DNA of 64,000 nt from Xanthomonas sontii (GTDB taxonomy: Bacteria; Pseudomonadota; Gammaproteobacteria; Xanthomonadales; Xanthomonadaceae): positions 310,001-374,000 of the forward strand of contig NZ_CP132342.1 of the NCBI RefSeq assembly GCF_040529055.1, written 5' to 3'. Within the stretch, counting starts at the first letter, position 1, and the number at the start of each line of letters is the position of its first letter. Positions 1 through 64,000 of this stretch are shown here, in pieces. A program made the position numbers and the translations under genes. The notes beneath the pieces were generated by a model. That model worked only from the letters and a program-made list of their open reading frames with translations. It was not told where the DNA came from and searched no databases.

Positions 1-202
1 ACGCCGCCGCGCTGAACCGGCGACAACCGGTCTTAACGCCTCGCCAACACCTTGCCAGCCGCTGCCACACACCGGCATACCGTGGTCACCGGATGGGCGG
101 ATAACGTCATCACCGGCACGCAGCCGTCGATACCGAAGCTCTCTCCCTTCGCATTCGGCGGCGCGTCCGGCCCCTCTTCCGGGCCTCCCCCGCCCCCCAC
201 GC

Positions 203-231
203 ACGCACGCAGCCGGTCAGGCTGCGTGCGT
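203..231. terminator. Hairpin between the window edge and aroG
   Basis: A 12-bp stem (203-214 with 220-231) closes a 5-nt loop, followed by only a short T run on the plus strand. It lies just past the aroG stop, so it may end aroG transcription, or that of a plus-strand gene before the window. Bases 1-202 hold no gene I can support. Confidence 0.45.
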
Positions 232-248
232 TTCTCCCACCACCGAGC

Positions 249-1322
<1,074 letters not shown>

Positions 1323-1370
1323 GTGCGTGTCTCGTCGGGGGGCTGGGTGGGGGCCAGATCCGGCGGCATG

Positions 1371-1400
1371 AAAAAAGCCGCCAGGTTCGCTGGCGGCTTT
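1371..1400 (-). terminator. Attenuator terminator in the aroG leader
   Basis: On the minus strand an 11-bp GC-rich stem (AAAGCCGCCAG paired with CTGGCGGCTTT, loop CGAAC) runs into a run of six T. It sits between the leader-peptide stop (1424) and the aroG start (1322), where a transcription attenuator belongs. Confidence 0.85.
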
Positions 1401-1423
1401 CGGGATTGCGGCTGAAGTGTCCT

Positions 1424-1507
1424 TCAGGGTGAACGCGATCCTTCCTCCGCCAGCGGCATCGGAAAACCGTAATACCAAAAGTAAAAGCTGCGGCAGGAAG
1501 CGTTCAT
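1424..1507 (-). CDS. Aromatic-rich leader peptide of aroG attenuator
   Basis: A 27-codon reading frame starts at the ATG at 1507 and stops with TGA at 1424. Residues 8-13 are F-Y-F-W-Y-Y, and F follows at 15, so seven of eight consecutive residues are aromatic and all three aromatic amino acids occur. A strong terminator lies 24 nt past the stop, and aroG follows. By analogy with the trp and pheA leaders, ribosome stalling at these codons when charged Phe, Tyr or Trp tRNA is scarce would favour an antiterminator. I see no strong ribosome binding site before the ATG. The sequence is direct; the regulation is inference. Confidence 0.82.
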   Translation of the reverse strand: MNASCRSFYFWYYGFPMPLAEEGSRSP

Positions 1508-1566
1508 GGGACGTAGTGATAGCACAGGGTTTGCGGCAGCGCCACAGTTGCATCAGCAACTTGTGG

Positions 1567-1770
1567 AGCCGGGAAAGGGGAACAGGGAATGGGGAATCGG
1601 AAAAGCGGTTCAACGCGGCGGCAGGGCCATGATGTCGCCGTCATCGCGTAGGAGCCTTTGACGCGTGGGTTCTTACGTGGCGCTGCGCGCTCCGGACCCT
1701 CACCCCTCTCCCGGTGGGAGAGGGGCTAGAGCGCATCCCGCATGCCGAATCCCCACTCCCGAATCCCGGC
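1567..1770. repeat. Inverted GGGAAT-type arrays between aroG leader and TonB receptor
   Basis: A G-rich array of GGGAA(T) units (1567-1600) faces a complementary C-rich array (1744-1770), one shortened relative to the other. Between them lies a separate 10-bp dyad, CCCCTCTCCC...GGGAGAGGGG, at 1703-1725. This is one of several such array pairs in the window. No ORF inside is credible. Confidence 0.6.
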
Positions 1771-1773
1771 CCC

Positions 1774-4665
1774 TCAGAAATCCAGCACATATTCCATCGC
1801 CACCTCGCGGCCGATCGCGTCGTACAGGGTGGTGTTGTAGAACTGGTAGCCGTAGTAGCGCTCCTTGTTGTCGTAGCCGACGGTATCGAGCACGTTGTTG
1901 ATGTACAGGTTGACCTTCATCTTCGGGGCGATGCGGTAGCCGGCGGTGAGGTTCCAGTACAGCGCCGGGCCGACGCGGCCGAAGTAACGCGTGGTGCTCT
2001 CGCCGAAGTGGCGGTTGCCGCTGTCGGTGACGCGGCAGGCGTCGGAAGGGCTGGGCTGGTAGCCGTCGTCGAAGCGGGTGCAGGTGCCCCAGTTCACTGC
2101 CTGGGTGGAGCCGAAGCGCTTGGCGTACACGGTCAGGTCCAGCGGACCGCCGTTCTCCCAGTGCACACTGCCGCGCAGCTTGCTGCGGATCTTCTGGTCG
2201 CGCAGGTTCTTGTCGTCGTCGGTGCGGTAGGTCTGCTCGTGGTAGCCGATCAGATTGTTGTAATCCAGGGCGAAGCTGAAGTTGCCCCAGCGCGCGGTGT
2301 TGAGGCGGTACTTCAGCGAGGCGTCGACGCCGGACACGTGCATCTGCGCGATGTTGATCGGCCCCTGCTCGATGCCGGTGACGCGGCCGGCGGCATCGCG
2401 CGCCACTCGCGAAAGGATGCGCGCGCAGTACTCGGCGCCGCCGGGATTGACCCACACGCCGCCGGCGGTGGTCAGGCCGGTGCGGCAGCCGGCTTCGGCG
2501 CTGAGCACCTCGTCGCGGTTGAGGTCCTTGATCATGTCCTGCAAGCGAATCCGGTAGTAGTCCGCGGTCAGCGACAGGCCCTCGGCGATATCCCAGACGA
2601 AGCCGGCGGTGACCGAGCGTCCATGCTCCGATTCCAGGTCCGGGGTGCCGCGGCGGTTGACCTGCATCAGGTAGAACACGTCGCTGTTCTCGGCACTGCA
2701 GCCGCCGGTGAGGTAGTAGCCCTTCTGGATGCAGCGGTACTGGTCGATCACGGTCTGCTGGGTGGAGCTGGGTTCGCCGAGCACGTAGTGCATGTCCGGG
2801 GCGCGGAAACTGGTGGCGACGCTGCCGCGCAGCAGCAGCGTGCTCAGTGGCCGCCACTCCAGGCCGGCGCTCCAGGTGGTGTCGCGCTGGGTGCCGATCG
2901 CCGCGCCGAGGTCGCTGCCGTAGGCGCGATAGTCGCCGTAGCGGTCGTGCCGCGCCGCCAGGCTGGCGTTGAGCGAGGACAGCAGCGGCACGTCGAACTC
3001 GATGCCGCCAGAGTAGCGCAAGCGCTCGCCGCCACCATAGTCGACCACGTCCAGCGGATAGCAGGTGTTGGCGCAGGGATCGGGCGACAGCCGGTAGCCC
3101 TGCTTGGCCACTTCGCCGACCGCGGCGAACTTGATCGGCCCGGCCCAGCCCTGCAGCAGCTCGCCGGTGATGTTGGCGTTGACCTGGTTGACCCAGGAAT
3201 CGGCACGGTTGTGCGCCTTCACCGCCAGGTCGTTGTACTGCGCGCCGGTCAGCGGCTGGTACCAGCGCGACTCGTCCAGATCGTAGATCGGCGTGCCGTC
3301 GGCGGTGCTGCCCAGTTGCGGGCCGAGGAAATAGGCGGTGGCCTTCTGCGTGTCCACGGTGCGCACGTATTCGTCCACGGTGTAGCGCGCGCGGCCCACC
3401 GCCAGTTCCCAGTCGAAGCGATCGGCGAGGCGGCCCTTGAGGCCGGCGCTCAGGTCCCAGGACAGTTCCCTGGTGGTGTTGGCCAGGTTCTTCCAGCCGC
3501 CGGATTCGAAGCGGGTGAGCTGGCGGATCGCGTACAGGTCGCGGTCGCTGCCGGTATCGTGGAACGGGCCGAGGTAGACATAGGGCGGGTCGTAGGTCCA
3601 GTAGCCCAGGCTCTTGGTCGTGGACAGCGTGCTCCAGGCCTGCACGCCGTTGTCGAAGTCGAAGGTGCCGTACAGATACGCCGAGCCGCTGTCGCCGCCG
3701 CTGGCGGCCAGCCAGTCGGCGTAGTCGTGTGCCATGCCGCAGTAACCGCCGAGGTTGCGCACGGTGTCGCTGTTGTAGTCGTAGCTCAGCCGCTGCGCGT
3801 CGACGAACTGGCCGCCGAAGCGCGCACAGGTGCCGCTGGGCGGCGCCAGGCGCGTGTTGTTGCCGGCGTCGACCAGGCTCAGGCCGGTGAACGGATTGAA
3901 GCCGTACTTGCGCGCCTGCGCGGTCCAGTTGCTGTAGGACTCGTCGTCCTGGTCGTCCATCTTCGGCCGCTCGCCGACCGACAGCGGATCGCGCCGGGTC
4001 CACTGCAGCGCGTAGGTCAGGTTCCACTTGTCGCCGCTGCGCCCGCCGACCCAGGACAGGTCGACCACGTCGCGCCCGCCGGCGGTGGCGGTGCCGCCGC
4101 GCAGGCGCACCTGGTTGCCCTCGTAGCCTTGCTTGAGGATCACGTTGATGACGCCGGCGACCGCGTCCGAACCGTAGATGGCCGAGGCGCCGCCGGTGAG
4201 GATCTCGATGCGCTCCACCGCCGCGGAGGGGATGTTGGCGTAGTTGGCGAAGTTGCTCTCGCCGGCGTAGGGCTGCGGGTAGTCGGCGACGCGGTGGCCG
4301 TTGACCAGCAGCAGGGTGCGTCCGGGGCCAAGGTCGCGCAGGCTCACCGGCGAGGCGTTGGGCGTGTGCGAGCCGTACTTGGTGTCGGCCTCGACGCTGC
4401 CCTGCTGGTTGAGCGTGCTGAGCACGTCGTAGACGGTGAGGAAACCTTCCTGCTGGATCTGCTGCGCGCTGATCGTCAGCACCGGTTCGGCGCCCTCCAC
4501 CTCCGAGCGTTTGATCCGCGAGCCGGTGACCACGACCTGGCCGAGGTCGGTGGTGGCGGCGGCCTTGGGCGCGGCGGTGTCGGCGTCCTGCGCGCGCGCC
4601 TCGCTGGCGCCGTACAGCGCCAGCACGATGCCGAACGCGAGGGTGGTGGATGAGCGAAGTGGCAT
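1774..4665 (-). CDS. TonB-dependent outer-membrane receptor
   Basis: The 963-residue product has a signal peptide ending near A-R-A-Q, then a short acidic linker and the plug domain beginning GQVVVTGSRIKRSEVEG. Plug signatures include LRDLGPGRTLLLVNGHRV and ERIEILTGGASAIYGSDAVAGVINVI. The long C-terminal barrel ends in aromatic F, as outer-membrane proteins do. Such receptors import siderophores, carbohydrates or other large ligands using energy from TonB-ExbBD. The ATG at 4665 is chosen because it opens directly on the signal peptide. No ligand-specific neighbour lies beside it, so the substrate is unknown. Confidence 0.92.
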   Translation of the reverse strand: MPLRSSTTLAFGIVLALYGASEARAQDADTAAPKAAATTDLGQVVVTGSRIKRSEVEGAEPVLTISAQQIQQEGFLTVYDVLSTLNQQGSVEADTKYGSHTPNASPVSLRDLGPGRTLLLVNGHRVADYPQPYAGESNFANYANIPSAAVERIEILTGGASAIYGSDAVAGVINVILKQGYEGNQVRLRGGTATAGGRDVVDLSWVGGRSGDKWNLTYALQWTRRDPLSVGERPKMDDQDDESYSNWTAQARKYGFNPFTGLSLVDAGNNTRLAPPSGTCARFGGQFVDAQRLSYDYNSDTVRNLGGYCGMAHDYADWLAASGGDSGSAYLYGTFDFDNGVQAWSTLSTTKSLGYWTYDPPYVYLGPFHDTGSDRDLYAIRQLTRFESGGWKNLANTTRELSWDLSAGLKGRLADRFDWELAVGRARYTVDEYVRTVDTQKATAYFLGPQLGSTADGTPIYDLDESRWYQPLTGAQYNDLAVKAHNRADSWVNQVNANITGELLQGWAGPIKFAAVGEVAKQGYRLSPDPCANTCYPLDVVDYGGGERLRYSGGIEFDVPLLSSLNASLAARHDRYGDYRAYGSDLGAAIGTQRDTTWSAGLEWRPLSTLLLRGSVATSFRAPDMHYVLGEPSSTQQTVIDQYRCIQKGYYLTGGCSAENSDVFYLMQVNRRGTPDLESEHGRSVTAGFVWDIAEGLSLTADYYRIRLQDMIKDLNRDEVLSAEAGCRTGLTTAGGVWVNPGGAEYCARILSRVARDAAGRVTGIEQGPINIAQMHVSGVDASLKYRLNTARWGNFSFALDYNNLIGYHEQTYRTDDDKNLRDQKIRSKLRGSVHWENGGPLDLTVYAKRFGSTQAVNWGTCTRFDDGYQPSPSDACRVTDSGNRHFGESTTRYFGRVGPALYWNLTAGYRIAPKMKVNLYINNVLDTVGYDNKERYYGYQFYNTTLYDAIGREVAMEYVLDF

Positions 4666-5454
4666 GCGGTGTCCCCGGCAGCGGATGGAAGCAGCGCCGT
4701 GCGAACACGACCTGCGGCGCCCTCTTCGCTGCGCCGCGCCCACGACCGTGCTGCGCATGCCGCAGGCAAGCGCCACCGTGCGCCGGCCGCGACGCAAACA
4801 AAAGGACGAACATGCGGGCGTGCAGATCCCCCTGGACGCCCGTGCGTCCTAACCTGCATGGCGCTGAAAACGCTGTCAACACGCGGCTACAGCGCACTTG
4901 TAGACGATTGCACGTTGTGCGCGATTCGCCGCGCAGCGCGTCGATTCTCGCCGTATCGCCACCGCAGGCCGTGCCAGCCGCACCTCTGGCGGAGACGCTG
5001 CTGGGCAACGATGGGCTGCATGCGCATCGCGATCGCGTGCCCCTCTTCCGTTGAGAGAGGGGTTGGGGCAAGGGTCCGGCGCGCAGCGTCTCGTGGTGTT
5101 TGAGGCGCATGGAGCGAAGCCTGCACTCGCATCCGTCCGGTTGGGTCACGGCCGCCTGGCACGCCTGTGCCGCGCCTCGGTCGGGGAGATCGCACAAGCC
5201 CGGCACAGGCAGCTTCCATGACCCGCTTCGCTGCTTACCGCAGCTCGGCGAGAAACGCCGTTGTCCTCGCGGGAGCGGCTTCAGCCGCGACAGGCATTCC
5301 CGGTAGCGCCTCGTCGCGGCTGAAGCCGTTCCTGCGCATGATCCTGCGTCCTGACGGGAAGCTCGCTACAGACGCGCGCCAAGCGGATGCGCCAGCGGCG
5401 CGGCCGGCAGGTTGGTCAGCATGCGAGCGCATCGGCATGCCCCGATGTCGATGA
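4666..5454. other. Gene-free spacer between TonB receptor and groEL
   Basis: About 790 bp without a convincing gene. It holds the receptor's promoter region, a CCCCTCTTCC/GAGAGAGGGG-like dyad near 5040-5060 similar to the one at 1703-1725, and a REP-like inverted pair at 5268-5334. Open frames here have no recognisable protein character. Confidence 0.6.
5268..5334. repeat. REP-like inverted pair
   Basis: Two facing copies of the dyad unit GGAGCGGCTTCAGCCGCGAC are separated by about 25 bp; the second copy is inverted (GTCGCGGCTGAAGCCGTTCC). The same unit recurs near 13.1, 27.9, 40.1, 41.5 and 61.4-61.7 kb in this window. Confidence 0.75.
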
Positions 5455-5457
5455 CAC

Positions 5458-5490
5458 AAAAAAAGAGCCCCGCATCGCTGCGGGGCTCCT
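5458..5490 (-). terminator. Rho-independent terminator of groESL
   Basis: A 10-bp stem (GAGCCCCGCA/TGCGGGGCTC, loop of 4) is followed on the minus strand by seven T, 42 bp after the groEL stop. A shorter T run on the other side could allow weak bidirectional use. Confidence 0.88.
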
Positions 5491-5531
5491 TTCGACTGCG
5501 TGGAACAACAGGTCGGCCGAGGCCGGCTGGA

Positions 5532-7302
<1,771 letters not shown>

Positions 7303-7314
7303 CGATCGTCGGCT

Positions 7315-7602
7315 TCAGCCGACGATCGCCAGAACGTCGTCTTCGCGCAGCACCTTGTACTCGACGCCTTCGGCCTTGTAGCTGGAACCGGCGTACTGGC
7401 CGTAGATGACCTTGTCGCCGACCTTCAGCGCCGGGGCGCGCACGCTGCCGTTGTCCAGCGGCTTGCCGGCGCCGACGGCCACAACTTCACCCTTGGTGGA
7501 CTTTTCCTTGGCCGAATCCGGGATCACGATGCCGCCGGCGGAGATTTCGTCGGCTTCGATCGGCTTGACTACGACGCGGTCGTGAAGCGGCTTGATGCTC
7601 AT
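7315..7602 (-). CDS. groES: Co-chaperonin GroES (10 kDa)
   Basis: The 95-residue product is the heptameric lid of the GroEL chamber. It begins [14 protein letters not shown] and contains the mobile-loop segment [14 protein letters not shown] that binds GroEL, and ends with the typical [12 protein letters not shown]. It is the first gene of the groESL operon, with a degenerate CIRCE operator 50 bp upstream. Confidence 0.98.
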
Positions 7603-7651
7603 TGAGTGAGACCTCTTAAGTGATTGATTGGTCTAGGAAAGGCCGGCGATG

Positions 7652-7678
7652 TTAGCACTCGCCCATGACGACTGCCAG
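7652..7678 (-). promoter_or_regulatory. CIRCE-like HrcA operator of groESL
   Basis: On the minus strand the sequence reads CTGGCAGTC-N9-GAGTGCTAA. The second half is a perfect CIRCE arm; the first half matches the consensus TTAGCACTC only in part (about 6 of 9). Position and spacing fit HrcA repression of groESL, which is established in other bacteria. Confidence 0.7.
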
Positions 7679-7718
7679 CAACGCTCGCGAAAAAACCCGG
7701 TAGCGCCGGGATGCGCCT

Positions 7719-7747
7719 GATGTAGTGCCGCGGCCGGGGCTTTCAAG
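7719..7747 (-). promoter_or_regulatory. Possible sigma-32 promoter of groESL
   Basis: The minus strand has CTTGAAA (7741-7747), a good heat-shock -35 element, and a poor -10-like CACTACATC about 13 nt on. The order relative to the CIRCE and groES fits a heat-shock promoter, but the -10 is weak. Confidence 0.35.
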
Positions 7748-7882
7748 GGCGGGAGGCAAAAAATTTTTGCCAGGAACGTGCATTCGGTGGCAAGCAGTGA
7801 CCGAATCCCGTCACAGTGTCACAGAGGCAGGCTAGGCTGAGCGCGGACCCATGGGGGGATCCGTCACCAAAAGGAGTTGTCG

Positions 7883-9661
7883 ATGAAGCCATCCGCCGTT
7901 GCGCTGCCGCTGGCCTGCCTGCTCGCCCTTGCCGGGCCGGCCCAGGCCGCCGTATTCATTAATGAATTGCATTACGACGATGCCACCGCCGCCGGCGACA
8001 CCGGCGAAGGCGTGGAGATCGTCGCCACCGCCGGGGAGAGCCTGAGCGGCTACCGCGTCTACTTGTACAACGGCAGCAACCCGGGGTCGGCGGCCGTCTA
8101 CGCCAACAGCGCGGTGCCGGCCGGCAACCTGGTCAGCTGCGGCGGGCAGGTGCGCATCGCCACCGTCAGCTACGCCAGCAACGGCATCCAGAACGGGCCC
8201 AACGACGGCCTGGCGCTGGTCGACGGCAACGGCAAGGTGGTGCAGTTCCTCAGCTACGAGGGCGCCATCACCGGCGGCGGCGGCCCCGCCGCGGGCATGA
8301 CCAGCCAGAACCTGCCGGTCAGCGAGAGCAACAGCACCCCGGCCGGCACCTCGCTGCAGCTGCGCGGCAACGGCAGCGCCGCGGCCGACTTCAGCTGGAG
8401 CGACAGCGCCACCAGCACCTTCGGCGCCTGCAACAACGGCCAGACCTTCGCCGGCGGCGGCGGCAGCAACGCCGCGCCGACCGTGACCGCCACCACCCCG
8501 ACCCAGGGCGCCACCGACTTCCCCGCCGCCGGCGACCTGGCGGTGACCTTCAGCGAGGCGGTGAGCCTGGCCAGCGGCGCGTTCGGCCTGAGCTGCCAGC
8601 AGTCCGGCACTGTGGCGCTGACCTATCCCAGCAGCGGCACCCAGTTCTCCCTGTCCACCAACACCGCGCTGAAGGCCGGCGAGAGCTGCACCCTGAGCAT
8701 CGTCGCCGCACGCGTGAGCGATGCCGACGGCGCGCATCCGGCGCAGGATCGCAGCGTCGCCTTCAACGTCGCCAGCGGCTCGGGCGGCGGCGGCAACGGC
8801 GCCGGCAGCTACTACTCGCGGGTCAACACCTCCAGCCCCAGCCAGCTGCGCTGCTCGCTGCACGAGACGATCAAGGGCCACACCGTCTATCCGTACAGCA
8901 GCAGCTCCGGCACCGACACCTGGGCCATCCTGGAGATCGCCGACGAGGATCCGAACAACAGCCAGCGCGTCCTCGACGCCTACCGCAACCGCAGCTATGC
9001 CAAGGGCACCGACCGTGCCGGCAGCGGCAGCGGCCTGAAGTACAACCGCGAGCATAGCTGGCCGAACTCGCTGGGCTTCGGCACCTCCACCGGCAACAAG
9101 GGCCTGCCCTACGCGCCCTACACCGACACCCACATGCTGTACCTGACCGACGCCACCTGGAACGCCGACCGCGGCAACAAGCCCTACGCCAAGTGCGACA
9201 GCAACTGCGGCGAGCGCGCCACCGAGGCCAACGCCGGCTTCGGCGGCGGCAGCGGCCGCTACCCGGGCAATTCCAACTGGGTGCGCACCCCGGACGGCAA
9301 CAGCGGCACCTTCGAGGTGTGGGACCACCGCAAGGGCGACATGGCGCGTGCGGTGATGTACATGGCGATCCGCTATGAGGGTGGCGTGGATGCCAAGACC
9401 GGGCAGTCCGAGCCGGACCTGGAACTGACCGACGACCGCAGCAAGATCGTCAAGACCTCGTCCTCGCCGGCCTACATGGGCCTGCTGTCGACCCTGATCG
9501 CGTGGAGCCAGCAGGATCCGCCGGACGACGCCGAGCGCGCCCGCAACGAGGTGATCTACAGCTTCCAGGGCAACCGCAACCCGTTCATCGACCACCCGGA
9601 GTGGGCGACCTCGTCGCTGTTCACCTCGGCCAAGCCGGCCAGCTGCCAGTTGCTCAACTGA
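7883..9661 (+). CDS. Secreted endonuclease I family nuclease with lamin-tail and Ig-like domains
   Basis: A signal peptide (about residues 1-23, ending A-Q-A-A) precedes a lamin-tail-like domain starting VFINELHYDD (about 24-185), a bacterial Ig-like domain (about 196-295, PTVTATTPTQGATDFP) and a C-terminal endonuclease I-type domain (about 305-590) with the motif YNREHSWPNS, whose His is the expected catalytic residue. It would degrade extracellular DNA or RNA. The start at 7883 has AAGGAG six bases upstream. The gene stands alone on the plus strand, with a hairpin after it. Several Cys residues suit disulfides in a secreted protein. Confidence 0.87.
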   Translation: MKPSAVALPLACLLALAGPAQAAVFINELHYDDATAAGDTGEGVEIVATAGESLSGYRVYLYNGSNPGSAAVYANSAVPAGNLVSCGGQVRIATVSYASNGIQNGPNDGLALVDGNGKVVQFLSYEGAITGGGGPAAGMTSQNLPVSESNSTPAGTSLQLRGNGSAAADFSWSDSATSTFGACNNGQTFAGGGGSNAAPTVTATTPTQGATDFPAAGDLAVTFSEAVSLASGAFGLSCQQSGTVALTYPSSGTQFSLSTNTALKAGESCTLSIVAARVSDADGAHPAQDRSVAFNVASGSGGGGNGAGSYYSRVNTSSPSQLRCSLHETIKGHTVYPYSSSSGTDTWAILEIADEDPNNSQRVLDAYRNRSYAKGTDRAGSGSGLKYNREHSWPNSLGFGTSTGNKGLPYAPYTDTHMLYLTDATWNADRGNKPYAKCDSNCGERATEANAGFGGGSGRYPGNSNWVRTPDGNSGTFEVWDHRKGDMARAVMYMAIRYEGGVDAKTGQSEPDLELTDDRSKIVKTSSSPAYMGLLSTLIAWSQQDPPDDAERARNEVIYSFQGNRNPFIDHPEWATSSLFTSAKPASCQLLN

Positions 9662-9673
9662 GCCGTAGTGCCT

Positions 9674-9697
9674 CGCCCGCTGCATTTGCAGCGGGCG
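9674..9697 (+). terminator. Hairpin after the nuclease gene
   Basis: An 11-bp GC-rich stem (CGCCCGCTGCA/TGCAGCGGGCG) with a tiny loop lies 12 bp past the stop. There is no T run, so it may protect the mRNA end or work as a weak terminator. Confidence 0.45.
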
Positions 9698-9727
9698 GGG
9701 ATGATCAGCCATTCGGCTGCTGAAAAA

Positions 9728-9751
9728 CCCGGGATTCGGGATTGGGGATTC
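9728..9751 (+). repeat. Single GGGATT array upstream of cutA
   Basis: Three tandem GGGATT(C/G) units form one arm of the array family; I find no facing partner here, unlike the other sites. Confidence 0.55.
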
Positions 9752-9818
9752 AGAGCGGCGCCGGCTTTCCCCGCGGGCGCCGCCAAAGCGCGGCCGGCAT
9801 CCCTATACTGTCGGCCGC

Positions 9819-10151
9819 ATGTCCGCGCCCGCCCTCCGCTTGCTGCTCAGCACCTGCCCCGATCCGGCCAGCGCCGCGCGGGTCGCCCAGGCGCTGGTCG
9901 ACGAACGCCTGGCCGCCTGCGTCAGCCGCCTGCCCGGCGTGCAGTCCACCTATCGCTGGCAAGGCGAGGTGGAACAGGGCGAGGAGGTGCTGCTGCTGAT
10001 CAAGACCGCCGCCGACCGCCTGTCCGCGTTGCGGCAGCGGCTGTGCGCGTTGCACCCGTACGAGGTCCCCGAACTGGTCGAACTCGAGGTCGCCGGCGGC
10101 CTGCCGGCCTACCTGCAGTGGGTGCATGCCGAAACCCGTGAGGAACCGTAA
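9819..10151 (+). CDS. cutA: Divalent-cation tolerance protein CutA
   Basis: The 110-residue product fits the small trimeric CutA1 family. The typical order is present: LLLSTCPDPASAARVAQALVDERLAACVSR, then a segment equivalent to YRWQGEVEQGEEVLLLIKT, and LHPYEVPELVELEV near the end. The family is linked to copper and divalent-metal tolerance and to DsbD-associated membrane biogenesis, with an unclear biochemical role. dsbD starts only 4 bp after its stop, so the two are co-transcribed, as in many gammaproteobacteria. Confidence 0.94.
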   Translation: MSAPALRLLLSTCPDPASAARVAQALVDERLAACVSRLPGVQSTYRWQGEVEQGEEVLLLIKTAADRLSALRQRLCALHPYEVPELVELEVAGGLPAYLQWVHAETREEP

Positions 10152-10155
10152 GCCG

Positions 10156-12453
10156 ATGACCCTGCTGCACCGCCTCGCCGCCCTGTGCCTGCTGGCCGTG
10201 GCCGCCTTCCCCGCCCTGGCGATCAGCGAAAAGGACCTGCTGCCGGTGGACCAGGCCTTCGCGCTCAGCGCACAGGCACCCGAACGCGGCCGCATCGCGC
10301 TGCACTGGGACATCGCCAAGGGCTACTACCTGTATCGGCACCGCATCGCGGTGAAGGTGATCGGCGGCTTCAAGCCCAACCCGACCCTGCAGTTGCCGGC
10401 CGGCCACAAGAAGACCGACCCGTACTTCGGCGAGGTGGAGACCTACCGCGACGAACTGAACGCGGTGCAGAGCGGCGTCGCCGATCCCGGCACCAGCCGC
10501 GTGCAGCTGGAGGTGCGCTACCAGGGCTGTGCCGATGCCGGCGTGTGCTATCCGCCGCAGAAGCGCCTGCTCGAGGTGACCCTGCCGGCCGCCACGGCCG
10601 CCACCGATCCCGCACCGGCACTGCCGCCGCCGGCCGCGACGGGCGGGCTGCCGGGCAGCGGCCCGGGCGCCGGCAACGGCGCCAAGCCGCTGTTCGGTCC
10701 CGGCCCCGGCACCGCGGCGGTGCAGGGCCTGCCGCTGCCCTCGGACCAGGCATTCCAGTTCGAAGCCATCGTCGGCGACGGCAATACCCTGCTGCTGCGC
10801 TTCACCCCGGCGCCCGGCTATTACCTGTATCGCGACCGCACCGCGCTGGCGCTGGAGGGCGCGCCCGGCATCCGCACCGGCATGCCGCGCTGGCCCAAGG
10901 GTAGCTCGCACCAGGACGAACACTTCGGCAACGTGGTGGTGTACTTCGACCAGACCGAGGTCACCGTGCCGCTGCAGCGCCAGCGCGCCGACGCCACCGC
11001 CGCGACCCTGGTGGCGACCTTCCAGGGCTGCCAGACCGACGGCATCTGCTACCCGCCGATGACCCGGCGGGTGAAGCTGGCGCTGCCCAAGGGCACCATC
11101 ACCCCGGCCGACCAGGCCGAGGTCAGCCCGCTGCTGGTGACGCCGCTGGACAGCCGCCAGGCCGACGCCAACGACGCGGCCGCGGCCACGGCCGCCGATG
11201 CCCTGCCGGCGACGCCGGACGCCTCGGCGCACAACGCCGCGCGCAGCGCCGCACCGCCGCCGGCCACGCAGAACCTGCTGTGGATCCTGCTGCTGGCGCT
11301 CGGCGGCGGCCTGCTGCTGAACCTGCTGCCGTGCGTGCTGCCGATCCTGTCGCTGAAGGTGCTGGGCCTGGCGCAGAGCGGTGAGAGCCGCGGCCGCGCC
11401 CGCAGCCATGCGCTGTGGTACACGCTGGGCGTGCTCGCCTCCTTCGCCGTGGTCGGCGGCATCGCCGTGGCCGCGCGGCTGCTGTGGGGCTTCCAGCTGC
11501 AGCGCCCGGGCTTCGTCGCGGTGCTGGTGTACCTGATGTTCGTGGTCGGGCTGAGCCTGTCGGGCGTGTTCACCCTCAGCGCCAACCTCGGTGGCGTCGG
11601 CCAGTCGCTGTCCACGCGCAGCGGCCCGGTCGGCGACTTCTTCACCGGCGTGCTGGCCTGCGTGGTGTCCAGCGCCTGCATCGGCCCGTTCATGGGCCCG
11701 GCGCTGGGCTATGCGCTGACCGCGCCGGCGGCGGCGGCGATGCTGGTGTTCCTGACCCTGGGCCTGGGCCTGGCGCTGCCGTTCCTGCTGATCGGCTTCG
11801 TGCCGTCGCTGGCCAGGCGCCTGCCCAAGCCCGGCGCCTGGATGGAAACGCTCAAGCAGGTGCTGGCGTTCCCGATGTACCTAAGCGCGATCTGGCTGCT
11901 GTGGGTGCTGGGCAAGCAGCGCGGCGTGGACGCGGTGGCGCTGCTGCTGATCGGCGCCACCCTGCTGGCGCTGGGCCTGTGGTGGTTCGAGCGCGCGCGC
12001 TGGCGCGACCACAAGACCGGCATGCGCCTGGCCGCCGTGCTGCTGCTGGCCGCGCTGGTGCCGGCCTGGGGCGTGACCCGGCTGCCGCCGCCCAGCGCCA
12101 GCGTCGAGCGCAACACCGTGGCCTATTCGCCGCAGATGCTCGACCGCCTGCGCACCGACAACCGCGTGGTGTTCGTCAACATGACCGCCGACTGGTGCGT
12201 CACCTGCAAGGCCAACGAACGCAACGTGTTCGACAGCGACGCGTTCCGCGACACCATCAAGCGGGTGGACGCGGTGTACATGAAGGGCGACTGGACCAAC
12301 GAGGATCCGCGCATCAGCGCCTTCCTCGCCGAGCACAAGGCAGTGGGCGTGCCGCTGTACGTGGTCTACGGCCCCGGCGCGCCGCCGACGGTACTGCCGC
12401 CGGTGCTGAGCCAGGCGGTGGTCGAGGACGCCCTGCTGCGCGCGGCGCGATGA
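10156..12453 (+). CDS. dsbD: Thiol:disulfide interchange protein DsbD with duplicated N-terminal domain
   Basis: DsbD carries electrons from cytoplasmic thioredoxin across the inner membrane to periplasmic DsbC/DsbG and cytochrome maturation proteins. After a signal peptide come two copies of the periplasmic alpha domain: the first has YQGCADAGVCYPP (C125/C131), the second FQGCQTDGICYPP (C292/C298). The membrane domain holds LLPCVLPI (C393) and SSACIGPFMGP, and the C-terminal thioredoxin-like domain has DWCVTC (C681/C684). The 765-residue length exceeds E. coli DsbD (about 565) mainly because of the extra alpha domain and linkers. The ATG at 10156 is preferred; an in-frame ATG inside cutA would displace the signal peptide. 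Confidence 0.95.
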   Translation: MTLLHRLAALCLLAVAAFPALAISEKDLLPVDQAFALSAQAPERGRIALHWDIAKGYYLYRHRIAVKVIGGFKPNPTLQLPAGHKKTDPYFGEVETYRDELNAVQSGVADPGTSRVQLEVRYQGCADAGVCYPPQKRLLEVTLPAATAATDPAPALPPPAATGGLPGSGPGAGNGAKPLFGPGPGTAAVQGLPLPSDQAFQFEAIVGDGNTLLLRFTPAPGYYLYRDRTALALEGAPGIRTGMPRWPKGSSHQDEHFGNVVVYFDQTEVTVPLQRQRADATAATLVATFQGCQTDGICYPPMTRRVKLALPKGTITPADQAEVSPLLVTPLDSRQADANDAAAATAADALPATPDASAHNAARSAAPPPATQNLLWILLLALGGGLLLNLLPCVLPILSLKVLGLAQSGESRGRARSHALWYTLGVLASFAVVGGIAVAARLLWGFQLQRPGFVAVLVYLMFVVGLSLSGVFTLSANLGGVGQSLSTRSGPVGDFFTGVLACVVSSACIGPFMGPALGYALTAPAAAAMLVFLTLGLGLALPFLLIGFVPSLARRLPKPGAWMETLKQVLAFPMYLSAIWLLWVLGKQRGVDAVALLLIGATLLALGLWWFERARWRDHKTGMRLAAVLLLAALVPAWGVTRLPPPSASVERNTVAYSPQMLDRLRTDNRVVFVNMTADWCVTCKANERNVFDSDAFRDTIKRVDAVYMKGDWTNEDPRISAFLAEHKAVGVPLYVVYGPGAPPTVLPPVLSQAVVEDALLRAAR

Positions 12454-13043
12454 CTCCCGCCAGCGCGCGCCTGCTGGCGGTCGCCGCGGTGGCGGCGGTG
12501 CTCGGCGTGGCGGCGGCGCACTGGTGGGAACGGCGGACGCCGGCGCTGGCCCCGGCAACGTCCGCCACGGCCAGCGGCCATGCGGCCGCGCCGCCGGTCG
12601 CCGCGGCGCGCCCGGGCGATCCCGCCCCGGCGCTGCGCCTGCCCACGCTCGACGGCGGCCACCTGACCCTGGCGCAGTTCCGCGGCCGGCCGCTGCTGGT
12701 CAACGTCTGGGCGAGCTGGTGCGAACCCTGCGTGCGCGAGATGCCGGAACTGGACCGGCTGGCGCGCGCGCAACCGAGCGACGGCCTGCAGGTGCTGGGC
12801 ATCGCCCTGGACCGTGCCGAAGACGTGCGCGCCTTCCTGCAACGGGTGCCGATCGGCTACCCGATCGCGCTGGAGACCCCGGGCCCGGCCGACGCCAGCG
12901 TGCGCCTGGGCGACACCCAGGGCCTGCTGCCGTACAGCGTGCTGATCGACGCCGACGGCCGCATCGTCAGGCAGAAGCTCGGCCCGTTCGCGCCGGGCGA
13001 AGTGGAGGGCTGGGTGGGCGGCGGCGCGCAGCCGACGCAGTAG
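12450..13043 (+). CDS. TlpA/ResA-type thioredoxin-like protein
   Basis: The 197-residue product has one N-terminal membrane anchor (about residues 8-25), an Ala-Pro linker and a thioredoxin fold with WASWCEPC (C91/C94), as in the TlpA/ResA/CcmG reductases. It would act in the periplasm and probably receives electrons from DsbD. Its ATG overlaps the dsbD stop (ATGA), which indicates translational coupling and a shared task. The exact partner protein cannot be read from the sequence. Confidence 0.88.
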   Translation: MTPASARLLAVAAVAAVLGVAAAHWWERRTPALAPATSATASGHAAAPPVAAARPGDPAPALRLPTLDGGHLTLAQFRGRPLLVNVWASWCEPCVREMPELDRLARAQPSDGLQVLGIALDRAEDVRAFLQRVPIGYPIALETPGPADASVRLGDTQGLLPYSVLIDADGRIVRQKLGPFAPGEVEGWVGGGAQPTQ

Positions 13044-13069
13044 CCGGCGAGCCAGCCGCCGATGCGCGC

Positions 13070-13205
13070 CCTTGTGGGAGCGACGTCCGCGTCGGCGACG
13101 CATTGCCGATAGCGCTGTCGCGACTCACCTCGCGCCTCCCAAGCGGCTTGCGGCGAGCCTGCCGGGTGCACTGTGGGAGGGACTTCAGTCCCGACGCATT
13201 GCATT
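13070..13205. repeat. REP-like dyads after the dsbD operon
   Basis: Two related units, GTGGGAGCGACGTCCGCGTC and TGTGGGAGGGACTTCAGTCC, lie in the convergent gap between the tlpA-like gene and the flavoprotein gene. They are diverged members of the window's REP-like family. Confidence 0.6.
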
Positions 13206-13277
13206 ATCGGGAAAGCGCGCTGCAGCGTCGTGAGAGTTGCCTCCCACGCCACGTCCACGCCGCACCGGATCAGTCCG

Positions 13278-14675
13278 CTAAAACGCCTGCCGCTGCCGCG
13301 CTTCGCCAACACTGCCATTCCCGGTCCGCACCTGCGCCAGCGTCGCCAGCTCCTCGGCCAGGCGCTGCGCGGCGGTGCGCAGTTCCGGCACCGCGGTGAT
13401 CTCCCACAGCACGCCACGCAGCAGCGGCCCGATGCAGTACAGCCCGGCGACCGGATGGCCGCTGCCGTCGCGCACCCGCAGGCGCTCGTCCACCTGCAGC
13501 CCCAGGCCCAGCGGATCGGCCTGCAGCAGGCCGGCGTCGCGCATCGTGGCGACCAGCGGATGGCTGGTGCGGGCGACGTCGGTGTCCAGCCCGGTGGCGC
13601 GGATCAGCACGCCGAAGTCCTCGGTGCGCGCGTTGCTGCTGGCGCGATCGCGGATCACCGCTTCCACCGCGGTTTCGCCCAGCCGCGCGCGCAGCAGGCG
13701 CCCGGCGCGGATGCGCAGCTGGCCCCGCGCCTGCAGTTGCGCCAGCGCGGCCGCCGCGGCCGGCGCCAGCCGATGCCGCGCCGCTTCCCAGTACGGCCGC
13801 AGGTGGCGCAGGAAGCGGGCGCGCGCCGCCGGCGCCAAGCCTTGCCAGAACGGCTGCAGGTGCGGACGCAGCGCATCCACCACGCAGCGCCAGTCCTCCA
13901 CCACCGTGGTCAGTTGGCGCAGGCTGCGCACCAGGCCGCGCAGGTCGTGGCTGCGCAGCGCCTGCACGACGCTGGGCGGCAGGCTCACCGGCGCGCCAGG
14001 CACCGCCAGGTGCGCCTGCGGCGCCAGGCCGCGCCGCGACAGCGCGGTGATCGGGCCGCGGTGTCCGCGCCGACGCAGGGTCAACGCCACATCGGCCATG
14101 GTCAGGCCGGTGCCGACCAGCAACAGCCGCGCCTGCGGCGGCACCTCGTCCAGCACGCCGTCCTGCCACGGCCAACCGATGTAGCGGCGATGCACCGCCA
14201 GGCGCGGGCCGATGCCCGGCAGCGCCGCCGGCGGCAGCGCGCCGATCGCCAGCACCACCACGTCGCTGACGAAATCCTCGCCATTGGCCAGGAACACGCG
14301 GAAACCGTGCGGATCGCGCTCCAGCGCCACCGCCTCCTGCGCCAGCGGCACCACCTCGGTCGCCGACTCCGCCAGGGCGGCCGCCAGGTGCTGCTCCAGG
14401 TACTGGCCGTACTGCAGCCGTGGCAGGAACGCCATGCCCTGCGCCGCATCCAGGTGCAGCGCCGCGGCGAAGCCGCCGGGATCCTGCGGATCCACGCCCA
14501 GGTCCTTGGCGCGCACGTTCAGCAGGTGCTCCGGCCGCGCCGCGCCGTAGGCGACGCCGCGGCCGAAGGTGTCGGCCATGCCGACCAGGGTGATGCGGCT
14601 GGCGGTGCCCTGGCGTGCCAGCGCCGCGGCCAGCACGTTGCCGCAGAATCCTGCGCCGATGATCGCGATTCGCAT
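13278..14675 (-). CDS. FAD/NAD(P)-binding protein (NAD_binding_9 type)
   Basis: The 465-residue product starts with a Rossmann dinucleotide fold, MRIAIIGAGFCGNVLA, and has a second nucleotide-binding segment around LLLVGTGLTMADVALTLRRRG. The layout fits the uncharacterised FAD-NAD(P)-binding family related to hydroxylases and siderophore-type monooxygenases. The start at 14675 puts the GxGxxG motif at residue 7, the usual place. The gene stands alone between REP repeats and the retron island. The substrate is unknown. Confidence 0.8.
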   Translation of the reverse strand: MRIAIIGAGFCGNVLAAALARQGTASRITLVGMADTFGRGVAYGAARPEHLLNVRAKDLGVDPQDPGGFAAALHLDAAQGMAFLPRLQYGQYLEQHLAAALAESATEVVPLAQEAVALERDPHGFRVFLANGEDFVSDVVVLAIGALPPAALPGIGPRLAVHRRYIGWPWQDGVLDEVPPQARLLLVGTGLTMADVALTLRRRGHRGPITALSRRGLAPQAHLAVPGAPVSLPPSVVQALRSHDLRGLVRSLRQLTTVVEDWRCVVDALRPHLQPFWQGLAPAARARFLRHLRPYWEAARHRLAPAAAAALAQLQARGQLRIRAGRLLRARLGETAVEAVIRDRASSNARTEDFGVLIRATGLDTDVARTSHPLVATMRDAGLLQADPLGLGLQVDERLRVRDGSGHPVAGLYCIGPLLRGVLWEITAVPELRTAAQRLAEELATLAQVRTGNGSVGEARQRQAF

Positions 14676-14942
14676 GGCACGCACCTTGGCCGCTCGGGGC
14701 GTCCTTTGTGCCCCGGATGCGGCGCGCGGGTGTAAATCGCCGGTTAATGCGTGCGCTGCGCGGCATGGCGATCGGGCATCAGCAAATGCGCTCGGCACAT
14801 AAGCGATGAGGAGCGCGGAGATAGCGCTGTTCTCTAGCGTCGTCTGCGGCGCACCACCTCTGGCCGACGAGCCGTAGATCTAACAGTTGGACCACTAGAC
14901 CATGACTAGATTGGGACCTCCGCCACCCCTAGATTTTCCCTT

Positions 14943-15845
14943 TTAAATTGGCAGTGCATCCACTTCCACTCCGTATTTAAGTTGCGACAGCCACAAACCA
15001 AATTGCATGGGACTAAGGTGGTAGCCCCTCAGCACGATATCGTTCTTTCTAACTAACGCTTCGGCATCTTCGTGCAATTCCTTCCTACTAGGTGCTCCCT
15101 CGAACGTAATGCCGACGAAGAAGAACTTATCGTCAGTGGCATGCGCAACCAAAACGGGGCCGCCGCTGATCCCACTGAATCCCCAACCATGGTCCGAAGT
15201 AAGCGTAGACCAAAGGATGTAGGTAGGCCTCTCCTGCGTTGGGAAGTCTGTCGCTAGGCTCGCCGACACCCTCGGCATAGGCGCCACCAACTTGCCTTCG
15301 TCCTCGTACTTGTGCGCGTCGGGAAAGCCGAATGCCAACCAAGTCGACTGTATCGTCGTCCATTCCGGTTCGGTCCAGGTATCAAGATCGATCGCCTCAG
15401 CATTACGTTCATCTTGGAACTGTGTCCAAATTTCGGTAACGTCCGCGATTGCGATATCCGGCCGTTCCGCGTTTTTTCTATCTAGCGCGGTTAGCGCCTC
15501 CTCGTTGTCGACATCTGCTGAGTCGGGGAAATCTCGGCAACTCTGGAAGCACCACCGATAGGTTCCTTGTCGCGTATACCGGCCGAGCTGGTAAATACTC
15601 CTGCCGGAGTGGAGCGTCGGTACGATGTGTCGATTGTTCCTGACACTGGCGCTGAAGAAGGCTGACAGGACATGGTGGCAAGTCACGACGTAGAAGCGTG
15701 ACTGGAACTTCACGAACGTCGCCGTAGCGCTGGTTACCGAAGTGTCGTGACCGCTATCCAGTAACAATCCGTTGCCAAATAGCGGCGCGCAGAATCGGTG
15801 GACACGTCGATCAATTTCTTTGCTGGTCGCAGCAATAGGAATCAT
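14943..15845 (-). CDS. Trypsin-like serine peptidase, divergent from the retron
   Basis: The 300-residue product has a trypsin-type catalytic triad in order: His in VVTCHHVLSA (about residue 56-57), Asp in PDIAIADV (about 129) and Ser in GISGGP (about 231). There is no signal peptide, so it should act in the cytoplasm. It is clearly AT-richer than the flanking genes and runs divergently from the retron reverse transcriptase, which itself carries a second trypsin-like domain. The pairing suggests both belong to one imported defence cassette, but I cannot show that this gene is needed by the retron. The target protein is unknown. Confidence 0.8.
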   Translation of the reverse strand: MIPIAATSKEIDRRVHRFCAPLFGNGLLLDSGHDTSVTSATATFVKFQSRFYVVTCHHVLSAFFSASVRNNRHIVPTLHSGRSIYQLGRYTRQGTYRWCFQSCRDFPDSADVDNEEALTALDRKNAERPDIAIADVTEIWTQFQDERNAEAIDLDTWTEPEWTTIQSTWLAFGFPDAHKYEDEGKLVAPMPRVSASLATDFPTQERPTYILWSTLTSDHGWGFSGISGGPVLVAHATDDKFFFVGITFEGAPSRKELHEDAEALVRKNDIVLRGYHLSPMQFGLWLSQLKYGVEVDALPI

Positions 15846-15976
15846 CCTGGTCGATCCTTCTCTTGATCATCATTCTAGAATCCTAGTCCTTGCCAGGCCC
15901 GTTGTCGCCCAGCCCTACTCCCTCCCGGGCAGGATCTCGGCCATCGAATCCATCTGCTGAATTGCAGCAAACACCA

Positions 15977-16005
15977 TTGAACATCCTTAGGGGTTCAGGT
16001 AATGT
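15977..16005 (+). promoter_or_regulatory. Candidate promoter of the retron ncRNA
   Basis: TTGAAC (15977-15982) and TAATGT (16000-16005) are separated by 17 bp. A start about 7 nt after the -10 falls at 16012, the first base of the a1 repeat. The spacer contains the inverted repeat TGAAC-N10-GTTCA (15978-15997), a possible operator. Confidence 0.5.
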
Positions 16006-16011
16006 CCATCC

Positions 16012-16148
16012 ATGGCGCACCTCACCAGGTGTTTAACCTCCGTCTACTGATTGAGACGGAATTCCAAAGTTAGCTGATGCCGCTGTGCGTACGTTACGTT
16101 ATGCGCGATGTCGCACGTTGTAAGGGTGAAAACGGTGAGGTGCGCCAT
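16012..16148 (+). ncRNA. Retron msr-msd non-coding RNA
   Basis: The ends are a perfect 15-bp inverted repeat, ATGGCGCACCTCACC (16012-16026) and its complement (16134-16148), matching the a1/a2 repeats that fold retron ncRNA. Inside, two msr-like stem-loops follow a1: AGGT/ACCT (16027-16039) and TCCGTCT/AGACGGA (16039-16060). An msd-like hairpin with GTGCG/CGCAC arms spans about 16085-16116. The reverse transcriptase starts 2 nt after a2. The branching G and exact msr/msd limits cannot be set by eye. The a2 arm includes the GGTGAGG ribosome binding site of the next gene. Confidence 0.82.
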
Positions 16149-16150
16149 AC

Positions 16151-17803
16151 ATGGATATTGAGAGCCTGCGATGCGTTCACAGCTATGACTCTCTGGGAGC
16201 TCTATTTGGGGTTCCTGGCTCTACACTGAAGAACAACCTATACAAGTCCCGGGGGTACACGGACTTCACCATTCCTAAGAAGTCCGGCGGCGTTCGCTTG
16301 ATCTCCGCGCCTGGCCGTCTAAGGAAGAAGCTTCAACACAAGCTTTTGCCTGTGTTGTACAGCGCCTATAAAATGGGGCCTAACGTGCATGGCTTCGCTA
16401 AAGGCCGAAATGTAAGGACTAATGCACTGCCGCACGCTACCAGAAAGGTAGTTATAAATTTCGACCTTAAAGACTTTTTCTCCTCCATCAGCTTCCAACG
16501 GATCCGCGGCGTCTTTCTCGGAACTCCACTGCGACTCGACTGGTCGGTTGCCAACATTCTTGCGCAGATCTGTTCACTGGATGGCGTGATGCCCGCTGGC
16601 GCACCAACTTCACCAGTGCTTTCGAACATTATTTGCGCAAAGCTTGATAAGAGACTTTCCGCATTGGCAGCCCGGCTTGGTGGTTCTTACACACGCTACG
16701 CTGACGACCTTACTTTCTCGTTCGATAGGCCACTTACTCAACTTCGTAGCGTGGCCATTTTAGACGATGAAGGGAAACCCCTGGTCGGCGCATCAATTTC
16801 AGAAATTGTGACTTCGGAGGGATTTTCCATAAACATGGAAAAGCTCCGAATCGCCACCAAGGGAAGCAGGAAGACAGTCACTGGACTCGTTGTAAATGAA
16901 AAGGTCAATGTCAAACGCCCTTGGTACTTTGCGCTAGAGTCTACGATATACGCAATGGAGAAGTTTGGAGTTGATGAAGTCGCTGCTCAGAAATTTCCTG
17001 AGGAGAAAACTCCAGGAGTCGCGCCAGCTAGGCTGCTTCGACAGATTCACGGAAAAGTTTCGTACCTCAGTATGGTACGCGGCAAAGGAGATTGGCTTGC
17101 TTCAGATATCGCCCACCGCTTCAACAAGCTTCACGAAACTTTGCAGTTGAGAGTGCCTAGTGTAGAGCTGATCAGTCAACTAGTTCGTCGGGCGCGGGGA
17201 GTTCACATCGTCAACGCCAGTACTGATCCGCTGTTTGTATTCGATCTAGGCCAAAGCCAAGGGACAGCATTCACCACTTCCTCTGGAATAATGGTGACCG
17301 CCGCTCACGTCGTAGAGCGTGACGACACAAAAACTATTCTTCCTTTTGTTTATGTCATGAACGAACGAAGACTGGCCTTAGTTATTTGTGACGTTATTGC
17401 AATAGATTGGAATAGAGATATTGCCCTACTTCGCGTACGCAATGATAAACACCGACTGGATTTGGAGCGCTCACGTTACAGGCTGGGCCGAGACCCCAAC
17501 CAGGGTGACAATCTAGTTACCGTAGGCTATCCAGATTATACGCGGGGCGAGCATGCCACAGCTGTGAACTCACCAGTCACGAGAGTATTTAAGAATAAGG
17601 CGACATCTGGCGCTCATGATATAAGAAAAGCCAGGGTGGACGGCCCCATCCAGAGCGGAATGAGCGGCGGACCCGCACTGGACTCGAAGTTTGAGGTTCG
17701 TGGAGTTGTACACAAGGGGGTTCTTAATCCTGGAGGCGTAGCAGAGATTATTGCTATAAGCGAAGTCCTCCGAGTCGCGCAAGCCAACGGACTGTCAGTC
17801 TGA
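16151..17803 (+). CDS. Retron reverse transcriptase fused to a trypsin-like peptidase
   Basis: Residues 1 to about 340 form a retron-type reverse transcriptase: the retron signature NAxxH (NALPH, 91-95), domain A FDLKDFF (D105), the catalytic YADD (183-186), and the region-Y VTG (243-245). Residues about 360-550 form a trypsin-like domain with H386 (VTAAHVV), D423 (RDIALL) and S505 (GMSGGP), so the triad is intact. The RT would make a branched RNA-DNA hybrid from the upstream ncRNA; by analogy with known retrons the fused peptidase is the toxic or signalling effector released when phage disturbs the hybrid. That role is inference. Base composition is far lower in GC than neighbouring genes, which marks transfer. 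Confidence 0.92.
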   Translation: MDIESLRCVHSYDSLGALFGVPGSTLKNNLYKSRGYTDFTIPKKSGGVRLISAPGRLRKKLQHKLLPVLYSAYKMGPNVHGFAKGRNVRTNALPHATRKVVINFDLKDFFSSISFQRIRGVFLGTPLRLDWSVANILAQICSLDGVMPAGAPTSPVLSNIICAKLDKRLSALAARLGGSYTRYADDLTFSFDRPLTQLRSVAILDDEGKPLVGASISEIVTSEGFSINMEKLRIATKGSRKTVTGLVVNEKVNVKRPWYFALESTIYAMEKFGVDEVAAQKFPEEKTPGVAPARLLRQIHGKVSYLSMVRGKGDWLASDIAHRFNKLHETLQLRVPSVELISQLVRRARGVHIVNASTDPLFVFDLGQSQGTAFTTSSGIMVTAAHVVERDDTKTILPFVYVMNERRLALVICDVIAIDWNRDIALLRVRNDKHRLDLERSRYRLGRDPNQGDNLVTVGYPDYTRGEHATAVNSPVTRVFKNKATSGAHDIRKARVDGPIQSGMSGGPALDSKFEVRGVVHKGVLNPGGVAEIIAISEVLRVAQANGLSV

Positions 17804-17815
17804 TCGTTAGGCCTG

Positions 17816-17849
17816 GCGGAAGGCGCCAATCCGAACCGGCGCCTTCCGC
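17816..17849. terminator. Hairpin at the convergent end of retron and GH84 genes
   Basis: A perfect 12-bp stem (GCGGAAGGCGCC/GGCGCCTTCCGC, loop of 10) lies between the retron RT stop and the stop codon of the convergent hexosaminidase gene. There is no T run on either side. Confidence 0.5.
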
Positions 17850-19813
17850 TAACGCGCCGGCGGACGCTGCACCAGGCCGGGCGCGTCGGCGACGAAGGTG
17901 TCGAGCACGCCGTCGGCGACCTTGACCGGGCCGCCGAAGCGGGTCGCGCCGGGAATGGAGGGAATCGCCTCGGCCTGCGCGGCGAGCTGCCCGGCGGTGG
18001 CGAAGGCCTGCTCGCCCGCCGGATCGCCGGCCAGCGCCTGGTTCAGCCCGTCCACGCTCAGGCGCAGCGCGCGGCCCCACAGCGCGGTCGCGTCCAGCCA
18101 TGGCGCTGCCTCGGCCACGAATGCGCCGGTGGTGGCGCCGGCACGGATGCGCTGCGGTGCCGCCACCAGGTCGTCGGCCGCCTGGCCCAGCGCGGCCAGC
18201 GCGGCCAGCGCCGCAGTGCGAGCGGCCGGATCGCCGTCGGCCAGCGCGTCGCGGGCGGCGTCGATCAGCACCTTGAGCCGCGGCGCCTGCGGCTGCCAGG
18301 GCAGATGGCCGAAAGTCGGTGCCAGGTGCTGGGTGTCGAAGAAGGTCAGCAGCGCGTCGGCGACCTGCGCATCGCCGTCGGCCAGGTCGCGCGCGGCCGC
18401 GCGCCAGGTGCGCTGTGCGTCGTAGCCGCGGTCGTTCCAGGCGAAGGCGAGCAGCCCGGCCACCGCCGGCCGGCTGGCCACTTCCTGGTTCATCGGGTTG
18501 GACACGATACCGCTCAGCTCCGTCGACAGCCCGGCCTGGCGGCGGTCGTACGGCGCCAGCAGCAGGCGCCCGGCGGTCTCGGCGAAGTCGTTGACCGGAT
18601 AGTTGTCCCACAGCAGGGTCTTGCGCCCGAACGCCTTGGTGGCGTTCTTCGCGTCGCTCACCGAGATCGACGCCGGAACCACGTCGGTGCCGGTCCACTG
18701 CACCACCACGCGCGGATCCAGCGCCTTGCGCAGCGTCGCCTTGTACGGCGATTCGGTGACGTTGTAGTACTCGGTCGGCACCATGATCAGCGCGCCATGG
18801 CAGGCCGCGGCGATGTCCGCCTGCACCGCGTTGAGCAGCCGCGCCTGCGCGGTGGCCGCGGCCTGCTCGCCGGCCGGGCCGAATGCGGTGGCGTCGCCGG
18901 GGCAGTTCCACTTGGTGTATTCGATGTCGTCGAAGGCGATGTAGAAGCTGCGCACGCCGCGCGCGCGCAGCGCGGCGAACTTGCGCCGGATCGCCTGCAG
19001 GTCGGCCGCATCGCTGTAGCAGATCGACGGCCCCGGCGAGAGCGCGTAGACGAAATTGATGTGCTCGCGGTTGGCGACCGCGGCCAGCTTGCCCAGCGCC
19101 GCCAGCGTAGCGGCCGGGTACGGCGCGCGCCAGCGATCGCGCGCGAACACGTCGTCCTTGGGGCTGTAGATGTAGGTGTTGGCCTTGAACCGCGCCAGGA
19201 ACGCCAGGTGCGCGGCGCGCTCGTCCATGCTCCAGGGCTTGCCGTAAAAACCCTCGATCGTGCCGCGCACCGGCATCGCCGGCGCGTCGGTCACCGCCAC
19301 CGAGGCGATGCGTCCGGGCGCGACCAGTTGCCGGAAGGTCTGCGCCGCGTGGTACAGGCCGGCGCCGTCGCGGCCGGCCAGCACGATCCGCGTGGCACCG
19401 CCGCTGGCCACGCTGCCCAGCGCATAGCCTTCCGCGCGTTCCGGCACGTCCAGGTCGACGGCGGCCAGCGCATCGCGCACCGGCGCCGCGTCGACGGTGC
19501 CGAGCACCACCGACACCGCCTGCGGGTCGTGCGGCAGCGTGCTGGCGCGGCGGATGCGGGAAACGCCGGCCTCGCGCAACACCGCGCGCACCAGCGTGTC
19601 GGTGGCCGGGTCGGCCTTGCCGGCCTGCACCAGCACCACCGACGGCCCCAGCGGCAGCTCCGGCCCGAGCAGGCGCAGCGCGGTCGGCGTCGGGTACACC
19701 GCCGGCAGGGTGGCCGGCCCCGCCGCCAGCGCGGGCGCGGCCGCCCCGGCCAGCAGAGCGAACGCCAGGATGTGGCGGCCAAGGCCGCAACGGCCAATAC
19801 GCTCGGTTCGCAT
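17849..19813 (-). CDS. GH84 beta-N-acetylglucosaminidase (O-GlcNAcase/hyaluronidase type), exported
   Basis: The 654-residue product has an N-terminal signal peptide (ends about A-L-A-A), a GH20b-like N-terminal domain, and a GH84 catalytic domain that begins with VRGTIEGFYGKPWS (about residue 182). The catalytic aspartate pair is in AFDDIEYTKW (D295, D296). It would release N-acetylglucosamine from glycans in the periplasm or outside the cell by substrate-assisted catalysis. The start at 19813 has a GAGGG sequence about 9 nt upstream and opens on the signal peptide. A palindrome 38 bp upstream suggests regulation by a GntR-type repressor linked to amino-sugar use. Confidence 0.9.
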   Translation of the reverse strand: MRTERIGRCGLGRHILAFALLAGAAAPALAAGPATLPAVYPTPTALRLLGPELPLGPSVVLVQAGKADPATDTLVRAVLREAGVSRIRRASTLPHDPQAVSVVLGTVDAAPVRDALAAVDLDVPERAEGYALGSVASGGATRIVLAGRDGAGLYHAAQTFRQLVAPGRIASVAVTDAPAMPVRGTIEGFYGKPWSMDERAAHLAFLARFKANTYIYSPKDDVFARDRWRAPYPAATLAALGKLAAVANREHINFVYALSPGPSICYSDAADLQAIRRKFAALRARGVRSFYIAFDDIEYTKWNCPGDATAFGPAGEQAAATAQARLLNAVQADIAAACHGALIMVPTEYYNVTESPYKATLRKALDPRVVVQWTGTDVVPASISVSDAKNATKAFGRKTLLWDNYPVNDFAETAGRLLLAPYDRRQAGLSTELSGIVSNPMNQEVASRPAVAGLLAFAWNDRGYDAQRTWRAAARDLADGDAQVADALLTFFDTQHLAPTFGHLPWQPQAPRLKVLIDAARDALADGDPAARTAALAALAALGQAADDLVAAPQRIRAGATTGAFVAEAAPWLDATALWGRALRLSVDGLNQALAGDPAGEQAFATAGQLAAQAEAIPSIPGATRFGGPVKVADGVLDTFVADAPGLVQRPPAR

Positions 19814-20124
19814 GCGCCTACCCTCGACTGGTATTTCAGTGATTTTGAAATGGTATATACCACTTCCGCCGGCGCGTCGACGCGCGGTGGCGATGGCGCT
19901 GCAATGTGGCCGTCCCATGCTGCAGCGACACTTGCATGGCCCGCACAAGATGCGACATAACCGCAGGCAGTGGCGCGGCCCGTTGCCCGCCCGCCATGCC
20001 TGCGCTGACGCGACGCAGACCGGCGAAAAATCAAACATTTGTTTAAAACGCCCGCAACTTCGCCGAACTGGACAGCAATGCCGGCTTCGCGCAGACTGCC
20101 GCCCTTTCCGCTGCTTTGTTCCCG
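19814..20124. other. Divergent promoter region between GH84 gene and aroQ
   Basis: About 310 bp with an AT-rich patch around 19828-19862 that holds the palindrome given separately. The rest is GC-rich without a gene or a clear promoter for aroQ. Confidence 0.5.
19851..19862. promoter_or_regulatory. Palindromic operator TGGTATATACCA
   Basis: A perfect 12-bp palindrome lies just upstream of the GH84 gene, and a half-similar CTGGTATTTCAG follows at about 19829-19840. From memory, TGGTAT-type boxes are bound by the GntR-family regulator NagQ in the Xanthomonas N-acetylglucosamine regulon; the match here is by inspection only. Confidence 0.5.
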
Positions 20125-20571
20125 ATGGCGCGACTGCTGCTGCTGCATGGCCCCAACCTCAACCTGCTCGGCACCCGCGAGCCGGGCGTGTACGGCCATG
20201 CCACCCTGGCGCAGATCGATGCCGCGCTGCAGGCCCAGGCCAGCGCCGCCGGTCACGCGCTGGAGAGCCTGCAGTCCAACGCCGAGCACGTGCTGGTGGA
20301 CAGGGTGCAGGCCGCGCGCGGCGACGGCACCGCCTTCATCCTGATCAACCCGGCGGCCTTCACCCATACCTCGGTGGCGCTGCGCGACGCGCTGGCGGCG
20401 GTGGCGATCCCGTTCATCGAGATCCACCTGTCCAACCCGCACAGCCGCGAGCCGTTCCGCCACCACAGCTATTTCAGCGACCACGCGGTCGGCGTGGTCT
20501 GCGGCTTCGGCGCCGACAGCTACCGCTATGCGATGGACGCGGCGCTGACCCGCCTGGGAGCGGCCGCATGA
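20125..20571 (+). CDS. aroQ: Type II 3-dehydroquinate dehydratase
   Basis: This enzyme converts 3-dehydroquinate to 3-dehydroshikimate in aromatic amino-acid synthesis. The 148-residue product has the type II hallmarks: [21 protein letters not shown] with the catalytic Tyr, [18 protein letters not shown], and [19 protein letters not shown] with the catalytic His. The ATG at 20125 lacks a good ribosome binding site, but the family N-terminus starts there. It precedes accBC, as in E. coli-type clusters, but a strong terminator separates it from accB. Confidence 0.96.
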
Positions 20572-20614
20572 GCCGCGCCCACACCCAACCGGCACCGCAC
20601 ACCCCCGTCTGAGT

Positions 20615-20640
20615 CCCCGGGCCGCGCGCCCGGTCTTTTT
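20615..20640 (+). terminator. Terminator between aroQ and accB
   Basis: A CCGGGC/GCCCGG stem (20617-20622 with 20628-20633) is followed by TCTTTTT. It splits aroQ from accB, which starts 24 bp on, so read-through or a promoter in this short gap must serve accB. Confidence 0.75.
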
Positions 20641-20663
20641 CAAAGTCACCTCACGAGGCCGTT

Positions 20664-21146
20664 ATGGATCTCCGCAAAATCAAGAAACTGATCGACCTGC
20701 TGGAAGAATCGAATCTCGCCGAGATCGAGATCAAGGAAGGTGAGGAAAGCGTGCGCCTGGCGCGCACCCCCAAGGGCATGACCGCCAGCGCGCCGCAGTA
20801 TGTGGCCGCCGCCCCCGCGGCCGCGCCGGCCGCCGCCGCGCCGATGCCGATGAGCTCGCCCACCGAAGCCTCCACCGGCGGCAGCGCCAAGCCCGGCAAC
20901 GCCCTGCCCGAGGGCCACGTGCTGCGCGCGCCGATGGTCGGCACCTTCTACACCTCGCCGGCCCCGGACAAGCCGGCCTTCGTCAGCGTCGGCCAGGCGG
21001 TCAAGGCCGGCGAGACCCTGGCGATCATCGAGGCGATGAAGATGTTCAACCCGATCGAAGCCGACGTCTCCGGCACCATCGTCGCGATCCTGGGCGAAAG
21101 CGGCCAGCCGGTGGAGTTCGATCAGCCGTTGTTTGTGATCGGCTGA
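20664..21146 (+). CDS. accB: Biotin carboxyl carrier protein of acetyl-CoA carboxylase
   Basis: The 160-residue BCCP carries biotin between the carboxylase and carboxyltransferase halves of acetyl-CoA carboxylase, which makes malonyl-CoA for fatty acids. The N-terminal [17 protein letters not shown] dimer segment is followed by an Ala-Pro-rich linker (about 47-75) and the biotinyl domain, with the biotinylated lysine in EAMKM (K126). accC follows, but a 440-bp repeat-bounded element carrying an unrelated ORF is wedged between the two. Confidence 0.97.
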
Positions 21147-21149
21147 GAC

Positions 21150-21589
21150 GCCGGGAATCGGGAGTGGAGAATGGGGAATCGTCAAAGCGACCGCACGAGC
21201 GGCTCGACGTCTGGCGCGACTCCATGGATCTGGTGGAAATGATCTACCGCCTCTCCGAAACGTTTCCGGCGACGGAACGTTTCGGGCTGACGGCGCAGCT
21301 GCGCCGCGCAGCGGTCAGCATTCCCGCCAACATCGCCGAAGGCGCGGCACGCCGCTCCACTCCCGAATACCTGCGTTTTCTGTCGATCGCACGTGGCTCG
21401 CTGTCCGAGGCCAGCACGCACCTGCAGATCGCGCGCCGGCTCGACTACACCTCCGACATCGCGGCACTCGACGGATTGATCGATACGATCTTCGCCAAAC
21501 TGACCGCATTGATGAATGTTCTGAGCAAGCGCGGAGATTGACGATGCACGCCGTCCTCCATTCCCGATTCTCCATTCCCAATTCCCGGC
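21150..21589. mobile_element. Inverted-repeat element carrying a four-helix-bundle ORF
   Basis: A 32-bp G-rich terminal array (21150-21181) matches the reverse complement of 21558-21589 at 28 of 32 positions. Both arms are built of GGGAAT-type units. The element fills the accB-accC gap almost exactly: 3 bp after the accB stop and 6 bp before the accC start. Its single ORF (21164-21541) begins inside the left array. No transposase is present, so any movement would need help in trans. Confidence 0.65.
21164..21541 (+). CDS. Four-helix-bundle protein (23S rRNA intervening-sequence/S23 family)
   Basis: The 125-residue product fits the S23/IVS four-helix-bundle family: RLDVWRDSMDLVEMIYRL, then RFGLTAQLRRAAVSIPANIAEGAARRS, and YLRFLSIARGSLSEASTHLQ. 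Members include proteins encoded in 23S rRNA intervening sequences and the Avd accessory factors of diversity-generating retroelements, which bind RNA and the RT; the function of free-standing copies is unknown. The GTG start at 21164 lies inside the left terminal repeat, so the first few codons come from the array. It is sandwiched between accB and accC with no functional link to fatty-acid synthesis. Confidence 0.85.
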   Translation: MENGESSKRPHERLDVWRDSMDLVEMIYRLSETFPATERFGLTAQLRRAAVSIPANIAEGAARRSTPEYLRFLSIARGSLSEASTHLQIARRLDYTSDIAALDGLIDTIFAKLTALMNVLSKRGD

Positions 21590-21595
21590 CTTCCC

Positions 21596-22963
21596 ATGCT
21601 CGATAAAGTCGTCATCGCCAATCGCGGCGAAATCGCGCTGCGCATCCTGCGCGCGTGCCATACGCTCGGCATCCGCACGGTCGCGGTGCATTCCACCGTG
21701 GACCGCAACCTCAAGCACGTGGCCATGGCCGACGAGTCGGTGTGCATCGGCCCGGCGCCCTCGTCGGAGAGCTACCTCAACATCCCGGCGCTGATCGCCG
21801 CGGCCGAGGTCACCGATGCCCAGGCCATCCACCCCGGCTACGGCTTCCTGTCGGAGAACGCCGACTTCGCCGAGCGCGTGGAGCAGTCCGGCTTCATCTT
21901 CATCGGGCCCAAGGCCGACACCATCCGCCTGATGGGCGACAAGGTCGAGGCGATCCGCGCGATGAAGGCCGCCGGCGTGCCGTGCGTGCCCGGCTCGGGC
22001 GGCCCGCTGGGCGAGGACATCGTCGCCAACACCAAGATCGCCCGCGAGATCGGCTACCCGGTGATCATCAAGGCCGCCGGCGGCGGCGGCGGCCGCGGCA
22101 TGCGCGTGGTGCATTCGGAGGCCGCGCTGAAGGCCGCCATCGAGACCACCAAGTCCGAGGCCAAGGCCGCCTTCAGCAACGACCAGGTGTACATGGAGAA
22201 GTTCCTGGAGAACCCGCGTCACGTGGAGATCCAGGTGCTGGCCGACGGCCAGGGCGGCGCCATCCACCTGGGCGAGCGCGACTGCTCGATGCAGCGCCGC
22301 CACCAGAAGGTGGTGGAGGAAGCGCCGGCGCCGGGCATCACCGAGGAACTGCGCAACGAGATCGGCAAGGTCTGCGTGGACGCCTGCATCCGCATCGGCT
22401 ACCGCGGCGCCGGCACCTTCGAGTTCCTGTTCGAGAACGGGCGCTTCTACTTCATCGAAATGAACACGCGCATCCAGGTGGAGCACCCGGTCACCGAGCG
22501 CATCACCGGCATCGACCTGGTCTGCGAGCAGCTGCGCATCGCCGCCGGGCACAAGCTCAGCATCAAGCAGAAGGACATCGTCCTGCGCGGCCATGCGATC
22601 GAGTGCCGCATCAACGCCGAGGACCCGGAAACCTTCATGCCCAACCCGGGCCTGATCACCGGCTTCCACCCGCCCGGCGGCCCCGGCGTGCGCGTGGATA
22701 CGCACATCTACAGCGGCTACAAGGTGCCGCCGAACTACGACTCGATGATCGGCAAGCTGATCGTGCACGGCCCCGACCGCGAGACCGCGATCGCGCGCAT
22801 GCGCGTGGCGCTGAGCGAGATGGTGGTGGACGGCATCAAGACCAACATCCCGCTGCAACAGCGCATCATGCGCGACAAAGGCTTCCAGGCCGGCGGCCAG
22901 AACATCCACTACCTGGAAAAGCGCCTGGCCGAGCGCAAGAACAAGTCGATTGCCTTGGTTTGA
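21596..22963 (+). CDS. accC: Biotin carboxylase subunit of acetyl-CoA carboxylase
   Basis: The 455-residue ATP-grasp enzyme carboxylates the biotin on AccB with bicarbonate and ATP. It starts [21 protein letters not shown], and shows [16 protein letters not shown], the glycine-rich loop [14 protein letters not shown], and the active-site segment [14 protein letters not shown]. The length is typical. Only 6 bp separate it from the right arm of the inserted element, so its ribosome binding site must come from that sequence (none is strong). Confidence 0.98.
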
Positions 22964-22964
22964 C

Positions 22965-23203
22965 AGCCGGGAATGGGGAAACGGGAATCGGGAATCGGCA
23001 GTGCCGGCTCCCGATTTTCGGCGGTGAAGGCCGCGACCTCGCCGCAGGATCGGGACGGAACGAATAGGTCCCGGGAGCGAATGGCTTCGATGCAGCGCGT
23101 CGGCGCCCGTCGCCGACATCGTTGCGACAACCACCGCGCAGTGCAATGAGGGGCCGGGAACCCGCTCTTGCGATTCCCCATTCCCGGTTCCCCACTCCCG
23201 GCT
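22965..23203. repeat. Empty GGGAAT inverted-repeat element after accC
   Basis: A 33-bp array at 22965-22997 matches the reverse complement of 23171-23203 at 30 of 33 positions. The interior (about 170 bp) has no credible ORF. It starts 2 bp after the accC stop and runs to the stop codon of the convergent gene, like a miniature version of the 21150-21589 element. Confidence 0.72.
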
Positions 23204-23558
23204 ACTTCCCCTGCTGGGTTCCCGCCACCGGCTCCACGCCCAGGCTCGAGGTCGGGCTGACGATCATCACCGTCTCGGTGGAGCCGTCCGGCCAGACGAT
23301 CTGGAAGGTGCTGCCCGGGGCCAGGGTGGAGAAGGGCATGCCGCTGTTGGCGCGGTAGATCGCCGCCACCTGCGCGGCGCCGGCGCGGCGCACGTCCGGC
23401 GCGGCGTGCGCGGTGGTCAGTTCGACCTTGGACAGGCCGCGATAGCGCTGCTCGGCGGTGTCGATCAGCAACAGGCCCGCCGCCGCCGCCGAGTAGGCGA
23501 CGAAGGCCAGGACCCAGAACCAGAATTTGGCGCCGTGCAGCCATCGCCGGTAATTCAT
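23202..23558 (-). CDS. Small single-pass membrane protein, unknown function
   Basis: The 118-residue product has one transmembrane helix (about residues 13-32) and a short periplasmic-type domain ending in IVWPDGSTETVMIVSPTSSLGVEPVAGT. I do not recognise a family. Its ATG overlaps the stop of the upstream gene (ATGA), so the two are translationally coupled. Its stop codon coincides with the end of the neighbouring repeat arm. Confidence 0.7.
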   Translation of the reverse strand: MNYRRWLHGAKFWFWVLAFVAYSAAAAGLLLIDTAEQRYRGLSKVELTTAHAAPDVRRAGAAQVAAIYRANSGMPFSTLAPGSTFQIVWPDGSTETVMIVSPTSSLGVEPVAGTQQGK

Positions 23559-24484
23559 GAGCCTGCTCCCTTGCTGTCCACCAGTCGATTGACCATGTCG
23601 TTCATCGTGTCCGTGCCTTGCCGCGGCACCGCGGCGTCGTAAACAAAACTGCTGAAGTCCTGGGTGGGGTCGCGCGAGCAGATCCCGCCGTTGGCGCAAT
23701 AGCGGGTCATCAGTTCGCTGTCCGGGCCGCAATCCAATCCCAGCCTGCAGGCGGCCAACTGCCAGGCCAATTCGGAAAACTGGGTGCCGGCCACGCGCCC
23801 GTCCAGGCTGTCGTCGCCGCTGGCGGCCAGGCCCATCGCCGGCGACAGCGCCACGTAGGCATCGGGATCGCCGGAGGCGCGCACCCGCGCGACCAGATCG
23901 CGCTTGTACTCGGCGCCGGCATGCAACGGCTGGCCCAGCGCCAGCAGCGCCGCTTCGGCGGCCAGGTTGCCGCCGCGCGCGGCCTGCACGCGCTGGGCGA
24001 CGATGGCCTGGCGGGTCAGGCCGTCGCCGGGCGCGAAGCCGGCGCAGCGGCGGCCGACGCGGGCGCGCGCCTGCACCATCTGCGCCGAGGTCGGCAGGCG
24101 GGCGTCGGCGATGGCGCGGGTATCGGCGCCGTAGCCGACCGGGTCCATCGCATAGCCGGCGCAGTAGTCGTAGATGCGGCTGAGCCGCCAGGACGCCTCG
24201 GGGTCGCCGTGCGCGGCGGCGATCGACAGTTGCTGCGCGGCACGGTAGAGGTCGGCGCCGCGTTCGCCCTCGGCGTCCCCACGACGCGGGCGCGCTGGCG
24301 TGGACGCCGGCAGCGACGCGGTGGCCGACGCGACAGGCGCAGGGGCGGCAGCGGCCGCCACCGCGGTCGCCGGCACGGACGCTGCCGGTGCAGCCGGCAG
24401 CGACAGCACGCGATAGGCGACAACGCCCAGCAACAGCGCGGCGGGCGCCAGCAACAGCCAGGTTGGACGGGACACGACGGGCAT
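23555..24484 (-). CDS. Membrane-anchored hypothetical protein
   Basis: The 309-residue product has an N-terminal membrane anchor (about residues 8-28), an Ala/Pro/Thr-rich linker (to about residue 70) and an alpha-helical C-terminal domain with several Cys residues (for example YCAGYAMD, RRCAGF, YCANGGICSRD). Short helix pairs around AAQQLSIAAAHGDPEASWRLSRIYDYC recall Sel1-type repeats, but I cannot confirm that. It is coupled to the small membrane protein downstream. Function unknown. Confidence 0.65.
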   Translation of the reverse strand: MPVVSRPTWLLLAPAALLLGVVAYRVLSLPAAPAASVPATAVAAAAAPAPVASATASLPASTPARPRRGDAEGERGADLYRAAQQLSIAAAHGDPEASWRLSRIYDYCAGYAMDPVGYGADTRAIADARLPTSAQMVQARARVGRRCAGFAPGDGLTRQAIVAQRVQAARGGNLAAEAALLALGQPLHAGAEYKRDLVARVRASGDPDAYVALSPAMGLAASGDDSLDGRVAGTQFSELAWQLAACRLGLDCGPDSELMTRYCANGGICSRDPTQDFSSFVYDAAVPRQGTDTMNDMVNRLVDSKGAGS

Positions 24485-24790
24485 GCGCGAGAGAGCCGGA
24501 CAACGGGCAGAAGCGCAGCCGGACCCCCTGTCGCCCGGCCGCTGCGAGCCGGCAGTCTACCCCAGGCCACGGCGGCGGCATGCGCCAAATGCGGGCCGCG
24601 GCATCGGCGCACGGACGCGCGGCCGGGCGGCAGGGACGAACGGCAGGGTGCGGTGGCCGGCGTGTCACCACATCCCAGGCCTGGCCCGTCGATACGCCCG
24701 CCCTGCTCCGCCGCGCCGGCCGGGCCGTCGCCAGCGCGACGCCCGCCGCCCGTCTAAGATGCGCGCTTCCCCTTCTTGCCCCACCGACCG
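24485..24790. other. Divergent intergenic region upstream of prmA
   Basis: About 300 bp of GC-rich DNA between divergent genes. I see no repeat, clear promoter or short gene in it. Confidence 0.5.
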
Positions 24791-25711
24791 ATGCCGTTCC
24801 TCGAACTGACCCTGCGCTGCACCGATGCCACCCAGCCCCGCTACGAGACCGCGCTGGAGGATGTCGGCGCGCTGGCGGTGACCCTGCTCGATGCCGACGC
24901 CGACACCAGCAACGAACGCGCGATCCTGGAACCGGGCGTGGGCGAGACCCCGCTGTGGGGCACGCTGGTGTTGAGCGCGCTGTTCCCCGAGGACCAGGAC
25001 GGGCTGGTGCTGCTGGCCGCGCTGGAGGCGTTCGACCCCGGGCTGGACTGGGCCCAGGTCACCTTCCGCAAGGTCGACGACCAGGACTGGGAACGGGCCT
25101 GGCTGGACCAGTTCCAGCCGATGCGCTTCGGCGCGCGCACCTTCATCGTGCCGTGGAACCACGACCTGCCCGAGGACGCCCGCGGCACCGACGCCGCCGT
25201 GGTGCGCCTGGACCCGGGCTTGGCGTTCGGCTCCGGCACCCACCCGACCACCGCGCTGTGCCTGCGCTGGCTGGACGCGCTGGCCACCGACGGCGTCCTG
25301 GCGCAGGCGCGCGTGCTGGATTTCGGCTGCGGCTCGGGGATCCTGGCGCTAGCCGCGCTGAAGCTGGGCGCCGCCGCCGCGGTGGGCGTGGACAACGACC
25401 CGCAGGCGCTGCTGGCCAGCCACGACAACGCCGAACGCAACGCGGTGGGCGAGCGCCTGGCCGTGTACCTGCCTGCCGACGAACCGGCGGCCACCTATCC
25501 GGTGGTGGTGGCCAACATCCTCGCCTCTGCACTGGATGCGCTGGCGCCGACCCTGGCCGCGCGCGTGGCGCCGGGCGGGCGCATCGCCCTGTCCGGCATC
25601 CTGCATGGCCAGGAACAGGAGCTGCTGCAGCGCTACGCCCCGTGGTTCGCCCAGCTGCGCACCGAACAGGACGGCGACTGGATGCGCATCGACGGCGTGC
25701 GCCGGGACTGA
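24791..25711 (+). CDS. prmA: Ribosomal protein L11 methyltransferase
   Basis: PrmA trimethylates lysines and the N-terminus of ribosomal protein L11 using S-adenosylmethionine. The 306-residue product begins [10 protein letters not shown] and has the SAM-binding segment [20 protein letters not shown], the upstream [22 protein letters not shown], and [10 protein letters not shown]. The start at 24791 is the ATG that gives this N-terminus. It leads the conserved prmA-(DUF3426)-fis order of gammaproteobacteria. Confidence 0.96.
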
Positions 25712-25721
25712 ACCGGGGCAC

Positions 25722-25741
25722 GGCCACGCCGGGGCGTGGCC
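25722..25741 (+). terminator. Hairpin after prmA
   Basis: A 9-bp stem GGCCACGCC/GGCGTGGCC with a 2-nt loop lies just after the prmA stop, with no T run. Confidence 0.4.
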
Positions 25742-25864
25742 CCGCAAGGCCAGCCGGCCCATAGCGCAGAAGACAGTATCGCTAACATTTAACTGATGGA
25801 CAGCACTGCGAACCAAACGCAGTGGCCGGCGCGGCTATATCTCGCCTCCCCTGCGGAGGTGCGT

Positions 25865-26242
25865 GTGAACAGCAAGCTGTACGAACGGGTGCGCGAAGCG
25901 CGCAAGCTCACCGGCCTCACCCAGGAGGCCCTGGCGCTGGACCTGGGCGTGACCCGCAGCGCCGTGGCGCAGTGGGAAATGGCCGAAGGCACCGCGCCAG
26001 CGCTGGAGCACCTGATCGCCCTGGCCCGCCGCAGCGGGCTGCATTTCGAGTACCTGGCCACCGGCCGTGGCGAGCGCGTGTTCGGCGAACCGATGGCGGC
26101 GGACGCCGCGGCCATCGGCGAGCTGCCCAACCACTACCAGTTCACCGACCAGCAACTGCGCCTGCTGGAGCGCTTCGACAGCCTGAGCCCGCGCCAGCGC
26201 GCCGGCTTGCTGGACCTGCTCGACACCCGCAAGTCGCGCTGA
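25865..26242 (+). CDS. XRE-family helix-turn-helix regulator
   Basis: The 125-residue product has an HTH_XRE domain at its N-terminus: LYERVREARKLTGLTQEALA, then LGVTRSAVAQWEMAEGTAP as the recognition region, and LARRSGLHFEYLATG. The GTG at 25865 follows a GGAGGT sequence by 4 bases and gives a compact regulator. An in-frame ATG at 25796 would add 23 residues but has no ribosome binding site. The C-terminal 50 residues include the acidic helix LTDQ-like QFTDQQLRLLERFDSL. Its targets are unknown. Confidence 0.82.
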   Translation: MNSKLYERVREARKLTGLTQEALALDLGVTRSAVAQWEMAEGTAPALEHLIALARRSGLHFEYLATGRGERVFGEPMAADAAAIGELPNHYQFTDQQLRLLERFDSLSPRQRAGLLDLLDTRKSR

Positions 26243-26368
26243 GCACGCCGCGGGCCCCTCGCTCCGTAGAGCGTCCAGCGCTGAGAAAGGCCGCGATCCG
26301 CCGGCAGCGCACTGCAGATCCCGCCGGCGCGTGCTTGAATACGGCTCTCGCCGTCGTCGCCCGCGCGC

Positions 26369-27621
<1,253 letters not shown>

Positions 27622-27629
27622 GTCAGGCT

Positions 27630-27685
27630 GGGAATCGGGAATCGGGAATCGGGAATCGGGAATCGGGAATCGGGAATCGGGAATC
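27630..27685 (+). repeat. Eight tandem copies of GGGAATC after fis
   Basis: Eight uninterrupted perfect copies of the 7-bp unit GGGAATC. A C-rich facing array lies near 28035-28067. Perfect tandem repeats of this kind can change copy number by slippage, here in the fis 3' region. Confidence 0.9.
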
Positions 27686-28070
27686 CAGCGTGCTGTCCTG
27701 CATGACTTGACTGTCAAGCGATCCGACACACATCGCGACCCAGCGTGTAGCGCCTGCACATCGCCCTCATAGGTGCTGCTTCAGCCGCGACGCCTGAAAC
27801 CCACCTGGCGATAGCAAACGCGCTACCGCGGCGAAGAAACCACAGAACGCCGAACACGGCGCCTCGCCATTGTGGGAGGGGCTTCAGCCCCGACGCGACA
27901 GCGTCTGAAGATGCTGGTGCGGAAGCCATGCTGTCCTCCTGCGCGATCAGCCGCGATGCGCTCTCGGTAAAGCATCGCGGCTGAAGCCACTCCTACGCCC
28001 GCATAGATGCACACGCACAGCGCGCGACGCTCCAACCAATCCCCAATCCCACCATCCCCACTCCCCGCCC
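27686..28070. other. Gene-free spacer with REP dyads before the phospholipid locus
   Basis: About 385 bp with REP-like units at 27869-27998 (GGGAGGGGCTTCAGCCCCGAC, and the facing pair around TCAGCCGCGATGC and GCATCGCGGCTGAAGCC) and a C-rich CCCCAATCCC array at about 28035-28067. No gene is supported. Confidence 0.6.
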
Positions 28071-29045
28071 TCACACCCACCCATAGCGGATCAGGTGGAA
28101 GAACACCGGCGCCGCAAAACACACCGAGTCCAATCGATCGAGCACGCCACCGTGGCCTTCGATCATGTGGCCCCAGTCCTTGATGCCGCGGTCGCGCTTG
28201 ATCGCCGACATCACCAGGCCGCCGAAGAAGCCCATCAGGTTGGCGACCAGTGCCAGCGCGAACGCCTGCAGCGGCGAGAACGGGGTGATCCACCACAGCG
28301 CCGCGCCGAGCAGGCTGGCCGAGAGGATGCCGCCGACGAAACCTTCCACGGTCTTGGACGGCGACAGCTTCGGCGCGATCAGGTGCCGGCCCAGCAGCTT
28401 GCCCCACACGTACTGCAGCACGTCGGAGGACTGCACCACGATCACCAGGAACGCGAACAGCAGCAGGTTGCGGTCCTCGTAGCCGGGAATGCGCAAGTTG
28501 AGCAGCGCCGGCACGTGCGAGATGCAGAACACGCTGATCATCAGCCCCCACTGCACCTTGGCGGTGCGCTCCAGGTAGCGCGTGGTGTCGCCGCCGATGG
28601 TGGACAGGATCGGCAGCACCAGGAACGCGTAGACCGGGATCAGCAGCGTGTACAGGCCGTACCAGTCGCTCCACACCAGCCAGTACTGCCACGGCAGCAC
28701 CACGTAGAACGCGGCCAGCAGCGCGTAGTAGTCGCCGCGCCGGGTGGGAGTGAGGGTGATGAACTCGCGCAGCGCGAACAGCGACACCAGCGCGAACAGC
28801 ACGATCACGCCGAGCCGGCCGAAGGCGAACGCCAGCGCCACCACCGTCGCCATCACCCACCAGGCGCGGATCCGCGCCACCAGGTTGTCCAGCACCGCAC
28901 TGGGCCGTTCGCGCGCGCGCCAGCGCAGGGCCTCGGCGATCAGCGTGGCCACCACCAGCACCGTGGCGATGCCCAGGAACAGCCATACCGTCTGTTGCCG
29001 CAGCGAGGATTGCTGCAGGTGTTCGCTCAGCGCGATCGGATTCAT
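28071..29045 (-). CDS. CDP-diacylglycerol synthase-like protein (CdsA family, YnbB-like)
   Basis: The 324-residue multi-pass membrane protein carries the phosphatidate cytidylyltransferase signature near its end, KRDRGIKDWGHMIEGHGGV followed by LDRLDS, and the preceding SPSKTVEGFVGG. It should activate phosphatidate with CTP to CDP-diacylglycerol. It is the last gene of an eight-gene locus that resembles E. coli ynbABCD, where ynbB is the CdsA homologue. The start at 29045 overlaps the upstream gene by 4 bases. The genome should also have a housekeeping cdsA elsewhere; whether this is a second copy cannot be seen here. Confidence 0.88.
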   Translation of the reverse strand: MNPIALSEHLQQSSLRQQTVWLFLGIATVLVVATLIAEALRWRARERPSAVLDNLVARIRAWWVMATVVALAFAFGRLGVIVLFALVSLFALREFITLTPTRRGDYYALLAAFYVVLPWQYWLVWSDWYGLYTLLIPVYAFLVLPILSTIGGDTTRYLERTAKVQWGLMISVFCISHVPALLNLRIPGYEDRNLLLFAFLVIVVQSSDVLQYVWGKLLGRHLIAPKLSPSKTVEGFVGGILSASLLGAALWWITPFSPLQAFALALVANLMGFFGGLVMSAIKRDRGIKDWGHMIEGHGGVLDRLDSVCFAAPVFFHLIRYGWV

Positions 29046-29674
29046 CGGGCGGCCTCCGCCTGCTCCGGCGCCAACGCCAACAAGGCCGCGCGCGCGCGAT
29101 CGAGGAACGCCTGCTTGTCCTCGCCGGCGCCCAGCCGCAGCGGTTCGCCGAAGGTGGTGGTGCACAGCAACGGCAACGGCAGCCACTTGCCCTTGGGCAT
29201 CACCCGCTTGAGGTTGTCGATCCACACCGGCACGAACTCCAGTTCCGGACGCTGCCGCGCCAGGTGATAGAGACCGCTCTTGAACGGCAGCAGGCCCTCC
29301 TCGGTATTGCGCGTGCCTTCCGGAAACAGGATCAGCGAGCCGCCGCCGTCGACCGCCTCGCAGAGGCAGGCGATCGGATCGCGCTGTCGCTGCTGCGGAT
29401 CGCGCTCGATCAGCACGCCGTTGAACACCGCGTGGATCAGGTAGCGGCGCAACGCGTCGCGCTGCCAGTAGTCGGCCGCCGCCACCGGCCGCACCTCGCG
29501 TCGCAGCGCTGCCGGCAACGACGACCAGATCAGCACGAAATCGCCGTGGCTGGCGTGGTTGCCGTAGTACACGCGGCGCTCGCTGGACGGCATGCAGCCG
29601 CGCCACAGCGCACGTGCGCCGGTGAGCAGACGGATCGCGGCACTGCAGCCGCGGGCGATCAGACGGGCGATCAT
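29042..29674 (-). CDS. PlsC-type lysophospholipid acyltransferase
   Basis: The 210-residue product has the acyltransferase motifs NHASHGD (HX4D catalytic block) and FPEGTRN, in the right order and spacing, with an N-terminal hydrophobic or amphipathic segment. It would acylate a lysophospholipid or glycerol-phosphate acceptor. It is coupled by 4-nt overlaps to both neighbours in the phospholipid locus. The substrate is unknown. Confidence 0.87.
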   Translation of the reverse strand: MIARLIARGCSAAIRLLTGARALWRGCMPSSERRVYYGNHASHGDFVLIWSSLPAALRREVRPVAAADYWQRDALRRYLIHAVFNGVLIERDPQQRQRDPIACLCEAVDGGGSLILFPEGTRNTEEGLLPFKSGLYHLARQRPELEFVPVWIDNLKRVMPKGKWLPLPLLCTTTFGEPLRLGAGEDKQAFLDRARAALLALAPEQAEAAR

Positions 29675-30324
29675 TTCCACTCCAGTTCGCGCACGATGGC
29701 GCGCACGCGAATCACGATGGTCAGGGCGGCGGCGGCGATCAGCAGCGCCAGCGCCACGGCAAGAAGCATGCAGGCCAGTGTGGCGTGTTGCAGCAGCAAT
29801 GCAGCGGCCGCCGCCAACGCGGCCAGCGACAGCCAATGCATGCGTTGCACGCGCGCCATCGGCCCCTGCAACGGTTCGCGCACCGCGCAGGCCAGGCCGA
29901 GCATGCGCACGTAGGCGGTGCCCACGCACACCAGCGCAGCGGCCCAGCCCAGTTGCGCACCGATGCCCAACACCGGTTGCAGGCCATAGCCCACGCCCAG
30001 GCACACCGCCACGTCCGACAACCGGTCCGGCGCCTCGTTGTAGACCGCCCCGGCACGGCCGATCATCTGCGCCTGCTGCGCCAGCAACCCGTCCAGGCGG
30101 TTGCACAGCAGCCGCGCCTGCAGCGCCAGCGCCGCCAGCACCAGCAGCGCGGCGGCATTGGCCGGCGGCTCGCGCCAGGCCAGGGCGAACATCAGCGCCG
30201 CCAGCACCGCGCACGCCAGTCCGGTCCAGGACACGCCATTCGGCGTGGCCCCACGCGCGCGCAACGCCAGCGCCAGCCGCGCGCGCCACTGCGCCCGCCG
30301 CGCCTGCCAGGTCGAAGCGGCCAT
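29671..30324 (-). CDS. CDP-alcohol phosphotransferase family membrane protein
   Basis: The 217-residue product has several transmembrane helices and a CDP-alcohol phosphotransferase motif, DGLLAQQAQMIGRAGAVYNE then APDRLSD. The consensus is DGxxARxxxxxxxxGxxxDxxxD; here AR is replaced by AQ, and the spacing of the later acidic residues is a little unusual, so activity is plausible but not certain. It is the second member of this family in the locus. I start at 30324, whose ATG shares one base with the upstream stop. Confidence 0.75.
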   Translation of the reverse strand: MAASTWQARRAQWRARLALALRARGATPNGVSWTGLACAVLAALMFALAWREPPANAAALLVLAALALQARLLCNRLDGLLAQQAQMIGRAGAVYNEAPDRLSDVAVCLGVGYGLQPVLGIGAQLGWAAALVCVGTAYVRMLGLACAVREPLQGPMARVQRMHWLSLAALAAAAALLLQHATLACMLLAVALALLIAAAALTIVIRVRAIVRELEWK

Positions 30325-31793
30325 CAGTCGCCGCCTCCGCAGCCGCCGCAGCCACCGCCGCCGCAACTGCTGCCGCCGTCGCTGCTGCCACCTCCCCCAC
30401 CGCAGTTGCTGGTCGAACAGCTGCCGCCGCGGCCGTTGGCTGCGGGCGCACGCAAGGCGTGATAGTCGGCCCAGGGCGTGGTCATCAGCACGCTGGTCCC
30501 GGCCAGGGCCAGCGGCAGCGCCAGATGCGAACCGGGCGCCAGCGAGGGAGTGGCGACGCCGTCACGCCAGGCCGCATCGCGCTCGGCCAGCAGCGCGTCG
30601 CCGGCGACGCTGCGCCGCGGTGGCGTGAGCAGGAAGCCAAGCGCAACGACCGCGACCACCACCATCGCCGCCACCAGGAAGCCGATCGGACGCTGCAACT
30701 GCAGGCCGATCCGCAACTTCATCACGCCCAGGGTCCACAGCGCCAGCAACGGCGCGGCGCCGAGCAGGCGGGCGCACAACGCCTGTCCATGGCCCAGCCA
30801 CAGCCCCTTGGCGACCAGCGCCCGGCGCAGCGGCGCGGCATCGCGCTGCAACGCGGCCAGCGCCTGCTGCAGTTGGGGGTGCGCGCGCACGATCGCCAGC
30901 GCGCGCTGCAGCGTCGGCGATACCGCGACCGTGTTGGACTGCAGCCGCGCCTGGCGGCGCACGTGCGGCTCCGCCTGCAGGCGCACCGCGCCGGCCGCCA
31001 GCAGCAGAGCCAGTTGCTGATCGGCGACGCGCTCGCTGCCGCCGGCCAGATACGCCAGTTCGGTGGCGTCCAATGGCGTATCGAGCGTCGCGTGGCGCAG
31101 TCCGCGCACGGCCAGGCGCAGGCGCGCGCCCAGGTTCCAGGCCAGGCCGATGCCGGCCAGGAACAGCAGCAGGAACGGCGGTCCCGGCCAGTGCAGCGGC
31201 GACAGCGGGCCGTGGCGTTGCCAGAGCACTGCGAACAGCAGGGCAACGCCCAGCATCCAGCCCCACACGGCGACGCCGGCACGCGCCGGCACGCTGCGGC
31301 GCGTGCCGGCCTGGCGCATTGCCGGCGCGGGCGGCCGCGTGCCGGCCGGCGCCGGCCAGCACGCCGTTGGCGGTTCGCCGAAGTAGTGCCGGTAATGCGC
31401 CAGGGTGGCCGCGTACTGGGCCTGGAAGCGCGCGGCGTCGGCCGGGTCGCCGCGCCCGGGGTGGTGGTGCAGGGTGCGGCGCAGCACCTGTGGACAGAAC
31501 CGCTGCCAGTATTCGCGGGTGTCGGTGAGGTGTGCATGCCAGGCCTGGTCGACCAGCGGACTCGGCGTGATCTCTTCGCCGGCGACGCAGGCCAGGAAGC
31601 AGAAACGCCGGTATTCCTCGACCAGTTGCGTGGCCAGCGCCGGCGACACGCCGGCCTCCTCGGCGACGCGACGCTCGAACGCCGCCAACGCCGTCTCGCC
31701 CTCGCCGAAGCCGTCGGCCTGCAGACGCTGCCACAACGCCGCGTGATCGGGATCGACGCTGGCCGGCAGCAGTGGCGTCGGCGTTCGCGTCAT
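30324..31793 (-). CDS. TIGR04222-type membrane protein with Gly/Cys-rich tail
   Basis: The 489-residue product has an N-terminal domain with LVDQAWHAHLTDTREYWQRF (also seen in glycine-rich-domain proteins), several transmembrane helices, and a C-terminus rich in Gly, Ser and Cys (about the last 30 residues: clusters such as GGSSCGGGGCGGCGGGD). This layout fits the uncharacterised TIGR04222 family. It lies in the phospholipid locus but has no known link to lipid chemistry. Starts at the ATG at 31793, which overlaps the upstream stop. Confidence 0.75.
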   Translation of the reverse strand: MTRTPTPLLPASVDPDHAALWQRLQADGFGEGETALAAFERRVAEEAGVSPALATQLVEEYRRFCFLACVAGEEITPSPLVDQAWHAHLTDTREYWQRFCPQVLRRTLHHHPGRGDPADAARFQAQYAATLAHYRHYFGEPPTACWPAPAGTRPPAPAMRQAGTRRSVPARAGVAVWGWMLGVALLFAVLWQRHGPLSPLHWPGPPFLLLFLAGIGLAWNLGARLRLAVRGLRHATLDTPLDATELAYLAGGSERVADQQLALLLAAGAVRLQAEPHVRRQARLQSNTVAVSPTLQRALAIVRAHPQLQQALAALQRDAAPLRRALVAKGLWLGHGQALCARLLGAAPLLALWTLGVMKLRIGLQLQRPIGFLVAAMVVVAVVALGFLLTPPRRSVAGDALLAERDAAWRDGVATPSLAPGSHLALPLALAGTSVLMTTPWADYHALRAPAANGRGGSCSTSNCGGGGGSSDGGSSCGGGGCGGCGGGD

Positions 31794-32239
31794 CGCAGCG
31801 CTCCCCAGCCCGCGGGCGCCGAGCACAGTGCCAGCAGCAGTGACAGAACCTGAAGGGCGAAACACAGCAGCTGCCGCCGCAGCAGGCGGCGCATGCCCTG
31901 CCAGCGCGCCAGCCAGTCGCGCGGCGGCGGCAGCGTGCGCAGCAAGCCCAGCCGCTGCAGGGTCGCGTCCAGGTCGGCGCCGGCGCGCTGCAGGTCCGGT
32001 TCGGCCAGCACTGCCTCAAGCAACGCCACGTCCAGGCCAACCCGCGCCGCCCAATAGCGCTGCAACAGGCCGGCCAAGGCGGCGACGCCGCAGCAGGATA
32101 CGGCGAGGACGGCACCGATGCCGGCATACCACGCCGCCAGCGCCACCGTCAGCGCGAGCAACAGCAGCGACAGCCGATCCAGCGGCGCACCCTGGCGCAA
32201 CACCGCCGCCATCGTGCGCAGTTCCAGCGGCGTGCTCAT
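31790..32239 (-). CDS. Small membrane protein of the phospholipid locus, unknown
   Basis: The 149-residue product has two hydrophobic helices near the N-terminus (about residues 22-62) and a possible one near the C-terminus (LLCFALQVLSLLLALC). I recognise no family. Four-base overlaps with both neighbours place it firmly in the operon. Confidence 0.7.
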   Translation of the reverse strand: MSTPLELRTMAAVLRQGAPLDRLSLLLLALTVALAAWYAGIGAVLAVSCCGVAALAGLLQRYWAARVGLDVALLEAVLAEPDLQRAGADLDATLQRLGLLRTLPPPRDWLARWQGMRRLLRRQLLCFALQVLSLLLALCSAPAGWGALR

Positions 32240-33573
32240 GCCGGCAGCTCCTGCGCCTGCAGCGGCGCCGGCGGCGCGGTGCAGGCGGCGGCGATGGCGG
32301 CACGCTGCGCCGGTCCCAGCACGATGCGTGGCGCGCGCGCCCGCAACAGCGCCAGCGCGTCGTCCAGCGTGGCGGCACGGCCGCTGCGCAGCAGCCAGGT
32401 GGCGACCGCGGCCGCACTGCGCGAATAGCCCAGCGCGCAACAGGCCAGCACCGCGCCGTGCGTGCGCGCCGCCGCGATCGCGTCGGCGGCCGCGCGCAAG
32501 GCCACGGTCGGCGGCGCCACCAAGTCCAGCATCGGCACCACGCGGTCGTGCGCCTGCGCCTCGCGCAACGACAGTTCGGCACTGACATCGACCACCGTGG
32601 CGAAGCGCGTGCGCTCGCCGCGGCCGGGCAGGCGCCCGAGCCAGACGCCGTCGGCGATCTCGCGCGGCGCCGGATCGCGCCAGGTCCAGGCACGCGAGTT
32701 GAGCCAGGCGGCGGCCAGGTACGGCGCGTACAGCCAGCGCGCGGCCAGGCTCAAGCGGCCGTCGACGCGCTTCTGCAGGCCCAGCGGGCCGAGCAGCGCA
32801 TAACTGAGCGCGACCAGCAGCAGCGACAGCGCCGGCCACAGCAGCCACCAGCCGGCGCCACCGAGCGCGCGTGCGGCGGCCACGCAGGCCGCGCTGCCGA
32901 GCAGGTACAGCGCGGCCAGGCGCCAGCGCCGCGGATCGCGCGCGGGCGCCGCGGCGCGCCACGGCGCGGCGATGCGCTCCGGCCACAGCCACACGCACAG
33001 CCAGCCGGCGGCCAGGCCGGTGGGCACGTCGAGGAAATGATGCTGGTAGGTGGTCAGCACCGACAGGCCGATCAGCGCGAACCAACCGTGCAGGGCCAGC
33101 CGCGCCAGCCCGTGCAGGTGCTGCGCATAGCGCACCCACAGCACCACCAGCAGCACGATGTGCAGCGACGGCGCCTGGTTGAACGGCTTGTCGAAGCCGA
33201 GCAGCACCGCGAACAGCCAGCCGAACACGCCCTCGGTCGGCGGCCGCTCGAAACTGAAGCGCAACGGCCACAGCAGGAAGCAGCCCACCGCCAACAGTTG
33301 CGCGGTGAGCAGGCGCCGCGCATGCGTGTCCAGCTCGGCACGCGTGCGGCACACGAAGAACGAGATCACGTAGAACAGGTCGATCGACCAGTACGGGACG
33401 ATGGTCCACGGCCAGAACGGGATCTGGGTTTCCCAGGCGAACGGCAGCGACGGCACGGCGGCGCGACGCGCGGCCAGCGTGTTGGCCAGGCCGTAGCTGA
33501 GGAAGAAGAACGGCCCCAGCAGCGCCAGCCAGGCCAGCGCACGCCGCCACGGCCGCGCGGCCGCCATGCTCAT
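32236..33573 (-). CDS. PAP2 - dual-specificity phosphatase fusion (YnbD-like)
   Basis: The 445-residue product joins a multi-pass PAP2-type lipid phosphatase half (FDKPFNQAPSLH about 127-138, YQHHFLDVPTG about 176-186) to a cytoplasmic dual-specificity phosphatase with the CX5R signature CALGYSR (C379, R385). E. coli YnbD has the same fusion. It probably removes phosphate from a phospholipid intermediate; which half acts is unknown. The ATG at 33573 overlaps the upstream stop by 4 bases. Confidence 0.85.
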   Translation of the reverse strand: MSMAAARPWRRALAWLALLGPFFFLSYGLANTLAARRAAVPSLPFAWETQIPFWPWTIVPYWSIDLFYVISFFVCRTRAELDTHARRLLTAQLLAVGCFLLWPLRFSFERPPTEGVFGWLFAVLLGFDKPFNQAPSLHIVLLVVLWVRYAQHLHGLARLALHGWFALIGLSVLTTYQHHFLDVPTGLAAGWLCVWLWPERIAAPWRAAAPARDPRRWRLAALYLLGSAACVAAARALGGAGWWLLWPALSLLLVALSYALLGPLGLQKRVDGRLSLAARWLYAPYLAAAWLNSRAWTWRDPAPREIADGVWLGRLPGRGERTRFATVVDVSAELSLREAQAHDRVVPMLDLVAPPTVALRAAADAIAAARTHGAVLACCALGYSRSAAAVATWLLRSGRAATLDDALALLRARAPRIVLGPAQRAAIAAACTAPPAPLQAQELPA

Positions 33574-35324
33574 GGCGCGATCCGCTGCGCCAGCGACACG
33601 GTGAAGATGCCCCATTCGTCGATGCGCTGCTCCAGCTTGCGGAAGCCGGCCGTGCGCACCAGTTCGTCCATCTCCTGCTGGGTGCGCCGGCGCATCACCC
33701 AGGCCGCGCCGCCGCGGTGGCTGGTCAGCGCGCGGGCGATGAACTCCAGCTGCGGATGCCAGGGTTGGCCGGTGTAGGCCAGGTAGCCGCCCGGTTCCAC
33801 CGCCGCGGCCACGCCCTGCAGCGAGCGCAGCACCTGGTCGTTGTCCGGGAACAGCTCGTACAGGCCCGACACCACCGCCAGCGTCGGCCGCGGCTGCAGC
33901 GCGGCCAGCGCGTCGCGGTCGAAGGCGTCGCCCTGTTCGAAGCGGGCGATGTCGGTGGCGCCGAGCGTGGCGATCAGCGCGCGACCCTGCGCCACGTTCA
34001 AGGGGCTGAAATCGCGCAACAGGATCGCGTCGGCGCGCTGGCTGCCGCCGGCCAGCGCTTCGAGCACGTAGCGGCCGTGGCCGGCGGCGATGTCCAGCGC
34101 GCGCACCGGCAGGCCGGCGGCACGCAGCCGCTGCATCGCCAGGCCCAGCAGCTCATGCAGGTGCTGGCGGCGCACGCGGATGCCGCGCCAGCCGATCGCA
34201 TCCAGGTAGTTGCGGTCGATCATCCGCCCCAGCGGGCCGCGCCCGGCCGCCTGGTCGCGGTAGATGTAGTCCAGCGTACTGCCGGAATCGAAACCGGTCT
34301 GCAGGCCGAGGGCGATGCCTTCGGAGAGCTGGCCGCCCACGCGCAGGCCGGCGCGCACGCCGCGCCAGCGCAGGTCCTGCAGGCTGTAGCGCTGCGGCGG
34401 CCAGGCCAGGCGCTCGGCCTCCTCGAAGGTCGGCCCGCGGCGGTGCGCGTGGCGCAGACTGGGCAATGCCGGTTCCTCGGCGAAGCGCTCGCGCACGAAG
34501 CGACGGATCTGCGCCAGCGCCGGCGCGCGATCGCGCTCGCCCAGGGTGTCGTGGAAGAAACCGGGCAGCAGGTGGCGCTCCTTCACCGGCGAGGACAGGC
34601 GCTCGTAGAAGCGGTCCTGCGGGCCGCGGTGCACCACGAAATCGCTGCCGGACACCAGCAGTTGCACCGGCACGGTGATCGCCTGCGCATCGCCGACCAC
34701 GCGGTCGGCCGCCGCGTACAGGCCCAGCAGCACGCGCACCGAGATCGGCCGGGTGATCAGCGGATCGTTGCGATAGCTCTCGACCCGCGCCGGATCGTGG
34801 GTCAGCCACTGCGGCTTGACGTAGCTGTTGACGAAGAAGTTGCCGCGCAGCTTCTGCATCAGGGCCAGCCCGGGCCGCGCGAATGGCACGTACAGCTTGA
34901 CCTTGAACGCCGGCGAGGCCAGCACCAGCGCGCGCAGCGGCGGCGCGTAGTCGTGCACCCAGGTGCTGGCGACCACCGCGCCCACGCTCTGCGCCACCAC
35001 CACGATGTCCTGCACGGCAATGCCGTGGACCTCGCCGATGTGCGCGACGAAGCGGTCCAGGTCGCGCACCAGCGCCGGGAAGCCGGGCGCATCGCCGCGC
35101 GCGCCGGGCGAGCGGCCGTTGCCGCGCGCATCCCAGGCGAACAGCGCGCACTCATCCAGGCCCAGTTCCTCGGCCAGGTGCATGACCCGCCCGGAATGCT
35201 CATGGCCACGGTGCAGCAGCACCACCGCCCGCGGCGGCGCCGCCGGCGTCGTGGCCGGCCAATGCCGGTAGAACACTCGTGTGCCGTCGAAACTGGCGAA
35301 TTCGCTTTCGTTGACCTGCCGCAT
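33570..35324 (-). CDS. Alpha/beta hydrolase - methyltransferase fusion (YnbC-like)
   Basis: The 584-residue product has an N-terminal alpha/beta hydrolase (about 1-290) with the nucleophile motif AQSVGA, upstream LFAWDARGNGRSPGARG, and late SGSDFVVHRGPQDRF holding the acid, then a class I methyltransferase (about 330-584) with LDIAAGHGRYVLEAL. E. coli YnbC has this architecture and almost the same length. The methyltransferase could modify a lipid headgroup, the hydrolase could deacylate; both are inference. The ATG at 35324 is the first good start in frame. Confidence 0.87.
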   Translation of the reverse strand: MRQVNESEFASFDGTRVFYRHWPATTPAAPPRAVVLLHRGHEHSGRVMHLAEELGLDECALFAWDARGNGRSPGARGDAPGFPALVRDLDRFVAHIGEVHGIAVQDIVVVAQSVGAVVASTWVHDYAPPLRALVLASPAFKVKLYVPFARPGLALMQKLRGNFFVNSYVKPQWLTHDPARVESYRNDPLITRPISVRVLLGLYAAADRVVGDAQAITVPVQLLVSGSDFVVHRGPQDRFYERLSSPVKERHLLPGFFHDTLGERDRAPALAQIRRFVRERFAEEPALPSLRHAHRRGPTFEEAERLAWPPQRYSLQDLRWRGVRAGLRVGGQLSEGIALGLQTGFDSGSTLDYIYRDQAAGRGPLGRMIDRNYLDAIGWRGIRVRRQHLHELLGLAMQRLRAAGLPVRALDIAAGHGRYVLEALAGGSQRADAILLRDFSPLNVAQGRALIATLGATDIARFEQGDAFDRDALAALQPRPTLAVVSGLYELFPDNDQVLRSLQGVAAAVEPGGYLAYTGQPWHPQLEFIARALTSHRGGAAWVMRRRTQQEMDELVRTAGFRKLEQRIDEWGIFTVSLAQRIAP

Positions 35325-35386
35325 CCGTTGCCGATTCCTTGTCTGTCTTGAATCCCTGTTCGCCGCGGCCACGCCGGCCGCCCCGC

Positions 35387-36001
35387 TCACGCGCGTGCCG
35401 CCGCCTCGCGCAATCCCGCCGCGACCCGGCGCAGCACGGTCGCCGCGCACAACAGCGCCACCGCCATGGCGACGGCCGTGACCGTCGCCGCGCCGATCCA
35501 GGCGCCGGCCAGCAGCAGCCCCAGCACGCCGATGACGAAGGCACGGTCGCTCTTGCCCATCGGCCCATCGTAGCGGCGGCTGGCGCCGACCATCAGCCCG
35601 AGCACGCCGGCATATTCGGTCAAGGCCGCGGTCAGCGCCATCAGCCACAGCCAGCCGGCACCGACGCCGGGCACGCCGAGCAGGCTCAGGTACAGCGCCG
35701 CATCGGCGACCACGTCGCACAGTTCGTTGAGGTAGGCGCCCAGCCGCGACTGCTGGCCGAACTCGCGCGCCAGCATGCCGTCCACCGCGTTCAAGGCCAT
35801 CCGCAGCAGCATCCACAGCGGCAGCAGCGCGTACCACAGCGGTTGCGCCGCGCCTTGCGTGTAGACCACCGCGGCGACCAGCAGCGACAGCAGCGCCGCG
35901 GCCGCCGTCACCTGGTTGGCGGTGACGCCGAGCCGGTACAGCACGCGCACGCCGGGCCGCAGCAGGTCCTGGAAACGTCCTTTGAGGGCATAGATCGACA
36001 C
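35387..36001 (-). CDS. CDP-alcohol phosphotransferase (YnbA-like)
   Basis: The 204-residue membrane protein has the full CDP-alcohol motif [20 protein letters not shown] then LCDVVAD, consistent with DGxxARx8GxxxDxxxD. From memory it aligns along its length with E. coli YnbA, including RMALNA.DGMLARE and the late GPMGKSDRA. It would transfer a phosphatidyl group from CDP-diacylglycerol to an alcohol. I start at GTG 36001 (read as [15 protein letters not shown]), because upstream sequence is not conserved in character. It is the first gene of the locus and runs divergently from purH. Confidence 0.85.
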
Positions 36002-36257
36002 GCGCGTGGTCCTGACGGCGAGGGCGGGGCGGCGACAGCCTAATGCATCGCAGCGGCTGCGCGCGCGGCCGAAGCCACGGCGCAGGTGTTCTGCACGGTC
36101 CGCACGCACCGCGCGCGCGGCTCCACGGCGAGGCGCGCACACCGTGTGCCGGCGCCGCCGCGCACGCGATCCGCAGGCCCGTGGGCTCGGCCGGCCGGGC
36201 GTCGGCGGGCCTCAGCGCCTACAATGGCGGCCCGTTCCGCTGCCCCCGCCCTGCCCC

Positions 36258-37841
36258 ATGTCCTCCGATTTCCTGCCCGTGCGCCGGGCACTGCTGTCCG
36301 TTTCCGACAAGACCGGCCTGATCGACCTGGCCCGCGCGCTGGCCGCGCGCAACGTCGAGCTGCTGTCCACCGGCGGCACCGCCAAGGCCCTGCGCGAGGC
36401 CGGGCTGGCGGTGAAGGACGTGTCCGAACTGACCGGCTTCCCGGAAATGATGGACGGCCGGGTCAAGACCCTGCACCCGCTGGTGCACGGCGGCCTGCTC
36501 GGCCGCGCCGGCACCGACGATGCGGTGATGGCCGAGCACGGCATCGCCGCGATCGACCTGCTGGTGCTCAACCTGTATCCGTTCGAGGCGGTCACCGCCA
36601 AGGCCGACTGCACGCTCGCCGACGCGGTGGAGAACATCGACATCGGCGGCCCGGCGATGCTGCGCTCGGCGGCCAAGAACTTCGCCCGCGTGGCGGTGGC
36701 CACCGATCCGGCGCAGTACGCCGAACTGCTGGCCGAGCTGGAGGCCAACGACGGCCGGCTGTCGGCGGCCAAGCGCTTCGCCCTGGCCGTGGCCGCGTTC
36801 AACCGCGTCGCCCAGTACGACGCGGCGATCAGCAACTACCTGTCCGCGGTCACCGCCAGCGACGCCGCCGTGCCGACGCGCAGCGCGTTCCCGGCGCAGA
36901 TGAACTCCAGCTTCGTCAAGGTGATGGAACTGCGCTACGGCGAGAACCCGCACCAGCAGGCCGCGTTCTACCGCGACCTCTTCCCCACGCCCGGCACCCT
37001 GGCCACCTTCACCCAGTTGCAGGGCAAGGAGCTGTCCTACAACAACATCGCCGACAGCGATGCGGCCTGGGAATGCGTGCGCCAGTTCGACGCGCCGGCC
37101 TGCGTCATCGTCAAGCACGCCAACCCGTGCGGCGTCGCGGTCGGCGCCGGCTGCGGCGACGCCTACGGACTGGCCTACGCCACCGACCCGACCAGCGCCT
37201 TCGGCGGCATCATCGCCTTCAACCGGCGCCTGGATGCGGCCACCGCGCAGGCGATCCTGGACCGCCAGTTCGTCGAAGTGCTGATCGCCCCCGACTACGA
37301 CGACGCCGCGCTGGAATACGCCAAGAAGAAGGCCAACGTGCGCGTGCTGCGCATCCCCGCCGGCGACGGCGCCTACGGCATCGACAGCAAGCGCGTCGGC
37401 TCCGGCATCCTGCTGCAGACCAGCGACGCGCACGTGGTGCCGCGCGATGCGCTGAAGGTGGTGACCCGCCTGGCGCCGACCGAGGCGCAATTCGCCGACC
37501 TGCTGTTCGCGTGGAAGGTGGCCAAGTACGTCAAGTCCAACGCCATCGTCTACGCCAAGGACCACCGCACCATCGGCGTCGGCGCCGGGCAGATGAGCCG
37601 GGTGTACTCGGCGCGCATCGCCGGCATCAAGGCCACCGATGCCGGCCTGGCCGTGGAGGGCTCGGTGATGGCCTCCGATGCGTTCTTCCCGTTCCGCGAC
37701 GGCATCGACGCCGCCGCCGCGGCCGGCATCAAGGCGGTGATCCAGCCCGGCGGTTCGATGCGCGACGCCGAGGTCATCGCCGCGGCCGACGAGCACGGCA
37801 TCGCCATGGTGTTCACCGGCGTGCGGCATTTCCGCCACTGA
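36258..37841 (+). CDS. purH: Bifunctional AICAR transformylase/IMP cyclohydrolase
   Basis: PurH performs the last two steps of purine synthesis, AICAR to FAICAR to IMP. The 527-residue product has the N-terminal cyclohydrolase ([20 protein letters not shown], the STGGTAKAL turn) and C-terminal transformylase ([24 protein letters not shown], and a His-rich end VRHFRH). The ATG at 36258 gives the family N-terminus. purD follows after a lipoprotein gene; the Fis-purH-purD order of related genera is broken here by the phospholipid locus. Confidence 0.97.
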
Positions 37842-37852
37842 GGTCTGCAGCG

Positions 37853-38716
37853 ATGCGCCTGTCCGCTGTCGTGCCCCGTCCACTCGCCGTGCTGGCCGTG
37901 GCCGGCGCCCTCGTGCTGGGCGGTTGCACGCCGGCCGCGACACCCGCGCCCAGCGCCGCACCTGCGGCCGCGCCCGCCAGCGCCGCCGCGCCCGCGCACG
38001 TCAGCCGCACCGCGCGCCTGCAGACGTTCCTGCAGCAACGCTACGGCAGCGCCGCGACGCTGGCCGGGCATTGGCCGGGGCAATGGACCCAGGGGGGCGA
38101 GAGTCATGCGGTGGACTGGCAGGTGTGCGCCGAACAGCCGGTGGTCACCGGCGACGGCTGGCAGCAGTTGCTGGCGGTGTGCGGCGCGCTGCGCGATGCC
38201 GGCCATCCCGAACCGGGCACCATCGACTTCTACGTGTTGCGCCCCGAGGGCCAGGGCTTCGCCGTCGCCGCCGAGCGCACCGGCGGCACCTACGGCAGCC
38301 AGGGCCAGCCCGGCGAGGTCGGCATCGTCCGCGCCGGCAGCGATTTCTACGGGTTCCGCGTCGAGGACGGCTGGTTCGGCCAGGGCTACGCGCTGCAATC
38401 GCAGACCCTGATCCTACCCGGCCCCAAGGGCCTGGTCGACGCCGGCAGCGTGCGCAGCCACATCGACAACAGCGCCGCCGCCGACTGCGATGCCGCCGAT
38501 GCGGCCGCGGACTGCAAGGCCGGCCAGTTCGCCATCGACTTCGCCCTGCGCTTCGACGACCGCGACCACGCCGCCCGCGTCTGGCCGCTGCTGATCGAGG
38601 AAACCGGCACGGAGTGCGGCCAGCGCCCGGTGCAGCGCAGCCACCGCTTCGCCCTGGACGCGAAGACCTGGACCTACCATTTCCCCGAGGCGCTGCAGCG
38701 CGAAGGCTGCACGTGA
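37853..38716 (+). CDS. Lipoprotein, unknown function
   Basis: The 287-residue product has a lipoprotein signal with lipobox LGGC (Cys 25), an Ala/Pro-rich spacer and a globular domain with several Cys ([34 protein letters not shown]). I recognise no family. It lies 11 bp after purH and 55 bp before purD and is probably co-transcribed with them, though nothing ties it to purine synthesis. Confidence 0.78.
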
Positions 38717-38771
38717 GGCGCGCGCGCCCGGCGCAGCCGTTCCCCTTTCCCCTGCAATCTGGAATTCCGCG

Positions 38772-40061
38772 ATGAAACTGCTCGTCATCGGCTCCGGCGG
38801 CCGCGAACACGCCCTGGCCTGGAAGCTGGCCCAGTCCCCCCGTGTCGACGAAGTGCTGGTCGCGCCCGGCAATGCCGGTACCGCTGGCGAGGCCAAGTGC
38901 CGCAACGTGCCGGTCAAGGTCAACGACCTCGACGGACTGCTCGCGCTGGCCCAGGACGAAGGCGTGGCACTGACCGTGGTCGGCCCGGAAGTGCCGCTGG
39001 TGCTGGGCGTGGTCGACCGCTTCCGCGCCGCCGGGCTGCGCATCTTCGGCCCCAGCGCCGCCGCCGCGCAGCTGGAAGGCAGCAAGGCCTACGCCAAGGA
39101 CTTCCTGCAGCGCCACGGCATTCCCACCGCGTTCTACGCCGTGCACACCGAGGTCGAGCCGGCGCTGGCCTACGTCCGCGACAAGGGCGCGCCGATCGTG
39201 ATCAAGGCCGACGGCCTGGCCGCCGGCAAGGGCGTGATCGTGGCGATGTCGCTGGACGAGGCCGAGGCCGCGGTGCGCGACATGCTGTCCGGCAACGCCT
39301 TCGGCGACGCCGGCGCGCGCGTGGTGATCGAGGAATTCCTCGACGGCGAGGAAGCCAGCTTCATCTCCATGGTCGACGGCCACACCGCGCTGCCGATGGC
39401 CACCAGCCAGGACCACAAGCGCGTCGGCGACGGCGACACCGGCCCCAACACCGGCGGCATGGGCGCGTACTCGCCGGCGCCGGTGGTGACGCCCGAGGTG
39501 CACGCGCGGGTGATGCGCGAGGTGGTCGAGCCGACCGTGCGCGGCATGCGCGACGACGGCGTGCCGTTCACCGGTTTCCTGTACGCCGGACTGATGATCG
39601 ACGCCAGCGGCGCGCCCAAGGTGATCGAGTTCAACGTGCGCTTCGGCGACCCGGAAACGCAACCGGTGATGCTGCGCCTGCAGTCGGACCTGCTCGACCT
39701 GCTCGAGGCCGCGCTCGACGAACGCCTGCACGCCACCGAGGCGCAGTGGGATCCGCGCCCGTCGCTGGGCGTGGTGCTGGCGGCGGCGCCGTATCCGGAA
39801 ACCCCGGTCACCGGCGAAGCGATCACCGGCCTGGACGCGGTCCCGGGCAACGCCAAGGTGTTCCATGCCGGCACCACGCTGGATGCGCAGGGCCGGGTGC
39901 TCAGCGCCGGCGGCCGCGTGCTGTGCGTGGCGGCGCTGGGCGACAGCGTGGCCGAGGCGCAGCGCCGTGCCTACGCCGGCGTGGCGCAGATTCACTGGGC
40001 CAGCGAATTCCACCGCCACGACATCGGCTGGCGTGCGATCGCGCGCGAGCAGGGGGCGTAG
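38772..40061 (+). CDS. purD: Phosphoribosylamine-glycine ligase
   Basis: PurD joins phosphoribosylamine and glycine with ATP to make GAR, the second step of purine synthesis. The 429-residue ATP-grasp enzyme begins MKLLVIGSGGREHALAWKLA and has VIKADGLAAGKGV, DGHTALPMATSQDHKR, NTGGMGAYSPAP and NVRFGDPETQPV. Family length is normal. A REP-like array begins about 14 bp after the stop. Confidence 0.97.
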   Translation: MKLLVIGSGGREHALAWKLAQSPRVDEVLVAPGNAGTAGEAKCRNVPVKVNDLDGLLALAQDEGVALTVVGPEVPLVLGVVDRFRAAGLRIFGPSAAAAQLEGSKAYAKDFLQRHGIPTAFYAVHTEVEPALAYVRDKGAPIVIKADGLAAGKGVIVAMSLDEAEAAVRDMLSGNAFGDAGARVVIEEFLDGEEASFISMVDGHTALPMATSQDHKRVGDGDTGPNTGGMGAYSPAPVVTPEVHARVMREVVEPTVRGMRDDGVPFTGFLYAGLMIDASGAPKVIEFNVRFGDPETQPVMLRLQSDLLDLLEAALDERLHATEAQWDPRPSLGVVLAAAPYPETPVTGEAITGLDAVPGNAKVFHAGTTLDAQGRVLSAGGRVLCVAALGDSVAEAQRRAYAGVAQIHWASEFHRHDIGWRAIAREQGA

Positions 40062-40075
40062 CACGTCGCCACGTG

Positions 40076-40245
40076 CAGGAGCGGCTTCAGCCGCGACGAG
40101 CAAAGCCCGATGCCGGCTGACATCACCCGGCGTCGGGACTGAAGTCCCTCCCACAAGGACACCCGATCCACTCCCTGTGGGAGCGGCTTCAGCCGCGAGG
40201 AGCAAAGCACGATGCCGGCTGACACCATCCGGCGTCGGGACTGAA
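40076..40245. repeat. Tandem REP-like array left of the IS
   Basis: Alternating dyads GAGCGGCTTCAGCCGCGA and CGTCGGGACTGAAGTCCC repeat with a period of about 102 bp (equivalent positions 40131 and 40233). The array continues right of the IS at 41454, so the IS interrupted it. Confidence 0.85.
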
Positions 40246-41453
40246 GGGCACCTCTAAAAACCCCGCCTTTGGCATCATTGGTCTGGAGAACACGCCGAGG
40301 ACGCCACGATGATCAGCCTGTTTGCCGGCCACGAACGCGAAGCCAAGCGGCAGCAGATCGGCGATCCTCTGGCTCTGCTGTCACGGCATATCGACTTTGC
40401 CGGGATTGCTCACGTCGTAGACGCGAAGCTGTCCTTGGGTACTGGCAAGCGCGGTGGCCGTCCGGCTTGGCCGACGCAGGTGATGATCAAGCTGCTGCTG
40501 TTGCAGCAGTTGTACAACCTCTCCGACGATGCGCTGGAGTACCAGGTGCTGGATCGGCGCAGCTTCCAGCAATTCCTCGGACTGGAACACAGCGGCAAGG
40601 TGCCCGACGCCAAGACGATCTGGGTGTGGCGCGAACGGCTCAAGACCAAGGATCTGATGGGCGACATCAGCGCGGCGATCGGTGAGCAATTGCAACGTGC
40701 CGGGTTCATTGCCCGCGGCGGTCAGATCATCGACGCCAGCATCGTCAGCGCTCCGATCCAGCGCAACACGCGCGAAGAGAACGCGCAGATCAAGCAGGGC
40801 GATGACGTCGGCCAGGACTGGAGCGATGCCAAGCGTGCGCAGAAGGATATGCAGGCACGTTGGACCAGGAAGCATGGGGTGGCGTTCTACGGCTACAAGC
40901 TGCACGCCAGCACGGACCGTCGCTGGGGCTTCATCCGCCGCTACGACGTGAGCGCGGCCAACGTGCACGACAGCCGTCACTTCGAGCAGGTGCTGGACCC
41001 GGACAACACCGGCCGCACGGTATGGGCCGATAGCGGGTATGCCGATGCAGCGCGGGAAGCAGACCTGAAAAGGCGTGGTTACCGCCCCGCGATCCAACAT
41101 CAAGGGCATGCGCGCAAGCCCTTGAGCGAGGCAGCAAAGCGCCGGAACCGTCGAATTGCCAAGGATCGGGTGTTCGGCGAGCACCCGTTTGCGCGCTTGG
41201 CCCAACAAGGCGGCAAGTTCGTACGCTGCATCGGCTTGGCGCGGGCAAAGGTGGTGATCGGGCTGAAGGTCGCCAGCCATAACGTGATGCGGCTGGCACG
41301 GCTACAGGAGCGGGCCATGGCGCCAGCGTGATCGGCTGAGGTAGCCCAGCGGCCACCTCAGCCTCCCAACCACCACGATCAGGCGCCGCTCTGGTGCCGT
41401 TGCGACAGATGCTACCCCTGGCTCCAGGTCGTGGCAGGTTGTTCGAGGTGCCC
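40246..41453. mobile_element. IS5-family insertion sequence
   Basis: The 1208-bp element begins GGGCACCTC and ends GAGGTGCCC; the imperfect terminal inverted repeat extends to about 22 bp (around 18 matches). It is flanked by the 4-bp direct repeat TGAA (40242-40245 and 41454-41457) and holds one intact transposase gene. Joining the flanks restores the REP dyad GGGACTGAAGTCCC, so the target was a REP unit. The transposase is complete, so the copy may be active and recent. Confidence 0.9.
40309..41331 (+). CDS. IS5-family transposase
   Basis: The 340-residue DDE transposase has the IS5 signature: an N-terminal DUF772-like domain (MIKLLLLQQLYNLSDDALEY), catalytic Asp in IIDASIVSAP, second Asp in VWADSGYAD, and the Glu in RVFGEHPF with the family's Y-R-E-type context. 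It is full length with no frameshift. It cuts and pastes the surrounding IS. Confidence 0.93.
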   Translation: MISLFAGHEREAKRQQIGDPLALLSRHIDFAGIAHVVDAKLSLGTGKRGGRPAWPTQVMIKLLLLQQLYNLSDDALEYQVLDRRSFQQFLGLEHSGKVPDAKTIWVWRERLKTKDLMGDISAAIGEQLQRAGFIARGGQIIDASIVSAPIQRNTREENAQIKQGDDVGQDWSDAKRAQKDMQARWTRKHGVAFYGYKLHASTDRRWGFIRRYDVSAANVHDSRHFEQVLDPDNTGRTVWADSGYADAAREADLKRRGYRPAIQHQGHARKPLSEAAKRRNRRIAKDRVFGEHPFARLAQQGGKFVRCIGLARAKVVIGLKVASHNVMRLARLQERAMAPA

Positions 41454-41663
41454 TGAAGTCCCTCCCACAAGGACACCCGATCCACTCCCTGTGGGAGCGG
41501 CTTCAGCCGCGACGAGTGAAGCTCAAAGCGCGGCTGACATCCTCGCTTGCCGGGACTGGTGTCCCTCCCACAAGGAGCGCACACCGCTCTCGCGTGGAAG
41601 CCCGCACGCAGCCACCATCGCCGCTGCGCTAGCCTGGATTCCCCACCGATTCGCACACGCTCC
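41332..41663. other. Spacer: IS right end, REP array and udg-like promoter region
   Basis: This 332-bp stretch holds the IS right part (to 41453), the continued REP array (41454 to about 41580: one complete GAGCGGCTTCAGCCGCGA dyad and a diverged GGGACTGGTGTCCC dyad), and about 80 bp before the uracil-DNA glycosylase-like gene. No other gene is seen. Confidence 0.7.
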
Positions 41664-42607
41664 ATGGCCCTGTCCCCCGCTCTCCGCACCCGCTTCCGCG
41701 CGCTCGCCGCGCAGACCGACGGCATCGATACCGCGGCCTATGCCGCCTGCGGCAAGGATCCGCTCGATCCCATCATCGGCCTGGGCCGCCGCGACGCGCG
41801 GGTGTGCATCCTCGGCCGCGACCCGGGCCGCAGCGAGGTGGAGCACGGCGAACCCTTCGTCGGGAGCGGCGGCCAGCTGGTGCGCAAGGCGCTGTACCGA
41901 CACCTGCACGACGGGGCGGAGATGCCCGACTTCGCCGCCGGGCTCGAGGCCGGCCGCGTCGCCTTCTGGCTCAACACCGTGCCGTACAAGCCAGTGGGCA
42001 ACAAGGCGTGGTCGATGCCGGTGAAGCGGCGCTTCCATCCGCTGATGCGGCACCTACTGCTCGAGCAATGGCGCGGCCACGCCATCCTCACCCTAGGGCG
42101 CGTCATCCGTTCCCGAGCATGCCGCGCCGTGATTGCGCGTGCCTGTGGCAAGGAAGAGGGAGGAAGTGGACGTCCGTCCACGCCCGAGCGATGACGCGGT
42201 CACGGGCGCGCGCAATCACGGCCCTTCGGGTTGGGCCTGGCAGGCGCGCGGCCGGCGCCGCGCGGCTTGACCTGACGGCCAGTCAGGCGCTGCGCCACGC
42301 AACGCCGGCCGCGCGCCTGCCAGACCCAACGCGGCATCCTCGGGAATGGACGACACGCCCTAGCCGCGAGGCCTTCCTGTGGTTCGGCATCGACCAGCCG
42401 CGCGAGGTGCGCGCGGCGCTGGAAACGTTCTGGGCGCGCGAGGACCGCTTCCAGGCGCAGACCGAGGTGAAGCTGCACAGCGAGGACGGCCGCCGCAGCC
42501 GCCGCGTGGTGCTGCATCCGCTGCCGCATCCCTCGCCACTCAACCAGACCTGGTACAAGCGCTTCCCGGCACTGCTGGACGCCCGACTGCGGCACCTGGA
42601 GGTCTGA
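41664..42607 (+). pseudogene. Uracil-DNA glycosylase superfamily gene, interrupted
   Basis: The 5' part (41664 to about 42094) encodes the N-terminal two-thirds of a family 4/5-like uracil-DNA glycosylase, with GRDPGRSEVEHGEPFVGSGG and NTVPYKPVGNKAW, up to HAILTL. The 3' part (about 42368-42607), in a different frame, encodes EAFLWFGIDQPREVRAA and the second motif HPSPLN. A 267-bp palindromic element lies between. Removing it with one TA copy leaves the two parts one base out of frame, so a further 1-nt change is present. The frame that runs into the element gives a truncated protein lacking HPSPLN, so uracil excision by this locus is probably lost. Confidence 0.85.
42095..42361. mobile_element. 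Palindromic MITE-like element inside the udg-like gene
   Basis: Terminal inverted repeats of 32 bp (42095-42126 and 42330-42361) match at 28 of 32 positions, with TA at both edges. Inside are two more inverted repeats: 42127-42143 with 42205-42221 (16 of 17) and 42230-42257 with 42303-42330 (27 of 28). There is no transposase ORF. TA target duplication recalls IS630/Tc1-type transposition, which is inference. Confidence 0.8.
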
Positions 42608-42672
42608 GCGCCCGCGTGCATCCACCCTCCCGAGGGGGATCGCATACAGCGACGGTGCGCTATCGTGTCGCC

Positions 42673-44901
42673 GTGCCGACCCCCTCGATCGAAACCCGCC
42701 TGAGCCGCCTGTGGGCCCACGAAAAGGCCAGCTACGGGCTGCGCGTGTTCATCGCGCTGGCGGTGGCGATGGGCGTGTGCTGGCACCTGCAGCAACTGGA
42801 GGCGGTGCCGGCGATCTTCCTGGGCACCATCGCCAGCGCCATCGCCGAGACCGACGACAACTGGCTGGGCCGGATCAAGTCGGTGCTGCTATCGCTGCTG
42901 TGCTTCGCCGCCGCCGCGGCCGCGGTGGTACTGCTGTTCCCGTATCCGTGGCCGTTCGCGGCCGGCCTGGCACTGTCCACCTTCGCCCTGACCCTGCTCG
43001 GCGCGCTCGGCGAACGCTACGCCTCCATCGCCCAGGCCACGGTGGCGCTGGCGATCTACGCGATGATCGGCCTGGATCACGGCACCCAGAACGGCCATGT
43101 CGGCGGCAACGCCTGGCACGGCGTGGCCTTGCTGCTGCTCGGCGCCGGCTGGTACGCGGTGCTGTCGGTGCTGTGGACGGTGCTGTTCGCCAACCGGCCG
43201 GTGCGCGAGCGGTTGTCGCGGCTGTACCTGGAGTTGGGCCGCTACCTGCGGCTCAAGGCGGCCCTGTTCGAGCCGGTGCGGCAGAGCGACCTGCACGCGC
43301 GGCGGCTGGCGCTGGCCGAGCAGAACGCGCAGGTGGTGGCCGCACTCAACGCGGCCAAGACCGCGATCATCAGCCGCTTCGGCCGCTCCGGCCGGCCCGG
43401 CGTGCAGTCGGGCCTGTATTTCCGCCTGTACTACATGGCGCAGGACTTCCACGAGCGCGCCAGTTCCTCGCACTACCCGTACGAGGCGCTGACCGACGCG
43501 TTCTTCCACAGCGACGTGCTGTACCGCTGCCAGCGCCTGCTTGCCCTGCAGGGCAAGGCCTGCGCGGCGCTGGGCGAGGCGATCCGGCTGCGGCAGCCGT
43601 TCGACTACGGCGAGCAGACCCAGCAGGCCACCACCGACCTGCGCGAGTCGCTGGATTTCCTGCACGCCCGTGCCGACCCACGGCAGGCGCGGCTGCTCGG
43701 CTCGCTGGAATTGCTGGTGACCAACCTGCACAGCATCGAGCGGCGCCTGGCCGAGGCCGCGCAGTCGGACACCACCAGCGACACCCTCGACACTCGCCTG
43801 CGCGACTCGTCGCCGCACACCCTGCGCGAGATGCTGCGGCGCCTGGGCCAGCAGCTCACGCCCGGCTCGGTGCTGTTCCGGCACGGCCTGCGCATGGCGA
43901 TCGCGCTGGTGCTGGGCTACGCCATCATGCAGTCGATCCACGCCAGCAACGGCTACTGGATCCTGCTGACCACCGCCTTCGTGTGCCGGCCCAACTACGG
44001 CGCCACCCGCCTGCGCCTGGCCCAGCGCATCGCCGGCACCCTGATCGGCCTGGGCGCGGCGTGGGCGCTGATGCAGCTGTTCCCGGGCACCGAGCTGCAG
44101 TTGCTGTTCGCCCTGCTCGGCACGCTGGTGTTCTTCGTCACCCGCACCGACCGCTACATGCTCGCCACCGCGGCGATCACGGTGATGGCGCTGTTCTGCT
44201 TCAACCTGATCGGCGACGGCTTCATGCTGATCTGGCCGCGCCTGCTCGACACCCTGATCGGCTGCGCGATCGCCGCCGCCGCCTCGTTCCTGATCCTGCC
44301 GGACTGGCAGGGCCGGCGCCTCAACCAGGTGCTGGCGACGGTGCTGTCCAGCAGCGCGCGCTACCTGGCGCAGGTGCTGGAGCAGTACCGCAGCGGCATG
44401 CGCGACGACCTGCCCTACCGCATCGCCCGCCGCGACATGCACAACGCCGACGCCGCGCTGTCGGTGGCGCTGTCGAACATGCTGCGCGAGCCCGGCCGCT
44501 ACCGCCGCAACCTGGATGCCGGCTTCCGCTTCCTGGCTTTGTCCAACACCTTGCTCGGCTATCTGTCGGCGCTGGGCGCGCATCGGGCGGCGCTGGCCGG
44601 CGAGACTGATCCGGACATCGCCCGCGCCGGCGACTACCTGCCGCAGGCGCTGGGCGCGCTGGCCGACGCGCTTGCGGAACGACGTGCGCTGCCGGCCGCC
44701 GACGAGCCGGCCGAGATCGCACTGGCCGAGGCGCTGGAACGCGAGGACGGCATCGACGAGGCCAAGCGCCGGCTGGTGCGCAACCAGCTCGCGCTGACCC
44801 TGCGCCTGCTGCCCAAGCTGCGCGACGCCGCGCAGGCGGTCACTGCCGCGACGGTGCCGCCGGCGCCGGCGCCGGCGCTTGCCGCCCCGGCCGCACGCTG
44901 A
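42673..44901 (+). CDS. FUSC/YccS-family inner-membrane protein
   Basis: The 742-residue product has two blocks of transmembrane helices (about 25-170 and 405-560) separated by a helical cytoplasmic region, and a helical C-terminal domain. This is the YccS/YhfK arrangement (FUSC-like, related to aromatic-acid exporter AaeB). It probably exports a small compound, but no substrate is known. The GTG at 42673 gives the N-terminus VPTPSIETRLSRLWAHEKASYG, typical of the family; other in-frame GTGs exist upstream. Its 3' end overlaps the convergent MFS gene by 62 bp. Confidence 0.85.
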   Translation: MPTPSIETRLSRLWAHEKASYGLRVFIALAVAMGVCWHLQQLEAVPAIFLGTIASAIAETDDNWLGRIKSVLLSLLCFAAAAAAVVLLFPYPWPFAAGLALSTFALTLLGALGERYASIAQATVALAIYAMIGLDHGTQNGHVGGNAWHGVALLLLGAGWYAVLSVLWTVLFANRPVRERLSRLYLELGRYLRLKAALFEPVRQSDLHARRLALAEQNAQVVAALNAAKTAIISRFGRSGRPGVQSGLYFRLYYMAQDFHERASSSHYPYEALTDAFFHSDVLYRCQRLLALQGKACAALGEAIRLRQPFDYGEQTQQATTDLRESLDFLHARADPRQARLLGSLELLVTNLHSIERRLAEAAQSDTTSDTLDTRLRDSSPHTLREMLRRLGQQLTPGSVLFRHGLRMAIALVLGYAIMQSIHASNGYWILLTTAFVCRPNYGATRLRLAQRIAGTLIGLGAAWALMQLFPGTELQLLFALLGTLVFFVTRTDRYMLATAAITVMALFCFNLIGDGFMLIWPRLLDTLIGCAIAAAASFLILPDWQGRRLNQVLATVLSSSARYLAQVLEQYRSGMRDDLPYRIARRDMHNADAALSVALSNMLREPGRYRRNLDAGFRFLALSNTLLGYLSALGAHRAALAGETDPDIARAGDYLPQALGALADALAERRALPAADEPAEIALAEALEREDGIDEAKRRLVRNQLALTLRLLPKLRDAAQAVTAATVPPAPAPALAAPAAR

Positions 44902-46057
44902 GGCCCATCCACAGCAGCGCCACCACCGCCAGCGCCGCACCGCCGAGCGCCACCCCGCGCCAGCCGGCGTAGGCATAGGCCGCGGTGCCGAGGCTGGACC
45001 CGATCGCACCGCCGATGAAATAGCAGGTGACGTAGGCCGAGGTGATGCGGTTGCGCGCGGCCGGATCCAGTTGGTAGATCACGCTCTGGTTGCCGATGTG
45101 CACGCCCTGCACCGCCACGTCCAGCAGCACCACGCCGGCGATCAGCAGCCACAGCGAGTGCGGCGCGCCGAGCAACAGCAACCACGACAGCAGCAGCATG
45201 ACCAGGCCGCCCCAGCCGACCAGATGGCCGGCGCCGCGGTCGGACAGCTTGCCGGACAGGTTGGCGGCGAAGGCGCCGGCCGCGCCGATCAGCCCGAACA
45301 GGCCGATGGTCGCGGTGCCGTAGCGGTAGTCCGGGCCGGACAGCAGGAACGCCAGGGTGGTCCAGAACATGCTGAAGCCGGCGAACAGCAGCCCGCCCAG
45401 CACCGAGCGCGCGCGCAGCACCGGCTCGTCGCGCAGCAGCGCCAGCACCGAACCGATCAGGTGCGGATAGGACAGGTGCGGGTTGCCCGGGTGCCGCGGC
45501 AGGCCGCGCCACAGCAGCCCCGAGGCCACCAGGATCAGCGCCGCCGCGACCCAGTACACGGTGTGCCAGCCGCCGATCCCGGCCAGCAGGCCGGAGGCCG
45601 TGCGGGCCAGCAGGATGCCCAGCAGCAGCCCGCTCATCACCGTGCCGATGACCCGGCCGCGCTCGTGCGGCGCGGCCAGGGTCGCGGCGAACGGCACCAG
45701 GATCTGCGCCGCCACCGAACTCAGGCCGGTGATCAAGGTGCCGAGCAGCAGCAACGCGAAGCTGTGCGCCATCGCGCTGACCAGCAGGCCGACCGCGCTG
45801 AGCGCGTACAGGCCGACGATCAGGCTGCGGCGCTCGAAACGATCGCCCAGCGGCACCAGGAACAGCAGGCCCGCCGCATAGGCCAGCTGCGCGGTGGTGA
45901 CCACCGCACCGGCGCGGCGCACGTCGATGGCGAAGGTCTGCGCCAGCACCTCCAGCAGCGGCTGCGCGTAGTAGTTGCTGGCCACCGCCAGGCCGGTGGC
46001 GGTGGCCATCAGCAGCACCAGGCCGCGGCGCATCGGCGGATGCGAGGTCGTTTCCAT
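44840..46057 (-). CDS. MFS transporter (12 TM, drug/sugar efflux type)
   Basis: The 405-residue product has about 12 transmembrane helices and the MFS loop motif GDRFERRSLIVG between helices 2 and 3. The start MRRGLVLLMATATGLAVASNYYAQPLLEVLA is typical of the YnfM/arabinose-efflux-like subgroup. The substrate is unknown. It runs divergently from the 2OG-like gene at 46272 and convergently with the FUSC gene, overlapping its end. Confidence 0.88.
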   Translation of the reverse strand: METTSHPPMRRGLVLLMATATGLAVASNYYAQPLLEVLAQTFAIDVRRAGAVVTTAQLAYAAGLLFLVPLGDRFERRSLIVGLYALSAVGLLVSAMAHSFALLLLGTLITGLSSVAAQILVPFAATLAAPHERGRVIGTVMSGLLLGILLARTASGLLAGIGGWHTVYWVAAALILVASGLLWRGLPRHPGNPHLSYPHLIGSVLALLRDEPVLRARSVLGGLLFAGFSMFWTTLAFLLSGPDYRYGTATIGLFGLIGAAGAFAANLSGKLSDRGAGHLVGWGGLVMLLLSWLLLLGAPHSLWLLIAGVVLLDVAVQGVHIGNQSVIYQLDPAARNRITSAYVTCYFIGGAIGSSLGTAAYAYAGWRGVALGGAALAVVALLWMGLSVRPGRQAPAPAPAAPSRQ

Positions 46058-46271
46058 GGACGGACACCGGATCGTGGGGAGGGGCGCAGTCTGTGGCGGT
46101 GGCAGCGATCTTTCAAACGCATTTTTTTCACCACTGCCATCTGTTTTCGAGATAGTGTGATTCCCGCGCCGACAGGCCGGCCGGTTCGCCGGGGCCGCCG
46201 CTTCGAACGCAGGCGGCGTCCGGACTGGAGCGCCGCCCCACCACCGCCCCCGCGCCGAAGGAACCCGCACC

Positions 46272-47198
46272 ATGCCCAGCACCGACATCGCCGAGGCGCT
46301 GCAGCAGCACGGGTATGCGGTGGTCCGCGGCTTCCTGGGCGACGGCGACATTCCCGACAGCCTGCTGCGCTTCCTGGAAGGCGCCGAGAAGTTCCACGAC
46401 GGCGTGATCGGCGACCTGCCGGCGGCGGACATGCAGCGCATCCAGGCCCGCATCGCCGCCACCGTGCCGGCGGTGGCCGCGGCCATGGGCCTGGCGATCG
46501 CCGTCGACCGCTTCGGCTACTGCGCCATCCGCATCCGCGAAAGCCATGCCGCGCCAAGCCTGCGTCTGCCGTTCGACCAGCACCGCGATCCGAAGACCGC
46601 GCCGGGCGGCGCGCTCAACTGGCACCTGGATCACTTCAGCTATTTCCTGCATGGCGACCACCGCAACTACCTGATCTGCTACATGCCGGTGCGCAAGCCC
46701 GATGCCGGCCTGGCCAACGTGGCCATCGTCGCCGACGACGTGGTCGCGCGGCTGGATCCGCAGCTGCACCAGCGCATCCAGGGCCGCGGCGCGCTGCGCT
46801 TCCGCTGCGTGGAGGCCGACACGCTGGACTGGTTCCGGCTGCGCTTTCCGGGCGAGGCCCTGGCCATCGGCGACTGGTACGCGATCGAGGATCTGTACGA
46901 CGCCAGCCCCGGCTGGAAGATCGGCTTCGACCTGGAAGCGCACAAGGTGGTGCCGCACCTCGCGGTCGGCGACCTGCTGATCATGCGTGCCGACGTCATC
47001 CACCGCACCCACGACGCCGGCTGCGACCGCATCTCGGTGCGCTGCGACGCCCTGCCCGCGCAGGCGCCGCGGCTGGACACGCTGCGCGGCCTGCTCGGCA
47101 TCACCCTGCGCTACCCGTTCATGAGCCGCAAGCGCCGCTACAACATCCGCCTGTGGCTGCGTCAGCAATGGCGCAAGCGGCTCGGGCGCACAGCATGA
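46272..47198 (+). CDS. Phytanoyl-CoA dioxygenase-like protein
   Basis: The 308-residue product has an apparent 2-oxoglutarate/Fe(II) facial triad: H-x-D in NWHLDHFSYF (about residue 118) and a distal His in MRADVIHRTHD (about 240), with a beta-rich middle region as in PhyH-like enzymes. It would hydroxylate an unknown substrate, but a non-enzymatic role is possible since an Arg ligand for 2-oxoglutarate is only suggested (ISVRCD). It is divergent from the MFS gene and ends 88 bp before the LysR gene. Confidence 0.6.
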   Translation: MPSTDIAEALQQHGYAVVRGFLGDGDIPDSLLRFLEGAEKFHDGVIGDLPAADMQRIQARIAATVPAVAAAMGLAIAVDRFGYCAIRIRESHAAPSLRLPFDQHRDPKTAPGGALNWHLDHFSYFLHGDHRNYLICYMPVRKPDAGLANVAIVADDVVARLDPQLHQRIQGRGALRFRCVEADTLDWFRLRFPGEALAIGDWYAIEDLYDASPGWKIGFDLEAHKVVPHLAVGDLLIMRADVIHRTHDAGCDRISVRCDALPAQAPRLDTLRGLLGITLRYPFMSRKRRYNIRLWLRQQWRKRLGRTA

Positions 47199-47286
47199 GG
47201 CGGGCACTGCGACAGACGGCGCGTGGCGCATGCAGCCCCGGCGCGGATCGGCTGCGGCATCGCCACCGTGCGCGCCAGGCAGCGCC

Positions 47287-48231
47287 ATGCTGACCCTGCG
47301 CCAGCTCGAATTCGCCGTCGCCGTCGCCGAGGAAGGCAGCTTCACCGCGGCCGCGCGCCGTTGCCACACCGTGCAGTCGGCGCTGAGCCACCAGATCGCC
47401 AAGATCGAGCAGGCGCTGGGCGCGCGCCTGTTCGAGCGCGGGGCGCGCCACGTGCGGGCCACCGCCGCCGGCGAGGTGTTCCTGCACAACGCGCGCGCCA
47501 CCCTGCGCGCCGCCGAACGCCTGCACGAGGAAATGGCCCAGACCCTGGGCACGGTGCGCGGCCGCCTGCAGATCGGGCAGATCTCCTCGTTGAACGCGGT
47601 GCAGGTGCCGGCGGTGCTGCGCCGCTTCCGCGAGGCGCACAGCGCGGTGGACGTGCACCTGCGCACCGGCATGAGCGATGCGCTGCTGCTGGAACTGGGC
47701 GAAGGCCGGCTCGACGTGGCACTGGTCGGGGTCGGCCCGCACGTGGCGCTGCCGCCGCAACACCTGCTGCTGCACGAGGAACCGCTGGCGCTGATCGCCG
47801 CACCTGGCAACCGCTTCGCCGCGCGCCGCCAGGTCTCCCTGCGCGACCTGGAAGACGCGCCGATGGCCGGGCTGATCCCCGGCGCCGGCGTGCGCGGCAT
47901 CATCGACCGCGCCTTCGCCGCCGCCGGCCTGCGCCAGCGCCTGCAGTACGAGGTCACCCATGCCGACCTGCAGCGACAACTGGTGGCCGAGGACCTGGGC
48001 CTGGCGGTGGTGCCGCAGACCATGGCCACCGGCATGCACGGCGTGGCGACGGTGGCATTGCGCGAGCGCTTCCGCTTCCTCACCTACGCCGTGTGGCGGC
48101 CGGATCCGACCCCCGCCGCACGCGCCTTCATCGCCCTGCTGCGCGCCCAGCGCGACGCCCTGCAGGCCGCAACCGACAGCGCCAGCACCGGCCGCCGCAT
48201 GCCGCGCCTGCGCGCGCGGCGAACCTGCTAG
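47287..48231 (+). CDS. LysR-family transcriptional regulator
   Basis: The 314-residue product has the LysR winged-helix domain (MLTLRQLEFAVAVAEEGSFT, AARRCHTVQSALSHQIAKIEQ) and a C-terminal effector-binding domain. LysR proteins usually control an adjacent divergent gene, but here the neighbours are co-directional (2OG-like upstream, MFS-acyltransferase downstream 27 bp on). The ligand is unknown. Confidence 0.9.
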   Translation: MLTLRQLEFAVAVAEEGSFTAAARRCHTVQSALSHQIAKIEQALGARLFERGARHVRATAAGEVFLHNARATLRAAERLHEEMAQTLGTVRGRLQIGQISSLNAVQVPAVLRRFREAHSAVDVHLRTGMSDALLLELGEGRLDVALVGVGPHVALPPQHLLLHEEPLALIAAPGNRFAARRQVSLRDLEDAPMAGLIPGAGVRGIIDRAFAAAGLRQRLQYEVTHADLQRQLVAEDLGLAVVPQTMATGMHGVATVALRERFRFLTYAVWRPDPTPAARAFIALLRAQRDALQAATDSASTGRRMPRLRARRTC

Positions 48232-48258
48232 GCTGCGCGCGTTCGCAAAGGAGCCTGC

Positions 48259-50181
48259 ATGTCCGCCCACAGCCAGTTCGCCCTGCTGCGGCAACGCCGC
48301 TTTCTGCCGTTCTTCGTGGTCCAGTCGCTGGGCGCGTTCAACGACAACGTGTACCGGCAGGCGATCATCGGCCTGCTGTTCTACCTGGGCGTGACCCCGG
48401 AGCAGCGCACGCTGTACACCAACCTAGCGCCGGCACTGTTCATCCTGCCGTACTTCCTGTTCTCCTCGCTGGCCGGGCAGATCGCCGAGAAGCTGGAGAA
48501 GTCGCGGCTGGTGGTCATCACCACCACGATGGAGATCGGCATCATGTCGCTGGCCGCGGTCGGCTTCCTGACCGAGAACATGGCGGTGCTGCTGGTGGCG
48601 CTGTTCTGCACCGGCCTGCAGTCGACCCTGTTCGGCCCGGTGAAGTACTCGATCCTGCCCTCGGTGCTCAAACCGGAAGAACTGACCGGCGGCAACGGCC
48701 TGGTCGAGATGGGCACCTCGATCTCGATCCTGTGCGGCATGATCCTGGGCGGGCTGATCTTCCAGATCGCCGGCAGCCACGGGCCGGTGGCCGCCGCCAC
48801 CGCGGTGGTCGCGCTGGCGGTCACCGGCAACCTGATGGCGCGCTGCATCCCCAAGGTCGACGCGGGCGCACCCGAGCTGAAGATCAACTGGAACCCGCTG
48901 CCGGAATCGCTGGCGATCATGCGCCTGACCCGGCGCCAGCTGGCGGTGCGCAACGCCGTGCTCGGCGTGTCCTGGTTCTGGTTCGTCGGCACCGTGCTCA
49001 CCGCGCAGTTGCCGACCTACGCCGAACTCAACCTGGGCGGCGCGCAGGACCTGTACATCTTCGCCCTGGCGCTGTTCTCGATCGGCACCGGCACCGGCTC
49101 GTTGCTGTGCGAGAAGCTGTCCGGGCGCACCGTCGAGATCGGCCTGGTGCCGCTGGGCGCGTTCGGCATCAGCGCCTTCATGCTCGACCTGTACTTCGCC
49201 CGCCCTGGCGCCGCGCTGCAGACCGGCCTGGGCATCGGCCAGTTCGTCCACCAGGCCGGCAGCTGGCGGATCATGCTCGACCTGGTCGGCATCGGCCTGT
49301 GCACCGGCCTGTTCGTGGTGCCGCTGTTCGCGCTGATCCAGAGCCGCACGCCGAAGGCGGAACTGTCGCGCGTCATCGCCGGGCTCAACATCCAGAACTC
49401 GCTGTTCATCGTGCTGGCGGCGATGATCGGCATTGTCCTGCAGATGCAGGAACTGCACCTGTTCGGCATGCGCATCCCGCTGCCCGGGCTGAGCATCCCG
49501 CAGGTGTTCCTGGCGCTGGCCATCGCCAACGCGGTGGTGGCGATCTGGATCTTCAGCATCGTGCCCGAGTTCCTGATGCGCTTCCTCAGCTGGGTGATGG
49601 TGCGCACCCTGTACCGGCTGCGCCTGCACGGCGTCGAACGCCACGTGCCCGAGGAGGACGCGGCGCTGATCGTGTGCAACCACGTCAGCTACATGGACGC
49701 GCTGGTGCTGGCCGCGGCGATCCCGCGACCGGTGCGCTTCGTCATGTACTACCGTATCTTCAACATTCCGGTGATGCGCTGGATCTTCCGCACCGCCAAG
49801 GCGATTCCGATCGCCGGGGCGCGCGAGGATCCCGAGCTGATGCAGCGCGCGTTCGACGCCATCGACGCCGCGCTGGCCGAGGGCGAGCTGGTGTGCATCT
49901 TTCCCGAAGGCGCGCTGACCAAGGACGGCGAGATCGCCGCGTTCAAGTCCGGCGTGGAGAAGATCCTGGCCCGGCGCGCGGTGCCGGTGGTGCCGATGGC
50001 GCTGCGCAACATGTGGACCAGCATGTGGAGCAAGCGCGATTCGCGACTGCGGCGCATGCGCGTGCCGCGGCGTTTCCGCGCCCACATCGAGGTGATCGCC
50101 GATGCGCCGGTGGCCGGGGCCCAGGCCACCGCCGAGACGCTGGAGGCGCAGGTGAGAAGGCTGCGTGGCGATGCCGCCTGA
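48259..50181 (+). CDS. LplT-like MFS lysophospholipid transporter fused to a PlsC acyltransferase
   Basis: The 640-residue product has a 12-TM MFS half (about 1-430) starting RFLPFFVVQSLGAFNDNVYRQA as in LplT, then a PlsC-type acyltransferase (about 445-640) with CNHVSYMDALVL (about residue 475) and FPEGALTKDGEI. In many bacteria LplT-Aas proteins also carry an acyl-ACP synthetase domain; it is missing here. It likely brings in lysophospholipids and re-acylates them in the inner membrane. It starts 27 bp after the LysR gene. Confidence 0.87.
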   Translation: MSAHSQFALLRQRRFLPFFVVQSLGAFNDNVYRQAIIGLLFYLGVTPEQRTLYTNLAPALFILPYFLFSSLAGQIAEKLEKSRLVVITTTMEIGIMSLAAVGFLTENMAVLLVALFCTGLQSTLFGPVKYSILPSVLKPEELTGGNGLVEMGTSISILCGMILGGLIFQIAGSHGPVAAATAVVALAVTGNLMARCIPKVDAGAPELKINWNPLPESLAIMRLTRRQLAVRNAVLGVSWFWFVGTVLTAQLPTYAELNLGGAQDLYIFALALFSIGTGTGSLLCEKLSGRTVEIGLVPLGAFGISAFMLDLYFARPGAALQTGLGIGQFVHQAGSWRIMLDLVGIGLCTGLFVVPLFALIQSRTPKAELSRVIAGLNIQNSLFIVLAAMIGIVLQMQELHLFGMRIPLPGLSIPQVFLALAIANAVVAIWIFSIVPEFLMRFLSWVMVRTLYRLRLHGVERHVPEEDAALIVCNHVSYMDALVLAAAIPRPVRFVMYYRIFNIPVMRWIFRTAKAIPIAGAREDPELMQRAFDAIDAALAEGELVCIFPEGALTKDGEIAAFKSGVEKILARRAVPVVPMALRNMWTSMWSKRDSRLRRMRVPRRFRAHIEVIADAPVAGAQATAETLEAQVRRLRGDAA

Positions 50182-50277
50182 GTGCGGCGCAGGTGCCCTG
50201 GGCACGCGCTTCGGGTAAATTAACCGCAGGGGAGACGCCACAGGCCGTGGCGTCCAATGCGAAGGACCGAGCGGACA

Positions 50278-50562
50278 GTGAACCAGCCCGAACCACCAGC
50301 AGCGCCCAACGCGGGCGTCTATGTGCCCAACAACATGGTCTGGGCGATCCTGTCCACGCTGTTCTGCTGCCTGCCGCTGGGCATCGTGTCCATCGTCTAC
50401 GCCGCGCAGGTGGATGGCCGCCGCGCTGCCGGCGACATCGAGGGCGCGCGCGCCGCCGCACGCAAGGCCGGCTGGTGGGCGCTCGCGTCGCCGATCCTGG
50501 TCGTCGTGTGGATCTTCGTGGCCATCCTGCTGGAGGCGATCGGCAGCCTGGCCGGCAACTGA
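50278..50562 (+). CDS. CD225/dispanin-like small membrane protein 1
   Basis: The 94-residue product has two hydrophobic helices and the motif VPNNMVWAILSTLFCCLPLG then IVSIVYAAQVDGRRAAGD, followed by IEGARAAARKAGWWAL. This is the CD225/IFITM-like fold: the first half with NNxVWAILxTLFCCLP and the second with basic and small residues. I use the GTG at 50278 with AAGGA about 11 nt upstream. An in-frame ATG at 50257 would add MRRTERT. It is the first of three related genes. Confidence 0.82.
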   Translation: MNQPEPPAAPNAGVYVPNNMVWAILSTLFCCLPLGIVSIVYAAQVDGRRAAGDIEGARAAARKAGWWALASPILVVVWIFVAILLEAIGSLAGN

Positions 50563-50608
50563 CCCCCACCGTTTCCCGTTCCACCACCCAACCACCGGAG
50601 TAACACGG

Positions 50609-50890
50609 ATGAATACCACCGCACCGCAAGTGTCCAACAACCTCGTCTGGGCGATCCTGACCACGCTGTTCTGCTGTCTGCCGCTGGGCATCGTGTCCAT
50701 CGTCTACGCCTCGCAGGTCAACACCAAGCTCGCCGCGGGCGATGTGGCCGGTGCGCGCGATTCGTCGGACAAGGCCAAGAAGTGGGCGATCTACTCGGCG
50801 ATCACCTCGGTGGTGCTGATCGTGCTGTACATGATCTTCCTCTTCGCCCTGGGCGGCCTGGGCATGATGCAGCAGTCGTCCATGTCCTGA
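50609..50890 (+). CDS. CD225/dispanin-like small membrane protein 2
   Basis: The 93-residue paralogue has VSNNLVWAILTTLFCCLPLG, IVSIVYASQVNTKLAAGD, and VAGARDSSDKAKKWAIYS, close to its neighbour upstream (about 60-70% identity by eye in the first half). The ATG at 50609 follows a CCGGAG ribosome binding site by 8 bases. Two membrane helices are expected. Confidence 0.85.
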   Translation: MNTTAPQVSNNLVWAILTTLFCCLPLGIVSIVYASQVNTKLAAGDVAGARDSSDKAKKWAIYSAITSVVLIVLYMIFLFALGGLGMMQQSSMS

Positions 50891-50946
50891 GCACCGCGGC
50901 CGCCGTCGCCTGCGACGGCGGCCGGCCACGCGATCGTCCGCCTGCC

Positions 50947-51369
50947 ATGTCCCTTCAGCGCCTGCAGTCCCTGCCCCGCTGGCTGCCGCTGGCCGCACTG
51001 AGCGGCGCCGCAGCGGTCGCCACCGTGGTGCTGCGCCGGGTCGATCCCAATGTCCCCGGCAATCCACTACCGGGTTGCCCGTTCCGCGCCCTCACCGGCC
51101 TGTATTGCCCCGGCTGCGGCAGTACCCGCTGCCTGCACGCGCTGGTGCACCTGGACCTGGCCCATGCCTGGACCAGCAATCCCCTGCTGGTGGTGGCACT
51201 GCCGCTGCTGGCGATCATGGCGCTCAACGCCGCCGGCCTGCGCCTGCGCCCGCTCGCGCCGCTGCTGAAGATCCTCGCCGACCCGCGATTATGGCTATGG
51301 GTGCTGCTCGGCTATGCGCTGCTGCGCAATCTGCCCTGGTATCCCTTCACGCTGCTCGCGCCGCACTGA
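50947..51369 (+). CDS. DUF2752 membrane protein 1
   Basis: The 140-residue product has the DUF2752 core: GCPFRALTGLYCPGCGSTRC then LHALVHLDLAHAWTSNPLL, and ends in LPWYPFTLLAPH. Conserved CPGCGxTR suggests a metal or redox site. DUF2752 genes often sit next to CD225-like genes, as here. Function unknown. About four transmembrane helices are expected. Confidence 0.85.
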   Translation: MSLQRLQSLPRWLPLAALSGAAAVATVVLRRVDPNVPGNPLPGCPFRALTGLYCPGCGSTRCLHALVHLDLAHAWTSNPLLVVALPLLAIMALNAAGLRLRPLAPLLKILADPRLWLWVLLGYALLRNLPWYPFTLLAPH

Positions 51370-51445
51370 CGGCCCGCCACCTCCGCACCGCAGCGACTCG
51401 TCTAGACTCACCGACTGCCGTGCGCCACCCCTCGAGGAGATCCAC

Positions 51446-51784
51446 ATGAGCACCGTCAGCCCTGTCACGCCGCCGCCGCCCGCTCCCGGCCCGGTCCCCA
51501 ACCATCTGGCCTGGGCGATCATCTCGACGGTGCTTGGCTTCTGCTTTTGCTGCCCGTCGTTGATCACCGGCATCGTCGCCATCGTGTTCTCCAGCAAGGT
51601 CAACGGCCTGCTCAACCAGGGCGACCTGGAGGGTGCGCGTCGCGCCTCCAACACCGCCAAGACCTGGTGCTGGGTGACCACCGCGCTGGCCATCATCGGC
51701 ATACTCTTCACCACCTACAAACTCTCTACCGGCGGCATGCAGGGCTACATGGAGTTCATGCAGCAGATGCAGCACGCGAGCTGA
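51446..51784 (+). CDS. CD225/dispanin-like small membrane protein 3
   Basis: The 112-residue protein has a Pro-rich start (VTPPPPAPGPVPNHLAW), the helix AIISTVLGFCFCCPSLITGI, and VFSSKVNGLLNQGDLEGARR. It is more diverged than the first two but keeps the double-helix plan. A GAGGAGA ribosome binding site precedes the ATG at 51446. Confidence 0.84.
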   Translation: MSTVSPVTPPPPAPGPVPNHLAWAIISTVLGFCFCCPSLITGIVAIVFSSKVNGLLNQGDLEGARRASNTAKTWCWVTTALAIIGILFTTYKLSTGGMQGYMEFMQQMQHAS

Positions 51785-51789
51785 TCGGC

Positions 51790-52197
51790 ATGCGCGCCTG
51801 GCAACAACGGGCGTGCCTGGGCGCCGCCGCCGCGTTCGCGGCCGGCGGCGCCACGCTGCTGTACCGCTTCGATCCCAATGCCGCGAACAACCCGTTCGCG
51901 CCGTGCATGTTCCATGCGCTCACCGGCTATTACTGCCCGGGCTGCGGCATGACCCGCGCCCTGCATGCGCTGGTGCACCTGGACCCGGTCGGCGCGTTCG
52001 CGATGAATCCCGGCGCAATGCTGGGCCTGGCCCTGTTGCCGGGCCTGATCGCCTGGAAGGCCGGCTGGCGCGCGGCCTGGTTTGCGCCAGTCGTGAGCGT
52101 GGTCTCGCGGCCGAATTTCTGGCTGGTCGCCCTGCCGGGCTACTGGATCGCGCGCAACCTGCCGTGGTTTCCGTTCACCCTGCTGGCGCCGCACTAG
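51790..52197 (+). CDS. DUF2752 membrane protein 2
   Basis: The 135-residue paralogue of the 50947 gene keeps YYCPGCGMTRALHALVHLD and the same end, LPWFPFTLLAPH. Its start lies 5 bp after the preceding stop, so the pair CD225-DUF2752 is repeated in tandem. Function unknown. Confidence 0.84.
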   Translation: MRAWQQRACLGAAAAFAAGGATLLYRFDPNAANNPFAPCMFHALTGYYCPGCGMTRALHALVHLDPVGAFAMNPGAMLGLALLPGLIAWKAGWRAAWFAPVVSVVSRPNFWLVALPGYWIARNLPWFPFTLLAPH

Positions 52198-52270
52198 CCG
52201 GACGCAACACCTTGCGATTCGCACCGGGCGCGAGCAAGCGCCTGCGCGTAGGCGATTCTCGGCGCCTGGC

Positions 52271-53167
52271 TCAGCTGACCCAACCGGCGATCACCAGCAG
52301 CGCCAGCAGCACCAGCCACAGCAGCAGCACCCGCCACACCTGGCTCATCGCATCGCGCAGTTCGGGCAGGCGCCGCAGCGCCGGCACCACCATGCCCGCG
52401 TCGCTGTAGTCGTGCGCCTCGGCATCGAGTTCGCCGCGCACGCTGGCGCAGGCCACCGGCCCGAGAAAGCCGGTGTCCAGTTGCCACCGCTTGCCGCCAG
52501 CGGCGCGCCAGGCGCCGAACACCGCTTCGAAATTGCCGACCAGGGCCAGCGAGAAGGTCATCAGGTGCGCCACCGGCCATTCCAGCGCCGCCAGCAATGC
52601 GCGCGCGCCGGCGGCGGTCGCCGGCGGCAGCCGCGCGGCATAGGGGCCGACCGCGGCCAGCGCCAGCAGCCGATAACCCAGCGCGCCGAACGGCCCCAGC
52701 AACAGGAACCAGAACAGCACCGCGAACCAGCGGCGCAGCGCGCTGACCGCCACCGCCTCGACCAGCCCGGCCGGATCCTCACGCAGCGGCCCGCCATCGG
52801 CCTGCAGGTGCGCCACAGCCAGGCGTCGCGCGCTGGCGTCATCGGCGTCGATGATCGCCTCGACGTCGGTGTCCAGGTCGCGCGGGCCCCAGCTGAAGGC
52901 CAGCACCACGATCCCGAACAGCAGGGTCAGCAGGCCCAGGTGCGGCGCCGCCAGCAGCCATTGCAGCAGGCCGACCAGCAGCAGCGGCGGCAGCAGCGCC
53001 AGCGCGATGCCGTAGCGGCCGCGCCAGGCGCTGCCCTCGCCGGCATGCGTATCCAGCCAGCTCAGCCAGTCGCCGAAGGCGTCGAAGCGGCGCAACGAGG
53101 CCACCATGCCGGGCGCGACATGGCCCAGCACCAGGGCGACGATCACAGCGACGAGGGTCGTGAACAT
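52271..53167 (-). CDS. ampE: AmpE-like inner-membrane protein
   Basis: The 298-residue product has about four transmembrane helices, with the AmpE-type conserved FAVLFWFLLLGPFGALGYRL region and FSLALVGNFEAVFGAWR. AmpE is classically linked to AmpD and beta-lactamase induction, with unclear mechanism. Here no ampD lies beside it, only nudC upstream. I rate the family call as good, the AmpE function as unproven. Confidence 0.8.
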   Translation of the reverse strand: MFTTLVAVIVALVLGHVAPGMVASLRRFDAFGDWLSWLDTHAGEGSAWRGRYGIALALLPPLLLVGLLQWLLAAPHLGLLTLLFGIVVLAFSWGPRDLDTDVEAIIDADDASARRLAVAHLQADGGPLREDPAGLVEAVAVSALRRWFAVLFWFLLLGPFGALGYRLLALAAVGPYAARLPPATAAGARALLAALEWPVAHLMTFSLALVGNFEAVFGAWRAAGGKRWQLDTGFLGPVACASVRGELDAEAHDYSDAGMVVPALRRLPELRDAMSQVWRVLLLWLVLLALLVIAGWVS

Positions 53168-53219
53168 GCAGGTCCTCCGGGACCGTTCTGAAGCGGGTGC
53201 GCGGAACGTGCCGGCGCGG

Positions 53220-54149
53220 TCAGGCCGGCGCGCCGTGCCGGTACCAATCCTCGATCAGCGCGCGGGCGATGGAGATGCGTGGCGGCAGACGCAGGCCGTG
53301 CCCATCGTCGGCACTGTCGCCCTGCGCCGCCAGGCGCGCCAGCGCGGCGCCGACCTCCTCGCGCTCGAACCAGCGCGCGTCTTCCAGTTCGCCGTCGACC
53401 TGCGGCGTGTCCGCCTCCGCCTGCGCACTGAAGCCCAGCATCAGCGCGCCGGGAAACGGCCACGGCTGCGCGCCGTAGTAACGGCAGCTGCCAGGCCGCA
53501 CCCGCACCTGGGTCTCTTCGGCCACCTCGCGCGCCACCGTCTGTTCCAGCGATTCGCCGGGCTCGACGAAGCCGGCGATCACCGAGTAGCGCCGCGCCGG
53601 CCAGCTCGCCTGGCGCCCCAGCAGCAGGCGCCGGCCATCGCTGACCGCGACGATCACCGCCGGATCCACCCGCGGATAGTGTTCGCTGGCGCACTGCGTG
53701 CAGACGCCCAGGAAGCCGCCGCGCTGCAACGCGATGGTGCCGCCGCACACGCCGCAGAAGCGGGTGCGCGATTGCCAGTGCAGCATCGCGCGGGCGTAGG
53801 CGAACAGGCCCGCCTCCGGCGCCGGCCATTCGGCCGCGGCGCGGCGCAGGTCGATGCGCTGCGGCGGCGCCAGCGCCTGCGGCAGCGCGTCGGCGGCCAG
53901 CGCGAACCAGGCCTGATCCTGGTCCAGGCCAAGGAAGATGGCCTGCTCTGCCAGCGCGCCCAGGGCGGCGGCGCTGGCGATCAGCGGGCGTCCGTCGGCA
54001 TCGGCATGCGCCTGGCCATCGGCTTCCAGCACCAGCACCCTGGCCTGTTCCCAGGCCTGGCGCAGCGCGGCCGGGTCGTTGCGTACGGCATCGGCACGGT
54101 CGATCGCAGGACCGGCGAAGGCGAAAGAGGCAGGCGTCGGATCGGACAT
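53220..54149 (-). CDS. nudC: NADH pyrophosphatase / NAD-cap hydrolase NudC
   Basis: NudC splits NADH and NAD-capped RNA into nicotinamide mononucleotide and AMP ends. The 309-residue product has the four-Cys zinc ribbon (CGVCGG, VCTQCAS), the Nudix box in GFVEPGESLEQTVAREVAEE, and the NudC-specific QPWPFPGALMLGF. The ATG at 54149 is the first good start in frame. Confidence 0.95.
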   Translation of the reverse strand: MSDPTPASFAFAGPAIDRADAVRNDPAALRQAWEQARVLVLEADGQAHADADGRPLIASAAALGALAEQAIFLGLDQDQAWFALAADALPQALAPPQRIDLRRAAAEWPAPEAGLFAYARAMLHWQSRTRFCGVCGGTIALQRGGFLGVCTQCASEHYPRVDPAVIVAVSDGRRLLLGRQASWPARRYSVIAGFVEPGESLEQTVAREVAEETQVRVRPGSCRYYGAQPWPFPGALMLGFSAQAEADTPQVDGELEDARWFEREEVGAALARLAAQGDSADDGHGLRLPPRISIARALIEDWYRHGAPA

Positions 54150-54197
54150 GCGCCGCAGGGTGCAGGCAAACCGTGCGTCCCGCAAGCCGCAGCGTGT

Positions 54198-54584
54198 CTA
54201 CACGCTGAAGCTGCTGCCGCACCCGCAGGTGGTCTTGGCGTTGGGATTGCGGATCACGAACTGCGCCCCGTGCAGGCCTTCGCTGTAATCCACTTCCGCG
54301 CCCATCAGGTATTGCAGGCTGAGCGGGTCGACCAGCAGGGTGACCTGGTCGGTCTGCACCGCCAGGTCGTCCTCGGCGCGGTTCTCGTCGAACTCGAAGC
54401 CGTACTGGAAGCCGGAACAGCCGCCGCCCTGGATGTAGACGCGCAGCGCCAGCGCGTCGTTGCCTTCCTCGCGGATCAGCTCGCGCACCTTGGCCGCGGC
54501 GGCCGCGGTGAAGTTCAACGGCCGGTCCAGCGACTGGTAGTCGGGCGTGGGCGCGGCGCCGGGCAGGGAGACAAGAGTGCTCAT
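54198..54584 (-). CDS. erpA: Iron-sulfur cluster insertion protein ErpA
   Basis: ErpA is an A-type carrier that passes [4Fe-4S] or [2Fe-2S] clusters to target enzymes, including those of isoprenoid synthesis. The 128-residue protein has the three conserved cysteines: C56 in [15 protein letters not shown], and C120 and C122 in [11 protein letters not shown]. It lies 31 bp after a bactofilin gene in the same orientation. Confidence 0.94.
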
Positions 54585-54615
54585 GGCGGGAGAATGGGGA
54601 CGGCGGACGGCCGAA

Positions 54616-55065
54616 TCAAGCCTCGGCGGTGAGCGCGCGCGGCGGCTCGGCGTCGCCGGCGGCCTCGCGGTGCGCTTCCGGCGGCGCCAGCGCGGCGAGG
54701 CTGCCGGCGTGGATCAGGCGCCCGGTCAGCTGCGCGCCGGCGTTCATCTCCACCACCTGGTAGTGCACGTTGCCCTGCACCCGCGCCTTCGACGCCAGTT
54801 CCACGCGCTCGGCGGCATGCACGTCGCCGATCAGCTGGCCGTTGATGATCACCACCGGTGCGCGCACCTCGCCCTCGATACTGCCGTGCTCGGACAGGGT
54901 CAGCGTGGCCGGCGCACCGTCTTCGGCCACGACCTTGCCGAGGATGCGCCCTTCCACGTAGAGGCCGCCGCTGAACACCAGGTCGCCGCGGATCACCACC
55001 TGCGCGCCGATCAGCGTATCGACCACGGTCTGGCCGCTGTTGCGGCTGTTCTTGTTCCCAAACAT
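54616..55065 (-). CDS. Bactofilin-family cytoskeletal protein
   Basis: The 149-residue product is a beta-helical bactofilin: short tails around repeats such as [20 protein letters not shown] and [17 protein letters not shown]. Bactofilins polymerise without nucleotides and organise cell shape or stalks. It lies 7 bp after the membrane protein upstream, and they probably form a unit. Confidence 0.92.
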
Positions 55066-55072
55066 AGGCTGA

Positions 55073-55807
55073 TTATTCCCCTTTGCCGTTACCGGCCAAT
55101 GTCCAATCGAAGGTCTGGCTGACCGGCGCCCCGCCGCCGCTCAATGCCACCCGCACCCGTTGCGGGGTGAAGCCCTTGGGCAGGATCACGCTGCCGTCCA
55201 GTTGCTGGAAGTAGCGGAACGAGTAGTCCTGCCCGGGCACACCGGTCTTCTGGTGCAGTTCGTCCCAGCCGACGCTGGTCAGTTTGCCGCCGCGCACGCC
55301 TTCCACGGTCAGCCGCAGCTGCCCCTGGCTGATCGCGCCGCGGTTGAGGTTCTGGGTCAGCACCACGTTGTAGCGCCAGGTGCCGCCGGCCTCGGCGGAG
55401 AACTCCACCGAATGCACGCTCAGGCCCTTGCGCTGGCTGGTCGCGCCGACCAGGCGCTCGTAGAACGCCACGTCGGCACGCAGCCCGGCGATCTCCTCGT
55501 CGCGCTCGGCCAGCGAACTCTGCACCTCGTTGTTGGCGGCGCGGCTGATCTGGTCGGAACGGGCCAGGGTCGCCTGGCGCTGGTTGAGCGTCTCGATCTG
55601 CCGCTGCTGCGCCTGCAGGTTGCGTTCGGCCTCGCGCAACTGCGCGCTGACCGCACCGAGCCGCGGCGCGGCCTGGCGGCTGGCCAGCCACCAGGTCAGG
55701 GCCAGCGACAGCAGCCACAGCCCGGCGAGCAGCAACCACAGCCCGCGGCCACGGCGGGGCGCGGCGCCATTGGGCACGATCTGGAAACGGGGAACGGGTC
55801 GGTTCAT
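55073..55807 (-). CDS. DUF6776-like membrane protein with coiled coil
   Basis: The 244-residue product has one N-terminal transmembrane helix (about residues 23-44), a coiled-coil stretch (about 52-120, LREAERNLQAQQRQIETLNQ) and a C-terminal beta-rich domain. The layout fits the uncharacterised DUF6776 family, often found beside bactofilin genes. It may anchor the filament at the membrane. I recognise no catalytic motif. Confidence 0.75.
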   Translation of the reverse strand: MNRPVPRFQIVPNGAAPRRGRGLWLLLAGLWLLSLALTWWLASRQAAPRLGAVSAQLREAERNLQAQQRQIETLNQRQATLARSDQISRAANNEVQSSLAERDEEIAGLRADVAFYERLVGATSQRKGLSVHSVEFSAEAGGTWRYNVVLTQNLNRGAISQGQLRLTVEGVRGGKLTSVGWDELHQKTGVPGQDYSFRYFQQLDGSVILPKGFTPQRVRVALSGGGAPVSQTFDWTLAGNGKGE

Positions 55808-55992
55808 GCGCGCTGCCGCGCCACCGAGGCGGCGCCGGCGTCGATCCTCGCGGGTCGGCCTGCTGGGCCATCTAGTGTAAGCCACCCTCCTGAGCGGCGC
55901 CGGACTGCGCGGCCGGCCCGCGCCGCGGGCTGGCCTTCGTGGCGGGCTTGGCCGATAGTGACCGGCATCCGTGCTTTGCAGGAGCGCCTGCC

Positions 55993-56622
55993 ATGACCGA
56001 CGCCCATCTCTTCGTAATCGGCATCCTGCTGGCCTGGCTGGCCGGCATCCGCGTCTACCTGACCGTGTTCGGCATCGGCCTGGCCGGCCTGCTCGGCTGG
56101 CTGGAGCTGCCGCCGGCGCTGCAGGCGACGCAGTCGTGGTGGGTGCTCGGCACCTCCGGCGCGCTGGCGCTGGCCGAGTTCTTCGCCGACAAGATCCCCG
56201 GCGTGGATTCGGTGTGGGACCTGCTGCAGACCCTGACCCGGATTCCGGCCGGCGCCTTCCTGGCCGCGGCCACGCTTTCGCCCGACGGCCAGCTGAGCGC
56301 CGGCGCGCTGGCCACCGGCGCGGGCGTGGCGCTGACCAGCCACGCGCTCAAGGCCGGCACCCGCGCCCTGCTCAACACCTCGCCGGAGCCGGCCAGCAAC
56401 TGGATCGCCTCGCTGGCCGAGGATTCGGTGGTGATCGCCGCGCTGGCCCTGGCCCTCGCGCACCCGTGGCTGGCACTGGCCGTCGTGCTGGCGGCGAGCG
56501 CGCTCGGCGCGTTGCTGGTGTGGTGGACATGGCGCCTGCTGTGGCGGGGCATGCGCCGCCTGCTGGCCTCGCCGACGGCACCGGCCGGCAACGTCTCGCA
56601 CCCCGGCGCACAGCCATCGTGA
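55993..56622 (+). CDS. DUF4126 membrane protein
   Basis: The 209-residue product has about five hydrophobic helices and the conserved core LAEFFADKIPGVDSVWDLLQ of the DUF4126 family. It runs divergently from the bactofilin operon and precedes the signalling pair by 41 bp. Function unknown. Confidence 0.82.
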   Translation: MTDAHLFVIGILLAWLAGIRVYLTVFGIGLAGLLGWLELPPALQATQSWWVLGTSGALALAEFFADKIPGVDSVWDLLQTLTRIPAGAFLAAATLSPDGQLSAGALATGAGVALTSHALKAGTRALLNTSPEPASNWIASLAEDSVVIAALALALAHPWLALAVVLAASALGALLVWWTWRLLWRGMRRLLASPTAPAGNVSHPGAQPS

Positions 56623-56663
56623 ACTTCGTCGCATAATTGGACGCGCCCCAGGAACCAGACGCG

Positions 56664-58598
56664 ATGCCCGCCAACGACACCGCTCCGCTTTCCCTTCGCG
56701 AGGACGCGCGCGCGCGCCATGTCCGCGCCGAGACCCCGCCGCCGCACTACTGGCGGCGCTGGGTCGGCGACGCGGAGCGCGCGGCGCCCGCCGATCCCGC
56801 CGCCGGTGATGGCATGGCCGCTCCGGTGCCCACCGAACTGGCGGCAGCCGCCACGCCACTGGCCGGCAGCGAGCACGACGACGGCACCGCCGACGCCAAC
56901 GCAGCCGCCTTCGTCGTCGCCGACGCCGCCCCCGGTCCCGCCACACCGGCCGCGGCCGCGCCGTACCGCGTGCTGATCGTCGAGGACGATCGCGCGCAGG
57001 CGCTGTTCGCGCAGAGCGTGCTGCATGGCGCCGGCATGCATGCGCAGGTGCAGATGCAGGCCGAAGGCGTGCAGCAGGCCATCGTCGACTACCGGCCGGA
57101 CCTGATCCTGATGGACCTGCACATGCCGGGACTGGACGGCATGCGCCTGACCGCGCTGATCCGCCAGCAGCCGCAGCACCAGCTGCTGCCGATCGTGTTC
57201 CTGTCCGGCGACGCCGATCCGGAACTGGAATACGAAGTGCTCGACAGCGGCGCCGACGACTTCCTGACCAAGCCGATCCGGCCGCGGCACCTGATCGCCG
57301 CGGTCTCCAACCGCATCCGCCGCGCCCGCCAGCAGGCCCAGCAAGGCCACGCCGAGGCGGTGCCGCTGAACAATCCCGAGACCGGCCTGCCGACCCGCGC
57401 CCACGTGCTGCAGTTGCTGGACACGACGCTGCGCGCGCGCCGCCCCGGCAGCCTGTACTTCATCGAGATCGCCAGCGCGCTCGGCCTGCGCGAACGCTAT
57501 GGCTATGCTGCGTTCGAGCGGCTGATGGTGCAGGCCGGGCGCCGCCTGGCCGGCATCACCGCGCCGCAGCCGCTGGCGCGGCTCAACGACAACAGCTTCC
57601 TGCTGCTGGCCGACGACGCCGATGCCGACGCGCAGCGGCAACGCGCGCAGAGCCTGCGCGACACGCTGTCCGGCCACGCCTTCCCGTTGCGCGAGGACGA
57701 GGCGCTGCACCTGCGCTGCGCGATCGGCTACGCCGACTTCGGCCATGGCTTCGAGGACGCCGGCAGCGCGCTCGAAGCGGTCGAACGCACCGCGCTGCAG
57801 GCGCGGCTGCATCCGCAGAGCATCGCCGCCTACGTGCCGCCGCGCACCGACGAGGACCTGCAGCGCATCGCGATGCTGGAGGGACAACTGGAACCGGCCT
57901 ACCAGCCGATCGTCGCCGTCGCCGGCGGCGACATCGCCCAGTACCAGGTCCTGCTGCGCCTGCGCCAGCGCGACGGCAGCCTGCTCTCGGCCGGCCAGGT
58001 GCTGCCGGCCGCCGAGGCCGGCGGACGCCTCGCCGACCTCGACCAGCAGGTGCTGGACCACGCGCTGGGCCTGCTGCATCTGTACCAGCACGCCACTCCG
58101 CCGCTGCGCCTGTTCGTCTCGCAGTCCACGCGCACGCTGGCGCGCACCGCCTTCGCCGAATGGCTGATCGACACCATCGGCCGGCGCGGCGTCACCGGCA
58201 CCTCGCTGGTGATCGACCTGCGCCTGGACGATGCGCTGGTCCACACCGCCACGCTGCAGCAGTTCTGCGCACGGCTGATGCCGCTGGGCGTGCAGTTCTG
58301 CATCAGCCAGTTCGAACCGGGCGCCGAGGCCGAAGCGCTACTGGCGCATCTGCCGCTGGGTTATCTGCGCCTGTCGGCACGCTTCGCCGGCGCGCATGCC
58401 GATCCCGAACTGCGCGACCAGCTGCGCGCCACCATCGACCTGGCACACCGCGCCGGCCTGCTGATCATCGGCCAGCAGATCGAACAGGCGCAGGCCGCGG
58501 CCGCGATGTGGATGGGCGGGGTCGACTTCATCCAGGGCAACCTGGTGCAGTCGGTCGGCGACCAGCTGAACTTCGACTTCCAGAACGCGGTGCTCTAG
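56664..58598 (+). CDS. Response regulator with degenerate GGDEF and EAL domains
   Basis: The 644-residue product has an N-terminal receiver (about 100-220) with phospho-acceptor D151 in LILMDLHMPGLDG, a degenerate GGDEF-like domain (about 235-385) and a degenerate EAL-like domain (about 395-640). The EAL motif is QVLLRL where active enzymes have E(A/V)L, and the DDFGTGYS block is replaced, so it is unlikely to cut c-di-GMP. It could be a c-di-GMP receptor of the FimX sort, but no PAS domain is present. It is followed 2 bp later by its presumed cognate kinase. Confidence 0.8.
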   Translation: MPANDTAPLSLREDARARHVRAETPPPHYWRRWVGDAERAAPADPAAGDGMAAPVPTELAAAATPLAGSEHDDGTADANAAAFVVADAAPGPATPAAAAPYRVLIVEDDRAQALFAQSVLHGAGMHAQVQMQAEGVQQAIVDYRPDLILMDLHMPGLDGMRLTALIRQQPQHQLLPIVFLSGDADPELEYEVLDSGADDFLTKPIRPRHLIAAVSNRIRRARQQAQQGHAEAVPLNNPETGLPTRAHVLQLLDTTLRARRPGSLYFIEIASALGLRERYGYAAFERLMVQAGRRLAGITAPQPLARLNDNSFLLLADDADADAQRQRAQSLRDTLSGHAFPLREDEALHLRCAIGYADFGHGFEDAGSALEAVERTALQARLHPQSIAAYVPPRTDEDLQRIAMLEGQLEPAYQPIVAVAGGDIAQYQVLLRLRQRDGSLLSAGQVLPAAEAGGRLADLDQQVLDHALGLLHLYQHATPPLRLFVSQSTRTLARTAFAEWLIDTIGRRGVTGTSLVIDLRLDDALVHTATLQQFCARLMPLGVQFCISQFEPGAEAEALLAHLPLGYLRLSARFAGAHADPELRDQLRATIDLAHRAGLLIIGQQIEQAQAAAAMWMGGVDFIQGNLVQSVGDQLNFDFQNAVL

Positions 58599-58600
58599 CC

Positions 58601-61294
<2,694 letters not shown>

Positions 61295-62071
61295 CGCGGT
61301 ATCGCGCTACGGCGCGTCTGCAGGCACACGATCGCCCGCAAGACCCGGCCACAGTGCATCGAAGACATCGACGCACGGCCTACTGCCTTTCTTGTAGGAG
61401 CGCTTCCGCGCGACAAGGCGTTACCGCTAACGCCATCGCGGCTGAAGCCGCTCTTACAGGAACAGTGGCGCTGTGCATGCATGGCTGTCGTGGTGCACCT
61501 GCATGACCTTCGCCAAGCCGCATGCTCCGCCTGCGATCACGCGCAGAGGGCGCCGCGAGATTCAACAGCGACGTGTTGCGGTGGTCCGCACAGGAAGGTC
61601 TCGCTGCGCTTGCGCCGTACCGCCGCAGTCGCCGCCTGCCCGGTGCGTGCAGAAACGGCTTCAACCGCGACGATCACCATCAACGCGTCGCGGCTGAAGC
61701 CGCTCCCACAGGAGAGCGAGGTGGTGCGATGCCGATGCCATGTCGGCCGCATGGATTCGCGCAGGAGCGGCACGTGCTGCTGTTCGGGATCAGCGGCGAC
61801 GTTCGGCCCTGCAACGCGTCGCGGCAGAAGCCGTTCCAACAGAAAGGGCAACGCCGCACGATGCGGGTGCCATGTCGTCACCATGGATTCGCGCAGAAGC
61901 AGCGTGTGCCGCTGCGCGGGATCAGCGGCGTCCTTGCGCCAGCCACGCGTCGCGGCTGCATGACAGTTGACTCCTGCACGTGGCATGTCAGCGCCATCCC
62001 GTAGCGCAGAGCGAACAACATCCTGCGCGGCGCGGACACAGGCCAGCGCCGCGGCCTCATGCACCGACGAT
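61295..62071. other. REP-rich spacer between the kinase and bfr
   Basis: About 775 bp without a supported gene. REP-like dyads occur at about 61394-61465 and 61652-61712. Two imperfect tandem copies (about 132-bp period) start at CATGTCGG (61739) and CATGTCGT (61871). Open frames across this stretch have no recognisable protein character and run through the repeats, so I do not call a gene. Confidence 0.65.
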
Positions 62072-62542
62072 TCAGTCGTCGAGCTTGGTCAGCAGGTAGT
62101 TCGGCTCGCCGATCCGGTCGATCAGGTCGAGCTGGGTTTCCAGCCAGTCGATGTGCTCTTCTTCCGATTCCAGGATGTCGGCCAGGAGCTGGCGGCTGAC
62201 GTAGTCCTGGATCGATTCGGCGTAGGCGATGCCTTCGCGCAGGGTGACCGTGCCGTCCTGTTCCAGCGCCAGGTCGCACTCGAGGATTTCCTTGGGGTTC
62301 TCGCCGATGCGCAGCTTGCCCAGCGCCTGGAAGTTGGGGAGCCCCTCGAGGAACAGGATGCGGTCCGCCAGCTTGTCGGCGTGCTTCATCTCGTCGATGG
62401 ATTCCTTGTACTCGTGCTCGGCCAGTTCCTTCAGGCCCCAGTTCTTCAGCATCTTGGCGTGCAGGAAGTACTGGTTGATCGCGGTCAGCTCGTTGTAGAG
62501 GACCTTGTTGAGGAACTCGATGACTTTGCTGTCGCCCTTCAT
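62072..62542 (-). CDS. bfr: Bacterioferritin
   Basis: The 156-residue product forms the 24-mer haem-containing iron store. All key residues are in place: haem ligand M52, ferroxidase ligands E18, E51, H54, E94, E127 and H130. The start [19 protein letters not shown] is the family N-terminus. bfd lies upstream, about 100 bp away, on the same strand. Confidence 0.97.
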
Positions 62543-62645
62543 TGCATCGCTCGCGTAAGCCGGAAAGCGCAGACTCTAGCGAATCGCGCTGCGACGTGAA
62601 GGAACGCGAATCGTGATCATCCCGCGCTGCAGCGCGGCGACGGCC

Positions 62646-62855
62646 TCAGGCGGCGCGGGCCAGGCCGCCGAGCACCGGCAGGGGCAGCTCGCGGCTCAGC
62701 GCGCGCTCCAGCAGGTCGCCGGCCATGTCCAGGCAGGAGCCGCAGGTGGCCCCGCAGCCCGTGCGCATGGTCAGTTCGGACACGCTGCGGCAGCCGGCTT
62801 CGGCGGCTTCGCGGATCTGGCGATCGGTGACCCCATTGCAGATGCAGACGTACAC
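62646..62855 (-). CDS. bfd: Bacterioferritin-associated ferredoxin
   Basis: Bfd is a [2Fe-2S] protein that reduces Bfr to release iron. The 69-residue core starts VYVCICNGVTDRQIREAAEA and has the four ligands in CIC and GCGATCGSC. I use the GTG at 62855, which gives the normal length. An in-frame TTG at 62903 would add 16 residues (read as LNGRQAQSAPSAAKPA); it lies too close to the promoter and Fur-like box to be likely. Confidence 0.85.
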   Translation of the reverse strand: MYVCICNGVTDRQIREAAEAGCRSVSELTMRTGCGATCGSCLDMAGDLLERALSRELPLPVLGGLARAA

Positions 62856-62910
62856 GGCGGGCTTGGCGGCGGACGGCGCGGACTGCGCCTGGCGCCCATT
62901 CAAACCAAAG

Positions 62911-62925
62911 TGAGAATGGTTGTCA
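62911..62925. promoter_or_regulatory. Fur-like box upstream of bfd
   Basis: TGAGAATGGTTGTCA matches the Fur 7-1-7 consensus TGATAATNATTATCA at 11 of 14 positions. It lies upstream of bfd and downstream of the convergent rppH stop (62936). On the minus strand TTGACA within it could be a -35 element, and a start near 62895 would suit the GTG start of bfd. This fits iron control of Bfd, which is known in other bacteria. Confidence 0.65.
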
Positions 62926-62935
62926 ATTCCGCCCG

Positions 62936-63547
62936 TTAATCGTTATTAATCCGCGCCGCCCAGGGTCCGCCGCGCTTGCGTGGACGCTTGCGCGGCCGCT
63001 CGTGGCCCGCCGTATTGCCCGGCAACCAGGCCTCCTGGGCCAGGGTCGGCATGGCGCGGATGCCGGCGCCGGCGATGGTCTGCGCCAGCGGCGCCAGGTG
63101 GCGCAGCGCCCGCGCGTAGACCCCGCGCTTGAACAGCACCACGTGCTCCACCGGGTACCAGAAATCGACCCAGCGCCAGTGGTCGAACTCCGGCGTCTCG
63201 GTCAGTTCCAGGTTCAGCTGGCTCTCGTCGCACTGCATCCGCAGCAGGAACCAGACCTGCTTCTGGCCGATGCAGACCTGGCGCTCGTTGCGGCGGATGG
63301 CCCGGCTGGGCAGGCGATAGCGCAGCCAACCGGGGGTGGCTCCGAGCACTTCCACATGCTCGGGCAACAGCCCGGTTTCTTCGCGCAACTCGCGGTACAT
63401 GGCCTCCACCGGGGTCTCGTCGGTGTTCATGCCGCCTTGCGGGAACTGCCAGCCGTCCCGGCGCACACGGCGTGCCCAGAACACCTGACCATCCGGCCGC
63501 ATCAGCACGATGCCTACGTTCGGTCGATAGCCGTCCGGATCGATCAC
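62936..63547 (-). CDS. rppH: RNA pyrophosphohydrolase RppH
   Basis: RppH removes pyrophosphate from mRNA 5' ends and starts decay. The 203-residue product has the Nudix box [17 protein letters not shown] then REETGLLP, and the family N-terminus (V/M)[16 protein letters not shown] chose GTG at 63547 because AGGAG lies 8 bases upstream and it gives that N-terminus; an upstream ATG in the same frame adds about 50 unconserved residues. The C-terminus has a basic run ([10 protein letters not shown]). Confidence 0.94.
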
Positions 63548-63624
63548 GATGCGGACTCCTGAAAAATCTACTGGCTCCGACTCTGCCATGGCTGCGGCCG
63601 GGCCACAAGCAGCGCAGAAACCCG

Positions 63625-63653
63625 TTGACAGCCGCCCGCTTCTCCATAAGAAT
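63625..63653 (+). promoter_or_regulatory. Sigma-70 promoter of the tRNA genes
   Basis: TTGACA (63625-63630) and AAGAAT (63648-63653; alternatively TAAGAA at 63647-63652) are 17 (or 16) bp apart. Transcription would begin near 63660, just before the tRNA-Met gene at 63668. Confidence 0.7.
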
Positions 63654-63667
63654 TGGCGGTTCACCAG

Positions 63668-63744
63668 GGCTATGTAGCTCAGCCGGTTAGAGCACAGCAC
63701 TCATAATGCTGGGGTCGGTGGTTCGAGTCCACCCATAGCCACCA
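63668..63744 (+). tRNA. tRNA-Met (elongator), anticodon CAT
   Basis: The 77-nt gene folds as a cloverleaf: acceptor GGCTATG/CATAGCC, discriminator A, encoded CCA, anticodon loop CTCATAA, and TTCGAGT in the T loop. The sequence fits elongator tRNA-Met. Confidence 0.93.
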
Positions 63745-63785
63745 TGGTGTGTACGCCCGAGGCGTGCGATACTTGCAGTCCACAT

Positions 63786-63860
63786 TGCCCCGTCGCCAAG
63801 CGGTAAGGCACCTGACTCTGACTCAGGCATTCGGTGGTTCGAATCCATCCGGGGCAGCCA
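63786..63860 (+). tRNA. tRNA-Gln, anticodon CTG
   Basis: The 75-nt gene has acceptor TGCCCCG/CGGGGCA, discriminator G, encoded CCA, and an anticodon stem CCTGA/TCAGG around loop CTCTGAC. It follows tRNA-Met by 41 bp, presumably in one transcript. Confidence 0.93.
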
Positions 63861-63863
63861 AAT

Positions 63864-63905
63864 AAAAAAGAAGGCCGATCGCAAGATCGGCCTTCTTTTT
63901 TATTT
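63864..63905 (+). terminator. Strong terminator after the tRNA genes
   Basis: A long stem including GAAGGCCGATC/GATCGGCCTTC (loop GCAA) is flanked by A and T runs, so it could act in both directions. The last 95 bp of the window hold a small GCGCTTCGCGC dyad and no gene I can support. Confidence 0.92.
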
Positions 63906-64000
63906 GGCGCGAGATTTGCGCAGGCGCTTCGCGCCTACGCCCCACCTATTGCTGCGCAAGAGGTGGGCCCCAGCCCTTACGCTTCCACATCCCCGCGCCT

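Follow-up and report, generated by a model that had tools for sequence, protein, structure and literature searches.

A low-GC island of Xanthomonas sontii carries a reverse transcriptase-protease fusion gene assigned to type XI retrons

Retrons are sorted into types under a scheme that reportedly goes back to Mestre et al. 2020. A retron combining a reverse transcriptase (RT) with a protease is already catalogued, as the single-gene family RT-Protease_XI of PADLOC 2.0, and peptidase-fused retron RTs are therefore known from surveys, as an earlier, sequence-only reading of the present DNA had stated. According to the available part of PMC12548924, the RT, non-coding RNA (ncRNA) and RT-DNA sequester a toxic effector until phage infection triggers that effector. 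The available part of PMC12405507 lists the effector of Eco1 as hydrolysing NAD+, that of Eco6 as damaging membranes and that of Eco2 as an RNase, and describes Eco2 as a self-inhibitory RT-msDNA trimer that is activated in infection. Proteases are a little explored effector class among retrons. In the literature that we searched, which was covered partially and included few subscription papers, we found no experiment on type XI retrons and no mechanism or structure of a protease-type retron. Words for proteases are absent from the available text of PMC12548924 and occur in PMC13405049 in one mention of a reagent; the string RetronXI, in the available part of PMC11811056, belongs to a passage that concerns Retron_XII.

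We analysed a stretch of 64,000 nucleotides, called the window here, which corresponds to positions 310001-374000 of a 5,019,584-bp contig, the sole contig of its assembly. It contains a locus that is almost certainly a type XI retron. The locus lies in an island with two divergent open reading frames:

about 14805-17823, no strand: low-GC island, with edges placed to within some 10-20 nt (based on GC content and the empty site in four congeners)
14943..15845, minus strand: standalone trypsin-like protease, 300 aa (78-protein family, invariant catalytic residues, trypsin-like fold)
16151..17803, plus strand: RT-protease fusion, 550 aa, assigned to a type XI retron (PADLOC, Pfam, AlphaFold model)

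The low GC content that was noticed from the letters alone is evident in numbers: 52.2% in 14805-17823 versus 70.6% in the remaining window, with a minimum of 65.3% among 220 windows of 3,019 nt outside the island. The range originally proposed, 14943..17803, contains all of the features attributed to it, but is shorter than the island itself. Its start is the stop codon of the minus-strand protease gene, which the sequence-only reading leaves out.

The fusion protein matches both PADLOC RT-Protease_XI models over nearly the whole of each profile (E 2.6e-145 and 3.1e-144), and the next PADLOC family is RT-TIR_XII (E 1e-96). The RT part alone gives the same best family by a wide margin, with 375 bits (E 2e-112) for RT-Protease_XI, 324 for XII and 294 for I-C. 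Pfam finds both RVT_1 and Trypsin_2 above cut-off. We aligned the window protein with 34 homologues, taken from the best 120 of 7,045, and located the following elements in the resulting 35 rows:

16421..16435, plus strand: NAxxH motif, aa 91-95, with N91 and H95 identical in all 35 rows
16697..16708, plus strand: YADD, aa 183-186, RT active site, invariant in 35 rows
17306..17308, plus strand: catalytic His386 of the protease, invariant in 35 rows
17417..17419, plus strand: catalytic Asp423 of the protease, invariant in 35 rows
17663..17665, plus strand: catalytic Ser505 of the protease, invariant in 35 rows

NAxxH, YADD and VTG are motifs of retron-type RTs. The VTG of this protein occupies aa 243-245; T244 is invariant in 35/35 rows, like N91, H95, Y183, A184, D185 and D186, and V243 and G245 are nearly so. 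The H386/D423/S505 triad is thus intact in the window protein and in all of its aligned homologues.

The AlphaFold model of the fusion has a mean pLDDT of 91.1 and a pTM of 0.81. When compared with PDB structures, the RT part of the model best matches retron Eco2 and other retron RTs, and the C-terminus best matches Deg, HtrA-type and Rv3671c proteases; a sequence search of the PDB returned no chain matching both domains. The protease part also matches the profiles of the defence proteases LmuA (4.5e-10), HamA (1.2e-7) and Avs1b (4.5e-5), and this kinship suggests that it may be a specific cutter. The residues preceding S505 resemble those of HtrA proteases more than trypsin proper, so our guess is that cleavage might occur after aliphatic residues.

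Immediately upstream of the fusion gene is the predicted ncRNA, whose bounds come from a covariance model:

16011..16150, plus strand: retron ncRNA (msr-msd), ~140 nt (fold, conservation, covariation)
16012..16026, plus strand: a1 arm, perfect 15 bp (extended arm 16001-16026)
16134..16148, plus strand: a2 arm, perfect 15 bp, directly before the RT start codon (extended arm 16134-16159)

A perfect 15-bp inverted repeat with a spacer of 60-200 nt, of the kind noticed at this locus, arises in 0/500 mononucleotide shuffles of 14600-17900. If perfection is not required, the arms extend to 26 nt at 88%. The msr-like stem-loops are likewise present. The segment 15980-16180 folds better than 200 dinucleotide shuffles of it, with a z of -6.06. 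The ncRNA is kept together with its RT in three other places: the viral contigs L076 and L077, where the RT is 76% identical, and a member of the same family, G604 (L072), where it is 49% identical. In an alignment of these three ncRNA sequences with that of the window, 97.8% of cells pair, while sliding the partners leaves 29-49% paired. Double-sided changes occur in 5/45 pairs, a count reached by 0/500 shuffles; all five fall in L072, and so represent the evidence of one lineage among four sequences in total. A further measure, that of additional pair types, was matched by 31/500 shuffles. The retron identity of the locus is thus upheld by the PADLOC profiles, also for the RT part alone, by the conserved ncRNA and by the invariant triad.

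A covariance scan of the ncRNA had been proposed. Our model (R1) was built from the same four sequences, so it finds its sources by construction, and it also picks up weak images of them on the opposite strand. One match lies outside this set, a weak one at positions 410-555 of L075 (19.2 bits, E 0.015), where the RT alignment begins at 598, from residue 12; L075 is the same locus as L028. Nothing was found at E <= 1 in 20 of the 27 entries searched. Rfam at gathering thresholds reports only two tRNAs in the window and nothing on the ncRNA region, and a pattern search of viral contigs for the ncRNA returned only two records, both already known.

We also searched for plain inverted repeats upstream of fused loci, defined as those whose alignment begins before residue 60 and ends after residue 500, which gave 21 entries representing 16 distinct loci. 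An upstream inverted repeat beats all 20 mononucleotide shuffles in 13 of these 16 loci; L079 and L107 tie with the shuffles, and L085 falls below them. In the 13 repeat-positive loci, the span is 120-161 nt, and a2 ends anywhere from 47 nt upstream of the estimated start of the RT to 10 nt beyond it. The a1/a2 arrangement recurs in loci whose RNA sequences are otherwise dissimilar.

Within the a2 arm of the window, the sequence GGTGAGG resembles a Shine-Dalgarno site and precedes the RT start codon, so folding of the ncRNA might restrain translation of the RT as well. One could go further and suppose that the RT-protease acts without msDNA, like a defence-associated RT (DRT), and that the upstream RNA only regulates the gene; a hairpin covering the likely ribosome-binding site could do so. 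We consider this highly improbable. The matches of the RT to DRT families (Drt2, E 4e-9; Drt3a, 1.1e-5) are well below those to retron families, and the a1/a2 layout is retained in loci with otherwise unlike RNA. Scans of promoters and terminators gave site numbers no higher than in shuffles.

The best explanation of the locus is probably a retron that uses its fused protease as the effector, and an anti-phage role is likely. In the mechanism that we propose, the RT would use the msd part of the ncRNA as its template for msDNA, and the protease would be held in check by the RT-msDNA particle. Once a phage function attacked this msDNA or displaced it, the protease would be freed, would cut one or more proteins and so stop the infected cell or the phage. 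That phages would in this way release the protease from inhibition by an RT-msDNA complex is inferred by analogy, and we lean only slightly towards such a release. The sequence-only reading had suggested that the effector is unleashed when the RNA-DNA hybrid is damaged; this idea fits general accounts of retrons, together with a protease domain of the type used in defence.

No partner gene is common to type XI loci in the examined flanks of the 16 distinct loci, where we compared open reading frames of at least 60 aa within 5 kb (some flanks, including those of L075, L076, L078, L082 and L107, are short). The only neighbouring genes that are shared occur within pairs of related prophage loci. 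Because type XI RTs have no recurrent neighbour there, the target is probably either a phage protein or the product of a cellular gene at another place.

A related possibility is that the fused protease is no broad toxin but a specific activator that cuts a dormant enzyme encoded elsewhere, in the manner of Hachiman and AVAST. According to the available part of PMC12799240, the proteases of these systems cut an MBL-type pro-nuclease, and HamA cuts after isoleucines. The matches of the present domain to the LmuA, HamA and Avs1b profiles agree with such a role. However, the nuclease gene of Hachiman and AVAST adjoins the protease gene, whereas neither of the two genes in the island matches an MBL family, and the 16 type XI loci have no neighbour in common in the examined flanks. 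We regard the specific activator as possible, though doubtful, and continue to favour a protease that acts as the retron's own effector.

The divergent gene in the island encodes a second, standalone protease. Its family has no name and comprises 78 proteins at E <= 0.001. In 28 rows (the window protein and 27 others), the TCHHV sequence (H57/H58), D130 and S227 within GxSGGP are invariant. The predicted structure is trypsin-like, with a pLDDT of 87.4, and Foldseek relates it to a serine protease (E 6.1e-6, TM-score 0.41). Among sequence profiles, Pfam Trypsin_2 is below cut-off (E 0.0038), NCBIfam has no match, and PADLOC gives LmuA in 20 of the 28 rows, plus single weak matches. The 28-row profile has no credible relative by sequence among solved structures (best E 0.47), and tblastn with the protein found nothing in plasmids or phages.

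We tried and dropped the idea that the standalone protease is a regular retron partner, as it is found elsewhere without a retron, and type XI loci occur without it. It is present in all five of the loci L021-L025, of which none has an RT match in the examined flanks (two of these flanks are ended by contig ends). Of the whole genomes behind these loci, 4/5 have some match to the RT or protease part, the best being 1.3e-44 over residues 30-251 in a Comamonas genome, and none (0/5) has a match over both domains of the fusion. A 36-kb viral record, L156, contains the standalone protease and lacks the RT. Conversely, the records L076 (only 4.4 kb) and L077 contain the RT and lack the standalone protease. 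The latter occurs in 3/390 genomes of the family and in 1/369 genomes of the class, where the one genome is that of the window. Among the three family genomes, the fused RT is seen in the window's own genome only; another, G004, has no RT match at E <= 1e-30.

These observations bear on whether the two proteases of the island might cooperate, for example in a cascade that runs from the protease fused to the RT to the standalone one and activates the latter. The genes are adjacent and divergent, and both proteins match the LmuA profile. Nevertheless, the two genes are seen together in the window only; the standalone protease is without the RT in the flanks of L021-L025 (5/5), in the L156 record and, at the above threshold, in G004, and L076 and L077 have the reverse. 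Cooperation is very unlikely in our view. The standalone protease probably shares the island without being part of the retron, and is most likely an independent gene of a defence island.

Consistent with this assessment are its neighbours in other genomes, as scanned in a subset of genes. Eco29kI restriction-modification occurs near the standalone protease in L156, and Septu PtuAB does so in L023. In L024, PDC-S52 lies immediately upstream of it, and L167 has an AriAB-like ATPase (E 2.4e-44) at a distance of 5.7 kb. By the same scan, one of five neighbours in L021 has weak matches only (8.5e-5 and 6.2e-4), and there is no defence match among three neighbours in L025 or two integrases in L022. 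In both L156 and L167, a convergent gene for a 432-aa protein (92% identical between the two) lies beside the protease. An alignment of this protein's family in 19 rows shows no variation at R360, N361 and H365, which we take to be the Rx4H form of HEPN RNases. One member (P0306) is named Apea-like HEPN; Pfam and PDB searches of the 432-aa protein found nothing. This HEPN-like gene is absent from the window. The standalone family is a candidate for separate defence biology.

In the class, 18/369 genomes match the XI profile at E <= 1e-40, and three of these (G000, G182 and G094) do so over nearly its whole length. In the family, 8/395 genomes match the RT at E <= 1e-30, and three (G000, G604 and G470) match over both domains. 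We left genomes that match the RT part alone out of the type XI counts. A search of 60 relatives gave some match in 18 at E <= 0.001, with both domains in the window's own genome only. Using tblastn with the RT, we obtained 421 plasmid records, of which 4 were covered by at least 80% (29-34% identity), and 41 phage records, of which 1 was covered to that extent.

The nearest relatives of the island for which we examined DNA lie in viral contigs. The fused form occurs in 11 of the best 80 of 376 viral loci, and in the 57.7-kb viral record L077 a gene for the terminase large subunit is located 3.6 kb downstream of the retron. These findings indicate that type XI retrons can travel as prophage cargo. 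The insertion site was studied by comparing the right flank of the island with 12 congeners. Four of these (G003, G011, G005 and G008; L053-L056) lack the island at the same site, where both flanks are present and separated by 39, 422, 193 and 21 bp, respectively, and the genes flanking the island, called housekeeping genes in the sequence-only reading, are conserved. Four others (L057-L060) match the right flank and have none or 52-54 bp of the left, and in the last four even the right flank lacks any real match, so these eight are uninformative on the presence of the island. No direct repeat of at least 6 nt is common to 14781-14850 and 17791-17860. Most likely, the island was acquired horizontally with an origin in prophage-type cargo, and the present island probably derives from such cargo.

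The locus is compact and intact, with one ncRNA, one gene and comparative support for the bounds of the ncRNA, so that the complete system could be transferred to a laboratory strain in one piece. This makes the substrate of a retron protease and the signal that unlocks it directly testable questions. As a speculation to which we give little credence, type XI retrons could be initiator-protease systems, in which loss of msDNA would free a specific protease and this protease would turn on a proenzyme of the host that is encoded at an unlinked site, i.e., a proteolytic immune relay coupled to reverse transcription; in the same scheme, the standalone family would represent another defence protease, as yet uncatalogued, which is elsewhere paired with HEPN-like proteins.

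Compared with known systems, the locus corresponds to type XI (PADLOC RT-Protease_XI) in its RT with a C-terminal trypsin-like protease, its single gene and its upstream ncRNA. We found no feature that places it outside this type, although an unrelated protease gene adjoins it here. It does not resemble type IX or other such retrons with a separate effector gene, since the divergent protease gene is not common to type XI loci. The trypsin-MBL pairs of Hachiman, AVAST and Lamassu (PMC12799240, available part) likewise have a fused trypsin-like domain with related profiles, but their protease is N-terminal and has an adjacent pro-nuclease gene, whereas the present one is C-terminal and has no such gene. 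In two further kinds of retron, RT and effector likewise form one protein. RT-TIR retrons (type XII), whose RT profile is the next best at 324 bits, are single-gene fusions with a TIR effector in place of a protease. Retron Eco2 (Ec67, type I-C) is the closest solved structure; its effector is a Toprim RNase according to the available part of PMC12405507, while the putative effector of the present locus is a serine protease.

The standalone trypsin-like protease encoded beside the retron belongs to an unnamed family of 78 proteins, whose catalytic triad is invariant in 28 aligned rows.

14943-15845, minus strand: standalone trypsin-like protease, ~300 aa

Family members also occur at genome loci L021-L025, in the prophage locus L156 and in the congener locus L167. 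Among the family's loci, defence genes or mobile elements lie close to the protease several times. The family is a candidate for an independent defence gene. One homologue, P0182 (196 aa), diverges from the family partway along, apparently through a frameshift, and represents a broken or misread copy.

Some family members have a convergent neighbour.

L156:6967-8265, minus strand: HEPN-like protein, 432 aa, prophage
L167:8641-9939, minus strand: HEPN-like protein, 432 aa, congener
L023:7074-7988, minus strand: 304-aa protein, Comamonas composti

Residues R360, N361 and H365 are invariant in the 432-aa protein, and the protease and this HEPN-like protein form a candidate pairing. The unrelated 304-aa protein had no match in Pfam or PADLOC; its RSELVH stretch is possibly a further HEPN-type motif.

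The intergenic site of the island (14805/17823) may be a variable spot, because two congeners have different DNA there, 422 bp long in L054 and 193 bp in L055. At the island's right edge, just beyond where the minus-strand flanking gene ends, lies an inverted repeat that may be a terminator.

17816-17849: perfect 12-bp inverted repeat, 10-nt loop

Within 16134-16153 of the retron, a Shine-Dalgarno-like GGTGAGG in the ncRNA's a2 arm closely precedes the reverse transcriptase start codon. Autoregulation through this element is possible.
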